Part shown: in pieces, positions 1 through 56,067 of the stretch
Layout: each line of letters starts with the position of its first letter
Position numbering within the stretch: position 1 is the first letter of the stretch
Origin: Candidatus Gastranaerophilales bacterium
GTDB lineage: Bacteria > Bacillota > Clostridia > Lachnospirales > Lachnospiraceae
Assembly: GCA_023663225.1 (NCBI GenBank)
Contig: JAMPHU010000016.1
Span: forward strand, 1-56,067
Reading direction: 5' to 3'
Length of the DNA: 56,067 nt
The notes under the pieces: model-generated
What the model was told of the DNA's origin: nothing
The model's database searches: none
The model's input: only the letters and a program-made list of their open reading frames with translations
Translations under genes and position numbers: made by a program

Positions 1-56
1 CCGAACGGCATGTACGGTGGTGTGAGAGGGGAGAGAAAATCTCCCCTACTCGATTC
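1..56 (+). mobile_element. 3' end of a group II intron (domain V/VI remnant at window edge)
   Basis: The first bases contain the string ACGGTGGTGTGAGAGG, which matches what I know of the domain V-VI junction of bacterial group II introns. It is followed by a hairpin GGGGAGA / TCTCCCC (domain VI) and the terminal CTACTCGATT. The rest of the intron and any reverse transcriptase lie upstream of the window. The exact 3' splice junction, around position 55, is an inference. Confidence 0.7.
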
Positions 57-90
57 TTTAGAAAATCTTAATGCTTTTCTGCTATTTTCC

Positions 91-170
91 TTTTGTTTTT
101 TTTGATTCAATAATATAATAGATACGGGGACTGTGAAAAAAAGTGAAGTCAGCATCGATTTTTTTCACAG
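91..170 (+). promoter_or_regulatory. Probable promoter and 12-bp inverted repeat upstream of the two-component operon
   Basis: A perfect -10 TATAAT lies at 114-119; the -35 is weak (TTTTGT at 91-96, 17-bp spacer). Downstream, CTGTGAAAAAAA at 131-142 is perfectly inverted at 159-170. It would form a hairpin in the 5' leader, or could be a binding site for the regulator itself. The A-run/T-run could also make it a terminator for upstream transcription. Nothing else is visible between the intron end and the gene. Confidence 0.45.
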
Positions 171-206
171 CCTCGGATCAAACATGAGAGTGATGGAAAG
201 CGCAAA

Positions 207-920
207 ATGGAAGAAAAATTTCGGATATTGGTCGTGGAAGATGACAAAGAGATCAGGGAGGGAATTGAAATCTACCTGAAAAATCAAGGGTACGAAGTGT
301 GTCAGGCGGCAAACGGCAGGGAGGGACTTGCGCGGATCAAGGAGATGGAGATTCATCTTGCCATTGTGGATGTTATGATGCCTGTGATGGACGGTGTGAC
401 GATGGTGATGAAGCTGCGGGAGCTGGAATATGAATTTCCGGTGATCATGCTTTCCGCCAAGTCCGAGGAGGTTGACAAGATTGTGGGTTTGAATATGGGG
501 GCGGACGATTATGTCACCAAGCCCTTTACCCCGCTTGAGCTGATTGCGAGAGTCCGCTCCCAACTGCGCAGATACTCCCGCTATCTGCACGCCGTAAAAG
601 ACGAGGACAGTGGGCATGTCTACACGATCGGCGGGTTGGAGCTGAACGAGGACACGGTGGAAGTCACCGTGGACGGGGAGCCTGTCAAGCTGACCCCCAT
701 GGAGTTTAAGATCGTGCAGCTCCTCATCAAGAGTCCGGACAGAGTGTTCTCGGCGGATGAGATCTATGAGCGGATCTGGAATGAGCGGGCGGTCAATACG
801 GACACCATCATGGTGCATATACGGAATATCAGACAAAAGATCGAGATCGACCCCAAGAACCCCAAGTATCTCAAGGTCGTGTGGGGCGTCGGTTATAAGA
901 TCGACGGCAAGCCGGAATAA
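207..920 (+). CDS. OmpR/PhoB-family response regulator
   Basis: A 237-residue two-domain transcription factor. The N-terminal receiver domain has the acidic pair EDD (residues 10-12), the phospho-acceptor Asp55 in AIVDVMMPVMDG, a Ser switch residue in MLSAKS and the conserved Lys in YVTKPF. The C-terminal part (about 135-235) is a winged helix of the OmpR type, with LTPMEFKIVQLL and the recognition-helix region NTDTIMVHIRNIRQKI, ending in VWGVGYKI. Phosphorylation is expected from the histidine kinase that starts 24 bases after its stop, so the two form an operon. Architecture is VanR-like, but the target genes cannot be read from the sequence. Confidence 0.93.
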   Translation: MEEKFRILVVEDDKEIREGIEIYLKNQGYEVCQAANGREGLARIKEMEIHLAIVDVMMPVMDGVTMVMKLRELEYEFPVIMLSAKSEEVDKIVGLNMGADDYVTKPFTPLELIARVRSQLRRYSRYLHAVKDEDSGHVYTIGGLELNEDTVEVTVDGEPVKLTPMEFKIVQLLIKSPDRVFSADEIYERIWNERAVNTDTIMVHIRNIRQKIEIDPKNPKYLKVVWGVGYKIDGKPE

Positions 921-944
921 GACGGACAGGAAGCATTGTCAGGA

Positions 945-3260
945 ATGGAAAAGCGCCGCAATGGCGCACGAGAAAAGAGGAAGAGGATGGAACAGGAAAG
1001 CAGGGAAACAAAGAGTCGTATGCATCTGATAAACTGGATCACTTGCGGGTTGGCAGTCAGTCTGCTGTGCGCAGTCATCTTTACCTCCCAATACGACAGC
1101 TTTGGGAAGCGCATGGAGGAGGATTACAGCGGCGACCCAAAAGTGATCGCGCAGACAGGGATGAAGTGGCTGTATCGGAACAACTATCTGCTGTATCGGG
1201 ATCTCTATAATATGCAAAATGACGGTTATGTCAGTTATTCGGAGTTGTACTTGCAGAAATTATTGGAATACGGCGAGCAGGTGTGGGACTCGCAACTGCT
1301 CACCGCCGTCAATAATTTTCAATCACAGTTTGAATATATGGATCAGTCTTACTCGGACTTAAACCTCTATTTTGATTATCTGATCGAGGATACCGAGACA
1401 GGGAACGTAATCTCCAATATTCAGGGCAAAGAACCGGACGTCCAGGGAAGCGCGCTCTATATCAGCTTTATCTATGACGAGGCGGGAAATGTGGAGCTGG
1501 GAGATACGGTTGTGAGTGCGAACGTGTCGGATACCGAGCTGCAAAAATTTGCGCGGGAGGCGGCCAGAGCCTTGACCATACAGCAAATTTTCCATCAGGT
1601 TCTCTACAACAGCGATCTGAGTCCTGACTTGATGAAATATGACAGCGAGTTGGTTTCCCCGCAAAATTGCAGGGTCGTCTATCGGGTCAGCGTGGAGAAC
1701 TGGACGCAGATCATGGACGGTGTCATAAAAGATGCCGAAGTATACTGGGATGACGCAAACATGACGCTGGGGTTTTGGCGATACAACACAGATCGTTATC
1801 TCTATCTGGGCTGGGCAGGCGGTTATTCCCTGCTGATCATCCTGTTTTTTGCCGTCATTCTGGCGGGGATGATTCTGCCGTGGATCGACAAAAGTACTCC
1901 CTGGCGCACTTTAAAAATTTTTCGTTTGCCGATTGAAGTCCTGACAGGCATCGGTTTTGGCGTGTTTTGCCTCCACCCGCTCTTATTTCAATTGGCGGCG
2001 GCGGTGATAGATCGAAGTCTGTTTCCCGAGTGGAACTTTGTAAGAGGCGATTTTCTCCGGTATCTGATAAATGACGCATTGTTAGTTGTGTACTTTTTTA
2101 TACTGTGGTATCTGGGTGTCAGCCTGCGCAGTATATGGACGATGGGTTTGGGAAAATATTTGGTGCAGCGCAGTCTGATCGTTCGCTTTTTTATCTGGGT
2201 CTATCGGAATTTTGATAGACTGTGCGACAAGATCACAGCCTTTTATTTGAAGCTGACGTCCATCGACCTGACGAAAAAAGCCAACAAGTATATTATAAAA
2301 GTCGTGTTGATCAACGCCGTGATCCTGTTTCTCATCAGCTTTCTGTGGGTGGGCGGCTGGCCGGTCACGATCGTTTACTCTCTGGTTTTGTATCTGATCT
2401 TGCGAAAATATGTCAGCGATCTGCAAAAGCAGTACAGTGTTTTGTTGAATGTGCTCTATCAGATCGCGGAGGGACATCTCAATGTCTCCGTCACGGAGAA
2501 TATGGGCGTGTTCGAACCCTTAAAACCGCAGATATCCCGCATACAGGAAGGGTTTGGAAAGGCGGTCTCGGAGGAGACAAAAAGCCAGCGGATGAAGGCG
2601 GAGTTGATCACCAATGTGTCCCACGATCTCAAGACGCCGCTCACAGCGATCATCACTTACATCGATCTGCTCAAGGATAAAAGTCTGACCGAAAAACAGC
2701 GGGAGCAATATCTGGACACACTGGATCGAAAAGCCATCCGCCTCAAGGCGTTGATCGAGGATCTCTTTGAGGTCAGCAAGGCCAATTCTCAAAATGTGAC
2801 GCTGCATCTGATGGAGGTGGATCTGGTCAATCTGTTGAAACAGGTCGCCTTTGAACTGGAGGACAAATTGAAAGAGGCGGATCTGGATCTTCGGATGATC
2901 CTGCCGGATGAGAAGATTTCCCTACAGTTAGACAGTCAAAAGACCTATCGGATCTTTGAGAATCTGTTTGGAAATGTGGCAAAATATGCCCTGCACGGCA
3001 CGCGGGTCTATGTGGAGTGCAGACAGGAAGAGAAGCATGTGGAAGTCATCCTGAAAAATATCGCCGCGGAGGAGATCACGGTGAGCGGACAGGAGTTGAC
3101 GGAGCGTTTTGTGCGGGGAGACGCTTCCCGCGGGAACACGGACGGCAACGGACTGGGACTGGCCATCGCCAAAAGCTTTGCCCAACTGCAGGGCGGCAGC
3201 CTGAATGTGGATGTGGACGGCGATCTGTTCAAGGTCACAGTCGCGTTTTATCCGAATTAG
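945..3260 (+). CDS. Membrane sensor histidine kinase (partner of the upstream regulator)
   Basis: About 771 residues. After a basic N-terminus there is a transmembrane helix (about residues 28-48), then a roughly 240-residue extracytoplasmic region rich in Tyr and acidic residues. Several more hydrophobic segments follow between residues 285 and 500. The kinase core has a HisKA motif NVSHDLKTPLTAIITY with His560 as the phospho-acceptor, and an ATPase domain ending in the G box DGNGLGLAIAKSFAQLQGG. Five or more membrane segments make it larger than a simple VanS-type kinase. The start is uncertain: ATG 945 has only a weak Shine-Dalgarno sequence, and TTG 936 and ATG 987 are in frame. The ligand is unknown. 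Confidence 0.9.
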   Translation: MEKRRNGAREKRKRMEQESRETKSRMHLINWITCGLAVSLLCAVIFTSQYDSFGKRMEEDYSGDPKVIAQTGMKWLYRNNYLLYRDLYNMQNDGYVSYSELYLQKLLEYGEQVWDSQLLTAVNNFQSQFEYMDQSYSDLNLYFDYLIEDTETGNVISNIQGKEPDVQGSALYISFIYDEAGNVELGDTVVSANVSDTELQKFAREAARALTIQQIFHQVLYNSDLSPDLMKYDSELVSPQNCRVVYRVSVENWTQIMDGVIKDAEVYWDDANMTLGFWRYNTDRYLYLGWAGGYSLLIILFFAVILAGMILPWIDKSTPWRTLKIFRLPIEVLTGIGFGVFCLHPLLFQLAAAVIDRSLFPEWNFVRGDFLRYLINDALLVVYFFILWYLGVSLRSIWTMGLGKYLVQRSLIVRFFIWVYRNFDRLCDKITAFYLKLTSIDLTKKANKYIIKVVLINAVILFLISFLWVGGWPVTIVYSLVLYLILRKYVSDLQKQYSVLLNVLYQIAEGHLNVSVTENMGVFEPLKPQISRIQEGFGKAVSEETKSQRMKAELITNVSHDLKTPLTAIITYIDLLKDKSLTEKQREQYLDTLDRKAIRLKALIEDLFEVSKANSQNVTLHLMEVDLVNLLKQVAFELEDKLKEADLDLRMILPDEKISLQLDSQKTYRIFENLFGNVAKYALHGTRVYVECRQEEKHVEVILKNIAAEEITVSGQELTERFVRGDASRGNTDGNGLGLAIAKSFAQLQGGSLNVDVDGDLFKVTVAFYPN

Positions 3261-3263
3261 TAT

Positions 3264-3292
3264 TTGAACATTTTGACAGGCTGTGTTATGAT
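3264..3292 (+). promoter_or_regulatory. Promoter of leuCD
   Basis: TTGAAC at 3264-3269, a 17-bp spacer and TATGAT at 3287-3292, 45 bases before the leuC ATG. No T-box or leader peptide is visible in the short leader. Confidence 0.6.
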
Positions 3293-3337
3293 AGTATGTA
3301 TTGACGACATCATTTTCTGATTTTGGAGGAAATACAT

Positions 3338-4606
3338 ATGGGAATGACTATGACACAGAAGATCCTCGCCGCCGCCGCAGGTCTTGAGCACGTGGAGGCG
3401 GGACAACTGATCGAGGCGAAGCTGGATCTGGTGTTGGGGAATGACATCACAAGTCCCGTGGCCATCAAAGAGATGGAGAAGATGAAGGTGGACGGTGTGT
3501 TCGACAAGGATAAGATCGCCCTCGTGCCCGATCACTTTGTCCCCAACAAAGACATCAAATCCGCAGAGCATTGTAAATGTGTGAGGGAGTTTGCCCGCCG
3601 CAACGAGATCACGAATTATTTTGAGGTGGGAGAGATGGGGATCGAGCATGCCCTTTTGCCCGAGAAAGGATTGACGGTTCCCGGCGACGTGATCATCGGC
3701 GCGGATTCCCACACTTGTACTTACGGCGCGCTTGGCGCGTTCTCCACCGGCGTGGGCAGCACGGATATGGCCGCCGGCATGGCGACCGGCGAGGCCTGGT
3801 TTAAGGTGCCCTCGGCGATCCGTTTTCATCTGACCGGCAAGCCGGACGAGTGGGTGAGCGGCAAGGATGTGATCCTGCACATCATCGGGATGATCGGCGT
3901 GGACGGCGCTCTGTATCAATCCATGGAGTTTGTGGGCGACGGCATCCGCAATCTGACTATGGATGACCGTTTTACCATCGCGAATATGGCGATCGAGGCG
4001 GGCGGAAAGAACGGTATTTTTCCGGTGGACGACATTGCCATAGCCTATCTGAAAGAGCATACCACAAGAAAATACAAGATATATGAGGCGGACAGCGACG
4101 CCGTCTATGAGAAGGAGTATACGATCGACCTCTCCGCGCTGCGGCCGACGGTTGCTTTCCCGCATCTGCCCGAAAATACGCATACCATCGACGAGATCCG
4201 CCAGATGGAGGACATTGCGATCGATCAGGTGGTGATCGGCTCCTGTACCAACGGCCGGATCAGCGATCTGCGCGTTGCCGCCAAAGTGTTGGCGGACAGA
4301 CCTGTCAAAAAGGGCGTCCGCTGTATCGTGATCCCCGCCACCCAGGCGATTTACATGCAGGCCATGGAAGAGGGACTTTTAAAGACATTTATTCAGGCGG
4401 GAGCCATTGTGAGCACCCCCACCTGCGGCCCTTGTCTGGGCGGATACATGGGTGTGCTTGCCGAGGGAGAAAGATGCGTCTCCACCACCAACCGTAACTT
4501 TGTGGGCCGCATGGGACATGTGGATTCCGAGATTTATCTGGCCAGTCCTGCCGTGGCTGCAGCCAGCGCCGTCACCGGCAAGATTTCCAGTCCTTATGAG
4601 CTGTAG
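3338..4606 (+). CDS. leuC: 3-isopropylmalate dehydratase large subunit (LeuC, aconitase family)
   Basis: A 422-residue iron-sulfur subunit of isopropylmalate isomerase, which converts 2- to 3-isopropylmalate in leucine synthesis. Aconitase-family signatures are visible: [20 protein letters not shown], then the cluster-ligand motifs [15 protein letters not shown] and [12 protein letters not shown]. The length of about 420 matches the two-subunit type found in Clostridia and archaea, shorter than the roughly 466-residue E. coli form. ATG 3338 is chosen because GGAGG at 3325-3329 sits 8 bases before it; an in-frame TTG at 3323 would place this site inside the gene. It is followed 18 bases later by leuD. 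No leuA or leuB lies in the window. Homoaconitase or another hydro-lyase role is possible. Confidence 0.93.
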
Positions 4607-4624
4607 AATGGAGGAGGATGCGAG

Positions 4625-5110
4625 ATGAATGTAAAAGGAACTGTTTTTAAATATGGCGACAATGTGGATACGGATGTGATCATCCCCGCGCGGTATCTAA
4701 ATTCTTCCGACCCCGCGGAGCTTGCCGTTCACTGTATGGAAGACATCGACAAGGAATTTGTAAAGAAGGTGAAAAAGGGCGATATCATCGTAGCCGACAA
4801 AAACTTCGGCTGCGGCTCCTCCAGAGAGCACGCCCCCATCGCGATCAAGGCGGCGGGCGTCAGTTGTGTGATCGCGGAGACCTTTGCCCGCATTTTTTAC
4901 CGCAATGCCATCAATATCGGGCTTCCCATCATCGAATGTCCCGAGGCCGCGGGGGGGATCGAAGCGGGAGACGAGGTCGAGGTAGATTTTGACTCCGGCG
5001 TGATCAGGGATCTGACCAAGGGAACGCAGTTTAGGGGACAGGCTTTCCCGCCTTTCATGCAGAAGATTATCGCGGCAGAAGGTCTTGTGAATTATATCAA
5101 CAGCAAGTAA
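4625..5110 (+). CDS. leuD: 3-isopropylmalate dehydratase small subunit (LeuD)
   Basis: A 161-residue partner of LeuC, supplying the swivelling domain of the isomerase. Recognisable motifs are the opening [20 protein letters not shown], the central [19 protein letters not shown] and the [11 protein letters not shown] stretch. Length matches the short, archaeal/clostridial-type small subunit. It lies 18 bases downstream of leuC with a GGAGG site, and ends before a clear terminator, so leuCD form a two-gene operon. Confidence 0.93.
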
Positions 5111-5145
5111 TCATCGTAACCATATTACCGTTTTTACGGACAAAG

Positions 5146-5172
5146 GCCCTCAGACCTTCTGTGGGCTTTTTT
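5146..5172 (+). terminator. Rho-independent terminator of leuCD
   Basis: GCCCTCAG pairs with CTGTGGGC (one mismatch) around a 5-base loop and is followed by six T residues. Confidence 0.75.
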
Positions 5173-5216
5173 GTGAGCATTGATAAAAAGGGTATACCTG
5201 AAAAGTGGAGGATATT

Positions 5217-6593
5217 ATGAGTCAGACTCGTTCCAGTAAATATGAAATTGACATGTGCAACGGCCCGCTTGTGGGAAAGATCTTGTTGTTTTACTTTCCG
5301 TTGATGCTTTCCGGCGTGCTGCAGCTTCTCTTTAACGCGGCGGATATCGTGGTGGTGGGGCGTTTCGCGGGAAGCGACTCCCTGGCTGCGGTGGGTTCTA
5401 CCAGCTCTTTGATCAATCTGTTGGTCAATCTGTTCATCGGCCTGTCCGTGGGCGCCAATGTGCTGGTCGCCCGATTTTATGGGGCCAATCAGGAGAAAGA
5501 ACTGGCGGATATCGTACACACGGCGGTGTTGACTTCCATCGTCAGCGGATGCATCCTGATCATTTTGGGGGTGTTTCTCGCAGAGCCGGCTCTCAAACTG
5601 ATGGGAACGCCGGAGGATGTCATAGACAAATCCATTCTGTACATGCGCATTTATTTTGTGGGGATGCCCTTTATGATGGCGTACAATTTTGGGAGCGCCA
5701 TCCTGCGCGCCATCGGGGACACCAGAAGGCCGCTATACTTTTTGCTTGCGGCGGGCGTGATCAATGTGGTGTTGAATCTGTTCTTCGTCATTCAATTTTC
5801 GATGGGCGTGGCGGGCGTAGCGCTTGCCACCGTGATCTCTCAGGCGGTGTCGGCCGCCTTGGTGCTGCGTTGTCTGATCAAATCGGACGGCGCCTACAGA
5901 CTAGATCTGAAGCAGCTAAAAATCGTGCCGGACAAGCTGGTCAAGATGATACAGATCGGAGTGCCCGCAGGGTTGCAGGGCGCGCTGTTTTCCATCTCCA
6001 ACGTGTTGATCCAGTCCTCGGTCAATTCCTTCGGCTCTATCGCCATGGCGGGTAACACGGCGGCCTCCAATATCGAGGGTTTTGTGTACACTTCCATGAA
6101 CGCGTTCCACCAGTCCGCCATCAGCTTTACCGGACAAAATTACGGCGCGCGCAAGATCAAGCGGATCGGGAAGATCTTGTTGATCTGTGAGGTGGCGGTG
6201 ATGATCGTGGGACTGGCGTTGGGCATGACGGCTTATCTGTTTTCCGGCACACTTTTACAGTTGTACTCCACGGACGCGGAAGTCATCGTGTACGGCACGC
6301 TGCGGCTGAGCATTATCTGTACCACCTATTGCCTGTGCGGCATGATGGATGTCATCGTGGGATCGCTGCGCGGCATGGGATACGCGATCATGCCCATGTT
6401 GGTGTCGTTGACGGGGGCCTGTCTCTTCCGCGTGGTGTGGATTTATACGGTATTCCGCGTCTATCGGACGCTGGAATGTCTGTATTATTCTTATCCTATC
6501 AGTTGGGCGCTGACCTTTGCGGTGCATCTGGTCTGCTTTGCGGTGGTGTATCGCAGGCAGATGCGGAGTGTGGGGGGAGTGGTGACCGAATGA
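5217..6593 (+). CDS. MATE-family multidrug/sodium-type exporter
   Basis: About 458 residues, almost entirely hydrophobic with roughly twelve membrane segments in two halves. Typical MATE phrases are PLMLSGVLQLLFNAADIVVVGRF near the N-terminus, the FIGLSVGANVLVARFYGA stretch, and AISFTGQNYGARK in the second half. These proteins export organic cations or drugs by proton or sodium antiport. GGAGG at 5207-5211 precedes ATG 5217; an in-frame GTG at 5205 would overlap this site and is rejected. The gene follows the leuCD terminator and probably has its own promoter. The substrate cannot be inferred. Confidence 0.92.
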   Translation: MSQTRSSKYEIDMCNGPLVGKILLFYFPLMLSGVLQLLFNAADIVVVGRFAGSDSLAAVGSTSSLINLLVNLFIGLSVGANVLVARFYGANQEKELADIVHTAVLTSIVSGCILIILGVFLAEPALKLMGTPEDVIDKSILYMRIYFVGMPFMMAYNFGSAILRAIGDTRRPLYFLLAAGVINVVLNLFFVIQFSMGVAGVALATVISQAVSAALVLRCLIKSDGAYRLDLKQLKIVPDKLVKMIQIGVPAGLQGALFSISNVLIQSSVNSFGSIAMAGNTAASNIEGFVYTSMNAFHQSAISFTGQNYGARKIKRIGKILLICEVAVMIVGLALGMTAYLFSGTLLQLYSTDAEVIVYGTLRLSIICTTYCLCGMMDVIVGSLRGMGYAIMPMLVSLTGACLFRVVWIYTVFRVYRTLECLYYSYPISWALTFAVHLVCFAVVYRRQMRSVGGVVTE

Positions 6594-6618
6594 ATTGTGG
6601 CAATGTGGTAATGGCTCC

Positions 6619-6840
6619 GCTCCAGCGAGATGAAGATATAGCGAGTGTCATTGTGCGGATGTTATATTCCAATGCAGACACGCTTTCGCTGCACCTCGCT
6701 CGTAACGGTACATAAGATGCCAAAGTACGGCATCTAAGTACCGACGGCTCGCTAGCGTCTGCTTTGGAATATAACATCCGCACAATTCGGACTACAACAT
6801 CCAACAAGATCAACATGCCAGTTACTTACCCCGCTGGAGC
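6619..6840. repeat. Long palindromic intergenic element, copy A
   Basis: Core 6641-6790. Left arm 6650-6683 and right arm 6755-6786 are near-perfect reverse complements starting with ATTGTGCGGATG. Inside, GGTAC...GTACC (6707-6742) encloses a second stem GATGCC/GGCATC with a 7-base loop. A further 9-bp outer stem GCTCCAGCG (6619-6627) / CGCTGGAGC (6832-6840) encloses the whole. A diverged copy lies at 22610-22760. The pair shares long identical single-stranded stretches and compensatory changes in the stems (see findings). There is no transposase nearby. It could be a structured RNA, a MITE-like element or a repeated extragenic palindrome. Confidence 0.8.
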
Positions 6841-6938
6841 TGGTGAGTAGCAATGTCGCAATGTCATTTGGGTCTTACATTGCGTTTCTCGGTGTTTTGC
6901 GTTATTATAAAAAAGGACAAAATTTCTCCTAAAACCTC

Positions 6939-6967
6939 TTGAATCAAATTGGCAGATATGTTATATT
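6939..6967 (+). promoter_or_regulatory. Promoter of the antisense (antitoxin) RNA
   Basis: TTGAAT at 6939-6944, a 17-bp spacer and TATATT at 6962-6967 point toward the convergent toxin gene. The predicted start is near 6974. Confidence 0.6.
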
Positions 6968-6973
6968 GACAAT

Positions 6974-7061
6974 ATAAAAGAGCAACCGCCCACAAGGTGG
7001 TTTGACCAACTTAGGAATAGAAATTCCACCCCTCGCTCGTCAAAGTTTTGGGGTGGTTTTT
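6974..7061 (+). ncRNA. Candidate antisense RNA antitoxin (RatA-like arrangement)
   Basis: Between the promoter above and a good terminator lies about 88 bases with no credible gene on this strand. The RNA would have a 5' hairpin AACCGCC-cacaa-GGTGGTT (6984-7002) and a terminator hairpin CCACCCC/GGGGTGG (7026-7056) followed by T residues. It runs toward, and ends 10 bases from, the stop codon of the minus-strand toxin gene. It is therefore complementary to the toxin mRNA 3' region, as in txpA/RatA-type pairs. Its antitoxin role is inferred from layout. Confidence 0.6.
7026..7061 (+). terminator. Terminator of the antisense RNA
   Basis: Perfect 7-bp stem CCACCCC / GGGGTGG with a 17-base loop, then a T-run from 7057. 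Confidence 0.7.
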
Positions 7062-7071
7062 CTATGTATGG

Positions 7072-7161
7072 CTACTTACAAAAGGTAAAGATAAATGTAA
7101 GCAATGCCAAAAGGAATATGCCAAACGTCAGCAAATCCTTAAAATCAAAATGATTTTTCAT
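7072..7161 (-). CDS. Type I toxin: 29-residue holin-like membrane peptide
   Basis: Reads MKNHFDFKDLL, then TFGIFLLALLTFIFTFCK: a charged start, one hydrophobic helix (about residues 10-28) and a terminal Lys. The TFGxFLLALLTFIF core strongly resembles the putative holin-like toxins of Firmicutes type I systems (TxpA/BsrG/YonT-like). GGAGGTGAT precedes the ATG (SD-to-ATG spacing about 6). Its leader holds two hairpins: GCAAC-tgt-GTTGC (7206-7218), and CATTC/GAATG next to the Shine-Dalgarno. It is convergent with an antisense RNA that overlaps its 3' region. Such peptides insert in the membrane and stop growth when unpaired; this activity is inferred from the family. Confidence 0.75.
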   Translation of the reverse strand: MKNHFDFKDLLTFGIFLLALLTFIFTFCK

Positions 7162-7227
7162 AGGCATCACCTCCATTCCGTCAGAATGAAAGGTCAGCCC
7201 ACCCTGCAACACAGTTGCTCCATTCCC

Positions 7228-7256
7228 AATGTATCATAAGTTCTGACTCATTACAA
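7228..7256 (-). promoter_or_regulatory. Promoter of the toxin mRNA
   Basis: On the minus strand TTGTAA (7256-7251), 17 bp, TACATT (7233-7228). Transcription would start near 7221, giving a roughly 60-base structured leader. Confidence 0.6.
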
Positions 7257-7379
7257 CATTCTTTTTGTATATATTTGAAAAACTGTTAGATATTACCCCA
7301 TGCGCCGTCCCTAAGTTGAAACCACAATCCCTTTATGGCGGAATTGTTACCTTTTTGTTACGAGATTTGGTAGGAAATC

Positions 7380-7408
7380 TTTACAAAAGGGGCGGGATGT
7401 GACATAAT
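7380..7408 (+). promoter_or_regulatory. Promoter of the giant leucine-rich-repeat gene
   Basis: TTTACA at 7380-7385, a 17-bp spacer and CATAAT at 7403-7408, about 70 bases before the start codon. The stretch between the toxin promoter and this site (7257-7379) shows nothing else I can name. Confidence 0.55.
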
Positions 7409-7480
7409 AGGACATGTGGATGATTTTGGAAATGCAGTGAAATTGCGTATAGATTGAGGCATGTTGTCGGGAAGGATTGT

Positions 7481-10400
7481 ATGAGAAATTTTTTGGGTTC
7501 CGTAAAAGGGAAGATTGTGATTGTTCTGATTGCGCTGTTGTTGATTGCCGCAATCGTGATTCTTTTTGTCTCCAGAAAGCCAGGGTATCGTTCCATCAGT
7601 ATTTTTGAACTCGATGGGAATGTTTTGGTACAAGATGAAGAGCGGGAATTGAAGGCTTACGATAATATGCGGCTGGAGGGCGGTTCGATCCTTTCCACAG
7701 GCGAGGAGAGTTATGTGCGGCTGCTTTTGGACGATGACAAGTATGTGAAGGTGGAGGAGTCGAGCCGCATCTGTCTGGAGGAAGTGGGGAGTGCAAAGGA
7801 GCCTTACACGCAGATCCGCGTAGATCAGGGCACGCTGACGGTGGAGATCACGACCCCTTTATTGGGAGATGAGGAGTTTGTCATCAATACGCCCAACGCG
7901 GTCATGGCTGTGAGGGGAACTTTTTTTAAGGTGGAAGTGGAGCAGGATGAAAACGGGATTGCTTTTACAAATGTGTATACATACGGCGGCGCGGTGTCCT
8001 GCAATCGAATCCTGCCAAACGGTGAGACTGTGGAGGAGGAAGTCCTGGTGGAAGCGGGCTACAAGGCGCGCGTGAAGATGGACGAAGCGGAAACGGTCTA
8101 TATTGAAGAATTGCTGCAGGAGGAAGATGCGTCTGATTCTGTGGATCCCATTATGCTGGAGGAAGTGCCCGATGACGACCTGGTAGAGATTTACTGTGCC
8201 TCGGAGCACGGCCATGAGATATTTTTGGACAGTGAGACTCTGTGGGAGGAGATCGGCAACAGGGAGATTGACTTAGAGAGTTATCATCAGGTGTACGACG
8301 GCGGGAAAGTACCGGAATATATCCCGCCTTCTCAGGCTGCCTCCGGCGCGGAAGCGGGAGCGGCGACAGAGGAAGGGGCAGAAACCGCGGATATGACGGA
8401 AAACGGCGGAGATTCTGAGGCGGAAGGGGAGACGGCTTCCTCGGAATCCTCGACCTCATCAGAGCAAACTGCAGGCCAGAACGCTTCTGCGAAAAAGCCT
8501 TCCTCGAAGAAGCCTTCGAACCAGACAACTTCCACGAAAACGCCTTCCAATCAGCAGACTTCGGAACAGAAACCGGCGGAGCAAAAGCCTGCCACCCAGA
8601 CGCCTTCCACGCAGCAGTCACAAAAAACGGAAACTGCGCACACCCATACGCCCAAAGTGACCACCTATTCCGCCACCTGCACAGGGACGGGAAAGAGAGT
8701 CACGGTCTGTGAGACCTGCAAGGAAACATTAAAAGAGGAGATTATACCCGCCAGAGGCCATCGGGCGGAAAATGTGGTTGTCACGGAACCCACACCCACT
8801 TCAGAGGGTTTCAGACGGGCGACCTGCGAAGTGTGTGGCGTTCTCTGCGAGGAGACAATCATTCCCGCAGGCATCCCCATCAATGAACAATATTTTCCCG
8901 ATGAAGCTTTCCGGTCCTATCTCTTGAGCGCCTTTGACACAGACGGGGACGGATGTCTGTCCAACGCGGACTTAGCTTCTGTGGAAGTGATTGATATAAA
9001 CGGCCGTAACGTGGCATCTTTAGAGGGAATTTCCTACTTTACCGCCTTAAAGACGCTAAACTGCAGCGGTACGCCGCTTGCCAGCCTGAATGTGAGTGTA
9101 AATGCGGCTCTGGAGGAGCTGAATTGCAGCGATACCAATCTCGCCAGCTTGGATGTGAGTCACAATCCCAATCTGGTCTTTTTGGGGTGCGCCGACACGC
9201 AGCTTACCGGTCTGGATGTGAGCAAAAACTTTGCTTTGGAACAGTTGGACTGCGGCAATACCCCCATCAAGAGTCTGGACGTGAGCAGAAATAGCGCTCT
9301 CAAATACCTGTACTGCAATGGAACAGGGATCCGCACATTGGACGTGAGCAGGAATACTGCGTTGGAAGCTTTATACTGCTCCTACACAGACATAAGCAGT
9401 CTGAATGTAAGTAAAAACACACTCCTGAAGGAGCTGGACTGCGGCAGCACGCAGATCGGCAGTCTGGACGTGAGCCACAATGGGGCATTGCGGGTTCTTT
9501 ATTGTCACAACACCAAGTTGGAGAACCTGAATGTGAGTGGGAATCCGGAGCTGGTAGAATTATACTGCAATTCCTGCCGTTTGACTTGCCTAAATCTGAA
9601 CAATAACAAGAAGCTTACAACCCTGTATGCCGGTGACAATAAATATGACGTCAGCGGCGCGGCTCCTTTCAACATGGCTGCGGTCTCCGGTTTTGATAAG
9701 ACGAAAGTCTCTGGCGTGACCAATGCGGTGTATGACGCCGGCAAGGGAGAATTTGGCTCTTTCACGGGAAAAGTCAGCTATACCTATGACTGCGGAAATG
9801 GGCATAAGGTGACGTTTACCTTGGTTCCGGACGCGATCTCTGTCGTTGTCCCCGACGGCGTGGAGATCAACAGCACCCGTTTTCCGGATGAAATTTTCAG
9901 AAAGTATGTGGCGGAGAATTTTGATAAGGATGGGAATGGGTATTTGTCGGAGGCGGAGATCAATGCGGCGAAGGAGATAGATGTCCATGATTCTCAAGTT
10001 GCTTCTTTGCAGGGATTAGAAGTATTTACTGCGTTGCAATCTTTGTCTTGTTACGATACGCAAATCAGCAAATTGGATGTAAGTAAAAATACCGTGTTGC
10101 AGTATTTAAATTGTAGAACCACACAAATCAGCAAATTGGATGTAAGTCACAATATTGCGTTGCAGTATTTAAATTGTAGAGCCACGCAAATCAGCGAATT
10201 GGATGTAAGTAAAAATATCGCGTTGCAGACTTTGTATTGTTCCAAAACACAAATCAGCAAATTGGATGTAAGTCACAATACCGCGTTGCAGACTTTGTAT
10301 TGTTACGAAACACAAATCAGCGAATTGGATGTGAGTCGAAATACTGCGTTGTATGATTTGCTTTGCAGCTACTGCCGACTTGCATACATTGATGTAACTG

Positions 10401-13400
10401 GAAATTCAAATTTGCGTTCCTGCACAGTGACTTACAATTACTATACCATTCCTGCCGGTTCCACCTTTGACACCGCCAATATTCCAGGCTTTGATAAGTC
10501 AAAGGTATCCAATGTGACAGGAGCAGATTATGATGCTTCTACTGGAATCTTTACCAACATTACCGGAGATATCAGTTACACCTATGACTGCGGGAACAGG
10601 CATAGTGAGACTTTTACGCTACAACTGAATGGAGAATTGGAGGTTCCTGAGGAAGTAGAGATCAACAGCGAGAATTTCCCTGATGATACTTTCAGAGAAT
10701 ATGTGTCATTATATTTTGACAGTGATGAGAATGGGCATTTATCGGATGCAGAGATTGCGGCGGCGACGGTAATTGTTGTTACTGATCCGCAGATTACTTC
10801 TTTGCAAGGGATAGAAATATTTAGCTCCTTGCAGGTCTTGGAATGTTACAACACAAAAATTAGCGAATTAGATGTAAGCCATAATATCTTGTTGCAGGAT
10901 TTGAGGTGTTATAGCACACAAATTAGTGAATTAGATGTAAGTCATAATACCGCGTTACAGCTTTTGAGTTGTGCCTACACAAAAATTAGCAAATTGGATG
11001 TAAGCAAGAATACTGCGTTGCAGGAGTTGAATTGTGACAACACGCGAATCAGTGAATTAGATGTGAGTAAAAATACTGCATTGGAGGAATTGCATTGTGA
11101 TAACACTAAAATTATTAAATTGGATGTAAGCAAAAATACTGCGTTGCACACTTTGTATTGTCGTTTCACGCAAATCAGCGAATTGGATGTAAGTAAAAAT
11201 ACCGCACTGGAAGAGTTGCATTGTACCGACACGCAAATCAGCAAATTGGATATAAGCAAGAATACCGCGTTGCAGTATTTGCATTGTGAAAACACGTCAA
11301 TCAGCGAATTAGATGTAAGTGCAAATATCGCATTGCTGTATTTGTATTGTGGTTACACGCAAATCAGCGAATTGGATGTAAGTCACAATACTGCTTTGCA
11401 GGCTTTGGATTGTTACAATACATCAATCAGCAAATTGGATGTGAGTCGCAATACCTCGTTGCAGAATTTATATTGTGAATGGACGTCAATTAGTGAATTG
11501 GATGTAAGCCACAATACTTCGTTGCAGGTTTTAAATTGTCTCTGTACGCCAATTCGCAAATTGGATATAAGTAAAAATACCGCATTGCGGGAGTTGAATT
11601 GTTCCGGTACGCAAATTAGCGAATTAGATGTAAGTAAGAATACCTTGTTGCAGACTTTACATTGTTACAACACGTCAATTAGCGAATTGAATGTGAGTAA
11701 AAATACCGCATTGCAGGAGTTGGATTGCCGCAACTGCCAACTTGCATACATTGATGTGACTAGAAATCCAAGTTTAAGCGCCTTCTCTGCGGATAACAAT
11801 TCCTATACCATCCCTGCTGGTTCCACCTTTGACGCGACGGCCACCATCTCAGGTTTTGACAAGTCAAAGGTATCAAATGTAACAGGAGCGGATTACGACG
11901 CGTCCACGGGAATCTTTACCAATATTACCGGAGATATCAGTTACATCTATGATTGCGGGAATGGAAAGAGTGGGACTTTTACCCTGAAACTGGATGGGGA
12001 ATTGGCGGTTCCTGAGGGAGTAAAGATCAACAGTGAGAATTTCCCTGATGATACTTTCAGAACGTATGTGACATCAAATTTTGACAGTGATAAGAATGGG
12101 TATTTGTCTGAGGCAGAGATTGCGGCAGTGACCATAATTGATGTCACCAGTCCGCAGGTTACTTCTTTGCAGGGAATAGAACAATTTACTGCATTGGAAA
12201 TTTTGGCTTGTTACAACACACAAATCAGCAAACTAGACATAAGTCAGAATATCGTATTGTGGTGTTTGGCTTGCGACAACACGCTAATCAGCGAATTGGA
12301 TGTAAGTAAGAATACCGCGTTGCAGGGGTTGTCTTGCAACAACACGCCAATCAGCAAATTGGATATAAGTAAAAATACCGCATTGCAGGAGTTGGATTGC
12401 GACAACTGTCAACTTGCATACATTGATGTGACTGGCAATCCAAATTTAAGTACCTTTTCTGCAAAGAACAATTCCTATACCATCCCTGCCGACGCCACCT
12501 TTGACATCACCACCATCTCAGGTTTTGACCCATCAAAGGTATCTGATGTAAAAGGGGCCGATTACAATGCTTCCACAGGAATATTTACTAACATTACCAG
12601 AGATATCAGTTACACTTATGACTGCGGGAATGGAAAGAGCGGAACTTTTACCCTGAAACTGGATGGAGAATTAGTGCTTCCTGAGGGAGTAGCGATCAAT
12701 AGCGAGAATTTCCCTGATACTATTTTCAGAGAGTATGTGGCATCAAATTTTGATAGTGATGAGAATGGGCATTTGTCTGAGGCGGAGATTGCGGCAGTAA
12801 AGAAAATTAATGTCTCTAACTCACAGGTTACTTCTTTGCAAGGGATAGAAATATTTACCACATTGCAATATTTATATTGTTACTCTACGCAAATCAGCGA
12901 ATTGGATGTAAATAACAATATTGCGTTGGAGACTTTGGATTGTCGTTTCACGCAAATCAGCGAATTGGATGTAAGTAACAATATCGCGTTGCAGGATTTG
13001 TATTGTTACGGCATGAAAATCAACGAATTGGATGTGAGTAACAATACTGCGTTGCAGGATTTGAATTGTTCCGACACACAAATCAACGAATTGGATGTAA
13101 GTAACAATACTGCGTTGCATGCGCTTCAGTGTTCCTCCACGTCAATCAGCGAATTAGATGTAAGTAGGAATACCGCATTGCGGGAGTTGCATTGTGGCTC
13201 CACAAATATTAGTAAATTGGATGTAAGTAACAATACCGCGTTGCAGGGTTTGGGTTGTTCCTCCACGCAAATCAGCGAATTGGATGTAAGCAACAATACT
13301 GCGTTGCAGCGTTTGGCTTGTTCCGACACGCAAATCAGTGAATTGGATGTAAGCAACAATACTGCGTTGCAGCATTTGGCTTGTTCCTCCACGCAAATCA

Positions 13401-14503
13401 GTGAATTGGATGTAAGTCAGCATACCGATTTACAGCAATTATTCTGTGAGAATTGCAATCTTGCGTATATTGATGTGGCTGGAAATCAAAAGCTGGAAGC
13501 CTTTTCTGTGACTAACAATCACTATACCATTCCTGCTGGTTCCACCTTTGACGCGACCACCATCTCAGGTTTTGTCCCGTCAAAGGTATCTAATGTGACA
13601 GGGGCCGATTACGATACTTCCACGGGAATCTTTACCAACATTACCGGAGATATCAGTTACACTTATGACTGCGGGAATAGAAAAAGCGGAACTTTTACCC
13701 TGAAACTGGATGGAGAATTAGTGCTTCCTGAAGGAGTAGCGATCAACAGCGAGAATTTCCCTGATGATACTTTCAGAACGTATGTGATATCCAATTTTGA
13801 CAGTGATAAGAATGGGTATTTGTCTGATGCGGAGATTGCGGCGGTAAAGGAAATAGATGTCTCTAGCTTACAGGTTACTTCTTTGCAAGGAATAGAAAAC
13901 TTTATCGCACTGCAAACTTTGGATTGTAACAATACACCAATCAGCGAATTGAATGTAAGTAACAATACTGCGTTACAGGAGTTGGATTGTTCCTACACGT
14001 CAATCAGTGAATTGGAGGTAAGTCGAAATAACTACTTACGGACTTTAGTTTGCAATAACTGCCACCTTACGTACCTTGATGTGACCGGAAATCCAAATTT
14101 AAGCACCTTCTCTGCGGATAATAATTCCTATATCATTCCTGCCTATTCCACCTTTGATGCTACCACTATCTCCGGTTTTGACAAGGGAATGGTATATTAT
14201 GTAGATGGAGCGGATTATGACACTTCCACGGGAATGTTCACTAACATTACAGGGGATAACATCCACTACAATTACAACTGCGGAAACGAATGGATTGTTA
14301 AGGTTACCTTGGTAAGAGCTTCCACGGGTTCTGGAAATACTACAGGTTCCGGAAATACTGCGCTTCCTCAAAGCGGAGAGATTACCACAGAAACGGAACA
14401 GAACGACATGGACACGATGTTTGTAGTGTCGGATCTTCTTTTGATCGCGGTGGTCTCCAATGTGTTATTGCGCCTTTTGATCCGCTCGTTAAAAAGAAGT
14501 TGA
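7481..14503 (+). CDS. Giant exported FecR / EF-hand / leucine-rich-repeat surface protein
   Basis: About 2340 residues. Order: one N-terminal transmembrane helix (about 8-28); a FecR-like domain (about 40-210, with INTPNAVMAVRGTFFKVEVE); a Ser/Thr/Pro/Lys/Gln-rich linker (about 290-390); and a Cys-rich segment of the CxxC...GH type common in Firmicutes surface proteins. Six modules then begin near residues 467, 796, 1061, 1516, 1739 and 2088. Each module has an EF-hand-like loop such as DSDKNGYLSEAE, a run of 21-residue repeats (LDVSKNTALQxLxCxxTxIS) and a closing IDVTGN...CGNG...LKLDGEL unit. By eye the repeat counts are 8, 5, 14, 3, 9 and 2. The end has LPQSGE, a hydrophobic helix and KRS. 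ATG 7481 is preceded by GGGAAGGA; TTG 7454 is upstream and rejected. Likely an anchored adhesin or sensor; the ligand is unknown. Confidence 0.88.
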   Translation: MRNFLGSVKGKIVIVLIALLLIAAIVILFVSRKPGYRSISIFELDGNVLVQDEERELKAYDNMRLEGGSILSTGEESYVRLLLDDDKYVKVEESSRICLEEVGSAKEPYTQIRVDQGTLTVEITTPLLGDEEFVINTPNAVMAVRGTFFKVEVEQDENGIAFTNVYTYGGAVSCNRILPNGETVEEEVLVEAGYKARVKMDEAETVYIEELLQEEDASDSVDPIMLEEVPDDDLVEIYCASEHGHEIFLDSETLWEEIGNREIDLESYHQVYDGGKVPEYIPPSQAASGAEAGAATEEGAETADMTENGGDSEAEGETASSESSTSSEQTAGQNASAKKPSSKKPSNQTTSTKTPSNQQTSEQKPAEQKPATQTPSTQQSQKTETAHTHTPKVTTYSATCTGTGKRVTVCETCKETLKEEIIPARGHRAENVVVTEPTPTSEGFRRATCEVCGVLCEETIIPAGIPINEQYFPDEAFRSYLLSAFDTDGDGCLSNADLASVEVIDINGRNVASLEGISYFTALKTLNCSGTPLASLNVSVNAALEELNCSDTNLASLDVSHNPNLVFLGCADTQLTGLDVSKNFALEQLDCGNTPIKSLDVSRNSALKYLYCNGTGIRTLDVSRNTALEALYCSYTDISSLNVSKNTLLKELDCGSTQIGSLDVSHNGALRVLYCHNTKLENLNVSGNPELVELYCNSCRLTCLNLNNNKKLTTLYAGDNKYDVSGAAPFNMAAVSGFDKTKVSGVTNAVYDAGKGEFGSFTGKVSYTYDCGNGHKVTFTLVPDAISVVVPDGVEINSTRFPDEIFRKYVAENFDKDGNGYLSEAEINAAKEIDVHDSQVASLQGLEVFTALQSLSCYDTQISKLDVSKNTVLQYLNCRTTQISKLDVSHNIALQYLNCRATQISELDVSKNIALQTLYCSKTQISKLDVSHNTALQTLYCYETQISELDVSRNTALYDLLCSYCRLAYIDVTGNSNLRSCTVTYNYYTIPAGSTFDTANIPGFDKSKVSNVTGADYDASTGIFTNITGDISYTYDCGNRHSETFTLQLNGELEVPEEVEINSENFPDDTFREYVSLYFDSDENGHLSDAEIAAATVIVVTDPQITSLQGIEIFSSLQVLECYNTKISELDVSHNILLQDLRCYSTQISELDVSHNTALQLLSCAYTKISKLDVSKNTALQELNCDNTRISELDVSKNTALEELHCDNTKIIKLDVSKNTALHTLYCRFTQISELDVSKNTALEELHCTDTQISKLDISKNTALQYLHCENTSISELDVSANIALLYLYCGYTQISELDVSHNTALQALDCYNTSISKLDVSRNTSLQNLYCEWTSISELDVSHNTSLQVLNCLCTPIRKLDISKNTALRELNCSGTQISELDVSKNTLLQTLHCYNTSISELNVSKNTALQELDCRNCQLAYIDVTRNPSLSAFSADNNSYTIPAGSTFDATATISGFDKSKVSNVTGADYDASTGIFTNITGDISYIYDCGNGKSGTFTLKLDGELAVPEGVKINSENFPDDTFRTYVTSNFDSDKNGYLSEAEIAAVTIIDVTSPQVTSLQGIEQFTALEILACYNTQISKLDISQNIVLWCLACDNTLISELDVSKNTALQGLSCNNTPISKLDISKNTALQELDCDNCQLAYIDVTGNPNLSTFSAKNNSYTIPADATFDITTISGFDPSKVSDVKGADYNASTGIFTNITRDISYTYDCGNGKSGTFTLKLDGELVLPEGVAINSENFPDTIFREYVASNFDSDENGHLSEAEIAAVKKINVSNSQVTSLQGIEIFTTLQYLYCYSTQISELDVNNNIALETLDCRFTQISELDVSNNIALQDLYCYGMKINELDVSNNTALQDLNCSDTQINELDVSNNTALHALQCSSTSISELDVSRNTALRELHCGSTNISKLDVSNNTALQGLGCSSTQISELDVSNNTALQRLACSDTQISELDVSNNTALQHLACSSTQISELDVSQHTDLQQLFCENCNLAYIDVAGNQKLEAFSVTNNHYTIPAGSTFDATTISGFVPSKVSNVTGADYDTSTGIFTNITGDISYTYDCGNRKSGTFTLKLDGELVLPEGVAINSENFPDDTFRTYVISNFDSDKNGYLSDAEIAAVKEIDVSSLQVTSLQGIENFIALQTLDCNNTPISELNVSNNTALQELDCSYTSISELEVSRNNYLRTLVCNNCHLTYLDVTGNPNLSTFSADNNSYIIPAYSTFDATTISGFDKGMVYYVDGADYDTSTGMFTNITGDNIHYNYNCGNEWIVKVTLVRASTGSGNTTGSGNTALPQSGEITTETEQNDMDTMFVVSDLLLIAVVSNVLLRLLIRSLKRS
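8879..14290 (+). repeat. Six tandem coding modules with internal 63-bp leucine-rich repeats
   Basis: Module starts are at 8879, 9866, 10661, 12026, 12695 and 13742. Within modules the 63-bp unit (for example AATCAGCGAATTGGATGTAA) recurs nearly unchanged. Module 1 is visibly G/C-rich at third codon positions (GTGAGC), whereas modules 2-6 are A/T-rich (GTAAGT). The later modules therefore look like recent copies of a different parent. High DNA identity makes recombination and length change likely. Confidence 0.85.
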
Positions 14504-14528
14504 AACATATGTTCGGCCGTGATATAAT
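14500..14528 (+). promoter_or_regulatory. Consensus promoter of the 48-residue gene
   Basis: TTGAAA at 14500-14505, overlapping the stop of the repeat protein gene, then 17 bp and TATAAT at 14523-14528. The leader contains a perfect 8-bp hairpin CATTTATC/GATAAATG (14572-14591) just before the Shine-Dalgarno. Confidence 0.7.
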
Positions 14529-14607
14529 GGTTTTATTTCCACGAGGGTCAGTTAAGGCATCATGTTCAGGGCATTTATCAAATGATAAATGAGATAGGAG
14601 GATTAGG

Positions 14608-14754
14608 ATGAGCACTTTGGAGAGTCCATTACCACCCAAGAGTCGTGACGAAATCTATAAAGATTTGGAGGTTTCCAGACTTCAGGTTGCAGAGGGAAGT
14701 TGTCAGGAGATGGGTCAGGCACTCACAGAAATCAGGACAAAATATGGATTATAA
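14608..14754 (+). CDS. Small 48-residue protein, possible orphan antitoxin
   Basis: Starts MSTLESPLPPKSRDEIY and ends EMGQALTEIRTKYGL. AGGAGG at 14596-14601 and a near-perfect promoter argue that it is expressed. The acidic/amphipathic body and the ending LTEIRTKYGL resemble C-termini of RelB/Phd-type antitoxins, but no toxin gene lies next to it: the following gene is ruvA, 36 bases on. I do not recognise the family with certainty. It could instead be a small regulatory protein. Cotranscription with ruvA is possible, as no terminator separates them. Confidence 0.6.
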   Translation: MSTLESPLPPKSRDEIYKDLEVSRLQVAEGSCQEMGQALTEIRTKYGL

Positions 14755-14790
14755 CCCCCTATTTTGTTACTTTCAGAAAGGCAGACCAAT

Positions 14791-15402
14791 ATGATAGCTT
14801 TTGTAAACGGAACCATAGATGATCTCGCAATCGACAATGTAGTGATAGACGTGGGCGGCGTGGGTTACAATGTGAAGATTTCCTCCGGCACGGCGGCGAA
14901 GCTGCCGGGGATCGGGGAGAGGGTGAAGCTCTACACCTACACGAGCGTCAGGGAGGACGCCTTTTGGTTGTACGGTTTTTTGACGCGGGCGGATTTGGAT
15001 ATTTTTAAGAAGCTGATCACTGTCAACGGGATCGGCCCCAAGGGCGCGCTTGCCATCTTGTCTGTGATGGATGCGGATTCTCTGCGGTTTGCTATTATGT
15101 CGGGAGATATCAAGGCGATCTCCAGCGCGCCGGGGATCGGGAAGCGTACTGCGGAGCGATTGATCTTAGACTTAAAGGATCGGATCAAGATTGATGACGA
15201 GTTGATCAACCGCGAGATCGCCGCCACCGCGGAGGGCAATCCCTTTGTCGCGGACACACCCGAGAAACAGGAGGCGGTGGCCGCTTTAGTATCCCTCGGC
15301 TATGGACAGACGGAGAGCCTGCAGGCCGTCAATGCCGTGGAGGGCGCGGATGCAATGGACTCCGGCGCGATCCTAAAAGCGGCGTTGAAGAAAATGTTCT
15401 GA
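14791..15402 (+). CDS. ruvA: Holliday junction branch migration protein RuvA
   Basis: 203 residues, the same length as E. coli RuvA. N-terminal OB-fold (MIAFVNGTIDDLAIDNVVID...), then tandem helix-hairpin-helix motifs (ITVNGIGPKGALAILS and SAPGIGKRTAERLILDLKDR) that grip the junction backbone. A C-terminal three-helix domain (ALVSLGYGQTESLQAV) contacts RuvB. ATG 14791 is preceded by AAAGG; a TTG at 14764 lacks a ribosome site. ruvB follows after 134 bases; ruvC is absent from the window, as is usual in Firmicutes. Confidence 0.96.
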   Translation: MIAFVNGTIDDLAIDNVVIDVGGVGYNVKISSGTAAKLPGIGERVKLYTYTSVREDAFWLYGFLTRADLDIFKKLITVNGIGPKGALAILSVMDADSLRFAIMSGDIKAISSAPGIGKRTAERLILDLKDRIKIDDELINREIAATAEGNPFVADTPEKQEAVAALVSLGYGQTESLQAVNAVEGADAMDSGAILKAALKKMF

Positions 15403-15436
15403 GATAATCATAAAATGCGCAAAAGGACTTAAAAAA

Positions 15437-15508
15437 AGCGTAAAACAGACGCTGAAAACCACTCATGCAAAAAGCATAAAACAGGCACCGAAAAGCCGCT
15501 CACGCAAA
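15437..15508. repeat. Two tandem 36-bp imperfect repeats between ruvA and ruvB
   Basis: 15437-15472 and 15473-15508 align end to end (AGCgTAAAACAGaC... versus AGCaTAAAACAGgC...) with scattered transitions and no gaps. A partial third copy may precede them (ATAAAATGCGCAAAA). Function unknown; no promoter or hairpin is obvious. Confidence 0.6.
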
Positions 15509-15536
15509 ATGTTAGAGAGAGGGAGAGAGTGAGAGT

Positions 15537-16532
15537 ATGCCCCCCAGGACAATAGAAACCAATCTAACCGAAGAGGATTCCAAGCTCGAGGGGTCTCTGC
15601 GCCCGCAAAAGCTTACTGATTACATTGGACAAGCCAAGATCAAGGAGAATCTGAAAATTTATATTGAGGCGGCGAAGCAGCGCGGGGATGCGTTGGATCA
15701 TGTGCTCTTTTATGGGCCGCCGGGACTGGGCAAGACGACCCTTGCGGGCATCATTGCCAACGAGATGAACGTACATCTGAAAGTCACCAGCGGTCCCGCC
15801 ATCGAGAAGCCGGGGGAGATGGCCGCCATATTGAACAATTTGGAGGAGGGCGATCTGCTCTTTGTGGACGAGATTCATCGGCTGAACCGTCAGGTGGAGG
15901 AGGTTCTCTACCCCGCCATGGAGGATTATTGTATCGATATTCTGATCGGAAAGGGCAGCTCCGCCCGCTCGGTGCGGCTTGATCTGCCCAAATTCACTTT
16001 GGTGGGAGCCACCACCAGAGCGGGACTTTTGACGGCTCCTCTGCGGGATCGCTTTGGCATGATTCATCATCTGGAATTTTACACCGTGGAGGAATTGCAG
16101 CAGATTATCATGCACTCCGCGAAGATCTTACGTGTGGAGATCGAGCCTGCGGGGGCTAAGGAGATGGCCAGAAGAAGCAGAGGGACTCCCAGGCTGGCAA
16201 ACCGTATTTTAAAGAGAGTGCGCGATTTTGCTCAGGTAAAATACGATGGAGTGATCACGGAGGAGGTTGCCTCGACGGCGTTAGATTTGATGGATGTGGA
16301 CAAAATGGGCTTAGACCACATTGACAGGAATCTTTTGCTGACCATGATCGACAAGTTTAACGGCGGCCCTGTGGGGTTGGATACGCTCGCCGCCGCCATC
16401 GGGGAGGACGCGGGCACCATAGAGGATGTCTACGAGCCTTATCTGATTCAAAACGGTTTCATCAACCGCACGCCGAGGGGCAGGGTGGTCATGGATTTTG
16501 CATATCGACATTTAGGGATCGGTTGTCTGTGA
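15537..16532 (+). CDS. ruvB: Holliday junction helicase motor RuvB
   Basis: 331-residue AAA+ ATPase that pumps DNA through the RuvA-bound junction. N-terminal [13 protein letters not shown], Walker [10 protein letters not shown] (about 60-68), Walker [12 protein letters not shown], sensor 1 [10 protein letters not shown], arginine-finger region LRDRFG, and the C-terminal winged helix with [19 protein letters not shown]. Full length. It starts at ATG 15537 with purine-rich GAGAGGGAGAGAG upstream. It is followed by about 200 bases without a gene, which hold the zapA promoter. Confidence 0.97.
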
Positions 16533-16654
16533 GAAAAAGACCCAAAAATGATGGAAATGTTGCAATGCGATTGTCGCTTGTCCCCATTTTGCAGGAAAAA
16601 TTGCAAAAATTGCCAAAAATCAGGCGCGTATTCCGCAGTTTTCACACAAAAGCC

Positions 16655-16683
16655 TTGCAGGCCGTTATATTCTGATATATAAT
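16655..16683 (+). promoter_or_regulatory. Promoter of zapA
   Basis: TTGCAG at 16655-16660, a 17-bp spacer and TATAAT at 16678-16683, about 70 bases before the zapA ATG. Confidence 0.6.
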
Positions 16684-16752
16684 AGATTTGGTGTTACTTT
16701 GTGAAACGGTTAATAGATATTGTGTGGACAAGCACGATCAAGAGGTACGGTT

Positions 16753-17223
16753 ATGTCATCAAAAATAGACACAGAAGTGATCATCGGCGGCAAAGTGTTT
16801 ACTTTGAGCGGCTATGAGAGTGAGGAGTATCTGCAAAAGGTGGCCTCCTATATCAACAACAAGGCGAATGAGTACAACAAAGTCGAAAGCTTCAAAAGGC
16901 AGCCTTTGGATACACAGAGCGTATTGATGCAGTTAAATATTGCCGATGACTTTTTCAAGGCGAGGACGCAGGTGGCCCGCCTGGAGGAGGAGCTTCAGGC
17001 GAAAGAGAAGGAAATGTACGACTTAAAGCATGAGTTGATCTCCGCACAGATCAAATTGGAGACCGCCGAAAAGCAATCCAAGGAGTCGGCGTCCGAGATC
17101 GATTCTCTGAAGCAGGAGGTCGATCAACTGCAAAAAGAAGCCGACGCTTTGAAGCAGACGGCGGATGATAACGCCAAAAAGATCGCAAATTTAGAGGCAG
17201 AATTGAAAGGGAAACAGAAATAA
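16753..17223 (+). CDS. zapA: Cell division protein ZapA
   Basis: 156 residues. The N-terminal ZapA domain (KIDTEVIIGGKVFTLSGYES...YLQKVASYINNKANEY) promotes FtsZ bundling at the division septum. A long heptad-rich coiled coil (about 70-155: LEEELQAKEKEMYDLKHE...LKQEVDQLQKEADALKQ) makes up the rest and is longer than in E. coli ZapA (109 residues). ATG 16753 follows AGAGGT; a TTG start at 16720 would add eleven non-conserved residues. A strong terminator overlaps the stop codon, so it is a single-gene unit. Confidence 0.9.
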   Translation: MSSKIDTEVIIGGKVFTLSGYESEEYLQKVASYINNKANEYNKVESFKRQPLDTQSVLMQLNIADDFFKARTQVARLEEELQAKEKEMYDLKHELISAQIKLETAEKQSKESASEIDSLKQEVDQLQKEADALKQTADDNAKKIANLEAELKGKQK

Positions 17224-17246
17224 GCTGTCCGTCTGGGCAGCTTTTT
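17223..17246 (+). terminator. Terminator of zapA
   Basis: AGCTGTCC-gtct-GGGCAGCT, an 8-bp stem with one G-T pair, followed by a T-run. It starts at the last base of the stop codon. Confidence 0.85.
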
Positions 17247-17258
17247 CACGAGACGAGG

Positions 17259-19604
17259 ATGAGGGAAGGAGAGCGGCGTTTGAAGGCTGACAGGGGACAG
17301 AGGCCTGGTGTGGAGCTTTTGGCTCCCGCGGGCAACAGAGAAGGCTTTCTGGGAGCGATCCATGCGGGCGCGGATGCCGTCTATCTGGGCGGAAGCCGAT
17401 TTGGAGCCAGAGCTTACGCGGACAACTTCACATCAGAGGAATTGACGGCGTGTATCCGCTATGCGCATCTCTGGGGCAGAAAGGTCTATCTCACCGTCAA
17501 CACTTTGATCAAAGAGTGTGAATTTGCCGATCTCTATCCCTATCTGCTGCCGGTTTACGAGGCCGGTCTGGACGGCGTCATCGTGCAGGATATCGGCGTC
17601 TTGGCGGCTGTAAGGGCCTGCTTTCCCGATCTGGAGATCCACGGGAGCACGCAGATGACTTTGTGCGGTGAATACGGCGCGGCGCTTTTGAAAAAGATGG
17701 GGGTCTGTCGGATCGTGCCGTCCAGAGAGTTGAGCCTGCGGGAGCTGATCCGCATAAAAGAGCGGACAGGACTTGCGATCGAGTGTTTTATCCATGGAGC
17801 CATGTGTTACAGTTATTCCGGGCAATGCCTTTTCAGCAGCATCTTGGGCGGACGCAGCGGCAATCGGGGCAGATGCGCCCAACCTTGCAGGCTTCCTTAC
17901 ACGGTGGAAGGATGTGGCGCAAAAGCGGGCGCATGTCATCCCTTAAGTTTAAAAGATATGTGTACCATTGAGCGCATACCGGAGTTGATCGAGGCTGGGA
18001 TCGATTCCTTCAAGATCGAGGGGCGCATGAAAAAACCGGAGTACGCCGCCGGTGTGACCGCCATTTACCGCAAATATATTGACCGCTATTACGAGAACAG
18101 AAGCGTTCCCCTGAAAGTGGAGGAGGCGGATCTGCGCGCCCTCTCCAGTCTGTACATCCGCAGCGAGAGGCAGGACGGTTATTACGATAAATACCACGGC
18201 AAAGATATGGTGACTTTGGAGAACCCTTCTTACGGCAACAGCGATGAATCGCTGTTAGAGCGGATCAGACAGGATTATCTGCAGCAAAAACCCCGTATCC
18301 CCGTTCGGATCAGCGCCTCCTTTCAGACCGGATATCCGGCCGAAGTGACCTTTTCCGCGGACGGGCGCAGCGTGACCGTATCGGGCGAGACGGTGCAGGC
18401 CGCAGACAAGCGTCCAATCACAAAGGAGAATCTCAAAAAGCAGCTCGGGAAGTTGGGGGACGGCGTCTTTACGGCGGCGCAGACGGATGATCTCACCGTG
18501 AGTCCGGACGCTTTTTATTCCTTGAAATCTATCAATGAGTTGCGCCGCAGAGCGGCGGAAGCGCTGGAAAATGCGCTGATCGAGGGATATTCCCTGCCGC
18601 TTAAAAGGCCGAGGGCGCAGGAGGCGAAAGTGGCTTGTTCGGCTGCCAGGGAACTCCTTTTTGTCCGTTCCAAAAACGCTCGCCGCCTGAATTTGTCTGT
18701 GCGCACGGCGGCACAGCTTCAAGCGGCGCTCAAGATAAGCGCTCAGTCAGAGAACTCCCCCTGGGGGCGCGTTTACATAGACGGAGATTTGTTGTGCGGC
18801 GAAGCAGGCGTCGATTTCAAAGAGATTGAAAACAATTACGAAGCGTGCAGGCTGTTGGCCGGACAGAGCGAAGTGATCATAACCCTGCCTTATGTCATTC
18901 GGGCAAAGGACGATGCCTATTTGCATCAGATCGGGCAGTTGTTCGACAGATCACCGGCGGTATTCGCGGGCGTTCTGGTTCGTTCTCTGGACGGAATCGG
19001 ATGGTTTGAACGATTAAAAGCCGATAGAGCGGGAAAAGCGGACTCTGCGAAAAGGGCGGAACCTGCCAAAAAGGCGGCCACAAGGTTAAAATGCTATGGG
19101 GACGCCGGATTGTATGTCTGGAACCGCAAGACCTTAGAGGTATGGGAGGGAACGCTGGATGGCTTCTGCCTTCCCTTTGAACTGAAAGGACCAGAGCAAA
19201 AATGTCTCACAGACGGCCCGATTCCCTGCGAGAAGGTGGTCTATGGACGTATTCCCATGATGATCGCCGCCAACTGTGTGGTCAACACCACTTCCGGCTG
19301 CCGCGGAGGAAGAGTGGTATCCCCCGTGTGGCTCACAGACCGTTATCAGAAAAAGTTTCCGGTGGAGCTAAATTGTGCCCATTGCATGAATATCATATAC
19401 AACAGCGTACCCCTGTCCCTGCACAGAGAACTTGCCAAATGGGAGCAAAAGGCGGATTGCCGCATCAATCTCACGGTGGAGGATGCGCGGGAAAGTGAAA
19501 GCATCCTGAAATATTTTGTGGGACTGCAGGCGATCGGTTCCTCCAGTGAGAGACCTCCCTTTTTCGATTACACCACAGGGCATGAGAGGCGAGGGGTTGA
19601 GTAG
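17259..19604 (+). CDS. U32-family peptidase / tRNA or RNA-modification-type protein with DUF3656 region
   Basis: 781 residues. The N-terminal half is a peptidase U32 barrel: VELLAPAGNREGFLGAIHAG at the start, then EIHGSTQMTLCGEYGA, and the signature ECFIHGAMCYSYSGQCLFSS with GRSGNRGRCAQPCRLPY. The cysteines fit the iron-sulfur-type members of the family (relatives act in RNA hydroxylation, such as RlhA/TrhP). The C-terminal 400 residues match the DUF3656-containing long form. Near residue 590 there is an Ala/Lys-rich insert (KADRAGKADSAKRAEPAKKA). Start choice is open: ATG 17259 has no useful ribosome site, while in-frame TTG 17280 has AAGGAG 8 bases upstream. ftsW-like follows after 18 bases. 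Confidence 0.88.
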   Translation: MREGERRLKADRGQRPGVELLAPAGNREGFLGAIHAGADAVYLGGSRFGARAYADNFTSEELTACIRYAHLWGRKVYLTVNTLIKECEFADLYPYLLPVYEAGLDGVIVQDIGVLAAVRACFPDLEIHGSTQMTLCGEYGAALLKKMGVCRIVPSRELSLRELIRIKERTGLAIECFIHGAMCYSYSGQCLFSSILGGRSGNRGRCAQPCRLPYTVEGCGAKAGACHPLSLKDMCTIERIPELIEAGIDSFKIEGRMKKPEYAAGVTAIYRKYIDRYYENRSVPLKVEEADLRALSSLYIRSERQDGYYDKYHGKDMVTLENPSYGNSDESLLERIRQDYLQQKPRIPVRISASFQTGYPAEVTFSADGRSVTVSGETVQAADKRPITKENLKKQLGKLGDGVFTAAQTDDLTVSPDAFYSLKSINELRRRAAEALENALIEGYSLPLKRPRAQEAKVACSAARELLFVRSKNARRLNLSVRTAAQLQAALKISAQSENSPWGRVYIDGDLLCGEAGVDFKEIENNYEACRLLAGQSEVIITLPYVIRAKDDAYLHQIGQLFDRSPAVFAGVLVRSLDGIGWFERLKADRAGKADSAKRAEPAKKAATRLKCYGDAGLYVWNRKTLEVWEGTLDGFCLPFELKGPEQKCLTDGPIPCEKVVYGRIPMMIAANCVVNTTSGCRGGRVVSPVWLTDRYQKKFPVELNCAHCMNIIYNSVPLSLHRELAKWEQKADCRINLTVEDARESESILKYFVGLQAIGSSSERPPFFDYTTGHERRGVE

Positions 19605-19622
19605 CAAAGAAGGTGCGAGAGA

Positions 19623-21020
19623 ATGAAGGAATATATCGTTGAATTATCCAAATATTTTATCGCTTTGTTTATGGCGTGCTATACGTTCACCAGTTTTTAT
19701 GTGTTCCGGTATCGGGAGGAAAACAGAAGGCATGCCATTTATATTGTGCAAAATGTGTTGATCGTCCTGGTGCAGATCACTTGCTTTTTGCACATGGCTT
19801 TGGTCAGCAAGGATATCCAGTATTTGTTTTTCTTTGGTTTTGTGCAGGTTTTCCTGCTGGCGGCGGTTATGATCGTGACCATGATTTATGACAAGGTCAA
19901 CAAGCTTCTGCTCAACAATATGTGTATGTTGTTGGGGGTAGGATTGTGCGTCATTTCCAGACTGTCCTTCAAAAATGCCATCAGACAGTATGTGATCGTG
20001 CTGGTGTCGCTGATTTTATCCCTGGCGATACCTTATCTGCTGAACACGGTGCATTTTTTAAAAAAGCTCACATGGGTGTATCCGGCGGTAGGTATTTTGC
20101 TGCTCAGCACAGTGTTGATTCTGGGGGAGGCGACTCATGGCTCCAAAATTTCCTTTACCATAGCGGGTCTCACCTTTCAGCCCTCAGAATTTGTGAAGAT
20201 CATCTATCTGTTCTTTTTGGCCGCGGCCCTGTGGGAGGATGTGTCCTTTCTCAGGATCGCGCTGACGGCGGTACTGGCGGGCGTCCATGTGATCCTGTTG
20301 GTGGCCTCCAAGGATCTGGGGAGTGCGCTGATCTTCTTTGTCGGATTTGTACTGGTGGTGTTTATCGCCAGCAAAAACTATCTGTACCTGCTTGCGGGGG
20401 TGGCCGGCGGCTGTGCGGCGGCAGTCGTGGCATACCGGCTGTTTGGCCATGTGCGCACCCGCGTGTTGGCATGGCGGGATCCCTGGACATATATCGACGA
20501 TCAGGGGTATCAGATCACCCAATCTCTGTTTGCGGTGGGCAGCGGAAGCTGGTTTGGCATGGGCCTTTTAAAAGGCGACCCCAAAAAGATCCCCTTTGTG
20601 TACGTGGATGCCATTTTTTCCGCCATCTGTGAGGAGTTGGGCGTTTTATTCGGCATCTGCCTGATCTTGATCTGTATCAGCAACTTTTTGATGATCATGG
20701 ATATCGCCATCCGGATTCACGACCGTTTTTATCAGATGATCGTGTACGGAATCGGCGTGATGTATATTTTTCAGATTTTCCTGACGATCGGTGGCGGGAT
20801 CAAGTTCATCCCCCTGACCGGCGTGACGCTGCCGTTTATCAGCTATGGAGGAAGCTCCTGTATGACCACGATGATCATGTTTTTCATCATACAGGGTATC
20901 TACATCAGGCTGCAGCAAGTGGAAGGGAAGCAAAAGTCGGCCCCAAACGGCGGACGGAGGAAAAATGGATCGAAAGAAAATGGACAGAACGCAAAAAAGA
21001 AGTTACCCCAAAAAACATGA
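19623..21020 (+). CDS. FtsW/RodA/SpoVE-family peptidoglycan glycosyltransferase
   Basis: 465 residues with ten or more membrane helices. SEDS-family marks are LTFQPSEFVKIIYLFFLA, the extracytoplasmic VLAWRDPWTYIDDQGYQITQSLFAVGSG loop (given in parts: WRDPWTY, GYQITQS) and the C-terminal GVTLPFISYGGSSCMTTM. SEDS proteins polymerise lipid II together with a class B PBP. That partner is the next gene, whose start lies 56 bases inside this one, so coupled translation is likely. An N-terminal extension of about three membrane segments precedes the conserved core. The Lys-rich tail is encoded by the overlap. It could serve elongation, division or sporulation. Confidence 0.9.
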   Translation: MKEYIVELSKYFIALFMACYTFTSFYVFRYREENRRHAIYIVQNVLIVLVQITCFLHMALVSKDIQYLFFFGFVQVFLLAAVMIVTMIYDKVNKLLLNNMCMLLGVGLCVISRLSFKNAIRQYVIVLVSLILSLAIPYLLNTVHFLKKLTWVYPAVGILLLSTVLILGEATHGSKISFTIAGLTFQPSEFVKIIYLFFLAAALWEDVSFLRIALTAVLAGVHVILLVASKDLGSALIFFVGFVLVVFIASKNYLYLLAGVAGGCAAAVVAYRLFGHVRTRVLAWRDPWTYIDDQGYQITQSLFAVGSGSWFGMGLLKGDPKKIPFVYVDAIFSAICEELGVLFGICLILICISNFLMIMDIAIRIHDRFYQMIVYGIGVMYIFQIFLTIGGGIKFIPLTGVTLPFISYGGSSCMTTMIMFFIIQGIYIRLQQVEGKQKSAPNGGRRKNGSKENGQNAKKKLPQKT

Positions 21021-22551
21021 TAACACACGTTCCAGGGACACCGCGCGCAAAGAGCCTCGTCTGAAAGAGAAATCTGCCGTCAAACAAGGGGTAAAGGGCA
21101 TTTCCGCCAAAAAGAGGCGCGGAAACAAGCGGGAGATCATGGGAACCGCCGTTGCGTTTGTGGCGCTGTTTTTAGCAATGATCGCCTATCTGGGGCATTT
21201 TGTGGCGACCAGCGAGCAGGAGATGATCAACAACAGCTATAATTCCCGCCAGCAGATCCTTCTCTCTCAAAATTACCGCGGCAGCATTTTCTCGCGGGAT
21301 GGAGAGGTACTGGCGGAAACCGTGCTGGACGAGGAGCAGGTTGAAAAGAGAGTGTACCCCTACGGAGCGCTTTTTTCCCATATCGTAGGCTATTCCACCC
21401 AGGGCAGGATGGGAGTGGAGGCTTTGGCCAATTACTATCTGATCAACACCAACACTTCTCTGAGCAATAAGGTGGCAAACGATATGGCAGGAATCAAGAA
21501 TCCCGGGGACAATGTGTACACCACCTTGGATGTACAGATTCAGCAGATCGCAGATGAGCAGTTGAGCGTCTATAAGGGCGCAATCATAGTCACGGAGGTG
21601 TCCACCGGCCGAATCTTAGCCATGGTATCCCACCCTGACTTCGACCCCAACGAGATCGATGAGATCTGGGACAGTCTGATCGAGAGCAGCGACAGTTCTG
21701 TGCTGTTAAACCGCGCCACGCAGGGACTTTATCCGCCGGGATCCACCTTTAAGATCCTCACGGCGTTGGAATATTACCGCGAAAATCCGGATCATTACCA
21801 AGCCTATTCGTTTCAATGCAACGGGCATTTCGACATGGATGGGAGCCGGATCAACTGTTATCACGGGGCGAATCATGGAGCGGTGAATTTTACCACCTCT
21901 TTCGCCAAGTCCTGCAATTCCTCCTTTGCCAAAATCGGCATGGGACTGGAACGCTCCGCATTTGAGGAGACGTTGGAGGATCTTTTGTTTAACAGAGAGC
22001 TTCCGCTGACGCTCAACTACGCCAAAAGCGCGGTTCAGAATTTGGAAGAATTGGACACGGACGCGATGATGCAGACTTCCATCGGCCAGGGACGGACGCA
22101 GATCACGCCCATCCATCTGAATATGATCACCAGCGCGATCGCAAACGACGGGATTCTGATGACCCCTTACGTTGTGGATCATGTGGAAAACGACGCGGGA
22201 AGCGTGATCAAAAGCTTCCGCGCGAGCAGTTACGGGAGGCTTATGAGCGAAGATGAGGCGGCCATGCTGAAAGAATTGATGATCTCCGTCGTACAGCAGG
22301 GCACCGCCAGCAAATTAAAGGGATTAAATTACACGGCGGCGGGTAAAACCGGCTCCGCTGAATATAATGATACCAAGGGAGACAGTCACGCATGGTTCAC
22401 CGGTTTTGCACCGGCGGAGGATCCGCAGGTGTGCGTCACGATTATTATAGAGGGCGCCGGTTCAGGGGGGGATTATGCGGTGCCTATCGCAAAGAGGTTG
22501 TTTGACGCGTATTTTGCAGAGCAGCCGGCGGCAACAGATCATCAGCCATAA
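20965..22551 (+). CDS. Class B penicillin-binding protein (PbpA/FtsI-type transpeptidase)
   Basis: 528 residues. A basic, Lys-rich cytoplasmic start of about 50 residues precedes one membrane anchor (about 56-76, VAFVALFLAMIAYLGHFV). After a short dimerisation region comes the transpeptidase domain: active-site Ser260 in GSTFK, SCN in SFAKSCNSSFAKIG, and Lys461-Thr-Gly in AGKTGSAEY. It crosslinks peptidoglycan outside the membrane with the SEDS protein encoded just upstream. No PASTA repeats are present. ATG 20965 has GGAGG 4 bases before it and overlaps ftsW-like by 56 bases in another frame. Confidence 0.92.
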   Translation: MDRKKMDRTQKRSYPKKHDNTRSRDTARKEPRLKEKSAVKQGVKGISAKKRRGNKREIMGTAVAFVALFLAMIAYLGHFVATSEQEMINNSYNSRQQILLSQNYRGSIFSRDGEVLAETVLDEEQVEKRVYPYGALFSHIVGYSTQGRMGVEALANYYLINTNTSLSNKVANDMAGIKNPGDNVYTTLDVQIQQIADEQLSVYKGAIIVTEVSTGRILAMVSHPDFDPNEIDEIWDSLIESSDSSVLLNRATQGLYPPGSTFKILTALEYYRENPDHYQAYSFQCNGHFDMDGSRINCYHGANHGAVNFTTSFAKSCNSSFAKIGMGLERSAFEETLEDLLFNRELPLTLNYAKSAVQNLEELDTDAMMQTSIGQGRTQITPIHLNMITSAIANDGILMTPYVVDHVENDAGSVIKSFRASSYGRLMSEDEAAMLKELMISVVQQGTASKLKGLNYTAAGKTGSAEYNDTKGDSHAWFTGFAPAEDPQVCVTIIIEGAGSGGDYAVPIAKRLFDAYFAEQPAATDHQP

Positions 22552-22585
22552 AGAGGGCGTTTTAGGTTGAGGGCGGAGCGAGTGT

Positions 22586-22760
22586 GCGAGTGTCATTGTG
22601 CGGAGGGCAGCGAGTGTCATTGTGCGGATGGTATCTTCCAACGCAGACACGCTTTCGCTGCACCTCGCTCGTAGCGGTACATAAGCGGCTAAAAGACAGC
22701 CGCTAAGTACCGACGGCTCACTGGCGTCTGCTTTTGGAAGATATCATCCGCACAATTCGG
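22586..22760. repeat. Long palindromic intergenic element, copy B
   Basis: Core 22610-22760. Arms 22619-22652 and 22724-22756 are reverse complements beginning ATTGTGCGGATG. The inner stem GGTAC...GTACC (22676-22711) encloses GCGGCT/AGCCGC. The single-stranded stretch GCAGACACGCTTTCGCTGCA and the following CCTCGCTCGTA are identical to copy A at 6641-6790. The first 19 bases of the element (GCGAGTGTCATTGTGCGGA) are duplicated at 22586-22604 just before the element. It fills the gap between the PBP and Nudix genes. The remaining 22761-22879 shows no further structure I can name. Confidence 0.8.
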
Positions 22761-22879
22761 ATTACAGCATCCGGCAAAAAACTGACATTTACAATTAACT
22801 CTGTTAGAGCGAGTCGGACTGATAAGCCTGAAAAAGCGGAACTGTTGTATGCGGGTCAATACAGGTCATGGAGGAAAAT

Positions 22880-23335
22880 ATGATAGAGGCGGTTAGCTGC
22901 GGCGGGGTCGTGATCTTTCGGGGGAAAATCCTGCTGTTATACAAAAATGACAGAAATAAGCATGACGGCTGGGTGCTTCCGAAAGGAACCGTGGAAGCGG
23001 GAGAGGATTACAAGGATACCGCGCTTCGCGAAGTGCTGGAGGAGACGGGCGCCAAGGCGACGATCATCAAGTATATCGGCAAATGTCAGTATTCCTTCAA
23101 TGTGCCGGAGGACACGGTGGAAAAAGAGGTTCACTGGTATCTGATGATGGCGGAAAGTTATTACAGCAAGCCGCAGAAAGCGGAGCTTTTTGTGGACTCC
23201 GGCTTTTATAAATACCATGAAGCGTACCATCTGTTGAAATTTGCCAATGAAAAGCAGATCTTAGAGCAGGCTTACAGCCAATATACGGACTTAAAGAAAA
23301 GACATCTGTGGGGACATCCAAAAAAAGATAGCTGA
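22880..23335 (+). CDS. Nudix hydrolase
   Basis: 151 residues. The Nudix box is complete: GTVEAGEDYKDTALREVLEETGA fits GX5EX7REUXEEXGU (G...E...REVLEETG). Family members hydrolyse nucleoside diphosphates linked to another group, in the cytosol with Mg2+. The opening SCGGVVIFRGKILLLYKN is typical of diadenosine polyphosphate or general NUDIX members, but the substrate cannot be told. ATG 22880 is chosen because GGAGG (22870-22874) lies 5 bases upstream; ATG 22868 would contain this site. It is convergent with the HD-GYP gene over a shared terminator. Confidence 0.92.
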   Translation: MIEAVSCGGVVIFRGKILLLYKNDRNKHDGWVLPKGTVEAGEDYKDTALREVLEETGAKATIIKYIGKCQYSFNVPEDTVEKEVHWYLMMAESYYSKPQKAELFVDSGFYKYHEAYHLLKFANEKQILEQAYSQYTDLKKRHLWGHPKKDS

Positions 23336-23366
23336 GAAAGTACCTGTAAAAAGGCTTTCTCAGCTA
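23329..23366. terminator. Bidirectional terminator between convergent genes
   Basis: Perfect 12-bp stem TAGCTGAGAAAG / CTTTCTCAGCTA around a 14-base loop, flanked by A-rich and T-rich tracts. It serves both the Nudix gene (+) and the HD-GYP gene (-). Confidence 0.8.
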
Positions 23367-23383
23367 TTTCTATTTTGGTTTGA

Positions 23384-24415
23384 CTATTGTACATTCTTTA
23401 CGATCTCCAGATCAGAACGTTTGGCCAGATCCAGAATCTGATCTTTGTCGTTCCGCAGAACCGGACGGGAAGTTTTGTTTTGGTTGATGATCAGTACCTC
23501 CCATATGGAGCCGTCGCTCAACTGTACCGCGTTGCCGGTCTGCGCGTCCGCGATCCGCTTCATCAGGGGCATGAGCAGCTCTATATCGTATTGCGCCATA
23601 TTTTTCTCAAAATTGCCGAGAATCTGCAGGGGCGTGAACGCGTCACGGTAAGTTCTGGCGGACGCCATGGCGATATAAGTATCGATAATGGCGATATAAC
23701 GGGCGAATATGTCAATGTTGCTTCCTTTCATGTGGTAGGGGTAGCCGCTTCCGTCAAATTTCTCATGGTGCATAATGATCGCATTTTTCACATGCTCGTT
23801 GAGATCCAGATAGCGCACCAGATTGTAGCCTATGACGGGATGGGTCTTGACCATCTTAAATTCCTCGTCGGTGAGCTTTCCGGGCTTCCACAGGATGTCG
23901 TAGGGGAGCGTCCACTTGCCGATGTCGTAATAGAAGCCGCAGAGGATCAAAATCTTTTTGTCCTCCTCGCTCATGGAGAGCCAGTCGGCGAAAGTCCCCG
24001 CCAACAGGGCGGAGTTGAGACATTGTACATAGGTCAGCTCGTCCTCGCCCGGCATCATGTGATAAAGGAAATTCAACAACTCCGAACCGGTGGAGATTTT
24101 CTCATAGGCGTCATCATAAATCTGTAACAGCACATTGTCCTGGATTCTCTGTTTGGTGCCCAAAAAACTCAGCATAGCTCCCTTGCAGCGGTTCAGACAG
24201 TCGGTGTACTTCTGCTCAAAATCCTGGAATCTTTCATTAAATCGAAGATCAGCCTCATCTTTGACCATGACCTGCGCGATGTCATATTTTGCTAACTGCT
24301 CGATCACGACAGAATCGATGGTGGTGCCCGCTGGATAGAGCTGATTCCCTTCTGATTCTACTGCCTTACCGAGCACCATTCCAGGTGCGATTTCTGCGCA
24401 TGCGATTACTTTCAA
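23384..24415 (-). CDS. HD-GYP-like signalling protein with altered catalytic residues
   Basis: 343 residues. The N-terminal part resembles the small beta domain that often precedes HD-GYP domains (AEIAPGMVLGKAV...LYPAGTTID). The C-terminal part follows the HD-GYP pattern: WKPGKLTDEEFKMVKTHPVIGYNLV, MHHEKFDGSGYP and ARYIAIIDTYIAM. The expected HDxGK reads YDIGK (Tyr163-Asp164), and the usual DxYDA reads DTYIA, so at least two metal-ligand positions are changed. It may bind rather than cleave cyclic di-GMP; this is inference. The start is TTG 24415, with AAGGAGG 8 bases upstream. It is transcribed divergently from blaI. Confidence 0.82.
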   Translation of the reverse strand: MKVIACAEIAPGMVLGKAVESEGNQLYPAGTTIDSVVIEQLAKYDIAQVMVKDEADLRFNERFQDFEQKYTDCLNRCKGAMLSFLGTKQRIQDNVLLQIYDDAYEKISTGSELLNFLYHMMPGEDELTYVQCLNSALLAGTFADWLSMSEEDKKILILCGFYYDIGKWTLPYDILWKPGKLTDEEFKMVKTHPVIGYNLVRYLDLNEHVKNAIIMHHEKFDGSGYPYHMKGSNIDIFARYIAIIDTYIAMASARTYRDAFTPLQILGNFEKNMAQYDIELLMPLMKRIADAQTGNAVQLSDGSIWEVLIINQNKTSRPVLRNDKDQILDLAKRSDLEIVKNVQ

Positions 24416-24445
24416 GAGCCATACCTCCTTTACTCCTATGTATTA

Positions 24446-24473
24446 AGTATAAAATATTGTAAAAAAAAGTCAA
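24446..24473 (-). promoter_or_regulatory. Promoter of the HD-GYP-like gene
   Basis: On the minus strand TTGACT (24473-24468), 16 bp, TATACT (24451-24446). It lies back to back with the BlaI operator region. Confidence 0.55.
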
Positions 24474-24486
24474 TATAAATTTCCTA

Positions 24487-24541
24487 TTGACAGCACAGAC
24501 CGCAAGGTGTAGTCTGTATATAAGACCACATGTTGCGGTCT
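24487..24541 (+). promoter_or_regulatory. Paired BlaI-type operators and promoter of blaI-M56
   Basis: Two 19-bp dyads, 24497-24515 (AGACCGCAAGGTGTAGTCT) and 24523-24541 (AGACCACATGTTGCGGTCT), are each roughly palindromic and are inverted repeats of one another across a 7-base spacer. The half-sites TGTAGTC and GACCACA resemble the GACTACA/TGTAGTC sites of BlaI/MecI repressors. A TTGACA (-35) at 24487-24492 directly abuts the left site, so repressor binding would cover the promoter. Confidence 0.65.
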
Positions 24542-24629
24542 GCGCTGCTCAGAACATTTTTGCAGCCGGACGGTAAATGATTGTAAATTGTGGGGCAATA
24601 TACGACTTATTGCAGAACGGGAGGAAAAT

Positions 24630-24986
24630 ATGGCGGTAATTCAATTAGGCGTTATTGAGGCCAGGTATGCGGACATGATTTGGGAGCATGAGCCGGTCAG
24701 CACGTCGGAGCTTGTGAAGATGACAGCCGTGGAGTTTAACTGGAAGCGAACCACGGCGCACAACGTCCTGCGGCGGCTGATAGACAAGGGGTTGTTCCAA
24801 AATATAAACGGGACGGTGACTTCCCTGCTTTCCCGCGATGAATTTTATTCCCTGCAGAGCAGGAAATATGTGGAGGATACGTTTGCGGGGTCTCTTCCGG
24901 CCTTTATCGCGGCATTTACGCAGGGGAACAAGCTGACTGCCGAGGAGGCGGAGGCCATTCACAGAATGATCGATCAGGCGGAATGA
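24630..24986 (+). CDS. BlaI/MecI-family transcriptional repressor
   Basis: 118 residues. A winged helix-turn-helix of the BlaI type: VIEARYADMIWEHEPVSTSELVKMT, then the recognition region WKRTTAHNVLRRLIDKGLF, and a short C-terminal dimerisation/cleavage segment. These repressors are removed when the adjacent M56 protease senses a signal. GGGAGG precedes ATG 24630; an upstream in-frame start at 24588 would include that site. The M56 gene follows after 9 bases. Two inverted operators upstream fit autoregulation. Confidence 0.9.
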   Translation: MAVIQLGVIEARYADMIWEHEPVSTSELVKMTAVEFNWKRTTAHNVLRRLIDKGLFQNINGTVTSLLSRDEFYSLQSRKYVEDTFAGSLPAFIAAFTQGNKLTAEEAEAIHRMIDQAE

Positions 24987-24995
24987 GAGGGAACT

Positions 24996-27473
24996 ATGAT
25001 GGGCGATATTTTTTTGAAACTTTTGAACATGAGTATAGCGGCCGGCTGGCTGATACTGGCGGTGCTTGCGCTGCGGTTATTGTTGCGGAAAGCGCCGAGA
25101 TGGCTGCATTGTCTGCTGTGGGGGATTGTGGCGGTTCGGCTGGCCTGCCCGTTCTCGTTTGAGAGTGTTTTCAGTCTGGTGCCGAGTGCGGAGACTGTGC
25201 AGTCCCATGTGACGGTGGAGGGAGGCGTCAGCAATTACGTGCCAAGCATAGACAGCCGGATGCCTGTGATTGTCGAGAGGGTGAATCCGCTTCTGAGCGA
25301 AGCTTTTGCCTATGAGGAAGCATACAGTGCGTCGCCTTTACAGATATATAGCGATATCGCGGGAATCGTGTGGTGCTGCGGGGCGATCTTATTGTTAATG
25401 TACGCGGTTTTAAGCCGCTTTAAGGTTCATCTTATGGTGCGGGAGGCTGTGCGCCGAGAGGGCAATATTTACCTGTGTGACGCGGTGGTTTCCCCCTTTA
25501 TCCTGGGACTGGTCAACCCCTGCATCTATCTGCCCTCCGGCATGGACATGGAGCGGGCGGATTATGTGATCGCCCATGAGCAGGCGCATTTAAAGCGAAA
25601 AGATCATTGGTGGAAGGTTTTGGGTTATCTGCTTTTAGCGGTTTATTGGTTTCACCCGCTCTGTTGGATCGCGTATATTTTTCTCTGTAAAGATATCGAA
25701 TTTGCCTGCGATGAAAAGGTGATTCGGGATATGACCTTAAACGAGAAAAAAGAATACGCAAAGGCGCTGCTTTCCTGCAGCAGACAGGGGAGGATCGTTC
25801 TGGCCTGTCCTCTGGCTTTTGGGGAAGTGAGCGTCAAAGAACGGATTCAATCGGTACTCAACTATAAAAAAGCGGCTTTTTGGATTCTGTTCGCCGGAAT
25901 CGCGGCCTGTGTGATCGTGGGAGTCTGCTTTTTGACCAATCCGCTTAGGGAATATCAGGTCAGAGTGACGATACCGGCCGGCTGTACGGATTCTTTTTCC
26001 TATTCGGATGAGGAAATCTGCCCGAAGGGCGGGACGATCACGCTGTATGCGGGGGAAGGTCTGGGCGACACGGAGATCGTTCTGCTTCTGACAGAAGGAG
26101 AAGGGACAGAAGTCTATACGCCCACTTATATCACGCCGGGATGGCCTGTCAAATTGGAAGTGGAGAGAGGGAGCTGGTATCGGATCGGCGTGAATGTGCA
26201 GAACTCGACAGGCGAGGACAAGGATGTGTATGTCTCGGTGAGAAATGTGGAGCTGCGGATCGCCGACGCGGCGCAAGACGGAGGGGACATCAATTTGCTG
26301 CCGACGACGGACAATGCGGAGATGAGTGCGCTGCCCGCGACAGTAGCAAATGAGGAGGCAGACGCGCTGTCCGCAGAGGAAGCGGAACAGGCGGAATCTT
26401 CCGCTCAAAGATATGACATGGGAGACTTGGATGGGAACGGGGAGAACGAGTATCTGTTGATCTCTCAAAAAGAGGATCCCTCTATTTTTAACGGGCATTT
26501 GAGCTTCTATTTTAACGGAGAATCCATTTATGAGTATGACGATCCGCTGATGATGGGTCCCGGAACCGCGGAATATCTCGATCTGGACGAGGACGGGGAG
26601 AAGGAAATATTTTTTACGTTCAATCCTTACGTCAATTCCGCGCCTCTGGTTGAATATGCGGTACTAAAGCAGGATGCTGACGGCTGGCGTGCGTTGGAGA
26701 TGTTCCAAAAGGAAGATATGTTGGACAATTCCTTCCCCATTTCCTGTAAATACGGGGAAGAGGACAATACCATGGTGATTTCCTGCGAGGGGACAGATCA
26801 GCAGATCGTGTACAATTTTGAGGCCTATTATAAAGACCTGATAGAAGAATTTCAGGGAAGCGACTTGGATACTGCCATCTATGTGGAGGTGCTGGAGGGA
26901 AACCACACGGCGGGAGAGGACTTCGGCGGCGTTGCGGCATGGGGTATTTGGGATATTCGAAGCGGAAGCTATGAAGGACGGAATTGTCTGGTGGCGGCCC
27001 ACGGTCTGCTTGGCCCCGGCGGCTCCTGGGATCTGATCGGAACCGTGGACATCTGTTTTAATTACGACAGGGAGGGTCGGATCCATATATTGGGGATGGG
27101 TTTTCGGGGCAGTTTTGCCGAAGAAAATCAGACTCCAATCGACAGCTCACAGGTGACGGACATCGTGGTCACAAACGGCAACAATGGGGAGAAACTCTCT
27201 TACAGCATAATCGATTCCAGCTATGCTTTTCAGGATTTGCTGTCATTGTATGAGCAGTTACATTTTGACGCGGAGACAAAACCCAATACCCGCGTGGGAT
27301 ACAGCTATACCATGTCTCTGTATGACGCGGAAGGGGAACTTATCCACATGGTGACGCCCTACAAGGACGGATTTGCGGTGGATGACACTTTCTATCTCTA
27401 TGACGGCGACTCCGGCTATGACCATGAGGCCGTGGAGCTGATGAATCTTATGGATCGGCTGTTTTATCCGTAA
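24996..27473 (+). CDS. M56 (BlaR1-type) membrane metalloprotease with a non-PBP sensor end
   Basis: 825 residues. N-terminal membrane helices, then the protease motif VIAHEQAHLKRKDHW (His194-Glu-x-x-His198) before more helices and a membrane segment near 290-310. This half matches BlaR1/MecR1. The outer part is not the usual penicillin-binding sensor. Instead there is a small beta-rich segment, an acidic linker, a DLDGNGENEYLLIS unit resembling VCBS/FG-GAP calcium loops with a second DLDEDGEKEIFF, and a C-terminal region rich in Tyr/Asp. No SxxK/KTG triad is visible, so beta-lactams are unlikely to be the signal. It probably cleaves or triggers loss of the BlaI protein encoded just upstream. 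Confidence 0.85.
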   Translation: MMGDIFLKLLNMSIAAGWLILAVLALRLLLRKAPRWLHCLLWGIVAVRLACPFSFESVFSLVPSAETVQSHVTVEGGVSNYVPSIDSRMPVIVERVNPLLSEAFAYEEAYSASPLQIYSDIAGIVWCCGAILLLMYAVLSRFKVHLMVREAVRREGNIYLCDAVVSPFILGLVNPCIYLPSGMDMERADYVIAHEQAHLKRKDHWWKVLGYLLLAVYWFHPLCWIAYIFLCKDIEFACDEKVIRDMTLNEKKEYAKALLSCSRQGRIVLACPLAFGEVSVKERIQSVLNYKKAAFWILFAGIAACVIVGVCFLTNPLREYQVRVTIPAGCTDSFSYSDEEICPKGGTITLYAGEGLGDTEIVLLLTEGEGTEVYTPTYITPGWPVKLEVERGSWYRIGVNVQNSTGEDKDVYVSVRNVELRIADAAQDGGDINLLPTTDNAEMSALPATVANEEADALSAEEAEQAESSAQRYDMGDLDGNGENEYLLISQKEDPSIFNGHLSFYFNGESIYEYDDPLMMGPGTAEYLDLDEDGEKEIFFTFNPYVNSAPLVEYAVLKQDADGWRALEMFQKEDMLDNSFPISCKYGEEDNTMVISCEGTDQQIVYNFEAYYKDLIEEFQGSDLDTAIYVEVLEGNHTAGEDFGGVAAWGIWDIRSGSYEGRNCLVAAHGLLGPGGSWDLIGTVDICFNYDREGRIHILGMGFRGSFAEENQTPIDSSQVTDIVVTNGNNGEKLSYSIIDSSYAFQDLLSLYEQLHFDAETKPNTRVGYSYTMSLYDAEGELIHMVTPYKDGFAVDDTFYLYDGDSGYDHEAVELMNLMDRLFYP

Positions 27474-27563
27474 AACCACAGCAGGAGGAATTTAATGCGA
27501 ATTTTATTGTAAACACGGATACTTTTCTGTAAAGTTTTTAACGAACAGACAAAAAAATATGGG

Positions 27564-27857
27564 ATGAAGCAACAGGCGGTCATGGAAACGATCCACATAT
27601 GTAAGGACAGGAATGTGCTGAGGGAATATTTGGCGCAGAGGGAAAAGGAGGTTGTGACGATTATGATGAGTTTACTTGATGATGAACAGATTATTAAAAA
27701 TTATGTTAAAAGTGAAAGACATGATGAAGCCAGGGAAAATGCAATGATAATGCTAAAAAATGGAAGAATTAAAGTAGAAGAAATACCAAACTTTTTCCCT
27801 AAATTGACATTGGAAGATGCGAAAGAACTTGAAGCTGAAATAATGCAGTTAGCATAA
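27564..27857 (+). pseudogene. C-terminal fragment of an Rpn-family (PD-(D/E)XK) nuclease / putative transposase
   Basis: 97 codons. The sequence ICKDRNVLREYLAQREKEVV...MMSLLDDEQIIKNYVKSERHDEARENA...LEAEIMQLA resembles what I know of the tail of Rpn/PD-(D/E)XK transposase-like proteins abundant in Lachnospiraceae. The nuclease domain that should precede it is absent, and no ribosome site is present. It is more A/T-rich than its neighbours. A remnant of a lost mobile gene is the best reading; a stand-alone small protein is the alternative. The intact start of a relative lies at 55848. Confidence 0.6.
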
Positions 27858-27867
27858 ATAACAGCGT

Positions 27868-27909
27868 AAAGGCGCATGGAAACAGTAAATGTAAATCATG
27901 CGCCTTTTT
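27868..27909 (+). terminator. Terminator after the nuclease fragment
   Basis: AGGCGCATG / CATGCGCCT, a perfect 9-bp stem around 19 bases, followed by TTTT. Confidence 0.8.
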
Positions 27910-27947
27910 CGTGCCCAAAAGGAGGGACAATGAGCAAAGAAGTATCA

Positions 27948-27976
27948 TTGAAATATTTTAACAGCCATGATATAAT
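27948..27976 (+). promoter_or_regulatory. Consensus promoter of the spore-linked cluster
   Basis: TTGAAA at 27948-27953, 17 bp, TATAAT at 27971-27976. It lies downstream of an in-frame ATG at 27930 and so argues that the gene really starts at 28044. Confidence 0.65.
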
Positions 27977-28043
27977 CGGTTCATCTACACAAGTCATAAC
28001 CCTCGCGGGAATAAGCAGACAAAAAGTCAAGGGGCGTAAAAGC

Positions 28044-28373
28044 ATGGGCAGAGACAGGAAGCTTACATATTACCCTGGATTATATCTGGGAGAGAGCATC
28101 TCAGAGAAAAAACTGGATAAAATAAAAAAGAAGCTCCGCACCAGACCATTGGCAGCAAATGTCTTTCTGATCGCCGCCGCCCACAATCCGTCTGATCAAC
28201 TGGAGATATTTGACGCCCGTCTGATGGCGCAGCATTATTATGAAGATTATGAGGTGTATGTGGTTGGGATCGCGTCTGATTATGGGGAAGCGGTGGAGCT
28301 GGTGGAGCAGATCGTTAAGGAATGTCTGCGGGAGAGAGGCGACTGTGCCCTGAAGGAGTATTTATTATGTTAG
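28044..28373 (+). CDS. Conserved hypothetical protein (about 109 residues)
   Basis: Starts MGRDRKLTYYPGLYLGESI. It carries KKLRTRPLAANVFLIAAAHNPSDQLEIF and ends in an acidic helix EAVELVEQIVKECL. No catalytic motif is seen. Similar roughly 100-residue proteins are familiar from Lachnospiraceae but have no assigned role. ATG 28044 has AAGGGGCG 8 bases upstream. ATG 27930 is in frame with a better Shine-Dalgarno (AAGGAGG), but it precedes the likely promoter. The stop overlaps the start of the next gene (ATGTTAG), showing translational coupling. Confidence 0.65.
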   Translation: MGRDRKLTYYPGLYLGESISEKKLDKIKKKLRTRPLAANVFLIAAAHNPSDQLEIFDARLMAQHYYEDYEVYVVGIASDYGEAVELVEQIVKECLRERGDCALKEYLLC

Positions 28374-29344
28374 ACATATTCCTGAATATACTTTCCATAT
28401 TGGGCATTGTATTGCTGATTTTGCTGTGCACGGCGCTTGTCCTCTTGCTCTTAGTCCTTTTTTTTCCGATCAGCTACAGACTGAAAGGGTTAAAAAATGA
28501 GGAGCAGATGACGTTTTCCGCCCGCGTCAGTTGGTTGTTTGGTCTGCTTCGGGTGCAATATGTCTACCCAAAGCCGGGGGAGCTTGTCATCAAGATCCTC
28601 TGTTTTCGCTTAAAACTTGGGAAAGATAAAAAGGACTCCCCAAAAGAGAGTTCTTCCTTACCCCAGCAGGAAACTGTGCTGTCAGCCGAACAAGTGAAGG
28701 TGCCGTCACAAGGACAAGATATTCCATCCCCTTCAGAACAGACAGCCGCATCGCCATCTGAGCGGGAGAGTGCCTCCCTTTCAGAACAAGTGGCCGTGCA
28801 GTCACAAGGGCAAGATATTCCATCCCCGCCGGAACAGGAAACCGCGCCGTCACCTGAGCAGGAACCCTCTCTTGCAGGCATCTCAAAACTTTTTGAGAGA
28901 ATTTCTGCAAAATATGAAAATATAAAGTACACAATCAAAAAGATATGTGATAGAATAAGACATATTTGGAAAAATATAACCTTTTACAGCAGACTGCTCA
29001 CAGAGGAGAATACGAGGGAGCTGTTTGGTCACGCTTGTATTCGGATAGGAAAGGTTTTAAAGAGCATCCGTCCGAGAAAGTGGAAAGCAGATGTCCTCTT
29101 CGGGGCCGCTTCCCCTGACACCACAGGATATCTCTATGGCATTTATGGTATGCTTTCCCCCCAATTAGGGAAGAATATCACTGTCGTTCCCGATTTTGAA
29201 CGCGCGGTTTTGGAGGGCGCTTTTTCGGCAAAGGGGCATATCACCGCGTTTCAGATCTTGATTCAGGGTATTCTGCTTTTGGTGGACAAGCGTCTGCGGA
29301 GATTCCTCCGCAGAATCAAGAGACAAAGGGCAGCGCAGCAATAG
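28367..29344 (+). CDS. DUF2953-family membrane-anchored protein (YtfI-like)
   Basis: 325 residues. An N-terminal membrane helix (about 5-35) is followed by PISYRLKGLKNEEQMTFSARVSWLFGLLRVQY, which fits DUF2953 proteins. The middle (about 90-170) is a low-complexity Ser/Pro/Glu/Gln linker with two near-copies of QGQDIPSPxEQ. The conserved C-terminal half follows (ADVLFGAASPDTTGYLYGIYG). In Bacillus the corresponding ytfI sits beside ytfJ and is sporulation-controlled; here a ytfJ-type gene also follows. ATG 28367 has AAGGAG 8 bases upstream. The linker repeats are an expansion not expected in the family core. Confidence 0.8.
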   Translation: MLDIFLNILSILGIVLLILLCTALVLLLLVLFFPISYRLKGLKNEEQMTFSARVSWLFGLLRVQYVYPKPGELVIKILCFRLKLGKDKKDSPKESSSLPQQETVLSAEQVKVPSQGQDIPSPSEQTAASPSERESASLSEQVAVQSQGQDIPSPPEQETAPSPEQEPSLAGISKLFERISAKYENIKYTIKKICDRIRHIWKNITFYSRLLTEENTRELFGHACIRIGKVLKSIRPRKWKADVLFGAASPDTTGYLYGIYGMLSPQLGKNITVVPDFERAVLEGAFSAKGHITAFQILIQGILLLVDKRLRRFLRRIKRQRAAQQ

Positions 29345-29386
29345 TGCAGCGACATCGTGTAGCGATACACAGAAATGGAGACGATC

Positions 29387-29803
29387 ATGGCAGATAAGGA
29401 AAATCAATTTCAGGGAGTAGTGGACTCCTTACTAAGAGGCATGGACGCCGTATTGTCCACCAAGACGGTGGTAGGCGAACCCACACAGATAGGCGACACC
29501 ATCATTCTGCCTTTGGTGGATGTATCCTTTGGCGTGGGAGCCGGCGCAGGGAATAACAACCAAAAGGGATCCGCCTCCGGCGCAGGCGGACTCGGCGGCA
29601 AGATGACGCCCAGCGCGGTGCTTGTGATCAAGAATGGTTACACCAAGCTTGTCAATATCAAGAACCAGGATACCGTCACCAAGATCTTGGATATGGTGCC
29701 TGATATCGTTGACAAGATCACAAAATCGAAGGACAGCGAGATGTCGGACGCGGAAGTGGTGGATATCGCTTTCCCTGACAACGGCGCTGCAAACGCCGAA
29801 TAA
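29387..29803 (+). CDS. ytfJ: GerW family sporulation protein (YtfJ)
   Basis: 138 residues. Matches the GerW/YtfJ pattern: short N-terminus, LLRGMDAVLSTKTVVGEPTQ, DTIILPLVDVSFGVGAGAG, a Gly-rich stretch, then TPSAVLVIKNGYTKLVNI. In Bacillus, GerW is needed for spore germination with certain nutrients. ATG 29387 has GGAG 6-7 bases upstream; ATG 29375 would include it. It lies directly after the YtfI-like gene. Confidence 0.88.
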   Translation: MADKENQFQGVVDSLLRGMDAVLSTKTVVGEPTQIGDTIILPLVDVSFGVGAGAGNNNQKGSASGAGGLGGKMTPSAVLVIKNGYTKLVNIKNQDTVTKILDMVPDIVDKITKSKDSEMSDAEVVDIAFPDNGAANAE

Positions 29804-29866
29804 CCTGTAATCGGCGGCGGAATTTTGCATATAATAAAGAGAATATGAGTGGAGACGGAATGTGAC

Positions 29867-30010
29867 ATGAAAAAGATGATTGGCTTGATCGTGTTCTTCC
29901 TTGCGCTTGGCATGATACTTATGATTCTTGTGCACAACAGGCTGGTGGGACTGCTCATTGCTTCTCTGTTATTGTTTGTGGGATATAATTGCTTTTGCGA
30001 CGGCTGGTGA
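29867..30010 (+). CDS. Small 47-residue membrane protein
   Basis: Reads MKKMIGLIVFFLALGMIL, then a loop LVHNRLVG and a second helix LLIASLLLFVGY, ending NCFCDGW. Two short transmembrane hairpins with Cys near the end. GGAGAC lies 15 bases upstream and TATAAT is at 29830-29835, so expression is plausible. Similar small proteins are often seen next to ytfJ in Lachnospiraceae, but I know of no function. The downstream gene starts 11 bases after its stop. Confidence 0.65.
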   Translation: MKKMIGLIVFFLALGMILMILVHNRLVGLLIASLLLFVGYNCFCDGW

Positions 30011-30021
30011 GGACTTATCAT

Positions 30022-30534
30022 ATGATCGATTGGGAAGAGATAATCAGCGCAGAGAGCGTAGAAGAGTTGAAGTCTGCTAAGCTTTGGCTCTTTCAGGAAA
30101 ATATGCGCTTAGAAAACGAGAGAATACAGATTGAGAACGAAAAGACGCAGATCGAGAATGAAAAACGGGAAGTGGAGATCTTAAATCGCCGCACCACTTT
30201 AGAGCGCAATCGTTTAAAGGAGGAGAACATTTTCTTTGACAAGAAAATGGCTATTCTGCAGGACGGATACAGGCATCTGGAGGAGGACCGCAAATCTTTG
30301 GAGCGGGAGAAAAAGCATTTTGCGGAAGAGCGGAAGTTGTTGACAGAGCGCAGCGCAGACTTAAACGCCGGCGACATCGGCGACATTCTATTCCGCAGCG
30401 TGAGCAATCCGCTGGGACTGCGCAAGCGATACCGCGACCTGGTGAAGATTTATCATCCGGACAACCTCTTTGGCGACGAGGAGCTTTCCCAGATCATCAA
30501 CAAAGAATTTCAGAGGCGCAGACGGGACGATTAA
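30022..30534 (+). CDS. Coiled-coil protein with a C-terminal J-domain-like segment
   Basis: 170 residues. Residues 15-115 are a long Glu/Lys/Arg-rich coiled coil with repeats (IQIENEKTQIENEKREVEI). The C-terminus RKRYRDLVKIYHPDNLFGDE carries HPD, the DnaJ hallmark that stimulates DnaK; only helices II-III of a J domain are evident. The combination suggests an adaptor that recruits DnaK to a partner; this is inference. GAGGA lies 8 bases before ATG 30022. Confidence 0.75.
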   Translation: MIDWEEIISAESVEELKSAKLWLFQENMRLENERIQIENEKTQIENEKREVEILNRRTTLERNRLKEENIFFDKKMAILQDGYRHLEEDRKSLEREKKHFAEERKLLTERSADLNAGDIGDILFRSVSNPLGLRKRYRDLVKIYHPDNLFGDEELSQIINKEFQRRRRDD

Positions 30535-30596
30535 AAGATTCTCGCGAAAGCAACGGGCAACACGCTCCGCGAACTGCCCTTATGTTAAGTAAACAC

Positions 30597-30654
30597 CCCC
30601 GCGGCATTCGCCAAATGCTCATGCAAGCATGGCACTTGGCTCATTGCTCGCGGG
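30597..30654. repeat. Hairpin-forming dispersed repeat, copy 1
   Basis: CCCGCG (near 30597) pairs with CGCGGG at 30649-30654, enclosing GCCAA/TTGGC and a central ATGCT/AGCAT hairpin. Bases 30616-30654 match 48873-48911 at 30 of 39 positions. It lies between the J-domain gene and rpmB, just beyond the rpmB terminator. Likely a short repeated palindrome of this genome. Confidence 0.55.
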
Positions 30655-30657
30655 AAT

Positions 30658-30681
30658 AAAAAAGGGTAGGAATACCTACCC
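30658..30681 (-). terminator. Terminator of rpmB
   Basis: On the minus strand GGGTAGG-tatt-CCTACCC followed by TTTTTT. Confidence 0.85.
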
Positions 30682-30710
30682 AAATTTACCAGCATAAGAA
30701 TCAAGATCAC

Positions 30711-30896
30711 TTATGCACGTTCCACTTTGCCGGATCTCAGACATCTGGTGCAGACATGCAGCCTCTTGGAACCGCCATTCACGTTACACTTAACTCGCTG
30801 TATATTAGCGTTCCAAGTTGTTTTCGTTTTTCTGTTGGAATGGCTTACGTTGTTACCAAAATGGATGCCCTTGCCACAAATATCACATTTAGCCAT
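30711..30896 (-). CDS. rpmB: 50S ribosomal protein L28
   Basis: 61 residues, typical Firmicutes length. MAKCDICGKGIHFGNNVSHSN at the start and HVCTRCLRSGKV at the end give two CxxC pairs, the zinc-ribbon form of L28. GGAGG precedes the ATG on the minus strand. It is a single gene with its own terminator and is transcribed divergently from the Asp23 gene, across 254 bases. That gap holds the +strand promoter at 31054; a minus-strand promoter is not clear. Confidence 0.96.
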   Translation of the reverse strand: MAKCDICGKGIHFGNNVSHSNRKTKTTWNANIQRVKCNVNGGSKRLHVCTRCLRSGKVERA

Positions 30897-31053
30897 TTTG
30901 ACACCTCCTCAACATCTGCGTTGATTGTACGCTAGATTACTTTTCCCTTGATTGCTCAATATATAAGCTCACAACATTGTAAGTTTACCAGAAAAAGTAA
31001 ACAAAAGCAAGCAGAATATTTCTTTTTTTATCTTTTTTCATTTTGTGGTTTCC

Positions 31054-31082
31054 TTTTTAAGGAAAAGCTGTTAAAATATAAC
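31054..31082 (+). promoter_or_regulatory. Possible promoter of the Asp23-fakA-recG unit
   Basis: TTTTTA at 31054-31059, 17 bp, TATAAC at 31077-31082 within TGTTAAAATATAAC. The -35 match is weak. Confidence 0.4.
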
Positions 31083-31150
31083 ATATATGCCTGAAAACGA
31101 CTGATGATGCGTTTCGAGTCATCTTTACGTTAATAAAAAGGAGGTAGGAT

Positions 31151-31510
31151 ATGAAAGGTTCTTCTATGAATACCCATATGGGGAACATTGTCATTGACAA
31201 TGATGTGATCGCCCATTATGCCGGCAGCGTGGCTGTCGAATGTTTTGGCATTGTGGGCATGGCGGGTGTCAATGTCAGGGACGGTCTGGTGAGACTTCTA
31301 AAAAGGGACAGTATTACAAGAGGCATCAATGTGGTGCGGAAGAATAACCGCCTGTTTCTCGATTTTCATGTGATCGTAGCATATGGAGTCAGCATTATTG
31401 CCGTGACGAATAATCTGATCGACAGCGTGAAATATAAGGTAGAGGAATTTACCGGGATTGAGATAGAGAAAATCAACATCTTTGTCGAAGGTGTAAGAGT
31501 GATTGATTAA
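31151..31510 (+). CDS. Asp23/Gls24 family envelope stress protein
   Basis: 119 residues. GNIVIDNDVIAHYAGSVAVECFGIVGMAG and LDFHVIVAYGVSIIAVTNNLIDSVKYKVE follow the Asp23/YloU pattern, which in Gram-positives is linked to cell-envelope homeostasis. In Bacillus the homologue yloU lies directly before yloV (fakA), the arrangement here. AAGGAGG precedes ATG 31151. No membrane segment is present; these proteins act at the inner face of the membrane with partners. Confidence 0.9.
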   Translation: MKGSSMNTHMGNIVIDNDVIAHYAGSVAVECFGIVGMAGVNVRDGLVRLLKRDSITRGINVVRKNNRLFLDFHVIVAYGVSIIAVTNNLIDSVKYKVEEFTGIEIEKINIFVEGVRVID

Positions 31511-31524
31511 GGAGGACACGGTAC

Positions 31525-33195
31525 GTGGAATTACAACAAATCGACGCTAAGATGCTGTCAAAGATGTTCTTAGCCGGCGCAAAGAATTTGGAAAATAAAA
31601 AAGAGTGGATCAATGAATTGAACGTTTTCCCCGTTCCCGACGGTGATACCGGCACCAATATGACTATGACGATTATGTCTGCGGCCAGGGAAGTCTCGAA
31701 TCTGGGCGAGGATGCCTCTATGGAGGCGATCTGTAAAGCGATCTCAAGCGGTTCCCTGCGGGGCGCGAGGGGCAACTCGGGAGTGATCCTCTCCCAGCTC
31801 TTCCGCGGTCTGACCAAGCGGATCAAGACAGAGGAGGTGCTCACCATCCCCGTCTTGTGCGAGGCTTTTGACAAGGCTGTGGAGACCGCGTACAAGGCGG
31901 TTATGAAGCCCAAGGAGGGGACGATCCTCACAGTGGCAAGAGCGGGGGCCGACAAGGCGAGAGAACTCGCCGAGGACGGTGTGGAGGATATGAATACCTT
32001 CTTAAACACCATCATCGAACATGCAAAATATGTGCTGAGCCAGACACCGGAGATGCTGCCCGTATTAAAGCAGGCGGGAGTGGTGGACTCCGGCGGACAG
32101 GGTTTGGTGGAAGTTTTGTGCGGCGCCTACGACGCGTTCCTGGGCAAGGAGATCGACTTGAGCGTGCCGGCGCCCGGCGAGATGGGCAAGAGTACGGCAG
32201 CCTCCAAGGAATCTCCGGCGGAAGCGGATATCCGTTTTGGCTACTGCACAGAGTTTATCATCCTGCTGCAGAAAAATTTCAATATCAAGACCGAGTTGGA
32301 TTTCAAGGCTTATCTGGAGTCCATCGGCGATTCCATTGTATGTGTCACAGATGACGATGTGGTCAAGGTGCATGTACATACCAATGACCCTGGATTAGCG
32401 CTCCAGAAGGCATTGAAGTATGGCATGCTCTCCAACATCAAAATCGACAATATGCGCTTAGAGCACCAGGAGAAGCTTGCCAAGGCTAAGGCGCAGGAAA
32501 GTGAGACGGCTCTTACAGCCGCTTCGGAGCCGCCCAAACCTTTCGGTTTTCTCGCGGTATCCGTGGGAGACGGTATCAATGAGATTTTTAAGAGCTTGGG
32601 CGTGGATTATATCATCGAGGGCGGACAGACCATGAATCCCAGCACGGCGGATATTTTAGATGCCGTGGAAAAAGTCAACGCGGAGACGATCTTTATCCTG
32701 CCCAACAATAAGAACATTATCTTGGCGGCCAATCAGGCTGCAGAGCTGATGGCGGAGAAAACGCTGTTGGTCATCCCCACCAAGACGATTCCGCAGGGCA
32801 TCACATCCGTGATCAATTTTGTTCCGGAGTTGTCCGCGGACGAGAACGAGGAGACCATGATCCATGAGATCGAGTCGGTCAAGACCGGTCAGGTGACCTA
32901 TGCGGTCCGAGATACCGTCATTGACGACAAGGAGATCAAGAAAGACGATTATATGGGGATCGGCGACAAGGGCATCCTCTCTGTAGGTCAGGATGTGACG
33001 ACAGTCGCCTGCGAGATGGTGGAGAACATGGTGGATGAGGATTCCGAGCTGATCAGTATTTACTATGGTTCGGACGTGAAGGAGGCGGACGCGGAACATC
33101 TCAGAGAGATGATCGCGGATCGATACGATTCCTGCGATGTGGAGCTGCAATATGGCGGCCAGCCCATCTACTATTATATCATCTCAGTTGAATAG
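31525..33195 (+). CDS. fakA: Fatty acid kinase catalytic subunit FakA (DAK2 domain, YloV)
   Basis: 556 residues. The N-terminal DhaL-type ATP-binding domain shows NELNVFPVPDGDTGTNMTMT, with the Asp residues that hold Mg-ATP, then SLRGARGNSGVILSQLFRG. The C-terminal half is the YloV/FakA scaffold with the FGYCTEFI motif and a DegV-like end. FakA phosphorylates fatty acids presented by FakB (DegV) proteins for phospholipid synthesis. A DegV protein is encoded two genes downstream, consistent with a pair. It starts at GTG 31525 with AAGGAGG upstream, 14 bases after the Asp23 gene. Confidence 0.92.
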   Translation: MELQQIDAKMLSKMFLAGAKNLENKKEWINELNVFPVPDGDTGTNMTMTIMSAAREVSNLGEDASMEAICKAISSGSLRGARGNSGVILSQLFRGLTKRIKTEEVLTIPVLCEAFDKAVETAYKAVMKPKEGTILTVARAGADKARELAEDGVEDMNTFLNTIIEHAKYVLSQTPEMLPVLKQAGVVDSGGQGLVEVLCGAYDAFLGKEIDLSVPAPGEMGKSTAASKESPAEADIRFGYCTEFIILLQKNFNIKTELDFKAYLESIGDSIVCVTDDDVVKVHVHTNDPGLALQKALKYGMLSNIKIDNMRLEHQEKLAKAKAQESETALTAASEPPKPFGFLAVSVGDGINEIFKSLGVDYIIEGGQTMNPSTADILDAVEKVNAETIFILPNNKNIILAANQAAELMAEKTLLVIPTKTIPQGITSVINFVPELSADENEETMIHEIESVKTGQVTYAVRDTVIDDKEIKKDDYMGIGDKGILSVGQDVTTVACEMVENMVDEDSELISIYYGSDVKEADAEHLREMIADRYDSCDVELQYGGQPIYYYIISVE

Positions 33196-33263
33196 CTTAG
33201 AAATTCCGATACCCTGCAGCTTATTTACTGTGGGGTATCTGATTGTGCGAGGAGAGCCGCCTT

Positions 33264-35321
33264 ATGAATTGCGACACGCCGATCATAGAACTAAAGGGCG
33301 TCGGAGAAAAGACGCGGGGACTGTTTGCAAAACTAAATATTGCCACAGTGCAAGATCTGTTGTCCCATTATCCCAGGGATTACGAGACCTTTGATGCCCC
33401 CATGCTCATAGCGGACGCGCCTTTAGGACAGGTGTGCGCGGTGCACGTGACGGTATTAAACGTCCCCGCTCTCAAAAAAGTGCGGAATCTCCAGATTTTG
33501 ACTGTGAATGTCAGAGATCAGTCCGGCGCCATGCAGTTGACTTTTTTTAACATGCCATTCTTAAAAAAAGTGCTAAAGCAGGGAGGATACTACCTGTTTC
33601 GCGGTATGGTGCAGAGCAGAGGGGCGGCCAAGGTCATGGAACAACCCAAGCTCTACGCTTTCGACGCCTATCAAAAACTGACCGGCAGCTTACAGCCCAA
33701 ATATTCCCTCACCAAGGGACTGACCAATCAGGCGCTTCAAAAAGCGGTGCGCCAGGCCTTGTCCTGCTATGATTTTGAGGCGGAGTATTATCCCGAAGAT
33801 CTCACGCAGACATATGATTTGATACCCTATAGGGATGCGATTTCTAAGATTCATTTTCCCACGGACAGGGAAACCTTGATTCAGGCGCGTAGAAGGCTTG
33901 TGTTCGATGAGTTTTTTGACTTTCTGCTTCTGCTTCGGAAGAACAAAGATCTGACCGCCGCTCTGCCCAACAACTATCCCATGTACGAGACTGCGGACAC
34001 CGTGCGCTTTTTGGAGCAGATTCCCTTCTCCTTGACCAAGGCGCAGAAGAAGGTATGGCAGGAGCTGCGGGAGGACATGGGAAGTCCTATGTGCATGAAT
34101 CGGCTGATACAGGGGGATGTAGGTTCCGGCAAGACCATTGTGGCGGTGTTGGCTTTGCTCATGTGTGCGGCAAACGGTTTTCAGGGAGCGCTCATGGCTC
34201 CCACGGAGGTGCTTGCGGTACAGCACTTTGAGACTATCTCGACATATGTAAAAGAGTATGGATTATGCTTTTCTCCGGCGCTGCTTTTGGGTTCCATGAC
34301 CGCCAAGGCCAAAAAAGAAGTTACAGAGCGGATCGCCTCGGGCGAGGTCAATCTGATCATCGGCACCCACGCGCTGTTCCAGGACAAGGTGCATTATCAA
34401 AAACTGGCTCTGGTGGTCACGGATGAACAGCACCGTTTCGGCGTGAGACAGCGGGAAACGCTGGCCGAAAAGGGGACGGCCCCCCATGTGCTTGTGATGA
34501 GCGCGACGCCCATCCCCAGAACCCTCGCCATCATCCTCTACGGCGATCTGCATATCTCGGTGATCGACGAACTGCCGGTGGGCCGTCTGCCGATCAAGAA
34601 TTGTGTGGTGGGAACGGCGTACCGTCCCAAGGCATATGCATTTATCGCCAAGGAGGTGGCCGCCGGCAGACAGGCCTACGTGATCTGTCCCCAGGTGGAG
34701 GAGGGGGAGCTGGAAGATGTGGAGAACGTGGTGGGTTACGCGGAAAAACTGCGTTCCGCCCTGCCTTCCGATGTACAGGTGGCATATCTGCACGGGAAGC
34801 TGCGCCCCGCCGAAAAAAACAGGATTATGGAGGAGTTTGCCGCCCGCAATATCGATGTGTTGGTGTCCACCACAGTGATCGAGGTGGGGATCAATGTGCC
34901 CAACGCCACGGTGATGATGGTAGAGAACGCGGAGCGTTTCGGACTGGCGCAGCTCCATCAGCTGCGCGGTCGTGTGGGACGCGGGGAGCACCAAAGCTAC
35001 TGCATCTTCGTCAGCGCCAAAGAACAGAAAGAGACCATGGAACGTCTGAATATCCTGAATCAGTCCAACGACGGTTTCTTTATCGCCTCGGAAGATTTGA
35101 AACTGCGAGGGCCGGGAGAGTTGTTCGGCATCCGTCAGAGCGGGGAGTTTTCCTTTGCCCTGGGAGATATTTACACAGACGCCGGAATCTTAAAACAGGC
35201 GTCGGAGGCGGTGGAAGCGCTTCTTGCAAAAGACCCTGATCTGCGCCTTGCAGAGCATAGGCTTCTCAGAGAACACACCACGAAACCTACGGGAAACAGT
35301 GTTGACTTTCGGACGATATAA
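33264..35321 (+). CDS. recG: ATP-dependent DNA helicase RecG
   Basis: 685 residues. N-terminal wedge/OB domain (ELKGVGEKTRGLFAKLNI...LLSHYPRDYE), then superfamily 2 helicase motifs: Walker A GDVGSGKT, DEQHRFG (motif II), SATPIPRT (III) and QLRGRVGRG (VI). RecG remodels stalled forks and Holliday junctions. AGGAG lies 9 bases before ATG 33264; an earlier TTG at 33243 has no site. It sits downstream of fakA as in Bacillus (yloV-recG region). The promoter of degV lies over its stop codon. Confidence 0.95.
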   Translation: MNCDTPIIELKGVGEKTRGLFAKLNIATVQDLLSHYPRDYETFDAPMLIADAPLGQVCAVHVTVLNVPALKKVRNLQILTVNVRDQSGAMQLTFFNMPFLKKVLKQGGYYLFRGMVQSRGAAKVMEQPKLYAFDAYQKLTGSLQPKYSLTKGLTNQALQKAVRQALSCYDFEAEYYPEDLTQTYDLIPYRDAISKIHFPTDRETLIQARRRLVFDEFFDFLLLLRKNKDLTAALPNNYPMYETADTVRFLEQIPFSLTKAQKKVWQELREDMGSPMCMNRLIQGDVGSGKTIVAVLALLMCAANGFQGALMAPTEVLAVQHFETISTYVKEYGLCFSPALLLGSMTAKAKKEVTERIASGEVNLIIGTHALFQDKVHYQKLALVVTDEQHRFGVRQRETLAEKGTAPHVLVMSATPIPRTLAIILYGDLHISVIDELPVGRLPIKNCVVGTAYRPKAYAFIAKEVAAGRQAYVICPQVEEGELEDVENVVGYAEKLRSALPSDVQVAYLHGKLRPAEKNRIMEEFAARNIDVLVSTTVIEVGINVPNATVMMVENAERFGLAQLHQLRGRVGRGEHQSYCIFVSAKEQKETMERLNILNQSNDGFFIASEDLKLRGPGELFGIRQSGEFSFALGDIYTDAGILKQASEAVEALLAKDPDLRLAEHRLLREHTTKPTGNSVDFRTI

Positions 35322-35330
35322 CAGTAAAAT
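35302..35330 (+). promoter_or_regulatory. Promoter of degV
   Basis: TTGACT at 35302-35307, 17 bp, TAAAAT at 35325-35330. The -35 lies inside the end of recG. Confidence 0.6.
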
Positions 35331-35382
35331 AGGAAAAGAAAAGATAGAAACGTAGATACAAAACATAGATAGGGAGGAAACC

Positions 35383-36252
35383 ATGTCAAAAGTAGCGATC
35401 ATCACAGACAGCAACAGCGGCATCACGCAGTCTCAGGCGACGGAAATGGGGATTTCTGTGCTGCCTATGCCCTTTACCATCGGCGGGGAGACTTTTTTTG
35501 AGGATATCAATTTGACCCAGGAACAGTTTTATGAAAAGCTGCAGTCCGGTGTCGATATTGCCACAAGTCAGCCTTCTCCGGAATCGGTCACCAATTTGTG
35601 GGACAAAGTTTTGCAAGAATATGATGAGATCGTCCATATCCCTATGAGCAGCGGACTTTCCGGCTCCTGCCAGAGCGCTGCCATGCTCTCCGAAGAATAC
35701 GGGGGCAAAGTGCAGGTGGTGAACAACCAGCGGATCTCCGTGACCCAGCGTCAGGCAGTGCTAGACGCCAGGCTTTTGGTCGCAAAGGGCATGAACGCCA
35801 AAGAGATCAAGGACTTTTTGGAGGATGACAAATTTAACAGCAGCATCTATATTATGCTCACCACTCTCTATTATCTGAAAAAGGGCGGACGGATCACGCC
35901 TGCCGCCGCAGCGATCGGCACGATGCTACGCATCAATCCCGTGCTGCAGATCCAGGGCGAGAAACTGGACGCTTTCGCCAAGGCGCGCACCACCAACCAG
36001 GGCAAGAGCATTATGATGAACGCGGTGCGAAGCGATATCGAGAACCGCTTCGGAGGCATGACGGACCCCGGCGTTCGTCTGCATATCGCATACACCTACA
36101 ATAAGGACGCAGCGCTTACTTTCCGAGAGGAAGTCAAGGAACATTTCTCCGGCTGTGGGGAGGTCTATGTGGACAGTCTCTCCCTGAGCGTGGCTTGTCA
36201 TATCGGGCCGGGCGCGCTGGCGCTTGCATGTACCAGGAATATAACCGTTTGA
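35383..36252 (+). CDS. DegV family fatty-acid-binding protein (FakB-type)
   Basis: 289 residues. The DegV pattern is clear: VAIITDSNSGITQSQATEMG at the start, ATSQPSPESV, HIPMSSGLSGSCQSAAML and the C-terminal YLKKGGRITPAAAAIG and LSLSVACHIGPGALALA. It binds a fatty acid in a buried tunnel and presents it to FakA, encoded about 2.2 kb upstream. GGGAGG precedes ATG 35383. It has its own promoter but may also be read from recG. Confidence 0.93.
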   Translation: MSKVAIITDSNSGITQSQATEMGISVLPMPFTIGGETFFEDINLTQEQFYEKLQSGVDIATSQPSPESVTNLWDKVLQEYDEIVHIPMSSGLSGSCQSAAMLSEEYGGKVQVVNNQRISVTQRQAVLDARLLVAKGMNAKEIKDFLEDDKFNSSIYIMLTTLYYLKKGGRITPAAAAIGTMLRINPVLQIQGEKLDAFAKARTTNQGKSIMMNAVRSDIENRFGGMTDPGVRLHIAYTYNKDAALTFREEVKEHFSGCGEVYVDSLSLSVACHIGPGALALACTRNITV

Positions 36253-36287
36253 TGATTTTTGATTAACTAAAAGGAGTTTTATTTTGC

Positions 36288-38210
36288 ATGGCAAATTCAA
36301 GTAACTACGACGCTTCCAATATCACCGTGCTGGAAGGCTTAGAGGCGGTCAGGAAACGCCCCGGCATGTATATCGGCAGCGTCTCCACCAAGGGTCTGAA
36401 TCACCTGATCTATGAGATCGTAGATAACTCTGTGGACGAGCATCTGGCCGGTTTCTGCGATACGATCAAGGTCACGCTGGAGGCGGACGGTTCCGCCACC
36501 ATAGAGGACAACGGGAGAGGGATTCCCGTGGGGATGCATGAAAAGGGAGTCAGCGCGGAGCGTCTGGTATTCACCACGCTGCATGCCGGCGGCAAGTTTG
36601 ACAACACCGCCTACAAGACCAGCGGGGGACTGCACGGCGTGGGTTCTTCCGTGGTAAATGCACTTTCCAACAGGTTGACCGTCAGGGTAAAGACAGACGG
36701 CGCCATCTATGAGGACAAATACGAGAAGGGGATTCCTGTGCTGGAGCTGGAAAAAGGACTGCTTCCCGTGGTGGGCAAGACCAAAGAGACCGGCACTACC
36801 ATCAATTTTCTCCCCGACGATACTATATTCGACAGAACCTATTTCAAGGAGGACGAGGTCAAGAGCCGCCTCCATGAGACAGCATATCTCAACCCCAAAC
36901 TGACCATTATATTTTCCGATCTGCGCAAGGAGGAGCCGGAGAGCGTCACCTACCATGAACCGCAGGGCATTGTGGGTTTTATTCAGGACATGAACAAATC
37001 CAAGGAAGCCGTGCACGATGTGATCTATTTTTCCGGCGAGAACGAAGGGATCACCGTGGAAGTGGCATTTCAGTATGTAAATGAATTTCATGAGAACGTG
37101 CTGGGATTTTGTAACAATATCTACAATTCCGAGGGCGGCACGCATCTGACCGGCTTTAAGACCCAATTCACCAATGTGATCAACACCTACGCCAGAGAAC
37201 TCAATATCCTCAAGGAAAAGGATCAGAATTTCACCGGCGCAGATGTGCGCAACGGCATGACAGCCGTGGTTTCCATCAAACATCCCGATCCCAGATTCGA
37301 GGGCCAGACCAAGACGAAGCTAGACAATCAGGACGCTTCCAAGGTGGTGGCCAAGATCACCGGAGACGAGATCGTACATTATTTTGACCGCAATCTGGAA
37401 ATTTTAAAGAGCGTCATCGGCTGCGCCGAGAAGGCGGCCAAGATCAGAAAGGCGGAGGAGAAGGCGCGCACCAACATGCTGACCAAACAGAAATACTCCT
37501 TCGACTCCAACGGCAAATTGGCCAACTGTATCTCCAAGGACGCCTCCAAATGCGAGATCTTTATCGTGGAGGGAGACTCCGCGGGAGGCAGCGCCAAGAT
37601 GGCGAGAGACCGTATGTTTCAGGCGATTCTGCCCATCCGCGGCAAAATCTTGAATGTGGAGAAGGCGAGTATCGACAAGGTGTTGGCCAACGCGGAGATC
37701 AAGACCATGATCAACGCCTTCGGCTGCGGTTTTTCAGAAGGATACGGCAATGATTTTGATATCTCCAAACTCCGCTATGACAAGATCGTGATTATGACGG
37801 ATGCGGATGTGGACGGCGCACATATCTCCAATCTGCTGCTCACCCTGTTTTACCGGTTTATGCCGGATCTGATCTTTGAGGGGCATGTCTACATTGCCAT
37901 GCCGCCGCTGTACAAGGCTATGCCGGCCAAAGGCAAGGAGCAATACCTTTACGACGAGAAAGCGCTGGAAAAATACCGCAAGACGCACAAGGGTTCCTTT
38001 ACCTTGCAGCGTTACAAAGGTTTGGGGGAGATGGACGCGGAGCAGTTGTGGGAGACCACGCTGGATCCGGAGAGACGGCTGATGAAATTAGTGGAGATCG
38101 AGGACGCGCGCATGGCGTCAGAGATGACGGAAATGCTCATGGGGACTGATGTTCCGCCCCGCAAGGCGTTTATCTACGACCACGCCCGGGACGCGGCTCT
38201 GGACATATAG
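36288..38210 (+). CDS. parE: Type IIA DNA topoisomerase subunit B (ParE-like; GyrB/ParE family)
   Basis: 640 residues. GHKL ATPase domain with EAVRKRPGMYIGS, EIVDNSVDEH, IEDNGRGIP and GGLHGVGSSVVNALS; TOPRIM domain with VEGDSAGGSAK and DADVDGAHI. It supplies ATP-driven strand passage with the subunit A encoded 24 bases downstream. The dnaA/dnaN/recF genes that usually flank gyrB are absent, and the partner looks ParC-like, so topoisomerase IV is favoured over gyrase. Gyrase cannot be excluded by reading alone. AAGGAG lies about 11 bases before ATG 36288. Confidence 0.85.
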   Translation: MANSSNYDASNITVLEGLEAVRKRPGMYIGSVSTKGLNHLIYEIVDNSVDEHLAGFCDTIKVTLEADGSATIEDNGRGIPVGMHEKGVSAERLVFTTLHAGGKFDNTAYKTSGGLHGVGSSVVNALSNRLTVRVKTDGAIYEDKYEKGIPVLELEKGLLPVVGKTKETGTTINFLPDDTIFDRTYFKEDEVKSRLHETAYLNPKLTIIFSDLRKEEPESVTYHEPQGIVGFIQDMNKSKEAVHDVIYFSGENEGITVEVAFQYVNEFHENVLGFCNNIYNSEGGTHLTGFKTQFTNVINTYARELNILKEKDQNFTGADVRNGMTAVVSIKHPDPRFEGQTKTKLDNQDASKVVAKITGDEIVHYFDRNLEILKSVIGCAEKAAKIRKAEEKARTNMLTKQKYSFDSNGKLANCISKDASKCEIFIVEGDSAGGSAKMARDRMFQAILPIRGKILNVEKASIDKVLANAEIKTMINAFGCGFSEGYGNDFDISKLRYDKIVIMTDADVDGAHISNLLLTLFYRFMPDLIFEGHVYIAMPPLYKAMPAKGKEQYLYDEKALEKYRKTHKGSFTLQRYKGLGEMDAEQLWETTLDPERRLMKLVEIEDARMASEMTEMLMGTDVPPRKAFIYDHARDAALDI

Positions 38211-38234
38211 AAACACATTAGAAGGATCAGATCA

Positions 38235-40475
38235 ATGGATGACAACAGGATCATAAAAACAGAATACTCCGAGGAGATGCAAAAGTCTTTTATAGACTAT
38301 GCCATGAGCACCATTGTCGCCAGGGCGCTGCCGGATGTGCGTGACGGCTTAAAACCCGTGCAGCGGCGGACGCTCTATGACATGCACGAGCTTGGCGTCC
38401 GCTATGACAGGGCGTACCGCAAGAGCGCCCGTATCGTGGGCGACACCATGGGTAAATACCATCCGCACGGCGACAGTTCCATCTATGAAGCGCTGGTGGT
38501 TATGACACAGGATTTCAAGAGGGGACTGCCCCTCGTAGACGGGCACGGCAACTTCGGCAATATCGAGGGAGACGGCGCGGCGGCCATGCGTTACACGGAA
38601 GTCCGGCTGCAAAAGATCACCCAGGAAGCTTTTTTGGCGGATCTGGACAAGGATGTGGTGGATTTCGTCCCCAATTTCGACGAGAACGAAAAAGAACCCT
38701 CGGTGCTTCCGGTCAAGATACCCAATCTGCTCATCAACGGCTCGGAGGGCATTGCCGTTGGCATGGTGACCAGCACCCCGCCGCACAACTTAGGGGAAGT
38801 CATCGATGCGGTGAAGGCTTATATGCAGAATGAGGAGATCTCCACAAGCGAACTGATGCGCTATGTGAAGGGCCCCGATTTTCCCACAGGCGGCATCGTG
38901 ATCAACAAGGACGAGCTGCCTGCCATCTACGAGACCGGCGTGGGCAAGATCAAGCTGCGCGGCAAGGTGGAGTTTGAGAAGGTGAAGGGCGGCAGGACTA
39001 ACGTGGTGATCACGGAGATCCCCTACACCATGATCGGCGCCAATATCTCCAAATTCCTGATGGATGTGGCGGCGTTGGCGGAGACCAAAAAGACGCAGGA
39101 TATCGTGGATATTTCCAATCAGTCCTCCAAGGAGGGCATCCGCATTGTCATAGAGCTGCGCAAGGATGCGGACGCGGAAAATTTTGTCAATCTGCTCTAC
39201 AAAAAGACCCGCTTAGAGGACACCTTCGGCGTGAATATGCTGGCGATCTACAACGGCAGGCCGGAGGTCATGGGTTTAAAACAAATTATCAAAGCCAATG
39301 TGGATTTTCAGTACCAGGTGGCGACCCGCAAATACAACAATCTGTTGGCGCATGAGCTGGAGCGCAAAGAGATCCAGGAAGGTCTGATCAAGGCGTGCAA
39401 TGTGATCGATTTGGTCATCGAAGTGCTCAGAGGCTCCAAAGACCGCAATATGGCGAAGGCCTGTCTGGTGGAAGGCAAGACGGAGGGCATCAAATTCAAA
39501 ACCAAGGAATCCCGCATTATGGCGGAGCAGTTTGCCTTTACGGAAAAGCAGGCCAACGCGATCCTGGAAATGCGCCTGTACAAGCTGATCGGTCTGGAGT
39601 TGGAGGCTCTGATCAAGGAGCATGAGGACACCATGGCGAACATTTATCGCTATGAGGATATCCTGGACAGAAGAGATTCCATGGCACAGGTCATCATCAA
39701 CGAGCTGGAAGCGTTTAAGAAAGCCTATGGCCGCAAGAGAAGAACCGTGATCGAGAACGGCAGGGAGGCAGTCTACAAAGAAAAAGAGGTCGAGGAAACC
39801 GAAGTGCTGTTTCTCATGGATCGTTTCGGCTACGCCAAGTCCATCGATCAGAGTACCTATGAGCGCAACAAAGAAGCCGTAGACACAGAATACAAATATG
39901 TGCTCACCTGCAAGAATACCGGCAAGATCTGCCTCTTCACGGACACGGGGCAGATGCATTCCGTGAAAGTGCCGGATCTTCCCGCTGGGAAATTCCGCGA
40001 CAAGGGTATTCCCATCGACAATGTGAGCAATTATAATTCCGACAAAGAAAATATTGTGTATATCGCCAGCCAGACCGAGCTGAATCTCAGACAGTTGGTG
40101 TTCGTCACCGCCAGAGCTATGGTAAAGATCGTGAGCGGCGGCGAATTTGATGTCTCCAAACGCACGGTGGCCGCCACCAAACTCAGTGAGGGCGACAGCG
40201 TGGTAAGCATCGCCGCCTTCCAGGGCCAGAAAAACATCATTCTACAGTCCAAGGGTGGATATTTCCTGCGGTTTTTGCTCTCGGAGATCTCCGAGATGAA
40301 GAAAAACGCCGTCGGGATGCGCGGTATGAATTTGAGCGACAAGGATTGCATAGAGGCGGTATATTACACGGTGGATACAGATGTCTCCGTGATCGAATAC
40401 AAGAGTAAGAATCTGATGCTCAACAGCGTCAAGCTTGCAAAGAGAGGCGGAAAAGGCACCAAGATTAAGGCTTAG
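38235..40475 (+). CDS. parC: Type IIA DNA topoisomerase subunit A (ParC-like; GyrA/ParC family)
   Basis: 746 residues. Breakage-reunion domain with SYAM-like [33 protein letters not shown] and catalytic Tyr120 in [11 protein letters not shown] position of 120 is that of E. coli ParC; GyrA has 122. The C-terminal beta-propeller (about 500-740) is short, and no QRRGGKG-type GyrA box is seen at its start, only KRGGKG at the very end. Without a GyrA box, decatenation rather than negative supercoiling is expected. The Ser/Asp quinolone-region residues look normal (HGDSSIYE). It forms an operon with the subunit B gene; rsmD follows after 10 bases. Confidence 0.85.
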
Positions 40476-40485
40476 GAGGAACATC

Positions 40486-41052
40486 ATGAGAGTCATCGCA
40501 GGAAGCGCCCGAAGTCTGCCTTTAAAGACGCCCGAGGGCATGGACACCAGACCCACCACAGACCGTATCAAGGAGACGCTGTTTAATATGATACGGAATG
40601 ATTTTCCAGGGGGCGTCTTTGTGGACTTATTCAGCGGCAGCGGCGGCATCGGCATCGAAGCACTAAGCAGGGGAGCCAAAAAAGCCTATTTTGTAGAAAA
40701 TTCACCGAGAGCGGCGGCTGTGATCGCGCAGAATCTTGCGTTCACCAAAACGGCCGACCGCGCCGTACTCTTAAAAAGAGACGTCTGTGCGGCCTTAGAT
40801 CAGATAAACGAGCGGGAAGTATCGGTGATCTTTATGGATCCGCCATACGGCTTGGGACAGGAAAAGCGGGTTCTCTCCGCGCTTTGCGGCAGGCATTTTG
40901 TCACAGCACACACACTTATCATCGTGGAGGCCGATCTGGAGACGGACTTTTCCTATTTGGAAGAACTTGGTTTTTCCCTGGAAAAAGAAAAAAAATATAA
41001 GACAAACAGACATCTGTTTCTCCGCATAGGCGGCGGAAAGGGGGCACTATGA
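40486..41052 (+). CDS. rsmD: 16S rRNA (guanine966-N2)-methyltransferase RsmD
   Basis: 188 residues. [18 protein letters not shown] start, [15 protein letters not shown], the SAM-binding [20 protein letters not shown] and the catalytic FMDPPYG motif are all typical. It methylates G966 of 16S rRNA with S-adenosylmethionine. AGGAGG precedes ATG 40486. It overlaps coaD by 4 bases (ATGA), the common rsmD-coaD pairing of Firmicutes. Confidence 0.95.
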
Positions 41053-41543
41053 AGAGAGCGGTATATCCCGGAAGCTTTGATCCGATGACCTACGGCCATC
41101 TGGATATCATCAAGCGCGCTTCTCAGATTTTTGATCTGTTGATTGTGAGTGTCTTGAATAATAATCAAAAGACACCGTTGTTTTCTGTTGAGGAACGTGT
41201 TAAGATACTTAAAGAGGCTACAAAAGAGATTCCGAATGTGCAAGTGGACAGTTTCAGCGGCCTGCTCACTACATACGCCGCCGATCACGATCTGCATGTG
41301 GCGGTCAGAGGACTGCGGGCGATCACGGACTTTGAGTACGAGCTGCAAATCGCACAGACGAACCGCTTGTTGTCCGGCGGCAAGATGGACACGGTATTTT
41401 TGACCACCAGCTTAGAGTATGCGTATTTGAGTTCTTCCAGCGTGAAGGAGATCGCAAGCTTTGGAGGCAGTATCGAAAAGGCGGTTCCTGATTTCGTAGC
41501 CGAACTGATCTACCAAAAATACAACACCAGCAAACCAGAATAA
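41049..41543 (+). CDS. coaD: Phosphopantetheine adenylyltransferase (CoaD)
   Basis: 164 residues. [19 protein letters not shown] carries the nucleotidyltransferase TxGH-like site (TYGH). [19 protein letters not shown] and [15 protein letters not shown] follow the family. It transfers AMP from ATP to 4'-phosphopantetheine in coenzyme A synthesis. It overlaps rsmD by 4 bases. Confidence 0.97.
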
Positions 41544-41570
41544 GATTTCAAGAAAGGCATGGTCAACTTT

Positions 41571-42173
41571 ATGAGCAGCAGAATAGAGCAACTGATCGAT
41601 GAAATAGAGGAGTACATTGAGAGCTGCAAGCCTAAATTTATGTCCAGCACAGAGATCATTGTCAACAAGGACGAGATTGACGAGCTGCTGCGGGAGCTAC
41701 GCATGAAGACCCCCGACGAGATCAAGCGGTATCAAAAGATCATCAGCAACAAAGAAGCGATCTTAAACGATGCCAGAACCAAGGCGGAGGCGCTGATCAA
41801 CGAGGCTACCGTCCACACCAACGAGCTGATCAGCGAGCATGAGATCATGCAGCAGGCATATGCCCAGGCCAACGAGGTGGTGACGATGGCCACAAGGCAG
41901 GCCCAGGAGATCGTGGACAATGCCACCATCGAGGCCAACACCGTCCGCATCGCCGCGGCACAGTACATGGAGGACATGCTGAATTATCTCGAGAGCGTGA
42001 TCGTCTCCTCCAGACAGGAAGCCAGCGTGGGATACGACCATCTGCTGAACTCCCTGCGCCATTACGAGGAGGTCATCCAAAACGACCGCCGTCAGCTTCA
42101 TCCGATCGAGGACGATATCGAGGCCTCCGCGGACGGGACAGGCGGAGCCGAAGGCGTGAATGTGATATCCTGA
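41571..42173 (+). CDS. Coiled-coil protein resembling DivIVA / V-ATPase subunit E/G-type stalks
   Basis: About 200 residues, almost wholly helical. It starts MSSRIEQLIDEIEEYIESCK, then an Ala/Glu-rich heptad region (EALINEATVHTNELISEHEIMQQAYAQA in part) and ends with a helix HLLNSLRHYEEVI and an acidic tail. Such proteins are often annotated as ATPase-like in Lachnospiraceae and sit after coaD. No V-ATPase genes are nearby, so a cytoskeletal or septal scaffold role is more likely; this is inference. The start could also be ATG 41559, but AAAGG is then only one base away. Confidence 0.7.
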   Translation: MSSRIEQLIDEIEEYIESCKPKFMSSTEIIVNKDEIDELLRELRMKTPDEIKRYQKIISNKEAILNDARTKAEALINEATVHTNELISEHEIMQQAYAQANEVVTMATRQAQEIVDNATIEANTVRIAAAQYMEDMLNYLESVIVSSRQEASVGYDHLLNSLRHYEEVIQNDRRQLHPIEDDIEASADGTGGAEGVNVIS

Positions 42174-42203
42174 CTCGTTTCGCTGTTTGCGACGGATGGT
42201 TTT

Positions 42204-42232
42204 TTGACCGTCTCATGCCCTGAATACATGAT
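42204..42232 (+). promoter_or_regulatory. Promoter of the amidase gene
   Basis: TTGACC at 42204-42209, 17 bp, CATGAT at 42227-42232. A TATGAT lies 2 bases further on. Confidence 0.45.
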
Positions 42233-42312
42233 ATGATAAACGGGCCGGTTTTCGCGGGAAAGCTGGCTTCGTTGTATCTTACCGAAAACGTGTAGGAACG
42301 GAGAAACCGACC

Positions 42313-43722
42313 ATGAAAAAATTTTTTATCTATGTCCTTGTCCTGCTCCTTGGACTGACAGGTCTGCCCACCGGAATACATGCGCAGGCTGCCCCCAGGG
42401 TACAGCCCACGGACGAGACGATCACCATTGTGATCGACCCCGGCCACGGCGGCAACAACGAAGGCACCAAGTCAAACGGCGCGCTGGAAAAAGCCATGAC
42501 GCTCACAACGGCCCTCGCGATGTATGAGGAACTATGCAAATATGACAATGTGAACGTGTATCTCACCAGGACAAGCGATGTGACACTGTCTTTGGCGGAG
42601 AGAGCAGAGTTTGCGCAATCCGTGGACGCGGATTTCCTATTCAGCATCCATTACAACGCCTCGTTAAGCCATGAAGTCTATGGTTCCGAAGTGTGGGCTT
42701 CCCTGTTTCCACCCTACAATGCCTACGGCTATCAGTTTGGCATGGTGCAGATGCAGACCATGCAGGACATGGGATTGTTTCTGCGGGGCGTCAAGACCCG
42801 TGTGGGAGACGACGGACTGGATTATTACGGTATTATCCGCGAGTCAAGAGAGCTTAGCGTCCCTGCCGTCATCATCGAACACTGTCATGTGGACGAGGAT
42901 CGGGATGTAGGGTACTGCGACTCCGCGGAAGATCTGGCCGCTTTCGGCAGGGCGGATGCGCTGTCTGTGGCCAAATATTTCGGACTGCACAGCACTGAGC
43001 TGGGAGTGGACTACAGTTCCTACAGTGCAAACGAGCTCGCGGCGGCGGACGCCAACGCCAAGGTACAGGCCACCTCTGTGGACACCTCGGCCCCCGACGT
43101 CTGTCAATTGACATTAAAAGAAACCGATTATAGCAAAGGCGTTGCGACTTTGGAAATTTCCGCGGCGGATTATGACAGTATGCTGCTATATTATACCTAC
43201 AGCACGGACGGCGGCAGCACCTTCAGCGGCAGGTATTCCTGGCCGGACAGCAACGCCATGGACGGAAGCTATCGCGACACCTTTACCACGACTTTGCAGC
43301 TTCCTTTGGACGAACAGTCGGACGTGATCTTCCGCGCTTATAATCTCTATGATCTGAGCACGGACAGCAACAGTGTGGCGGTCTCTATGGTGCCTTCTGA
43401 GGCGGTGCCGGCCGTCGGACCGGCCGTCGTGGGAGAGGACAAGGCCGATAAACCGGAAACGGGGACAGAGAGCAGCACACAAGTTTCTCCCAATATCACA
43501 GTGGGAGGGTACACGGGCACCACCACCTTCCGTCCCGACGAACCGGAAGAGACGGAAGTGGAGAAAACAGTCAGTTTTGCAAGTTTTCTTGCAATTTGCC
43601 TGATCATTGTGGTGTTGTTGTTGGTCATTGTGCTGGTTTCTCAGTCAATTTCCGACAGAAATCGACGAAAAAGGCGTCAGCGCAGAAAGCTGGAAGGCGA
43701 GGACAGCCACCAGATCAGATAA
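42313..43722 (+). CDS. N-acetylmuramoyl-L-alanine amidase (Amidase_3), membrane anchored
   Basis: 469 residues. Signal peptide 1-25 (KKFFIYVLVLLLGLTG...HAQA). The Amidase_3 domain (about 36-235) shows zinc ligands in IDPGHGGNNEG, LFSIHYNAS and the catalytic Glu in AVIIEHCHV. It cleaves the amide bond between muramic acid and the stem peptide. After a beta-rich region (about 255-370) and a Thr/Glu linker there is a C-terminal membrane helix (about 420-445) with a basic tail RNRRKRRQRRK. It is therefore tethered at the outer membrane face rather than released. The last 46 bases overlap the convergent gene. Confidence 0.9.
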   Translation: MKKFFIYVLVLLLGLTGLPTGIHAQAAPRVQPTDETITIVIDPGHGGNNEGTKSNGALEKAMTLTTALAMYEELCKYDNVNVYLTRTSDVTLSLAERAEFAQSVDADFLFSIHYNASLSHEVYGSEVWASLFPPYNAYGYQFGMVQMQTMQDMGLFLRGVKTRVGDDGLDYYGIIRESRELSVPAVIIEHCHVDEDRDVGYCDSAEDLAAFGRADALSVAKYFGLHSTELGVDYSSYSANELAAADANAKVQATSVDTSAPDVCQLTLKETDYSKGVATLEISAADYDSMLLYYTYSTDGGSTFSGRYSWPDSNAMDGSYRDTFTTTLQLPLDEQSDVIFRAYNLYDLSTDSNSVAVSMVPSEAVPAVGPAVVGEDKADKPETGTESSTQVSPNITVGGYTGTTTFRPDEPEETEVEKTVSFASFLAICLIIVVLLLVIVLVSQSISDRNRRKRRQRRKLEGEDSHQIR

Positions 43723-44603
43723 TATAGTCCGGTCAGAGCGGTCAGGATCAGTTTATGGAACGTGTAATCGGCAATGGACAGGGGCGTTTTGCTGATGCAG
43801 CTATAGGTCTGCGCGATGCAGGACAAGCCGCCAAAAGGCAGCGCCAGCAGGGCATACAGCGGATAACTGCTCCCTATGAGCTTTAGTCCCCCGCTGATCT
43901 CCAGGAGGGGCGCTAGCAGTTTCGGCGGCGCGCCCAACAGAATATGGGGGAGCAGATTCAAGAGGTTAAATAAGATCATATACCCGCCCAGCATCAAAAT
44001 ACTCCTGCCGGAGGAGGCGATGGCTTCGTCCAGTTCCGTGAGAAGCGTCGCCTTTTGCGGACTCATCCCGCCGCTTGTCGCGCGGCGGACGCCAAGATCC
44101 CGATACTTGGTGTAGCGCAGCAGAATCCCATAGGCAAGGGGCAGTCCGTACATGCCCGCCAGATAGGGCAGGATCAGCCGCCTTTCCAACAAAGGCAGCA
44201 CAAAACTCAAAAAATAGACAGGGCCGATGTTGTTACAGAAAGCCAAAAGATATTCCGCTTCCCGCCTGGTGATCATGTCCCGCTCATAGAGATCCGCCAC
44301 TGTTTTCGCGCCCATGGGGAAACCGCATAGGAATCCGAGGATAATAGCGTAACACACATTGCGGGAAACGCGAAACAGGGGGCGCAGAAACGGATACAGC
44401 AAAGTGGTGAACCCCTCTGTCAAATGTAAACGTACCATGATGCCCGACAGGATCATAAACGGCAGGAGAGCGGGCACCATTTTTTCATACCACAGCGTCA
44501 GACCGGTGAGCGCATAGGCAAGACTGAGCTGGGAGTGAGTCAGGATACCATATGTAAGAACCAAAAATAACAGCGTGATCGCAAGTTTGGAGAGTTTTTT
44601 CAT
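43677..44603 (-). CDS. YlbJ-like sporulation integral membrane protein (Gate/nucleoside-recognition domain)
   Basis: 308 residues with about eight membrane helices. The segments MVPALLPFMILSGIMVRL, LGFLCGFPMGAKTVADLYER and FCNNIGPVYFLSFVLP follow the YlbJ/SpoIIM-era Gate-domain pattern found in spore formers; YlbJ is needed for cortex formation in Bacillus. It is transcribed toward the amidase gene, with a 46-base 3' overlap, so the two messages are complementary. The transported solute, if any, is unknown. Confidence 0.8.
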   Translation of the reverse strand: MKKLSKLAITLLFLVLTYGILTHSQLSLAYALTGLTLWYEKMVPALLPFMILSGIMVRLHLTEGFTTLLYPFLRPLFRVSRNVCYAIILGFLCGFPMGAKTVADLYERDMITRREAEYLLAFCNNIGPVYFLSFVLPLLERRLILPYLAGMYGLPLAYGILLRYTKYRDLGVRRATSGGMSPQKATLLTELDEAIASSGRSILMLGGYMILFNLLNLLPHILLGAPPKLLAPLLEISGGLKLIGSSYPLYALLALPFGGLSCIAQTYSCISKTPLSIADYTFHKLILTALTGLYYLIWWLSSPSSFLR

Positions 44604-44660
44604 ATTTTTATTGGATGGACAGTTATCTTATTTCATTTATATGTGTTCGAGGTTTAAAAA

Positions 44661-45359
44661 TTGCGGCTGGATAAATTTTTGTGCGAATTGAATAAGGGGA
44701 GCAGAAGTCAGGTAAAAGAGCTGATCCGTCTGGGGAATGTGACGGTGAATGGTCAAGTGGTTCGAAACGCCGCGTGTCAGATCAAGGAAGAGGAAGATGT
44801 CATGACGCTGTACGGCGAGACTCTGGTCTTTCAAAAATTTGTCTATTATATGCTGAACAAACCTTCCGGCGTGATCTCCGCCACAAAAGATCCCATTTCC
44901 CGAACGGTGTTGGATCTGTTGGGGCCGGATCTGAGAAAAGGGATGTTCCCGGTGGGACGATTGGACAAGGACACGGAGGGACTGCTTTTAATCACCAACG
45001 ACGGGGAACTCTCTCACAGACTTTTGTCCCCCAAAAGGCACGTGGACAAAGTATATCTGGCAGAGATCGCCGCGCCGCTCACAGAGGAGGATATCCGCGC
45101 CCTGGAACAGGGGGTGGACATCGGCGAAGAAACGCCCACCCTGCCCGCCAAGGTGGAAGTGTTGGAGGAAAGGCTGATAAAACTCATTCTCCATGAGGGA
45201 CAGTATCATCAGGTAAAACGGATGCTGACGGCGGTGGGAAATGAGGTGCGGACATTGAAGCGGGTGCGCTTCGGGAAACTCTCCCTGGATCTTTCGTTGG
45301 CTCCGGGAGCGCACAGGATACTCACAGACGAGGAGGTGGAGCTGCTTCGTGAATCATGA
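44661..45359 (+). CDS. 16S/23S rRNA pseudouridine synthase (RsuA/RluB family)
   Basis: 232 residues. N-terminal S4 RNA-binding domain (MRLDKFLCELNKGSRSQVKELI), then the catalytic motif GRLDKDTEGLLLITNDGEL with the essential Asp, and VEVLEERLIKLILHEGQYHQVKRM near the end. It isomerises a specific uridine in rRNA. The start is TTG 44661 with GAGG 8 bases upstream; no ATG fits. The stop overlaps the start region of the next gene by 11 bases. Confidence 0.9.
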   Translation: MRLDKFLCELNKGSRSQVKELIRLGNVTVNGQVVRNAACQIKEEEDVMTLYGETLVFQKFVYYMLNKPSGVISATKDPISRTVLDLLGPDLRKGMFPVGRLDKDTEGLLLITNDGELSHRLLSPKRHVDKVYLAEIAAPLTEEDIRALEQGVDIGEETPTLPAKVEVLEERLIKLILHEGQYHQVKRMLTAVGNEVRTLKRVRFGKLSLDLSLAPGAHRILTDEEVELLRES

Positions 45360-48027
45360 GATGTTACAGGGAATTGAGGCGGTAATTTTTGATCTGGACG
45401 GCTCGCTGGTGGACTCCATGTGGCTGTGGCATGACATCGACGTGGAATATCTGGGGCGTTTTGGTATCCCCATGCCCCCCAATTTGCAGGCATGTATCGA
45501 GGGCATGAGCTTTCAGGAGACGGCAGTCTATTTTAAGGAACGCTTCGCCCTCCCCCTTTCCCTGGAGGAAATCAAGGCGGACTGGAACCGGATGGCATGG
45601 GATAAATATGAAAAGGAAGTCCCTCTCAAAGCGGGCATCCCCGAATTTTTGAAGGGATGTGAAAGGCAGGGCATCAAGCTGGGCATCGCAACCAGCAATT
45701 CCAGAGAACTGGTGGAGAATATCCTGAGCGTACATAATCTGCGCGGACTTTTTTCCTGCATTATGACGGGAAGCGAGATTCATCGGGGCAAACCCGCGCC
45801 GGACATTTATCTGGCGGTGGCAGAGTCTCTCCATGTGCCGCCCAAAAATTGCCTGGTTTTTGAGGATATCGTGCCGGGGATTCAGGCGGGCAAAGCGGCC
45901 GGTATGCGGGTCTGCGCGGTGGAGGACGCCTACTCTTTGTCCGATCGGGCGCGGAAGGAAGCGCTCGCCGACTACTATATCACAGACTATCACGGACTGT
46001 TTGGACAATTTTTGCCGCTCTCAAGGGCGGATATGGAGGAGCGGGACTGGGAGGCGGTCGATTTTGCCTATGTGATTGGAGATGCCTATGTAGATCATCC
46101 GTCTTTCGGGAGCGCCATTATCAGCCGTGTGTTGGAAGCGAAGGGTTATCGGGTGGGCATCATCGCCCAACCCGACTGGCGGGACGAGGAGAGTATCAAC
46201 CTGTACGGCAGGCCAAAGCTTGGTTTTCTGATATCCGGCGGAAATATGGATAGCTGTGTCAATCACTACACCGTCTCCAAAAAGAGGCGCGCCACGGACG
46301 CCTACACCCCCGGCGGCCGGATCGGGAAACGGCCTGATTACGCGACTGTAGTGTACGGCAATCTGATCCGCAAAAAATATCCGGATGTGCCCATTATCAT
46401 CGGCGGCATTGAGGCAAGTCTCAGAAGATTGGCGCACTATGACTATTGGACGGACAGCTTCAAGCGCTCCATCCTCTTGGACAGTCAGGCGGATCTGATC
46501 TCTTATGGGATGGGAGAGCGTTCCATCGTGGAGATCGCGGAAGCTTTGGAGAGCGGTATCTCGGTGCGGGATATCACCTTCATCTCGGGAACCGTCTTTC
46601 GGACAAAAGATCTCTCCGGCGTCTATGACGGGATCACGCTGCCTTCTTACGAGGAGATGAGAGCGGACAAGACTCGTTATGCGGACAGTTTTGCCGTGCA
46701 ATATCAAAACACAGATTCCCACACCGGACGTCCCTTGATCGAGGCGTACCCCAACGACATGTATGTGGTGCAAAATCCGCCCCAACCGCCCCTCTCCACA
46801 GCGGAGATGGATGCGCTTTACGATCTGCCTTATATGCGGGATTACCATCCCTCATACAAAGAACAGGGCGGTATCCCTGCGATCTCGGAGATCAAATTTT
46901 CCCTGGTGAGCAACAGAGGATGCTTTGGAGGCTGTAGTTTTTGCGCCCTCACCTTTCATCAGGGCCGAACGGTTCAGGCAAGAAGCCATGAATCCATTTT
47001 GCGGGAGGCCGATCTGATACGGAAAGATCCGGATTTCAAGGGATATATCCACGATGTAGGCGGCCCCACGGCCAATTTCCGCCAACCTTCCTGTGAAAAG
47101 CAACTGAAGCAGGGCGTGTGTCAAAACAGACAGTGCCTTTTTCCAAAAGTCTGTCCCAATCTGCGGGCGGATCACTCGGACTATTTGGCTCTTTTGCGCA
47201 AACTGCGGGCGCTTCCCGGCGTCAAAAAAGTCTTTGTGCGCTCCGGCATCCGTTTTGATTATCTGCTGGCGGACAAGGACGACACATTTTTTCGCGAGCT
47301 GGTGAAACATCACATAAGCGGACAGTTGAAGGTGGCTCCGGAACACGTCTCCGACGCAGTGTTAAAGCGCATGGGAAAGCCGGAAAACGCCGTATATGAA
47401 CGTTTTGTGGCAAAATACCGCCACTTCAATCAAACGCTCCACAAAGATCAATTTCTGGTGCCTTACCTGATGTCCTCCCATCCGGGATCTACCCTGAAAG
47501 AGGCTGTGGAGCTTGCTGAATATCTGCGTGATCTGGGATATATGCCGGAACAGGTTCAGGATTTTTATCCGACGCCCTCCACGCTGTCCACCGTCATGTA
47601 TTACACAGGGATCGACCCGCGGGACGGCAGCAAAGTCTATGTGTGCCGCAATCCCCATGAGAAGGCCATGCAGAGAGCGCTGATCCAATACCGCGATCCC
47701 AAAAACTATGAGTTGGTGCGGGAGGCGCTGATCAAGGCAGGCCGGACTGATCTCATCGGATTTGACAAAAAATGCCTGATCCGGCCGAGGCAGGGCGAGG
47801 GAAGTAGCAAGGACATAAGAAGTGCGAAAGACAAAGAAAATGCCAAATACAAGGGAAATACCAAAGACAACGAAAGTACAAAAGGCAAGAGAAGTACAAG
47901 AGACAGAAGCAATATCAACAACATGAGGGGTACGAGAGACGTACAAAATACACAAGAGAAGCGGCATGAGAGAAGTGCGAAAAAGACGATTCGGAATATT
48001 CACAAGAAGAAAGGGGATACAAAATGA
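45349..48027 (+). CDS. Fusion: HAD-family phosphatase + YgiQ-family radical SAM protein
   Basis: 892 residues in one uninterrupted frame. Residues 1-220 are a HAD hydrolase of the beta-phosphoglucomutase type (IFDLDGSLVDSMW with the nucleophile Asp; LGIATSNSRELVEN; GKPAPDIYL; VFEDIVPGIQAGKAAGM). At about 224 it runs straight into FLPLSRADMEERDWEAVDFA, the normal beginning of YgiQ (UPF0313). YgiQ continues with GDAYVDHPSFG, the radical SAM cluster Cys525-x3-Cys529-x2-Cys532 and LKVAPEHVSD. After IRPRQGEGSSKD (about 830) there is a 65-residue polar tail of degenerate KD/ST/NK repeats. Starts at GTG 45349, overlapping the upstream gene. Two functions in one chain; the link between them is unknown. 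Confidence 0.9.
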   Translation: MNHEMLQGIEAVIFDLDGSLVDSMWLWHDIDVEYLGRFGIPMPPNLQACIEGMSFQETAVYFKERFALPLSLEEIKADWNRMAWDKYEKEVPLKAGIPEFLKGCERQGIKLGIATSNSRELVENILSVHNLRGLFSCIMTGSEIHRGKPAPDIYLAVAESLHVPPKNCLVFEDIVPGIQAGKAAGMRVCAVEDAYSLSDRARKEALADYYITDYHGLFGQFLPLSRADMEERDWEAVDFAYVIGDAYVDHPSFGSAIISRVLEAKGYRVGIIAQPDWRDEESINLYGRPKLGFLISGGNMDSCVNHYTVSKKRRATDAYTPGGRIGKRPDYATVVYGNLIRKKYPDVPIIIGGIEASLRRLAHYDYWTDSFKRSILLDSQADLISYGMGERSIVEIAEALESGISVRDITFISGTVFRTKDLSGVYDGITLPSYEEMRADKTRYADSFAVQYQNTDSHTGRPLIEAYPNDMYVVQNPPQPPLSTAEMDALYDLPYMRDYHPSYKEQGGIPAISEIKFSLVSNRGCFGGCSFCALTFHQGRTVQARSHESILREADLIRKDPDFKGYIHDVGGPTANFRQPSCEKQLKQGVCQNRQCLFPKVCPNLRADHSDYLALLRKLRALPGVKKVFVRSGIRFDYLLADKDDTFFRELVKHHISGQLKVAPEHVSDAVLKRMGKPENAVYERFVAKYRHFNQTLHKDQFLVPYLMSSHPGSTLKEAVELAEYLRDLGYMPEQVQDFYPTPSTLSTVMYYTGIDPRDGSKVYVCRNPHEKAMQRALIQYRDPKNYELVREALIKAGRTDLIGFDKKCLIRPRQGEGSSKDIRSAKDKENAKYKGNTKDNESTKGKRSTRDRSNINNMRGTRDVQNTQEKRHERSAKKTIRNIHKKKGDTK

Positions 48028-48797
48028 ATGTGATCGTTCTCACAGGGGCATCCTCCGGCATCGGAATGGAATTTGTCCTGCAGATGGATGCGTTTTTTTC
48101 AAATGTGGATGAGTTCTGGCTGGTCGCCAGAAACCGCGGCAAATTGGAAGAACTTACAAAGGTTCTGTGTCACCGCGCAAGAGTGTTTGCCATGGATATC
48201 ACCAGGGAAGGGCAGTTGGAGCGATTGGAGGACGCCCTGACCGAAAAGGGCGCCGTCGTGCGGATGTTGATCAACTGCGCCGGTTACGGCCTGATGGGAG
48301 AGTTTGCCAGACAAGACCTGGAACAGGAGACGGGAATGATCCGCTTAAACTGCGAAGCGCTCACCTCCCTGACCCACCGTATGCTGCCTTTTATGAGGCG
48401 GGGCAGCCGCATTATCCAACTGGCCTCCAGCGCCGCCTTTCTGCCGCAGCCACATTTTGCGGTCTACGCCGCCACCAAATCCTATGTGCTGAGCTTTTCC
48501 AGGGCGTTGGGAGAGGAGTTGAAGAGCAAAGGCATCTATGTGACCAGCGTTTGTCCGGGCCCTGTGGACACGCCCTTTTTTGAGATCGCGGAGCGCGGCG
48601 GTTCCACGTTGAAGCTCAAAAAATACACCATGGTACAGGCCGACAGAGTCGTCAGACAAGCTCTCAAAGATTCCAAGCGCAGACGTTCGCTTTCCGTATG
48701 CAGCCTGCCCATACAGGGTTTTGGCGTGATGAGTAAACTCCTTCCCCATGAGTGGATCTTAAAGGTCATGGCGGCCATGCAGGCCATGCACTTGTAA
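48024..48797 (+). CDS. Short-chain dehydrogenase/reductase
   Basis: 257 residues. NAD(P)-binding TGASSGIGMEFVLQ, NCAGYG, Ser in QLASSAAFLP and the catalytic pair YAATKSYVLSFSRALGEEL (YxxxK). Classical SDR length. Substrate unknown. Its ATG overlaps the fusion gene by 4 bases (ATGA), so it is translationally coupled. Confidence 0.92.
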   Translation: MNVIVLTGASSGIGMEFVLQMDAFFSNVDEFWLVARNRGKLEELTKVLCHRARVFAMDITREGQLERLEDALTEKGAVVRMLINCAGYGLMGEFARQDLEQETGMIRLNCEALTSLTHRMLPFMRRGSRIIQLASSAAFLPQPHFAVYAATKSYVLSFSRALGEELKSKGIYVTSVCPGPVDTPFFEIAERGGSTLKLKKYTMVQADRVVRQALKDSKRRRSLSVCSLPIQGFGVMSKLLPHEWILKVMAAMQAMHL

Positions 48798-48872
48798 GGT
48801 GCCTGTCAAGGCCTGAGCTGCAGTCAACAAACCCCTGCAAGCAGCACCTCGCGAGTCAATTTATTGGTTTTA

Positions 48873-48911
48873 TGCTCGTGTAAGCGCGGTACTTGGCACA
48901 TTGCACGCTGA
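48873..48911. repeat. Dispersed repeat, copy 2 (degenerate)
   Basis: TGCTCGTGTAAGCGCGGTAC and the following bases match 30616-30654 at 30 of 39 positions. The flanking arms seen in copy 1 are not preserved here. The rest of the gap 48798-48970 shows no other clear signal. Confidence 0.5.
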
Positions 48912-48970
48912 AAGTCAATGAGAAGAAAGAAAACAGGAGAAAGGCCGCCGCATGGCGGAACGTGAAAACA

Positions 48971-49555
48971 ATGCATCTGACAAGAATTTTTTCCGGTGAA
49001 AAATATAAAGGTAGCAAGGGATATCTGAACACGCAGAAGAAGTATGAACTGTTCCGCACGCTGCTTTACTTTGCCATTTCTTTCAGTCTGTTTGCAGCGG
49101 GATGGATCACCACGGGAGACCGGCTAAATCTATTGACTGTGGTAGCTGTGTTGGGATGTCTGCCCGCCAGCAAAAGCGCCGTCGAAACGATTATGTTCTT
49201 CCGATTTCACAGTTGTGACGAGCGGACGGCAGATCAGATCGATCGCCACACAAAGGGCCTTGCCTCACTGTATGACATGGTGTTTACCTCCTATACCAAA
49301 AATTATCGTGTGGATCACATGACAGTGAAGGGCAATACCATATGCGGATTCAGCTCCCAAAAAAACTTTGAGGAACAGGAATTTTCCAAACATATTGACG
49401 GGATCTTGAAGGCGGAAAATTATAAGGATACTACTATAAAAATCTTTACCGATCTGGGAAAATATATGGATCGGTTAAAACAATTACAAGCGTTGGATGC
49501 CGACGATCAGAACACAGAAGGGATCATCGGCGTTTTAAAGAGCGTTGCGCTCTGA
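48971..49555 (+). CDS. Conserved hypothetical membrane protein
   Basis: 194 residues. MHLTRIFSGEKYKGSKGYL start, two membrane segments (about 27-45 LYFAISFSLFAAGWI and 50-70 LLTVVAVLGCLPASKSAV), then a soluble C-terminal domain with MVFTSYTKNYRVDHM and FTDLGKYMDRL. I recall similar proteins only as hypothetical in Lachnospiraceae. Upstream in-frame starts (48893, GTG 48962) exist without clear ribosome sites, so the start is uncertain. It precedes a pseudouridine synthase gene by 60 bases. Confidence 0.7.
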   Translation: MHLTRIFSGEKYKGSKGYLNTQKKYELFRTLLYFAISFSLFAAGWITTGDRLNLLTVVAVLGCLPASKSAVETIMFFRFHSCDERTADQIDRHTKGLASLYDMVFTSYTKNYRVDHMTVKGNTICGFSSQKNFEEQEFSKHIDGILKAENYKDTTIKIFTDLGKYMDRLKQLQALDADDQNTEGIIGVLKSVAL

Positions 49556-49615
49556 AAAAAATGGTTTGCACTCATGCCAAGAGAGCATTTATGAAGGCAT
49601 AGGGAGGTTTTTCGT

Positions 49616-50614
49616 ATGCAGACAGTAACCATAAGGAGGAATCAGGCTGGGCAGCGATTGGACAAGTTTCTGCACCGATATCTGCCCCAGGCGGGAAGTA
49701 ATTTCTTATACAAAATGCTGCGCAAAAAGAATATCACCTTAAACGGCAAAAAGGCGGAGGGCAAGGAGCTCCTTGCCGAGGGCGATGTGGTGACCTGCTT
49801 TTTTTCGGATGAGACCTATGCCAAATTCTCCGGCACAACCGGTCAAAACACGGACAGTCCTTCACTTGCGGCATCCAGAGACGCCTACAGGCAGATCAAA
49901 GGGGTAACAATTCTTTATGAGGATGCGGATATCCTGATTTTGAACAAGCCTGTGGGCGTTTTATGCCAAAAAGCGCAAAAAGACGATCAAGCACTGAATC
50001 AATGGCTGACGGGTTATCTATTAGAACAGGCCGAAGCCACAGGCGCGGATCCAGCCGATTTCAATTCCGGTCTGTGCAACCGATTAGACCGCAATACCAG
50101 CGGCATTGTTTTGTGCGGAAAAACGCTTCCGGGCACGCAGCTCTTAAATCAAATCAGCAAAGAGCAGCGCATCCGAAAGTTTTATCGGACAATCTGTGTC
50201 GGAGAACTTGCAGAAGATATGTTATTGAAAGGTTTCTGGACAAAGGATGAAGCCAACAACCAAGTCACCATTTCCCCAAAAGCTCTGCCGGATGGCCAAC
50301 CCGTGCAGACAGGCGTCCATGTGTTGAAAACAGCAAGGGGATTCAGCCTGTTGGAAGTGAAGCTTTTTACAGGGAAAACCCATCAGATTCGCGCACATTT
50401 GGCAAGTATTCATCATCCTGTCATCGGTGACCGCAAATATGGCGATCAAACGATAAACAAACGTTTCCAAAAAGAACTAGGCTTGAACCATCAGCTATTG
50501 CACGCCTATCGGGTGGAGTTTCCCGAGGAGTTGTTTTTGCAGATGCACCCCGCCAGCGTGACCGCCCCCTGCACGGAACTGTTTCAGAAAGTAGAAGCTT
50601 GCATTTTCTGTTGA
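49616..50614 (+). CDS. RluA-family 23S rRNA pseudouridine synthase
   Basis: 332 residues. S4 domain at the start (GQRLDKFLHRYLPQAGSNFLYKMLRKKNITLNG), then ILNKPVGVLCQ, the catalytic CNRLDRNTSGIVLCGKT with its Asp, and LFTGKTHQIRAHLASIHHPVIGDRKYG. It isomerises uridines in large-subunit rRNA, RluC/RluD-like. Complete length. The 33-bp repeat array begins 10 bases after its stop. Confidence 0.92.
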   Translation: MQTVTIRRNQAGQRLDKFLHRYLPQAGSNFLYKMLRKKNITLNGKKAEGKELLAEGDVVTCFFSDETYAKFSGTTGQNTDSPSLAASRDAYRQIKGVTILYEDADILILNKPVGVLCQKAQKDDQALNQWLTGYLLEQAEATGADPADFNSGLCNRLDRNTSGIVLCGKTLPGTQLLNQISKEQRIRKFYRTICVGELAEDMLLKGFWTKDEANNQVTISPKALPDGQPVQTGVHVLKTARGFSLLEVKLFTGKTHQIRAHLASIHHPVIGDRKYGDQTINKRFQKELGLNHQLLHAYRVEFPEELFLQMHPASVTAPCTELFQKVEACIFC

Positions 50615-50623
50615 CCAATGTTA

Positions 50624-50755
50624 AAATATACTTTGACAACAGTCAGGGAGTTATTAAAGTATACTTTGATAACAGCATGGCAGTTGTTGAAGTATACTTT
50701 AATAACAGTCAAGAAGATATTCAAGTATACTTTAGTAACAGTCAGGAAATAATAT
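50624..50755. repeat. Four exact-period 33-bp tandem repeats upstream of an AAA ATPase gene
   Basis: Units 50624-50656, 50657-50689, 50690-50722 and 50723-50755. Each has TATACTTT; units 2-4 have the palindrome AAGTATACTT, followed by TAACAG or a variant and a less conserved end. The period is exactly 33 bases throughout. Both forward frames examined are open. One gives a 44-residue peptide (50618-50752) of four 11-residue units beginning KYTL, but it has no ribosome site. The array fills the gap between the pseudouridine synthase and ATPase genes, and may be a repeated binding site for a regulator. Confidence 0.85.
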
Positions 50756-50779
50756 TCCTATGCTGTGGGAGGTTGTTTT

Positions 50780-52240
50780 ATGGCTATAGTAAGCGAAGAA
50801 CAGATCATTAAAGTATTGCGTCAGTATAATCCGTGGTGGCGAAATCCATCTGCGATCAAAGAAGAAAGCAAACCCCAGAAACGCCTTGCCTACCATGAAG
50901 CACTCAAGATCATAAAGCACAAAACCGTCAGACGATTTGCCGTGTTGTCGGGCGCCAGGCGCATTGGCAAAACAACGATCTTGTATCAAATGATAGACAC
51001 TTTGATGGAGGAAGGAATCTCACCCAAAAATATCTTATATGTTTCTTTTGACAATCCGCTCATAAAGCTGGTCAATGTGGATACGGTTCTTTCCATCTAT
51101 GAATCTCTTTATCCGTTGGAGGGAACAAAATATCTCTTCTTGGATGAAGTGCAATATATGGAACAGTGGGAGCTTTGGATGAAGGTCATTTATGACAGCA
51201 GAAAAGACATCTGTTTGACTGCCACGGGTTCTGCAAGTCCCATTATTGAAAAAGGTTCTGCGGACAGTGGAACAGGCCGATGGAGCGTTTTGAAAATTCC
51301 AACGCTTTCTTTCTATGAATATTGTAAATTGTTGCAGCTTGAGGAACCCGTTTTGCCCGAAAAACTGATGCTTACAGAACTGATCAACAAGCCAAAAAAC
51401 GAACTCCTTGACCTGTCCGACAATTTTACCCCCTTGCTGCAACATTTTAATCGCTATCTTTGCATCGGCGGTTTTCCGGAATTGGTACTGTCAGATGACG
51501 ATGTGTATTCGCAGAGAATGCTTCGCGAGGATGTGGTAGACAAAGTGATCAAGCGGGATGTTTTGACATTGTTCAATGTCCGCAGTCCTTTACTGATGGA
51601 AAAACTATTTTTATATCTGTGCATGAATTCCACAGAAATTTTCAGTGTAACTACCGCGGCAAAAGAGCTGGAAAAGATTTCTACAGCCACGATTGAAAAC
51701 TATCTGGAAGCACTGGAAATGTCTAATCTGATCTATCTGGCAAAACCAATGAATGTAGGCAGTAAAGGAGCCTTGAAGGGCAAACCTAAAATATTCATTG
51801 CTGATGCCGCAATACGCAATGCCGTTTTAATGATCGATGATGTGCTCTCAGATGAAAAAGAACTTGGTATCATGGCAGAAACCTGTGTCTATAAACATAT
51901 GATATCCTTTTATCAAGGCAATACCGCGCAGCTCGGCTATTTTAGGAAGGCAAAAGACAATCAGAAGGAAGTGGATATCGTTGTGGAGCTTCCCCGCGAA
52001 AAGATCCTATGTGAGATCAAATACCGAAATACTTCAAAGTTGTCGGCCACAGATGCGATCGTGGAGCTCTGTAAAGAGGAAGAAAATGGAGTTACCAATG
52101 CATTTTTGATCACAAAACAGCTAAGTGATATTGGGATTACGAAGCATGAAACAAAAATCCCTATTTTGAGAATACCCGCAATCATGTTTTTGTATCTCCT
52201 TGGCAAATTGGAAGCCGAAGGACAGAACGGGAAAATGTAA
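50780..52240 (+). CDS. AAA ATPase with C-terminal DUF4143 domain
   Basis: 486 residues. Walker A GARRIGKTT (58-66, Lys64), Walker B YLFLDEVQYM (Asp122-Glu123), sensor-like LTATGSASPI, and the C-terminal DUF4143 region with NYLEALEMSNLIYLAKP and KEVDIVVELPREKILCEIKY. The last motif resembles the D...ExK core of PD-(D/E)XK nucleases. Such ATPases are common, often horizontally transferred, and of uncertain function. GGGAGG lies 7 bases before ATG 50780. A four-unit repeat array sits directly upstream and could control it. Codon use is more A/T-rich than in core neighbours. Confidence 0.85.
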   Translation: MAIVSEEQIIKVLRQYNPWWRNPSAIKEESKPQKRLAYHEALKIIKHKTVRRFAVLSGARRIGKTTILYQMIDTLMEEGISPKNILYVSFDNPLIKLVNVDTVLSIYESLYPLEGTKYLFLDEVQYMEQWELWMKVIYDSRKDICLTATGSASPIIEKGSADSGTGRWSVLKIPTLSFYEYCKLLQLEEPVLPEKLMLTELINKPKNELLDLSDNFTPLLQHFNRYLCIGGFPELVLSDDDVYSQRMLREDVVDKVIKRDVLTLFNVRSPLLMEKLFLYLCMNSTEIFSVTTAAKELEKISTATIENYLEALEMSNLIYLAKPMNVGSKGALKGKPKIFIADAAIRNAVLMIDDVLSDEKELGIMAETCVYKHMISFYQGNTAQLGYFRKAKDNQKEVDIVVELPREKILCEIKYRNTSKLSATDAIVELCKEEENGVTNAFLITKQLSDIGITKHETKIPILRIPAIMFLYLLGKLEAEGQNGKM

Positions 52241-52241
52241 T

Positions 52242-52268
52242 ACAACTATTCGTTAAAGTTGTCTTTTG
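52242..52268 (+). terminator. Weak terminator after the ATPase gene
   Basis: ACAACT / AGTTGT 6-bp stem followed by CTTTT. Confidence 0.45.
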
Positions 52269-52334
52269 CGCATAGTTGGATGTCTCTCCCAACTGTTCCT
52301 AAAACATTAAAATTCTGACAAGGCGTTCTTAGAA

Positions 52335-53537
52335 TCAATCAATCTCAAACTCCGCCGCCAGATAATAATTTTGAAAACCTCCATTTTCTTCCACGCTGAC
52401 CGATTTCACCAACCGATACTGACCGTCGCCCAACACGCCGTGAAAAATAGTCCAATCTGTTCCCCAAATGCGGTTTTTTCCGCCATGTAGCAGATAACCC
52501 AGCATATTGAACGCCGCATGATCGATCACATAAGAAAGGCTGTACCACTTTCCATCCTGCAGCACTTGCAGATCATATGACTCACCGTAAGTCACTTCTA
52601 GGTCAGAATCATTTTTGAACTCCACGCCTATCGAGACTGGAGTGGCATACAAAAGCTCCATCGTGACATCTGCAAGTTGATTTACTTCCACTTCAAAAAC
52701 CTTCTCCGGTTGTGCCACAGGGGCGTTCTTCTCCCGCTCTTTTACCATGATCTCAAAGAGAAAGAAAAGATCGGGAACCGCATCCGCACAATCCCTATAG
52801 ACTCCCACATATTGATAATATTCAATCTCCGTCATGGTTATATCATCCGAATCTGTCAAAAAGACGTAAGAATATTCATTCCCTTGCGTATCGTGGCAGG
52901 GAAGGCTTCTCAGATAAGCATAGGTTTCCTCAAAATAACGATTACCTGTGCCGCCGAAAGCGTCCCTGGAGTAATCCGAAAAGCGATAAAAATCCATTCC
53001 ATCATATTCCAGATATTGCAAAATCGCATCTCCTTCTACCGTAAACTGCACCAAAATCACATAAGCCGGCGTTCCCTGGTTTGCACTGTCCACAAAACGA
53101 TCCCAATTCTCCTGACCGTAAGCGACGTCGCCGTGAAGGAGCACAAAACACTCCTCCGTGGCTTCATAATCTGCAAGTTCATTGGAAAAGGCAGAAAGAT
53201 AAGCTTTTATGGACTCCCCGTCGCGTCCCAAAGTCAAATCTTTATCGTGAGTACCTCCCATTGTCTTGACTGACTCGGTCGATTTCATGGACAAATCTAA
53301 ATCCTCTGATCTTTCGTCCATTCCCTCAGACGAAACTCCACTTTCCGCAGAGAAAATTCCTATGCCTTCCAATATACCTTCCGTCCCCTCAGACACAATT
53401 TCTCTCCCCTCTCCTGCGCTGCTATTCTCTTCTTGCAAAATACCGCCTATCCCTTTTCCGGAATCCAAATTTTCACAGCCGCCCAACACAAATGCCGCCA
53501 GCAAAACCCATGTGATAGCAGATCGTTTTCTCCACAT
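52335..53537 (-). CDS. Hypothetical lipoprotein
   Basis: 400 residues. Signal peptide with lipobox LGGC (Cys21): RKRSAITWVLLAAFVLGGC. Then a Ser/Glu/Gly-rich, presumably disordered region (about 25-95). A folded C-terminal part follows, with EECFVLLHGDVAYGQENWDRF, acidic/Tyr-rich segments and, near the end, VTYGESYDLQVLQDGKWYSL, which resembles an immunoglobulin-like bacterial domain. No known family is recognised. It is transcribed away from the ATPase (convergent). Expected on the outer face of the membrane. Confidence 0.7.
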   Translation of the reverse strand: MWRKRSAITWVLLAAFVLGGCENLDSGKGIGGILQEENSSAGEGREIVSEGTEGILEGIGIFSAESGVSSEGMDERSEDLDLSMKSTESVKTMGGTHDKDLTLGRDGESIKAYLSAFSNELADYEATEECFVLLHGDVAYGQENWDRFVDSANQGTPAYVILVQFTVEGDAILQYLEYDGMDFYRFSDYSRDAFGGTGNRYFEETYAYLRSLPCHDTQGNEYSYVFLTDSDDITMTEIEYYQYVGVYRDCADAVPDLFFLFEIMVKEREKNAPVAQPEKVFEVEVNQLADVTMELLYATPVSIGVEFKNDSDLEVTYGESYDLQVLQDGKWYSLSYVIDHAAFNMLGYLLHGGKNRIWGTDWTIFHGVLGDGQYRLVKSVSVEENGGFQNYYLAAEFEID

Positions 53538-53601
53538 ATGTCATCTCTCTCCCTTCTCACCATAAGATACTTTAAGAGTCTATACCACTAATGACGACTA
53601 A

Positions 53602-53626
53602 CGGGGCGGAAAGTTCTTCCGCCCCG
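53602..53626. other. Perfect 10-bp hairpin between the ABC operon and the lipoprotein gene
   Basis: CGGGGCGGAA-agttc-TTCCGCCCCG. No T-run follows on either strand, but it sits where a terminator of the minus-strand ABC operon is expected, about 100 bases past the permease stop. Confidence 0.5.
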
Positions 53627-53729
53627 CAAATTATTAATATAGTTGCGATTATTCCATTCATCATATCAATTTCATTCCCATGGTTCTCCACGGTCACTTA
53701 CGATCGATCACCTGCCTCACCACTTCATC

Positions 53730-54341
53730 CTAGAGATCCCTCCTGCGATACAAAAAGACAGACAAGCGCCAGGACAGGACAAACAACAACACAAATATCG
53801 CCAACACAAAGAGTAAATGCTGCGCGCCTATCTGCGTCATCATCTTCTCCACCGCACCTATCATAGCCTGTACAGAGACCACTCCCACTAAGATGCAGAC
53901 AATATAATAAGCGATCATACCCTTTGCGGCCCCCAGCGCAAAGACAAAGGGAAAGATCAGTGTGGACGATGTCAGTCCCAATATCAGTCCGCTGGCGAAT
54001 ACAATCATAGACCATTCCCAGGAACATACGGATAAATTGATCAGCAGCATGATCAGGGAGATCCCCAAAATATAGAATACTGACACCATGTACTTTGCGG
54101 ACACGATCTGTCCTCTGGAATAAGGAAGGGCATTGCAATAAATATCCCACCTGCTCTTTTCATCCTCCTGCATATTCATAAACGGCATCATACTCCATAA
54201 AAAGATCGGATAAAACCAGAAAAACCCGCCTATATATCCCATCTGGCTATAAGAGATTACAAGGAACACCAAACTGAACATTCCGAACAAGATTCCCTTT
54301 TTCTTTACACTATATAACTCTTTTAAAAGCAAACCCTTCAT
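53730..54341 (-). CDS. ABC-2-type transporter permease
   Basis: 203 residues with six membrane helices. MKGLLLKELYSVKKKG start, then the cytoplasmic EDEKSRWDIYCNALPYSRGQIVSAKY loop (in parts: EDEKSRWDIY, ALPYSRGQIVSAKY), typical of ABC-2 permeases paired with GntR/YtrA operons. It ends in a basic tail LYRRRDL. It is encoded 4 bases after the ATPase gene. The cargo is unknown; relatives are linked to antibiotic or cell-wall stress. Confidence 0.85.
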   Translation of the reverse strand: MKGLLLKELYSVKKKGILFGMFSLVFLVISYSQMGYIGGFFWFYPIFLWSMMPFMNMQEDEKSRWDIYCNALPYSRGQIVSAKYMVSVFYILGISLIMLLINLSVCSWEWSMIVFASGLILGLTSSTLIFPFVFALGAAKGMIAYYIVCILVGVVSVQAMIGAVEKMMTQIGAQHLLFVLAIFVLLFVLSWRLSVFLYRRRDL

Positions 54342-54345
54342 TCTG

Positions 54346-55197
54346 CTACCTTCCTTTCACCATAAACACAAAAATTTCTTCCAGAGATACCGGCTCAGGG
54401 GTCATCGCGGACGGCAGTTTGTCCCGACGCACCAGCGCGGTCACGCCATACTCCGTCTCCCGACTGCTTACCACGGCGTCTCTGCCGCATTTGTCCAACT
54501 GTTCCTTTGTCCCTTGCAAAAGTCCATAGGTCTCCAACAGACGATCCTTCTCCTCACACAAAAGTTCCCGTCCTTTATGAAAAAACGCGATATAATCACA
54601 TATCTTTTCCAGATCCCCCACGATGTGCGAAGAAATCAGGATAGAGTGATCTTCCGTTCTGGTAAAGTCGCCAAAGATTTCCAGCACATCCTCCCTTGCC
54701 ACCGGATCCAACCCGCTGGTCACTTCATCCAGAATCAAAAGTCTGGGATGATGAGACAGCGCGGCCGCCAGACCAAATTTCATCTTCATGCCCTTGGAAA
54801 ACTCTTTAAATGCCCTTTTCTCCGGCAGTTCAAGACGCTCCATATATCGACCAAAAGCCAAGTCATCCCAATTTCGATAACTGTTTTTCAAAATTTGCCG
54901 AAGCTCTTTTATCGTCATCGCCTCCGGATAGCTCACTTCATCCAGCACAATACCCACATCCTCCTTGACAGTGTGAAACTTCCGATCCGTACTGTCGCGC
55001 CCCAGCACCTTGACGCTTCCGCCGCTCTTTCTCACCGTTCCCAACAGCAGCTTGATCGTAGTGGTCTTGCCTGCGCCGTTCTCTCCGATCAGTCCCATAA
55101 TGCAGCCGCTCGGAAGCGTCAGATTGATATCCTTTAACGCAAAGGCAGGATAGTTTTTACACAGACCGCGTATTTCAATCGCATTTTCACTCATCAC
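54346..55197 (-). CDS. ABC transporter ATP-binding protein
   Basis: 283 residues. Walker A GENGAGKTT, a signature region reading FSKGMKMKFGLAAALSH (a common variant of LSGGQ in this group), Walker B LLILDEVTSGLDP and the H-loop SHIVGDLEKICD. It energises the permease encoded directly downstream. The gene begins 2 bases after the GntR gene, so all three are one operon. Confidence 0.93.
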   Translation of the reverse strand: MMSENAIEIRGLCKNYPAFALKDINLTLPSGCIMGLIGENGAGKTTTIKLLLGTVRKSGGSVKVLGRDSTDRKFHTVKEDVGIVLDEVSYPEAMTIKELRQILKNSYRNWDDLAFGRYMERLELPEKRAFKEFSKGMKMKFGLAAALSHHPRLLILDEVTSGLDPVAREDVLEIFGDFTRTEDHSILISSHIVGDLEKICDYIAFFHKGRELLCEEKDRLLETYGLLQGTKEQLDKCGRDAVVSSRETEYGVTALVRRDKLPSAMTPEPVSLEEIFVFMVKGR

Positions 55198-55199
55198 AT

Positions 55200-55568
55200 C
55201 TACTCCTCCATAATCTTGATCATATCGATGATATCCTGCGTGCTCAGTCCGCAGGATGCCGCCAATTTTCGCGCCTCCAAGAGATGTTCCTCCACGCGCT
55301 TCAAATTCTCCTCCCGCAGCAGCTCCACATTCTTCGGCGCCACAAAAAAGCCTTTGGCGGCGACGGCATAGATAAAGCCTTCCCTCTCCAACTCATCATA
55401 TGCCCGCTTGGTCGTGATCACGCTGATCCGAAGATCTTTCGCCAGGCTGCGGATGGAAGGCAGAGGATCGTCCTCCCGCAGCGCCCCGCTCATGATCTGG
55501 TTCTTCAACTGGGTGTAGATCTGAGTATAGATCGGATCTCCACTCTTGTTGTTGATAAAAATATTCAT
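55200..55568 (-). CDS. GntR-family regulator, YtrA subfamily
   Basis: 122 residues. GntR winged helix: PIYTQIYTQLKNQIMSGALREDDPLPSIRSLAKDLRIS (in parts: PIYTQIYTQLKNQI; LPSIRSLAKDL), then TTKRAYDELEREGFIYAV. The short C-terminal dimerisation tail of about 50 residues is that of YtrA regulators, which repress ABC transporter operons of this kind. GGAGG precedes the ATG on the minus strand. A palindrome overlaps its promoter, fitting autorepression. Confidence 0.92.
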   Translation of the reverse strand: MNIFINNKSGDPIYTQIYTQLKNQIMSGALREDDPLPSIRSLAKDLRISVITTKRAYDELEREGFIYAVAAKGFFVAPKNVELLREENLKRVEEHLLEARKLAASCGLSTQDIIDMIKIMEE

Positions 55569-55587
55569 AGTTTCCTCCGTACAATCG

Positions 55588-55629
55588 ACTGTATATTAAC
55601 AGTATATACAGTATGTGCAGTTCTGTCAA
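55588..55629 (-). promoter_or_regulatory. Promoter and palindromic operator of the GntR-ABC operon
   Basis: On the minus strand TTGACA (55629-55624), 17 bp, TATACT (55606-55601). The inverted repeat ACTGTATAT (55588-55596) / ATATACAGT (55604-55612) covers the -10 and start site, a suitable place for repressor binding. Confidence 0.75.
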
Positions 55630-55792
55630 TATAAATTTAAAAAAATATCGCAAAATATAACTATTCAAACTTTTGAAGTTGCCCAAAAACAAGCGCAAAT
55701 AGTTCAACTATCATTCAACTCGTTTACAAAAGTCTGGCGGAAAATACACCAGAAAACCAGAAGCTGCCAAAATATAAATTTTGAAAAGACTG

Positions 55793-55821
55793 TTGAGGAA
55801 AATTGATTTTAAGTGTATACT
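55793..55821 (+). promoter_or_regulatory. Promoter of the Rpn-family gene
   Basis: TTGAGG at 55793-55798, 17 bp, TATACT at 55816-55821, 26 bases before the start codon. The stretch 55630-55792 is A/T-rich with no other clear signal. Confidence 0.6.
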
Positions 55822-55847
55822 ATTAGCAGCAATAAAAAGGGGACTGC

Positions 55848-56067
55848 ATGATGGGAAAAATAGATACTATAACTAAGGAATATATGGAGAATCCGGTCGT
55901 TTTTGCAGATGCGTTTAATCAGTTTCTCTACCATGGAGAGCAGAAAATTAACCCCGCCCGACTGACGGAACTGGACACAACAGGAATTGTGGTTCCGTAT
56001 GGGACTGATGGCGCCAGTGTGCCGGAGCAAAAATACAGGGATGTGCTAAAACTCTTATGTGCCATGA
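55848..56067 (+). CDS. Rpn-family recombination-promoting nuclease / putative transposase, N-terminal part (cut by window end)
   Basis: The first 73 codons are present. MGKIDTITKEYMENPVVFAD, FNQFLYHGEQKINPARL, LDTTGIVVPYG and QKYRDVLKLLCAM match the start of the PD-(D/E)XK Rpn/transposase_31-type proteins that are multi-copy in Lachnospiraceae. The catalytic residues lie beyond the window. AAAGGGG lies 5-8 bases upstream of tandem ATG codons 55848/55851. The fragment at 27564 is probably the tail of a sister copy. Confidence 0.75.
   Translation, partial: MMGKIDTITKEYMENPVVFADAFNQFLYHGEQKINPARLTELDTTGIVVPYGTDGASVPEQKYRDVLKLLCAM

Follow-up and report, generated by a model that had tools for sequence, protein, structure and literature searches.

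Copies of a widespread family of inserted palindromic elements in Lachnospiraceae, with a conserved Y-shaped core

Analysis of the window (the whole stretch of DNA studied here, 56,067 nt) led to two copies of a palindromic element, the first located past a MATE gene and the second between a PBP and a NUDIX gene. Sequence inspection placed the palindromes at 6641-6790 (copy A) and 22610-22760 (copy B). Covariance model R1, built from alignment A1 of 61 minus-strand copies in which copy A is training row L001, returned exactly these two matches with cmsearch in the 56,067-nt window, without a third, and each lies on the minus strand. The sequence-only reading of this DNA had stated that no gene lies inside the element, which our data support. 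Copy A folds at -72.8 kcal/mol (z -9.3) and copy B at -72.0 kcal/mol (z -9.1), and for neither was an equally low energy found in 200 dinucleotide shuffles (0/200 each). The features of both copies are:

6651..6782, minus (the GNRA-loop strand): copy A, Y-shaped fold (cmsearch, 122.5 bits, E 2.2e-37)
6651..6672: copy A, outer stem P1, first arm TTGTGCGGATGTTATATTCCAA (sequence)
6764..6785: copy A, outer stem P1, second arm TTGGAATATAACATCCGCACAA (sequence)
6682..6689, minus: copy A, two-pair hairpin GCGAAAGC with a GAAA (GNRA) loop (sequence and GNRA rule)
6706..6743, minus: copy A, core with the CGGTAC helix, internal loop and inner stem P3 (sequence and covariation)
6716-6721 with 6729-6734: copy A, variable inner stem P3, closed by a 7-base loop (6722-6728)
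6619..6627: GCTCCAGCG outside copy A, complementary to 6832-6840, a possible outer end of the insertion
6832..6840: CGCTGGAGC beyond the other side of copy A, complement of 6619-6627
22620..22752, minus: copy B, covariance-model match (cmsearch, 118.1 bits, E 6e-36)
22620..22641: copy B, outer stem P1, first arm (sequence)
22734..22755: copy B, outer stem P1, second arm (sequence)
22651..22658, minus: copy B, mini-hairpin GCGAAAGC with a GNRA loop (sequence)
22685..22703, minus: copy B, variable inner stem GCGGCT/AGCCGC with loop AAAAGAC (sequence)
22531..22848: copy B, probable whole insertion (sequence, gap length against five relatives, ends of other copies)

The two copies had been described as sharing identical loops and joints, with stems that differ in a paired way. 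The inner stem, GATGCC/GGCATC in copy A and GCGGCT/AGCCGC in copy B, is indeed changed on both sides at three pairs, and the change of an outer-stem A-T pair (A) to C-G (B) is present as well. The paired difference of the outer stems is incomplete, as one T-A pair of copy A corresponds to G-T on the plus strand of copy B, which is an A-C mismatch on the minus strand and is unpaired in the predicted fold. Identity of the loops and joints was an overstatement: the apical loop reads AAAGTAC in copy A and AAAAGAC in copy B, and the copies also differ at CGTAACGG/CGTAGCGG, GCTCGCTAGCG/GCTCACTGGCG and CTTTGG/CTTTTGG. Further along the window, about 250 non-coding bases (6956-7223) upstream of a 2349-aa frame (7454-14503) have matches at 77-80% in four relatives (G082, G027, G017, G031), along all or just part of the stretch. 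Where the contig is known, it differs from that of the MATE gene; these bases are possibly a leader, a promoter region or another repeat.

Read on the minus strand, the fold of the family runs from a long outer stem through a joint to a two-pair hairpin GC-GNRA-GC on the 3' side, then a lower stem and the core. The core carries the strongly kept helix CGTCGGTAC/GTACCGCTACG. In it, CGT-CGGTAC / GTACCG-YTACG is followed by the internal loop TTA/TTAY, then by the variable inner stem and by the loop GTNYTTT. Stem letters change in matched pairs from copy to copy, and the shape and loops stay nearly constant; as an exception, the lower stem P2 reads as unpaired in the copies of the genome that holds the window (own genome). 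The tetraloop is GNRA in 203 of 213 scored rows overall (100/109 and 103/104, in sets that share few copies). The 109-row set left 18 of 127 rows unscored, many since the pattern required a fixed base after the hairpin, and in some of these (e.g., L144, L182, L195) the hairpin is missing or altered. The second tetraloop base is never T in the 213 scored rows. Loops of the GUAA and GUGA type are ordinary in RNA.

Conserved loops with covarying stems, first proposed from two copies, hold in alignments of 61 (A1) and 104 (A2) sequences. In A1, 329 cells are changed on both sides against 110 (sd 9) in shuffles, and 92.3% of the cells are paired against 26-46% when the alignment is slid. Each of the five variable inner-stem pairs is changed on both sides in 24 to 35 of the 61 sequences. 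Four of the five whole-structure measures exceed all 500 shuffles and all of them exceed every slid version; for the fifth, the number of doubly changed pairs, 28 of 500 shuffles came up to the observed value. Core identity in A1 holds by construction, because this set was chosen by an exact core pattern. A2 comprises 104 model matches (94 non-redundant at 0.86, six near-identical to A1 rows) in which the core was free to vary, fitted to the model and hence biased towards it. There, 793 cells are changed on both sides against 219 (sd 13) in shuffles, 97.2% of the cells are paired against 29-45% when slid, and double changes occur in 25 of 27 pairs. The CGGTAC helix itself shows paired variation; for one measure, pair types, 146 of 500 shuffles came up to the observed value. 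Covariation far above the controls in both alignments shows that the paired pattern is not an accident of two copies. Rather than stem differences breaking the pairing as often as they keep it, the opposite was seen: the inner-stem helix is paired in 99.2% of the cells in A1 and 98.1% in A2. In the own genome, the inner stem could be read in 35 of 40 stretches, two being cut by contig ends and three having no inner stem; all five variable pairs are intact in 34 of these 35, and the remaining one has four. The 34 fall into six stem types, and an additional nested hairpin is present in 12 of the 35.

At the DNA level, the own genome (3.29 Mb, 111 contigs, 94.5% complete) yielded 85 matching pieces, with strong matches in 41 places, which were fetched as 40 stretches. 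Within Lachnospiraceae, the covariance model matched 117 of 250 sampled genomes and 116 of 249 genera at E 0.001; the counts per genome in this sample are lower bounds, given that at most 13 candidates of each genome were scored. When more candidates were scored, three genomes gave 33, 61 and 39 matches at E 0.01, and of the latter two (G841 and G842) 40 and 20 stretches, respectively, were fetched. In a sample of the phylum that lists five genomes of Lachnospiraceae, 5 of 398 genomes matched, namely the own genome, three other family members and one of another class, which makes one of about 393 genomes of other families. In the class of that lone match, 2 of 150 genomes matched, both of one genus. 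The exact core pattern was found in at least 111 stretches of named genomes, and of the 80 listed the majority bear titles of Lachnospiraceae, Clostridiales or genera within them, one being Muribaculum. Carriers include Kineothrix sp. MSJ-39 and Lachnospiraceae bacterium G11. Copies A and B are thus two members of a family of inserted hairpins that is widespread in Lachnospiraceae. Exact core matches in viral contigs were 0, plasmid matches were absent at E 0.001 and the phage records yielded one weak 49-base match in a 4,172-base record; a phage or plasmid origin was rejected.

Several arrangements of the copies were also recorded. Genome G170 has tandem runs of three elements each (C59, 125283-125742; C21, 12415-12920), with steps of 164 and 187 bases. 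In G851 (L402, 197-685), two elements of opposite orientation have mutually complementary outer ends and form a palindrome of palindromes. At five places of the own genome (L011, L012, L014, L031, L036), a second palindromic module (GCTCCAGYGGGGTAATTGTTCCCATGAGG...) with the same core lies beside the first in opposite orientation and is a second subfamily. Another repeat (GGGATACAGGAGCATAGGTTACAGAG...GAGACTCCGGCGATGCCCGTCC) comes after copies L009, L017, L020, L026, L027 and L029 of the own genome.

The elements are insertions. Between the aligned ends of the PBP and NUDIX genes lie about 355 bases here against 23-99 in relatives, the gap being short in all five where both flanking genes were found together, and model matches at 10 loci orthologous to the copy B site were 0. 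The ends of the copy B insertion, GCAACAGATCATCAGCC on the left and AAGCGGAACTGTTGT on the right, are degenerate when compared by eye with the GTAACAGTTCAGCC of better kept copies, and the left one overlaps the 3' end of the PBP gene. The last codons and stop of that gene seem to derive from the left end of the insertion (22531-22551), and its alignments to relatives stop at residue 517-520 of 528. Concerning copy A, no counterpart was found after the orthologous MATE gene in eight of nine loci and the ninth has an element 775 bases past the gene end; this empty-site test is the weaker one, since the gene order after the MATE gene is not kept. A third site was studied in genome G006. Its two flanking genes are neighbours in 45 of the 61 genomes in the genus, and in 39 of these 45 the matches are at most 158 bases apart. 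Model search of 29 genomes at this site, among them long-gap genomes chosen on purpose, detected full elements in four (G006, G862, G851, G032), a 26-base fragment match in G005 and long gaps without an element in G018 and G847. The four full elements have unlike arms and orientations, so this gene gap has been filled more than once.

The ends of the copies were searched for inverted repeats and target duplications. In the own genome there are 11 core-bearing pairs of GTAACAGTTCAGCC-like ends, and core-bearing units with two ends measure 257-532 bp. The target duplication is 8/8 bases in four of these pairs (L006, L025, L031, L041), 7/8 in L018 and 6 or fewer in the other six; the same ends are found without the core, with an 8/8 duplication, in L055 and L075. 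Other genomes have TAGGYAATTGCGAA ends with duplications of 10-11 bases, or other ends. Terminal inverted repeats are accordingly clear in part of the copies (GTAACAGTTCAGCC, TAGGYAATTGCGAA) and were not found in many others. A strict script, which misses some, accepted ends plus duplication in 22 of 123 loci (of 127 rows) against 0, 3, 0, 2 and 0 in five shuffled controls, leaving 101 loci without. About 13 of the 22 are convincing; eight others are matches of the TTGTACAA or TGTGCACA type that lie inside the arms and are self-complementary, and a further one is doubtful. As for the window itself, terminal inverted repeats were not found at copy A and no target duplication was seen at copy A or copy B. 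Short gaps in relatives, together with terminal inverted repeats and target duplications in some copies, bear out the suggestion of a MITE-like element. Moreover, units with unlike ends carry the same core, and judging from the ends only, different transposases should move them. In the own genome, TAACAGTTCAGCC with up to one mismatch occurs at 110 places against 2 for a backwards control, and several contigs end within about 60 bases of it, suggesting that the assembly breaks at these repeats.

Neither of the two transposase families searched provided a parent in the own genome. Y1 transposase (Y1_Tnp) gave 0 matches at E 0.001, the same search being positive in 5 of 14 control genomes, and IS66 transposase gave no match, for which reason IS66 was rejected as parent of the 8-base-duplication units. 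No ORF family is obviously linked to the copies. A co-travelling protein family was rejected as well: ORF clusters found in four or more loci number seven; three of them are frames that for the most part run over the element, and the other four lie at varied distances from it and were given no identification by family search. These data bear on the earlier suggestion of a REP-like palindrome, which is not supported for REPs of the RAYT type, as the Y1 match is absent and the element is several times longer. A GTAG/CGTC-tagged REP mobilized by RAYT is highly improbable on the same grounds, with 20-40 bp in REPs against about 130 here and with a conserved GNRA side hairpin and target duplications in the present units, although the core does have GTAG before the hairpin on one strand and CGTC on the other, like the tags in the consulted part of PMC3733652.

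The paired changes of the stems had been taken to imply selection on a folded strand, and this was too strong. In 37 copies of G841 and 17 of G842 (5 of 59 could not be parsed), arm complementarity within a copy averages 0.81 and 0.79, against 0.57 and 0.55 between copies. The paired stretches run 30-89 bases in the 37 listed copies, and many copies of G841 have a common inner AAAAAGCTTTC-like stretch and differ outside it. Uncoupled drift of two arms should not give such complementarity within a copy, and the coupling may be due to selection or to template switching. In the abstract of PMC8794818, template switching in replication is described as able to create and mend paired arms or hairpins. 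An ordinary MITE could thus have a stable palindrome and a functionless fold, with paired changes coming only from template switching (quasipalindrome correction). Arms that differ among copies in one genome, and pairing over 30-89 bases that in some copies passes any obvious functional end, agree with such an origin, as does the behaviour of the wobble pairs. In a first count of 54 non-redundant copies, G-T pairs numbered 77 for the minus and 32 for the plus strand (31 vs. 8 copies), and a count with arms up to 90 bases gave 115:83 (26 vs. 13 copies, p 0.05). Without the junction, the outer arms gave 79:70 in this longer-arm set, 50:43 in G841 and 3:20 in G842, where the plus strand is favored. 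As the first excess is lost with longer arms, we make no claim of an RNA strand for the arms, which stay paired without a consistent strand preference; template switching, as part of the cause, would account for copy-specific arms of this kind.

The core behaves differently, and here the case for selection on the fold is stronger. On the minus strand, inner-core mismatches are 82 G-T and 22 A-C in all, or 18 G-T and 4 A-C without two columns, one a fixed column of 64 G-T and the other a column of 18 A-C that looks like a shifted bulge. By wobble pairs, a strand preference is therefore seen in the inner core only (18:4); in the outer arms it is absent and, in G842, reversed. The folding energy is lower on the minus strand in 55 of 61 copies, which may owe much to the tetraloop bonus. 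Conservation in place rests on one informative pair of orthologous sites (L163/L194), where the core is identical at 49 of 50 positions between far flanks of 86% and 80%. The two copies there have identical inner stems, differ in the tetraloop (GGGA against GAAA) and show double-sided changes at several pairs of the arms. Two further site pairs are less informative (48/50 with a 90% flank; 49/50 with 97-98% flanks). The near-invariant loops and joints, the GNRA rule on one strand, the unpaired internal loops and bulges and the 49/50 core identity within 80-86% flanks are all left unexplained by an ordinary MITE with a functionless fold, which we regard as rather unlikely. Conserved loops, the GNRA rule and the inner mismatches make it probable that the core is maintained for the fold of one of its strands. 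Our preferred reading, held with middling confidence, is that of a MITE-like insertion in which the core acts as a single strand in folded form, probably as RNA, a function that we infer from this conservation.

The position of the copies relative to genes was studied with regard to possible transcription. Orientation showed no bias (53:67, p 0.24; 32 of 152 cores were not classed), and co-transcription or a replication-strand bias was rejected on this basis. No promoter-like site was found on the minus strand of copies A and B, so an own promoter was rejected too; neither gene orientation nor promoters show how the folding strand would be transcribed. Among 98 copies, 10 lie between convergent genes, 13 between divergent and 53 between same-direction genes, with 22 undetermined or inside a frame, and hence without an excess of convergent genes. 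One window copy has a single weak terminator-like site against a shuffled mean of 0.4 and the other has none, which is near chance; neither mark of an intrinsic terminator stood out, a T-run after the stem in the window copies or placement after genes in the 98. A role of the element at particular genes, as cis-regulatory RNA or as bidirectional transcription terminator, could draw on the A-tract/T-tract pairs that end some G841 copies (e.g., AAAAAG...CTTTTT), but the tested sites are not conserved and, given also the gene arrangement and the window copies, we find this very doubtful. The core is strand-specific yet without orientation bias to genes, which would also suit a folded single strand (ssDNA or RNA) that is itself the mobile intermediate and is recognized by an enzyme, the inverted repeats and duplications coming from later carriers. 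The same core in units with different ends and duplication lengths, and the 101 of 123 loci in which the strict script, which misses some, found no ends plus duplication, point in that direction. Clean 8-base duplications with inverted ends fit a DDE transposase instead, and with no Y1 transposase in the own genome and no obvious linked gene such an intermediate seems unlikely.

Under the preferred reading of a MITE-like insertion with a folded core, short non-coding and non-autonomous units insert between genes, each with one conserved Y-shaped fold. DDE transposases of other elements would move the whole unit by way of its outer ends. After insertion, the minus strand of the core would act as a folded single strand, most likely as read-through RNA transcribed from outside, and some trans-acting factor may bind it. 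The long arms would be kept complementary partly by template switching at the DNA level. A further proposal, which we advance tentatively and think somewhat improbable, is that the Y-shaped core forms an independent module (RNA or single strand) that has a partner of its own in the cell. Several transposable units of unlike kind would have acquired it, selection would then have maintained it at its sites, and its arms would be rewritten copy by copy through hairpin-templated copying. If so, a shape would be inherited without its letters. Should the core function as a folded strand, genomes of this common bacterial family hold as many as dozens of copies of an RNA-like structure that has no name, with a partner still to be found. 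Should the arms stay paired through template switching and nothing else, that process has left an extensive record in nature in this family, with new arms at many sites, and the family warns against taking covariation by itself as proof of RNA function.

In the open texts searched, no account of this kind of repeat from Lachnospiraceae turned up; motifs without a name from large surveys would be found in supplementary tables (PMC8040213, PMC11109978, PMC8632094), which lie outside this scope. Rfam, to which the sequence-only reading had pointed, gave 0 matches at gathering score in the window, and with E up to 1 in seven loci only the drum RNA, beside an element in L086 and not on it. This match (L086, 979-1089) is below threshold, with 33.2 bits for a cut-off of 43, and lies some 400 bases from the element. 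The mobile/repeat sequence candidates (MRSC motifs), such as MRSC-65-2, resemble the present family in their covarying structure, dozens of copies per genome and inconsistent orientation to genes; in the section of PMC11109978 that was consulted, MRSC-65-2 is a single long stem with a UYCCGG repeat, whereas a GNRA side hairpin and a CGTCGGTAC core are found here. GTAG/CGTC-tagged REPs, going by the excerpted text of PMC3733652, are likewise dispersed palindromes with GTAG or CGTC next to a hairpin, but they differ in length, fold and host group, and the own genome is without Y1 transposase. Structured RNAs capped by GNRA loops share the tetraloop, a branched fold and conserved internal loops with our elements, in which, by comparison, the tetraloop hairpin has only two pairs and no Rfam family matches. 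ERIC and Correia elements are MITE-like small repeats. The BOX and RUP elements of Streptococcus, as presented in the portion consulted of PMC3049150, are similarly short and non-coding, with many intergenic copies, predicted stem-loops and ends resembling IS ends. Compared with BOX, RUP, ERIC and Correia elements, the family described here stands apart by its Y-shaped core, in which the loops hardly change and the paired stems vary freely, by the presence of this core in units whose ends are unlike and by arms that differ among the copies of a genome; it is present in about half of the sampled genera of one family.
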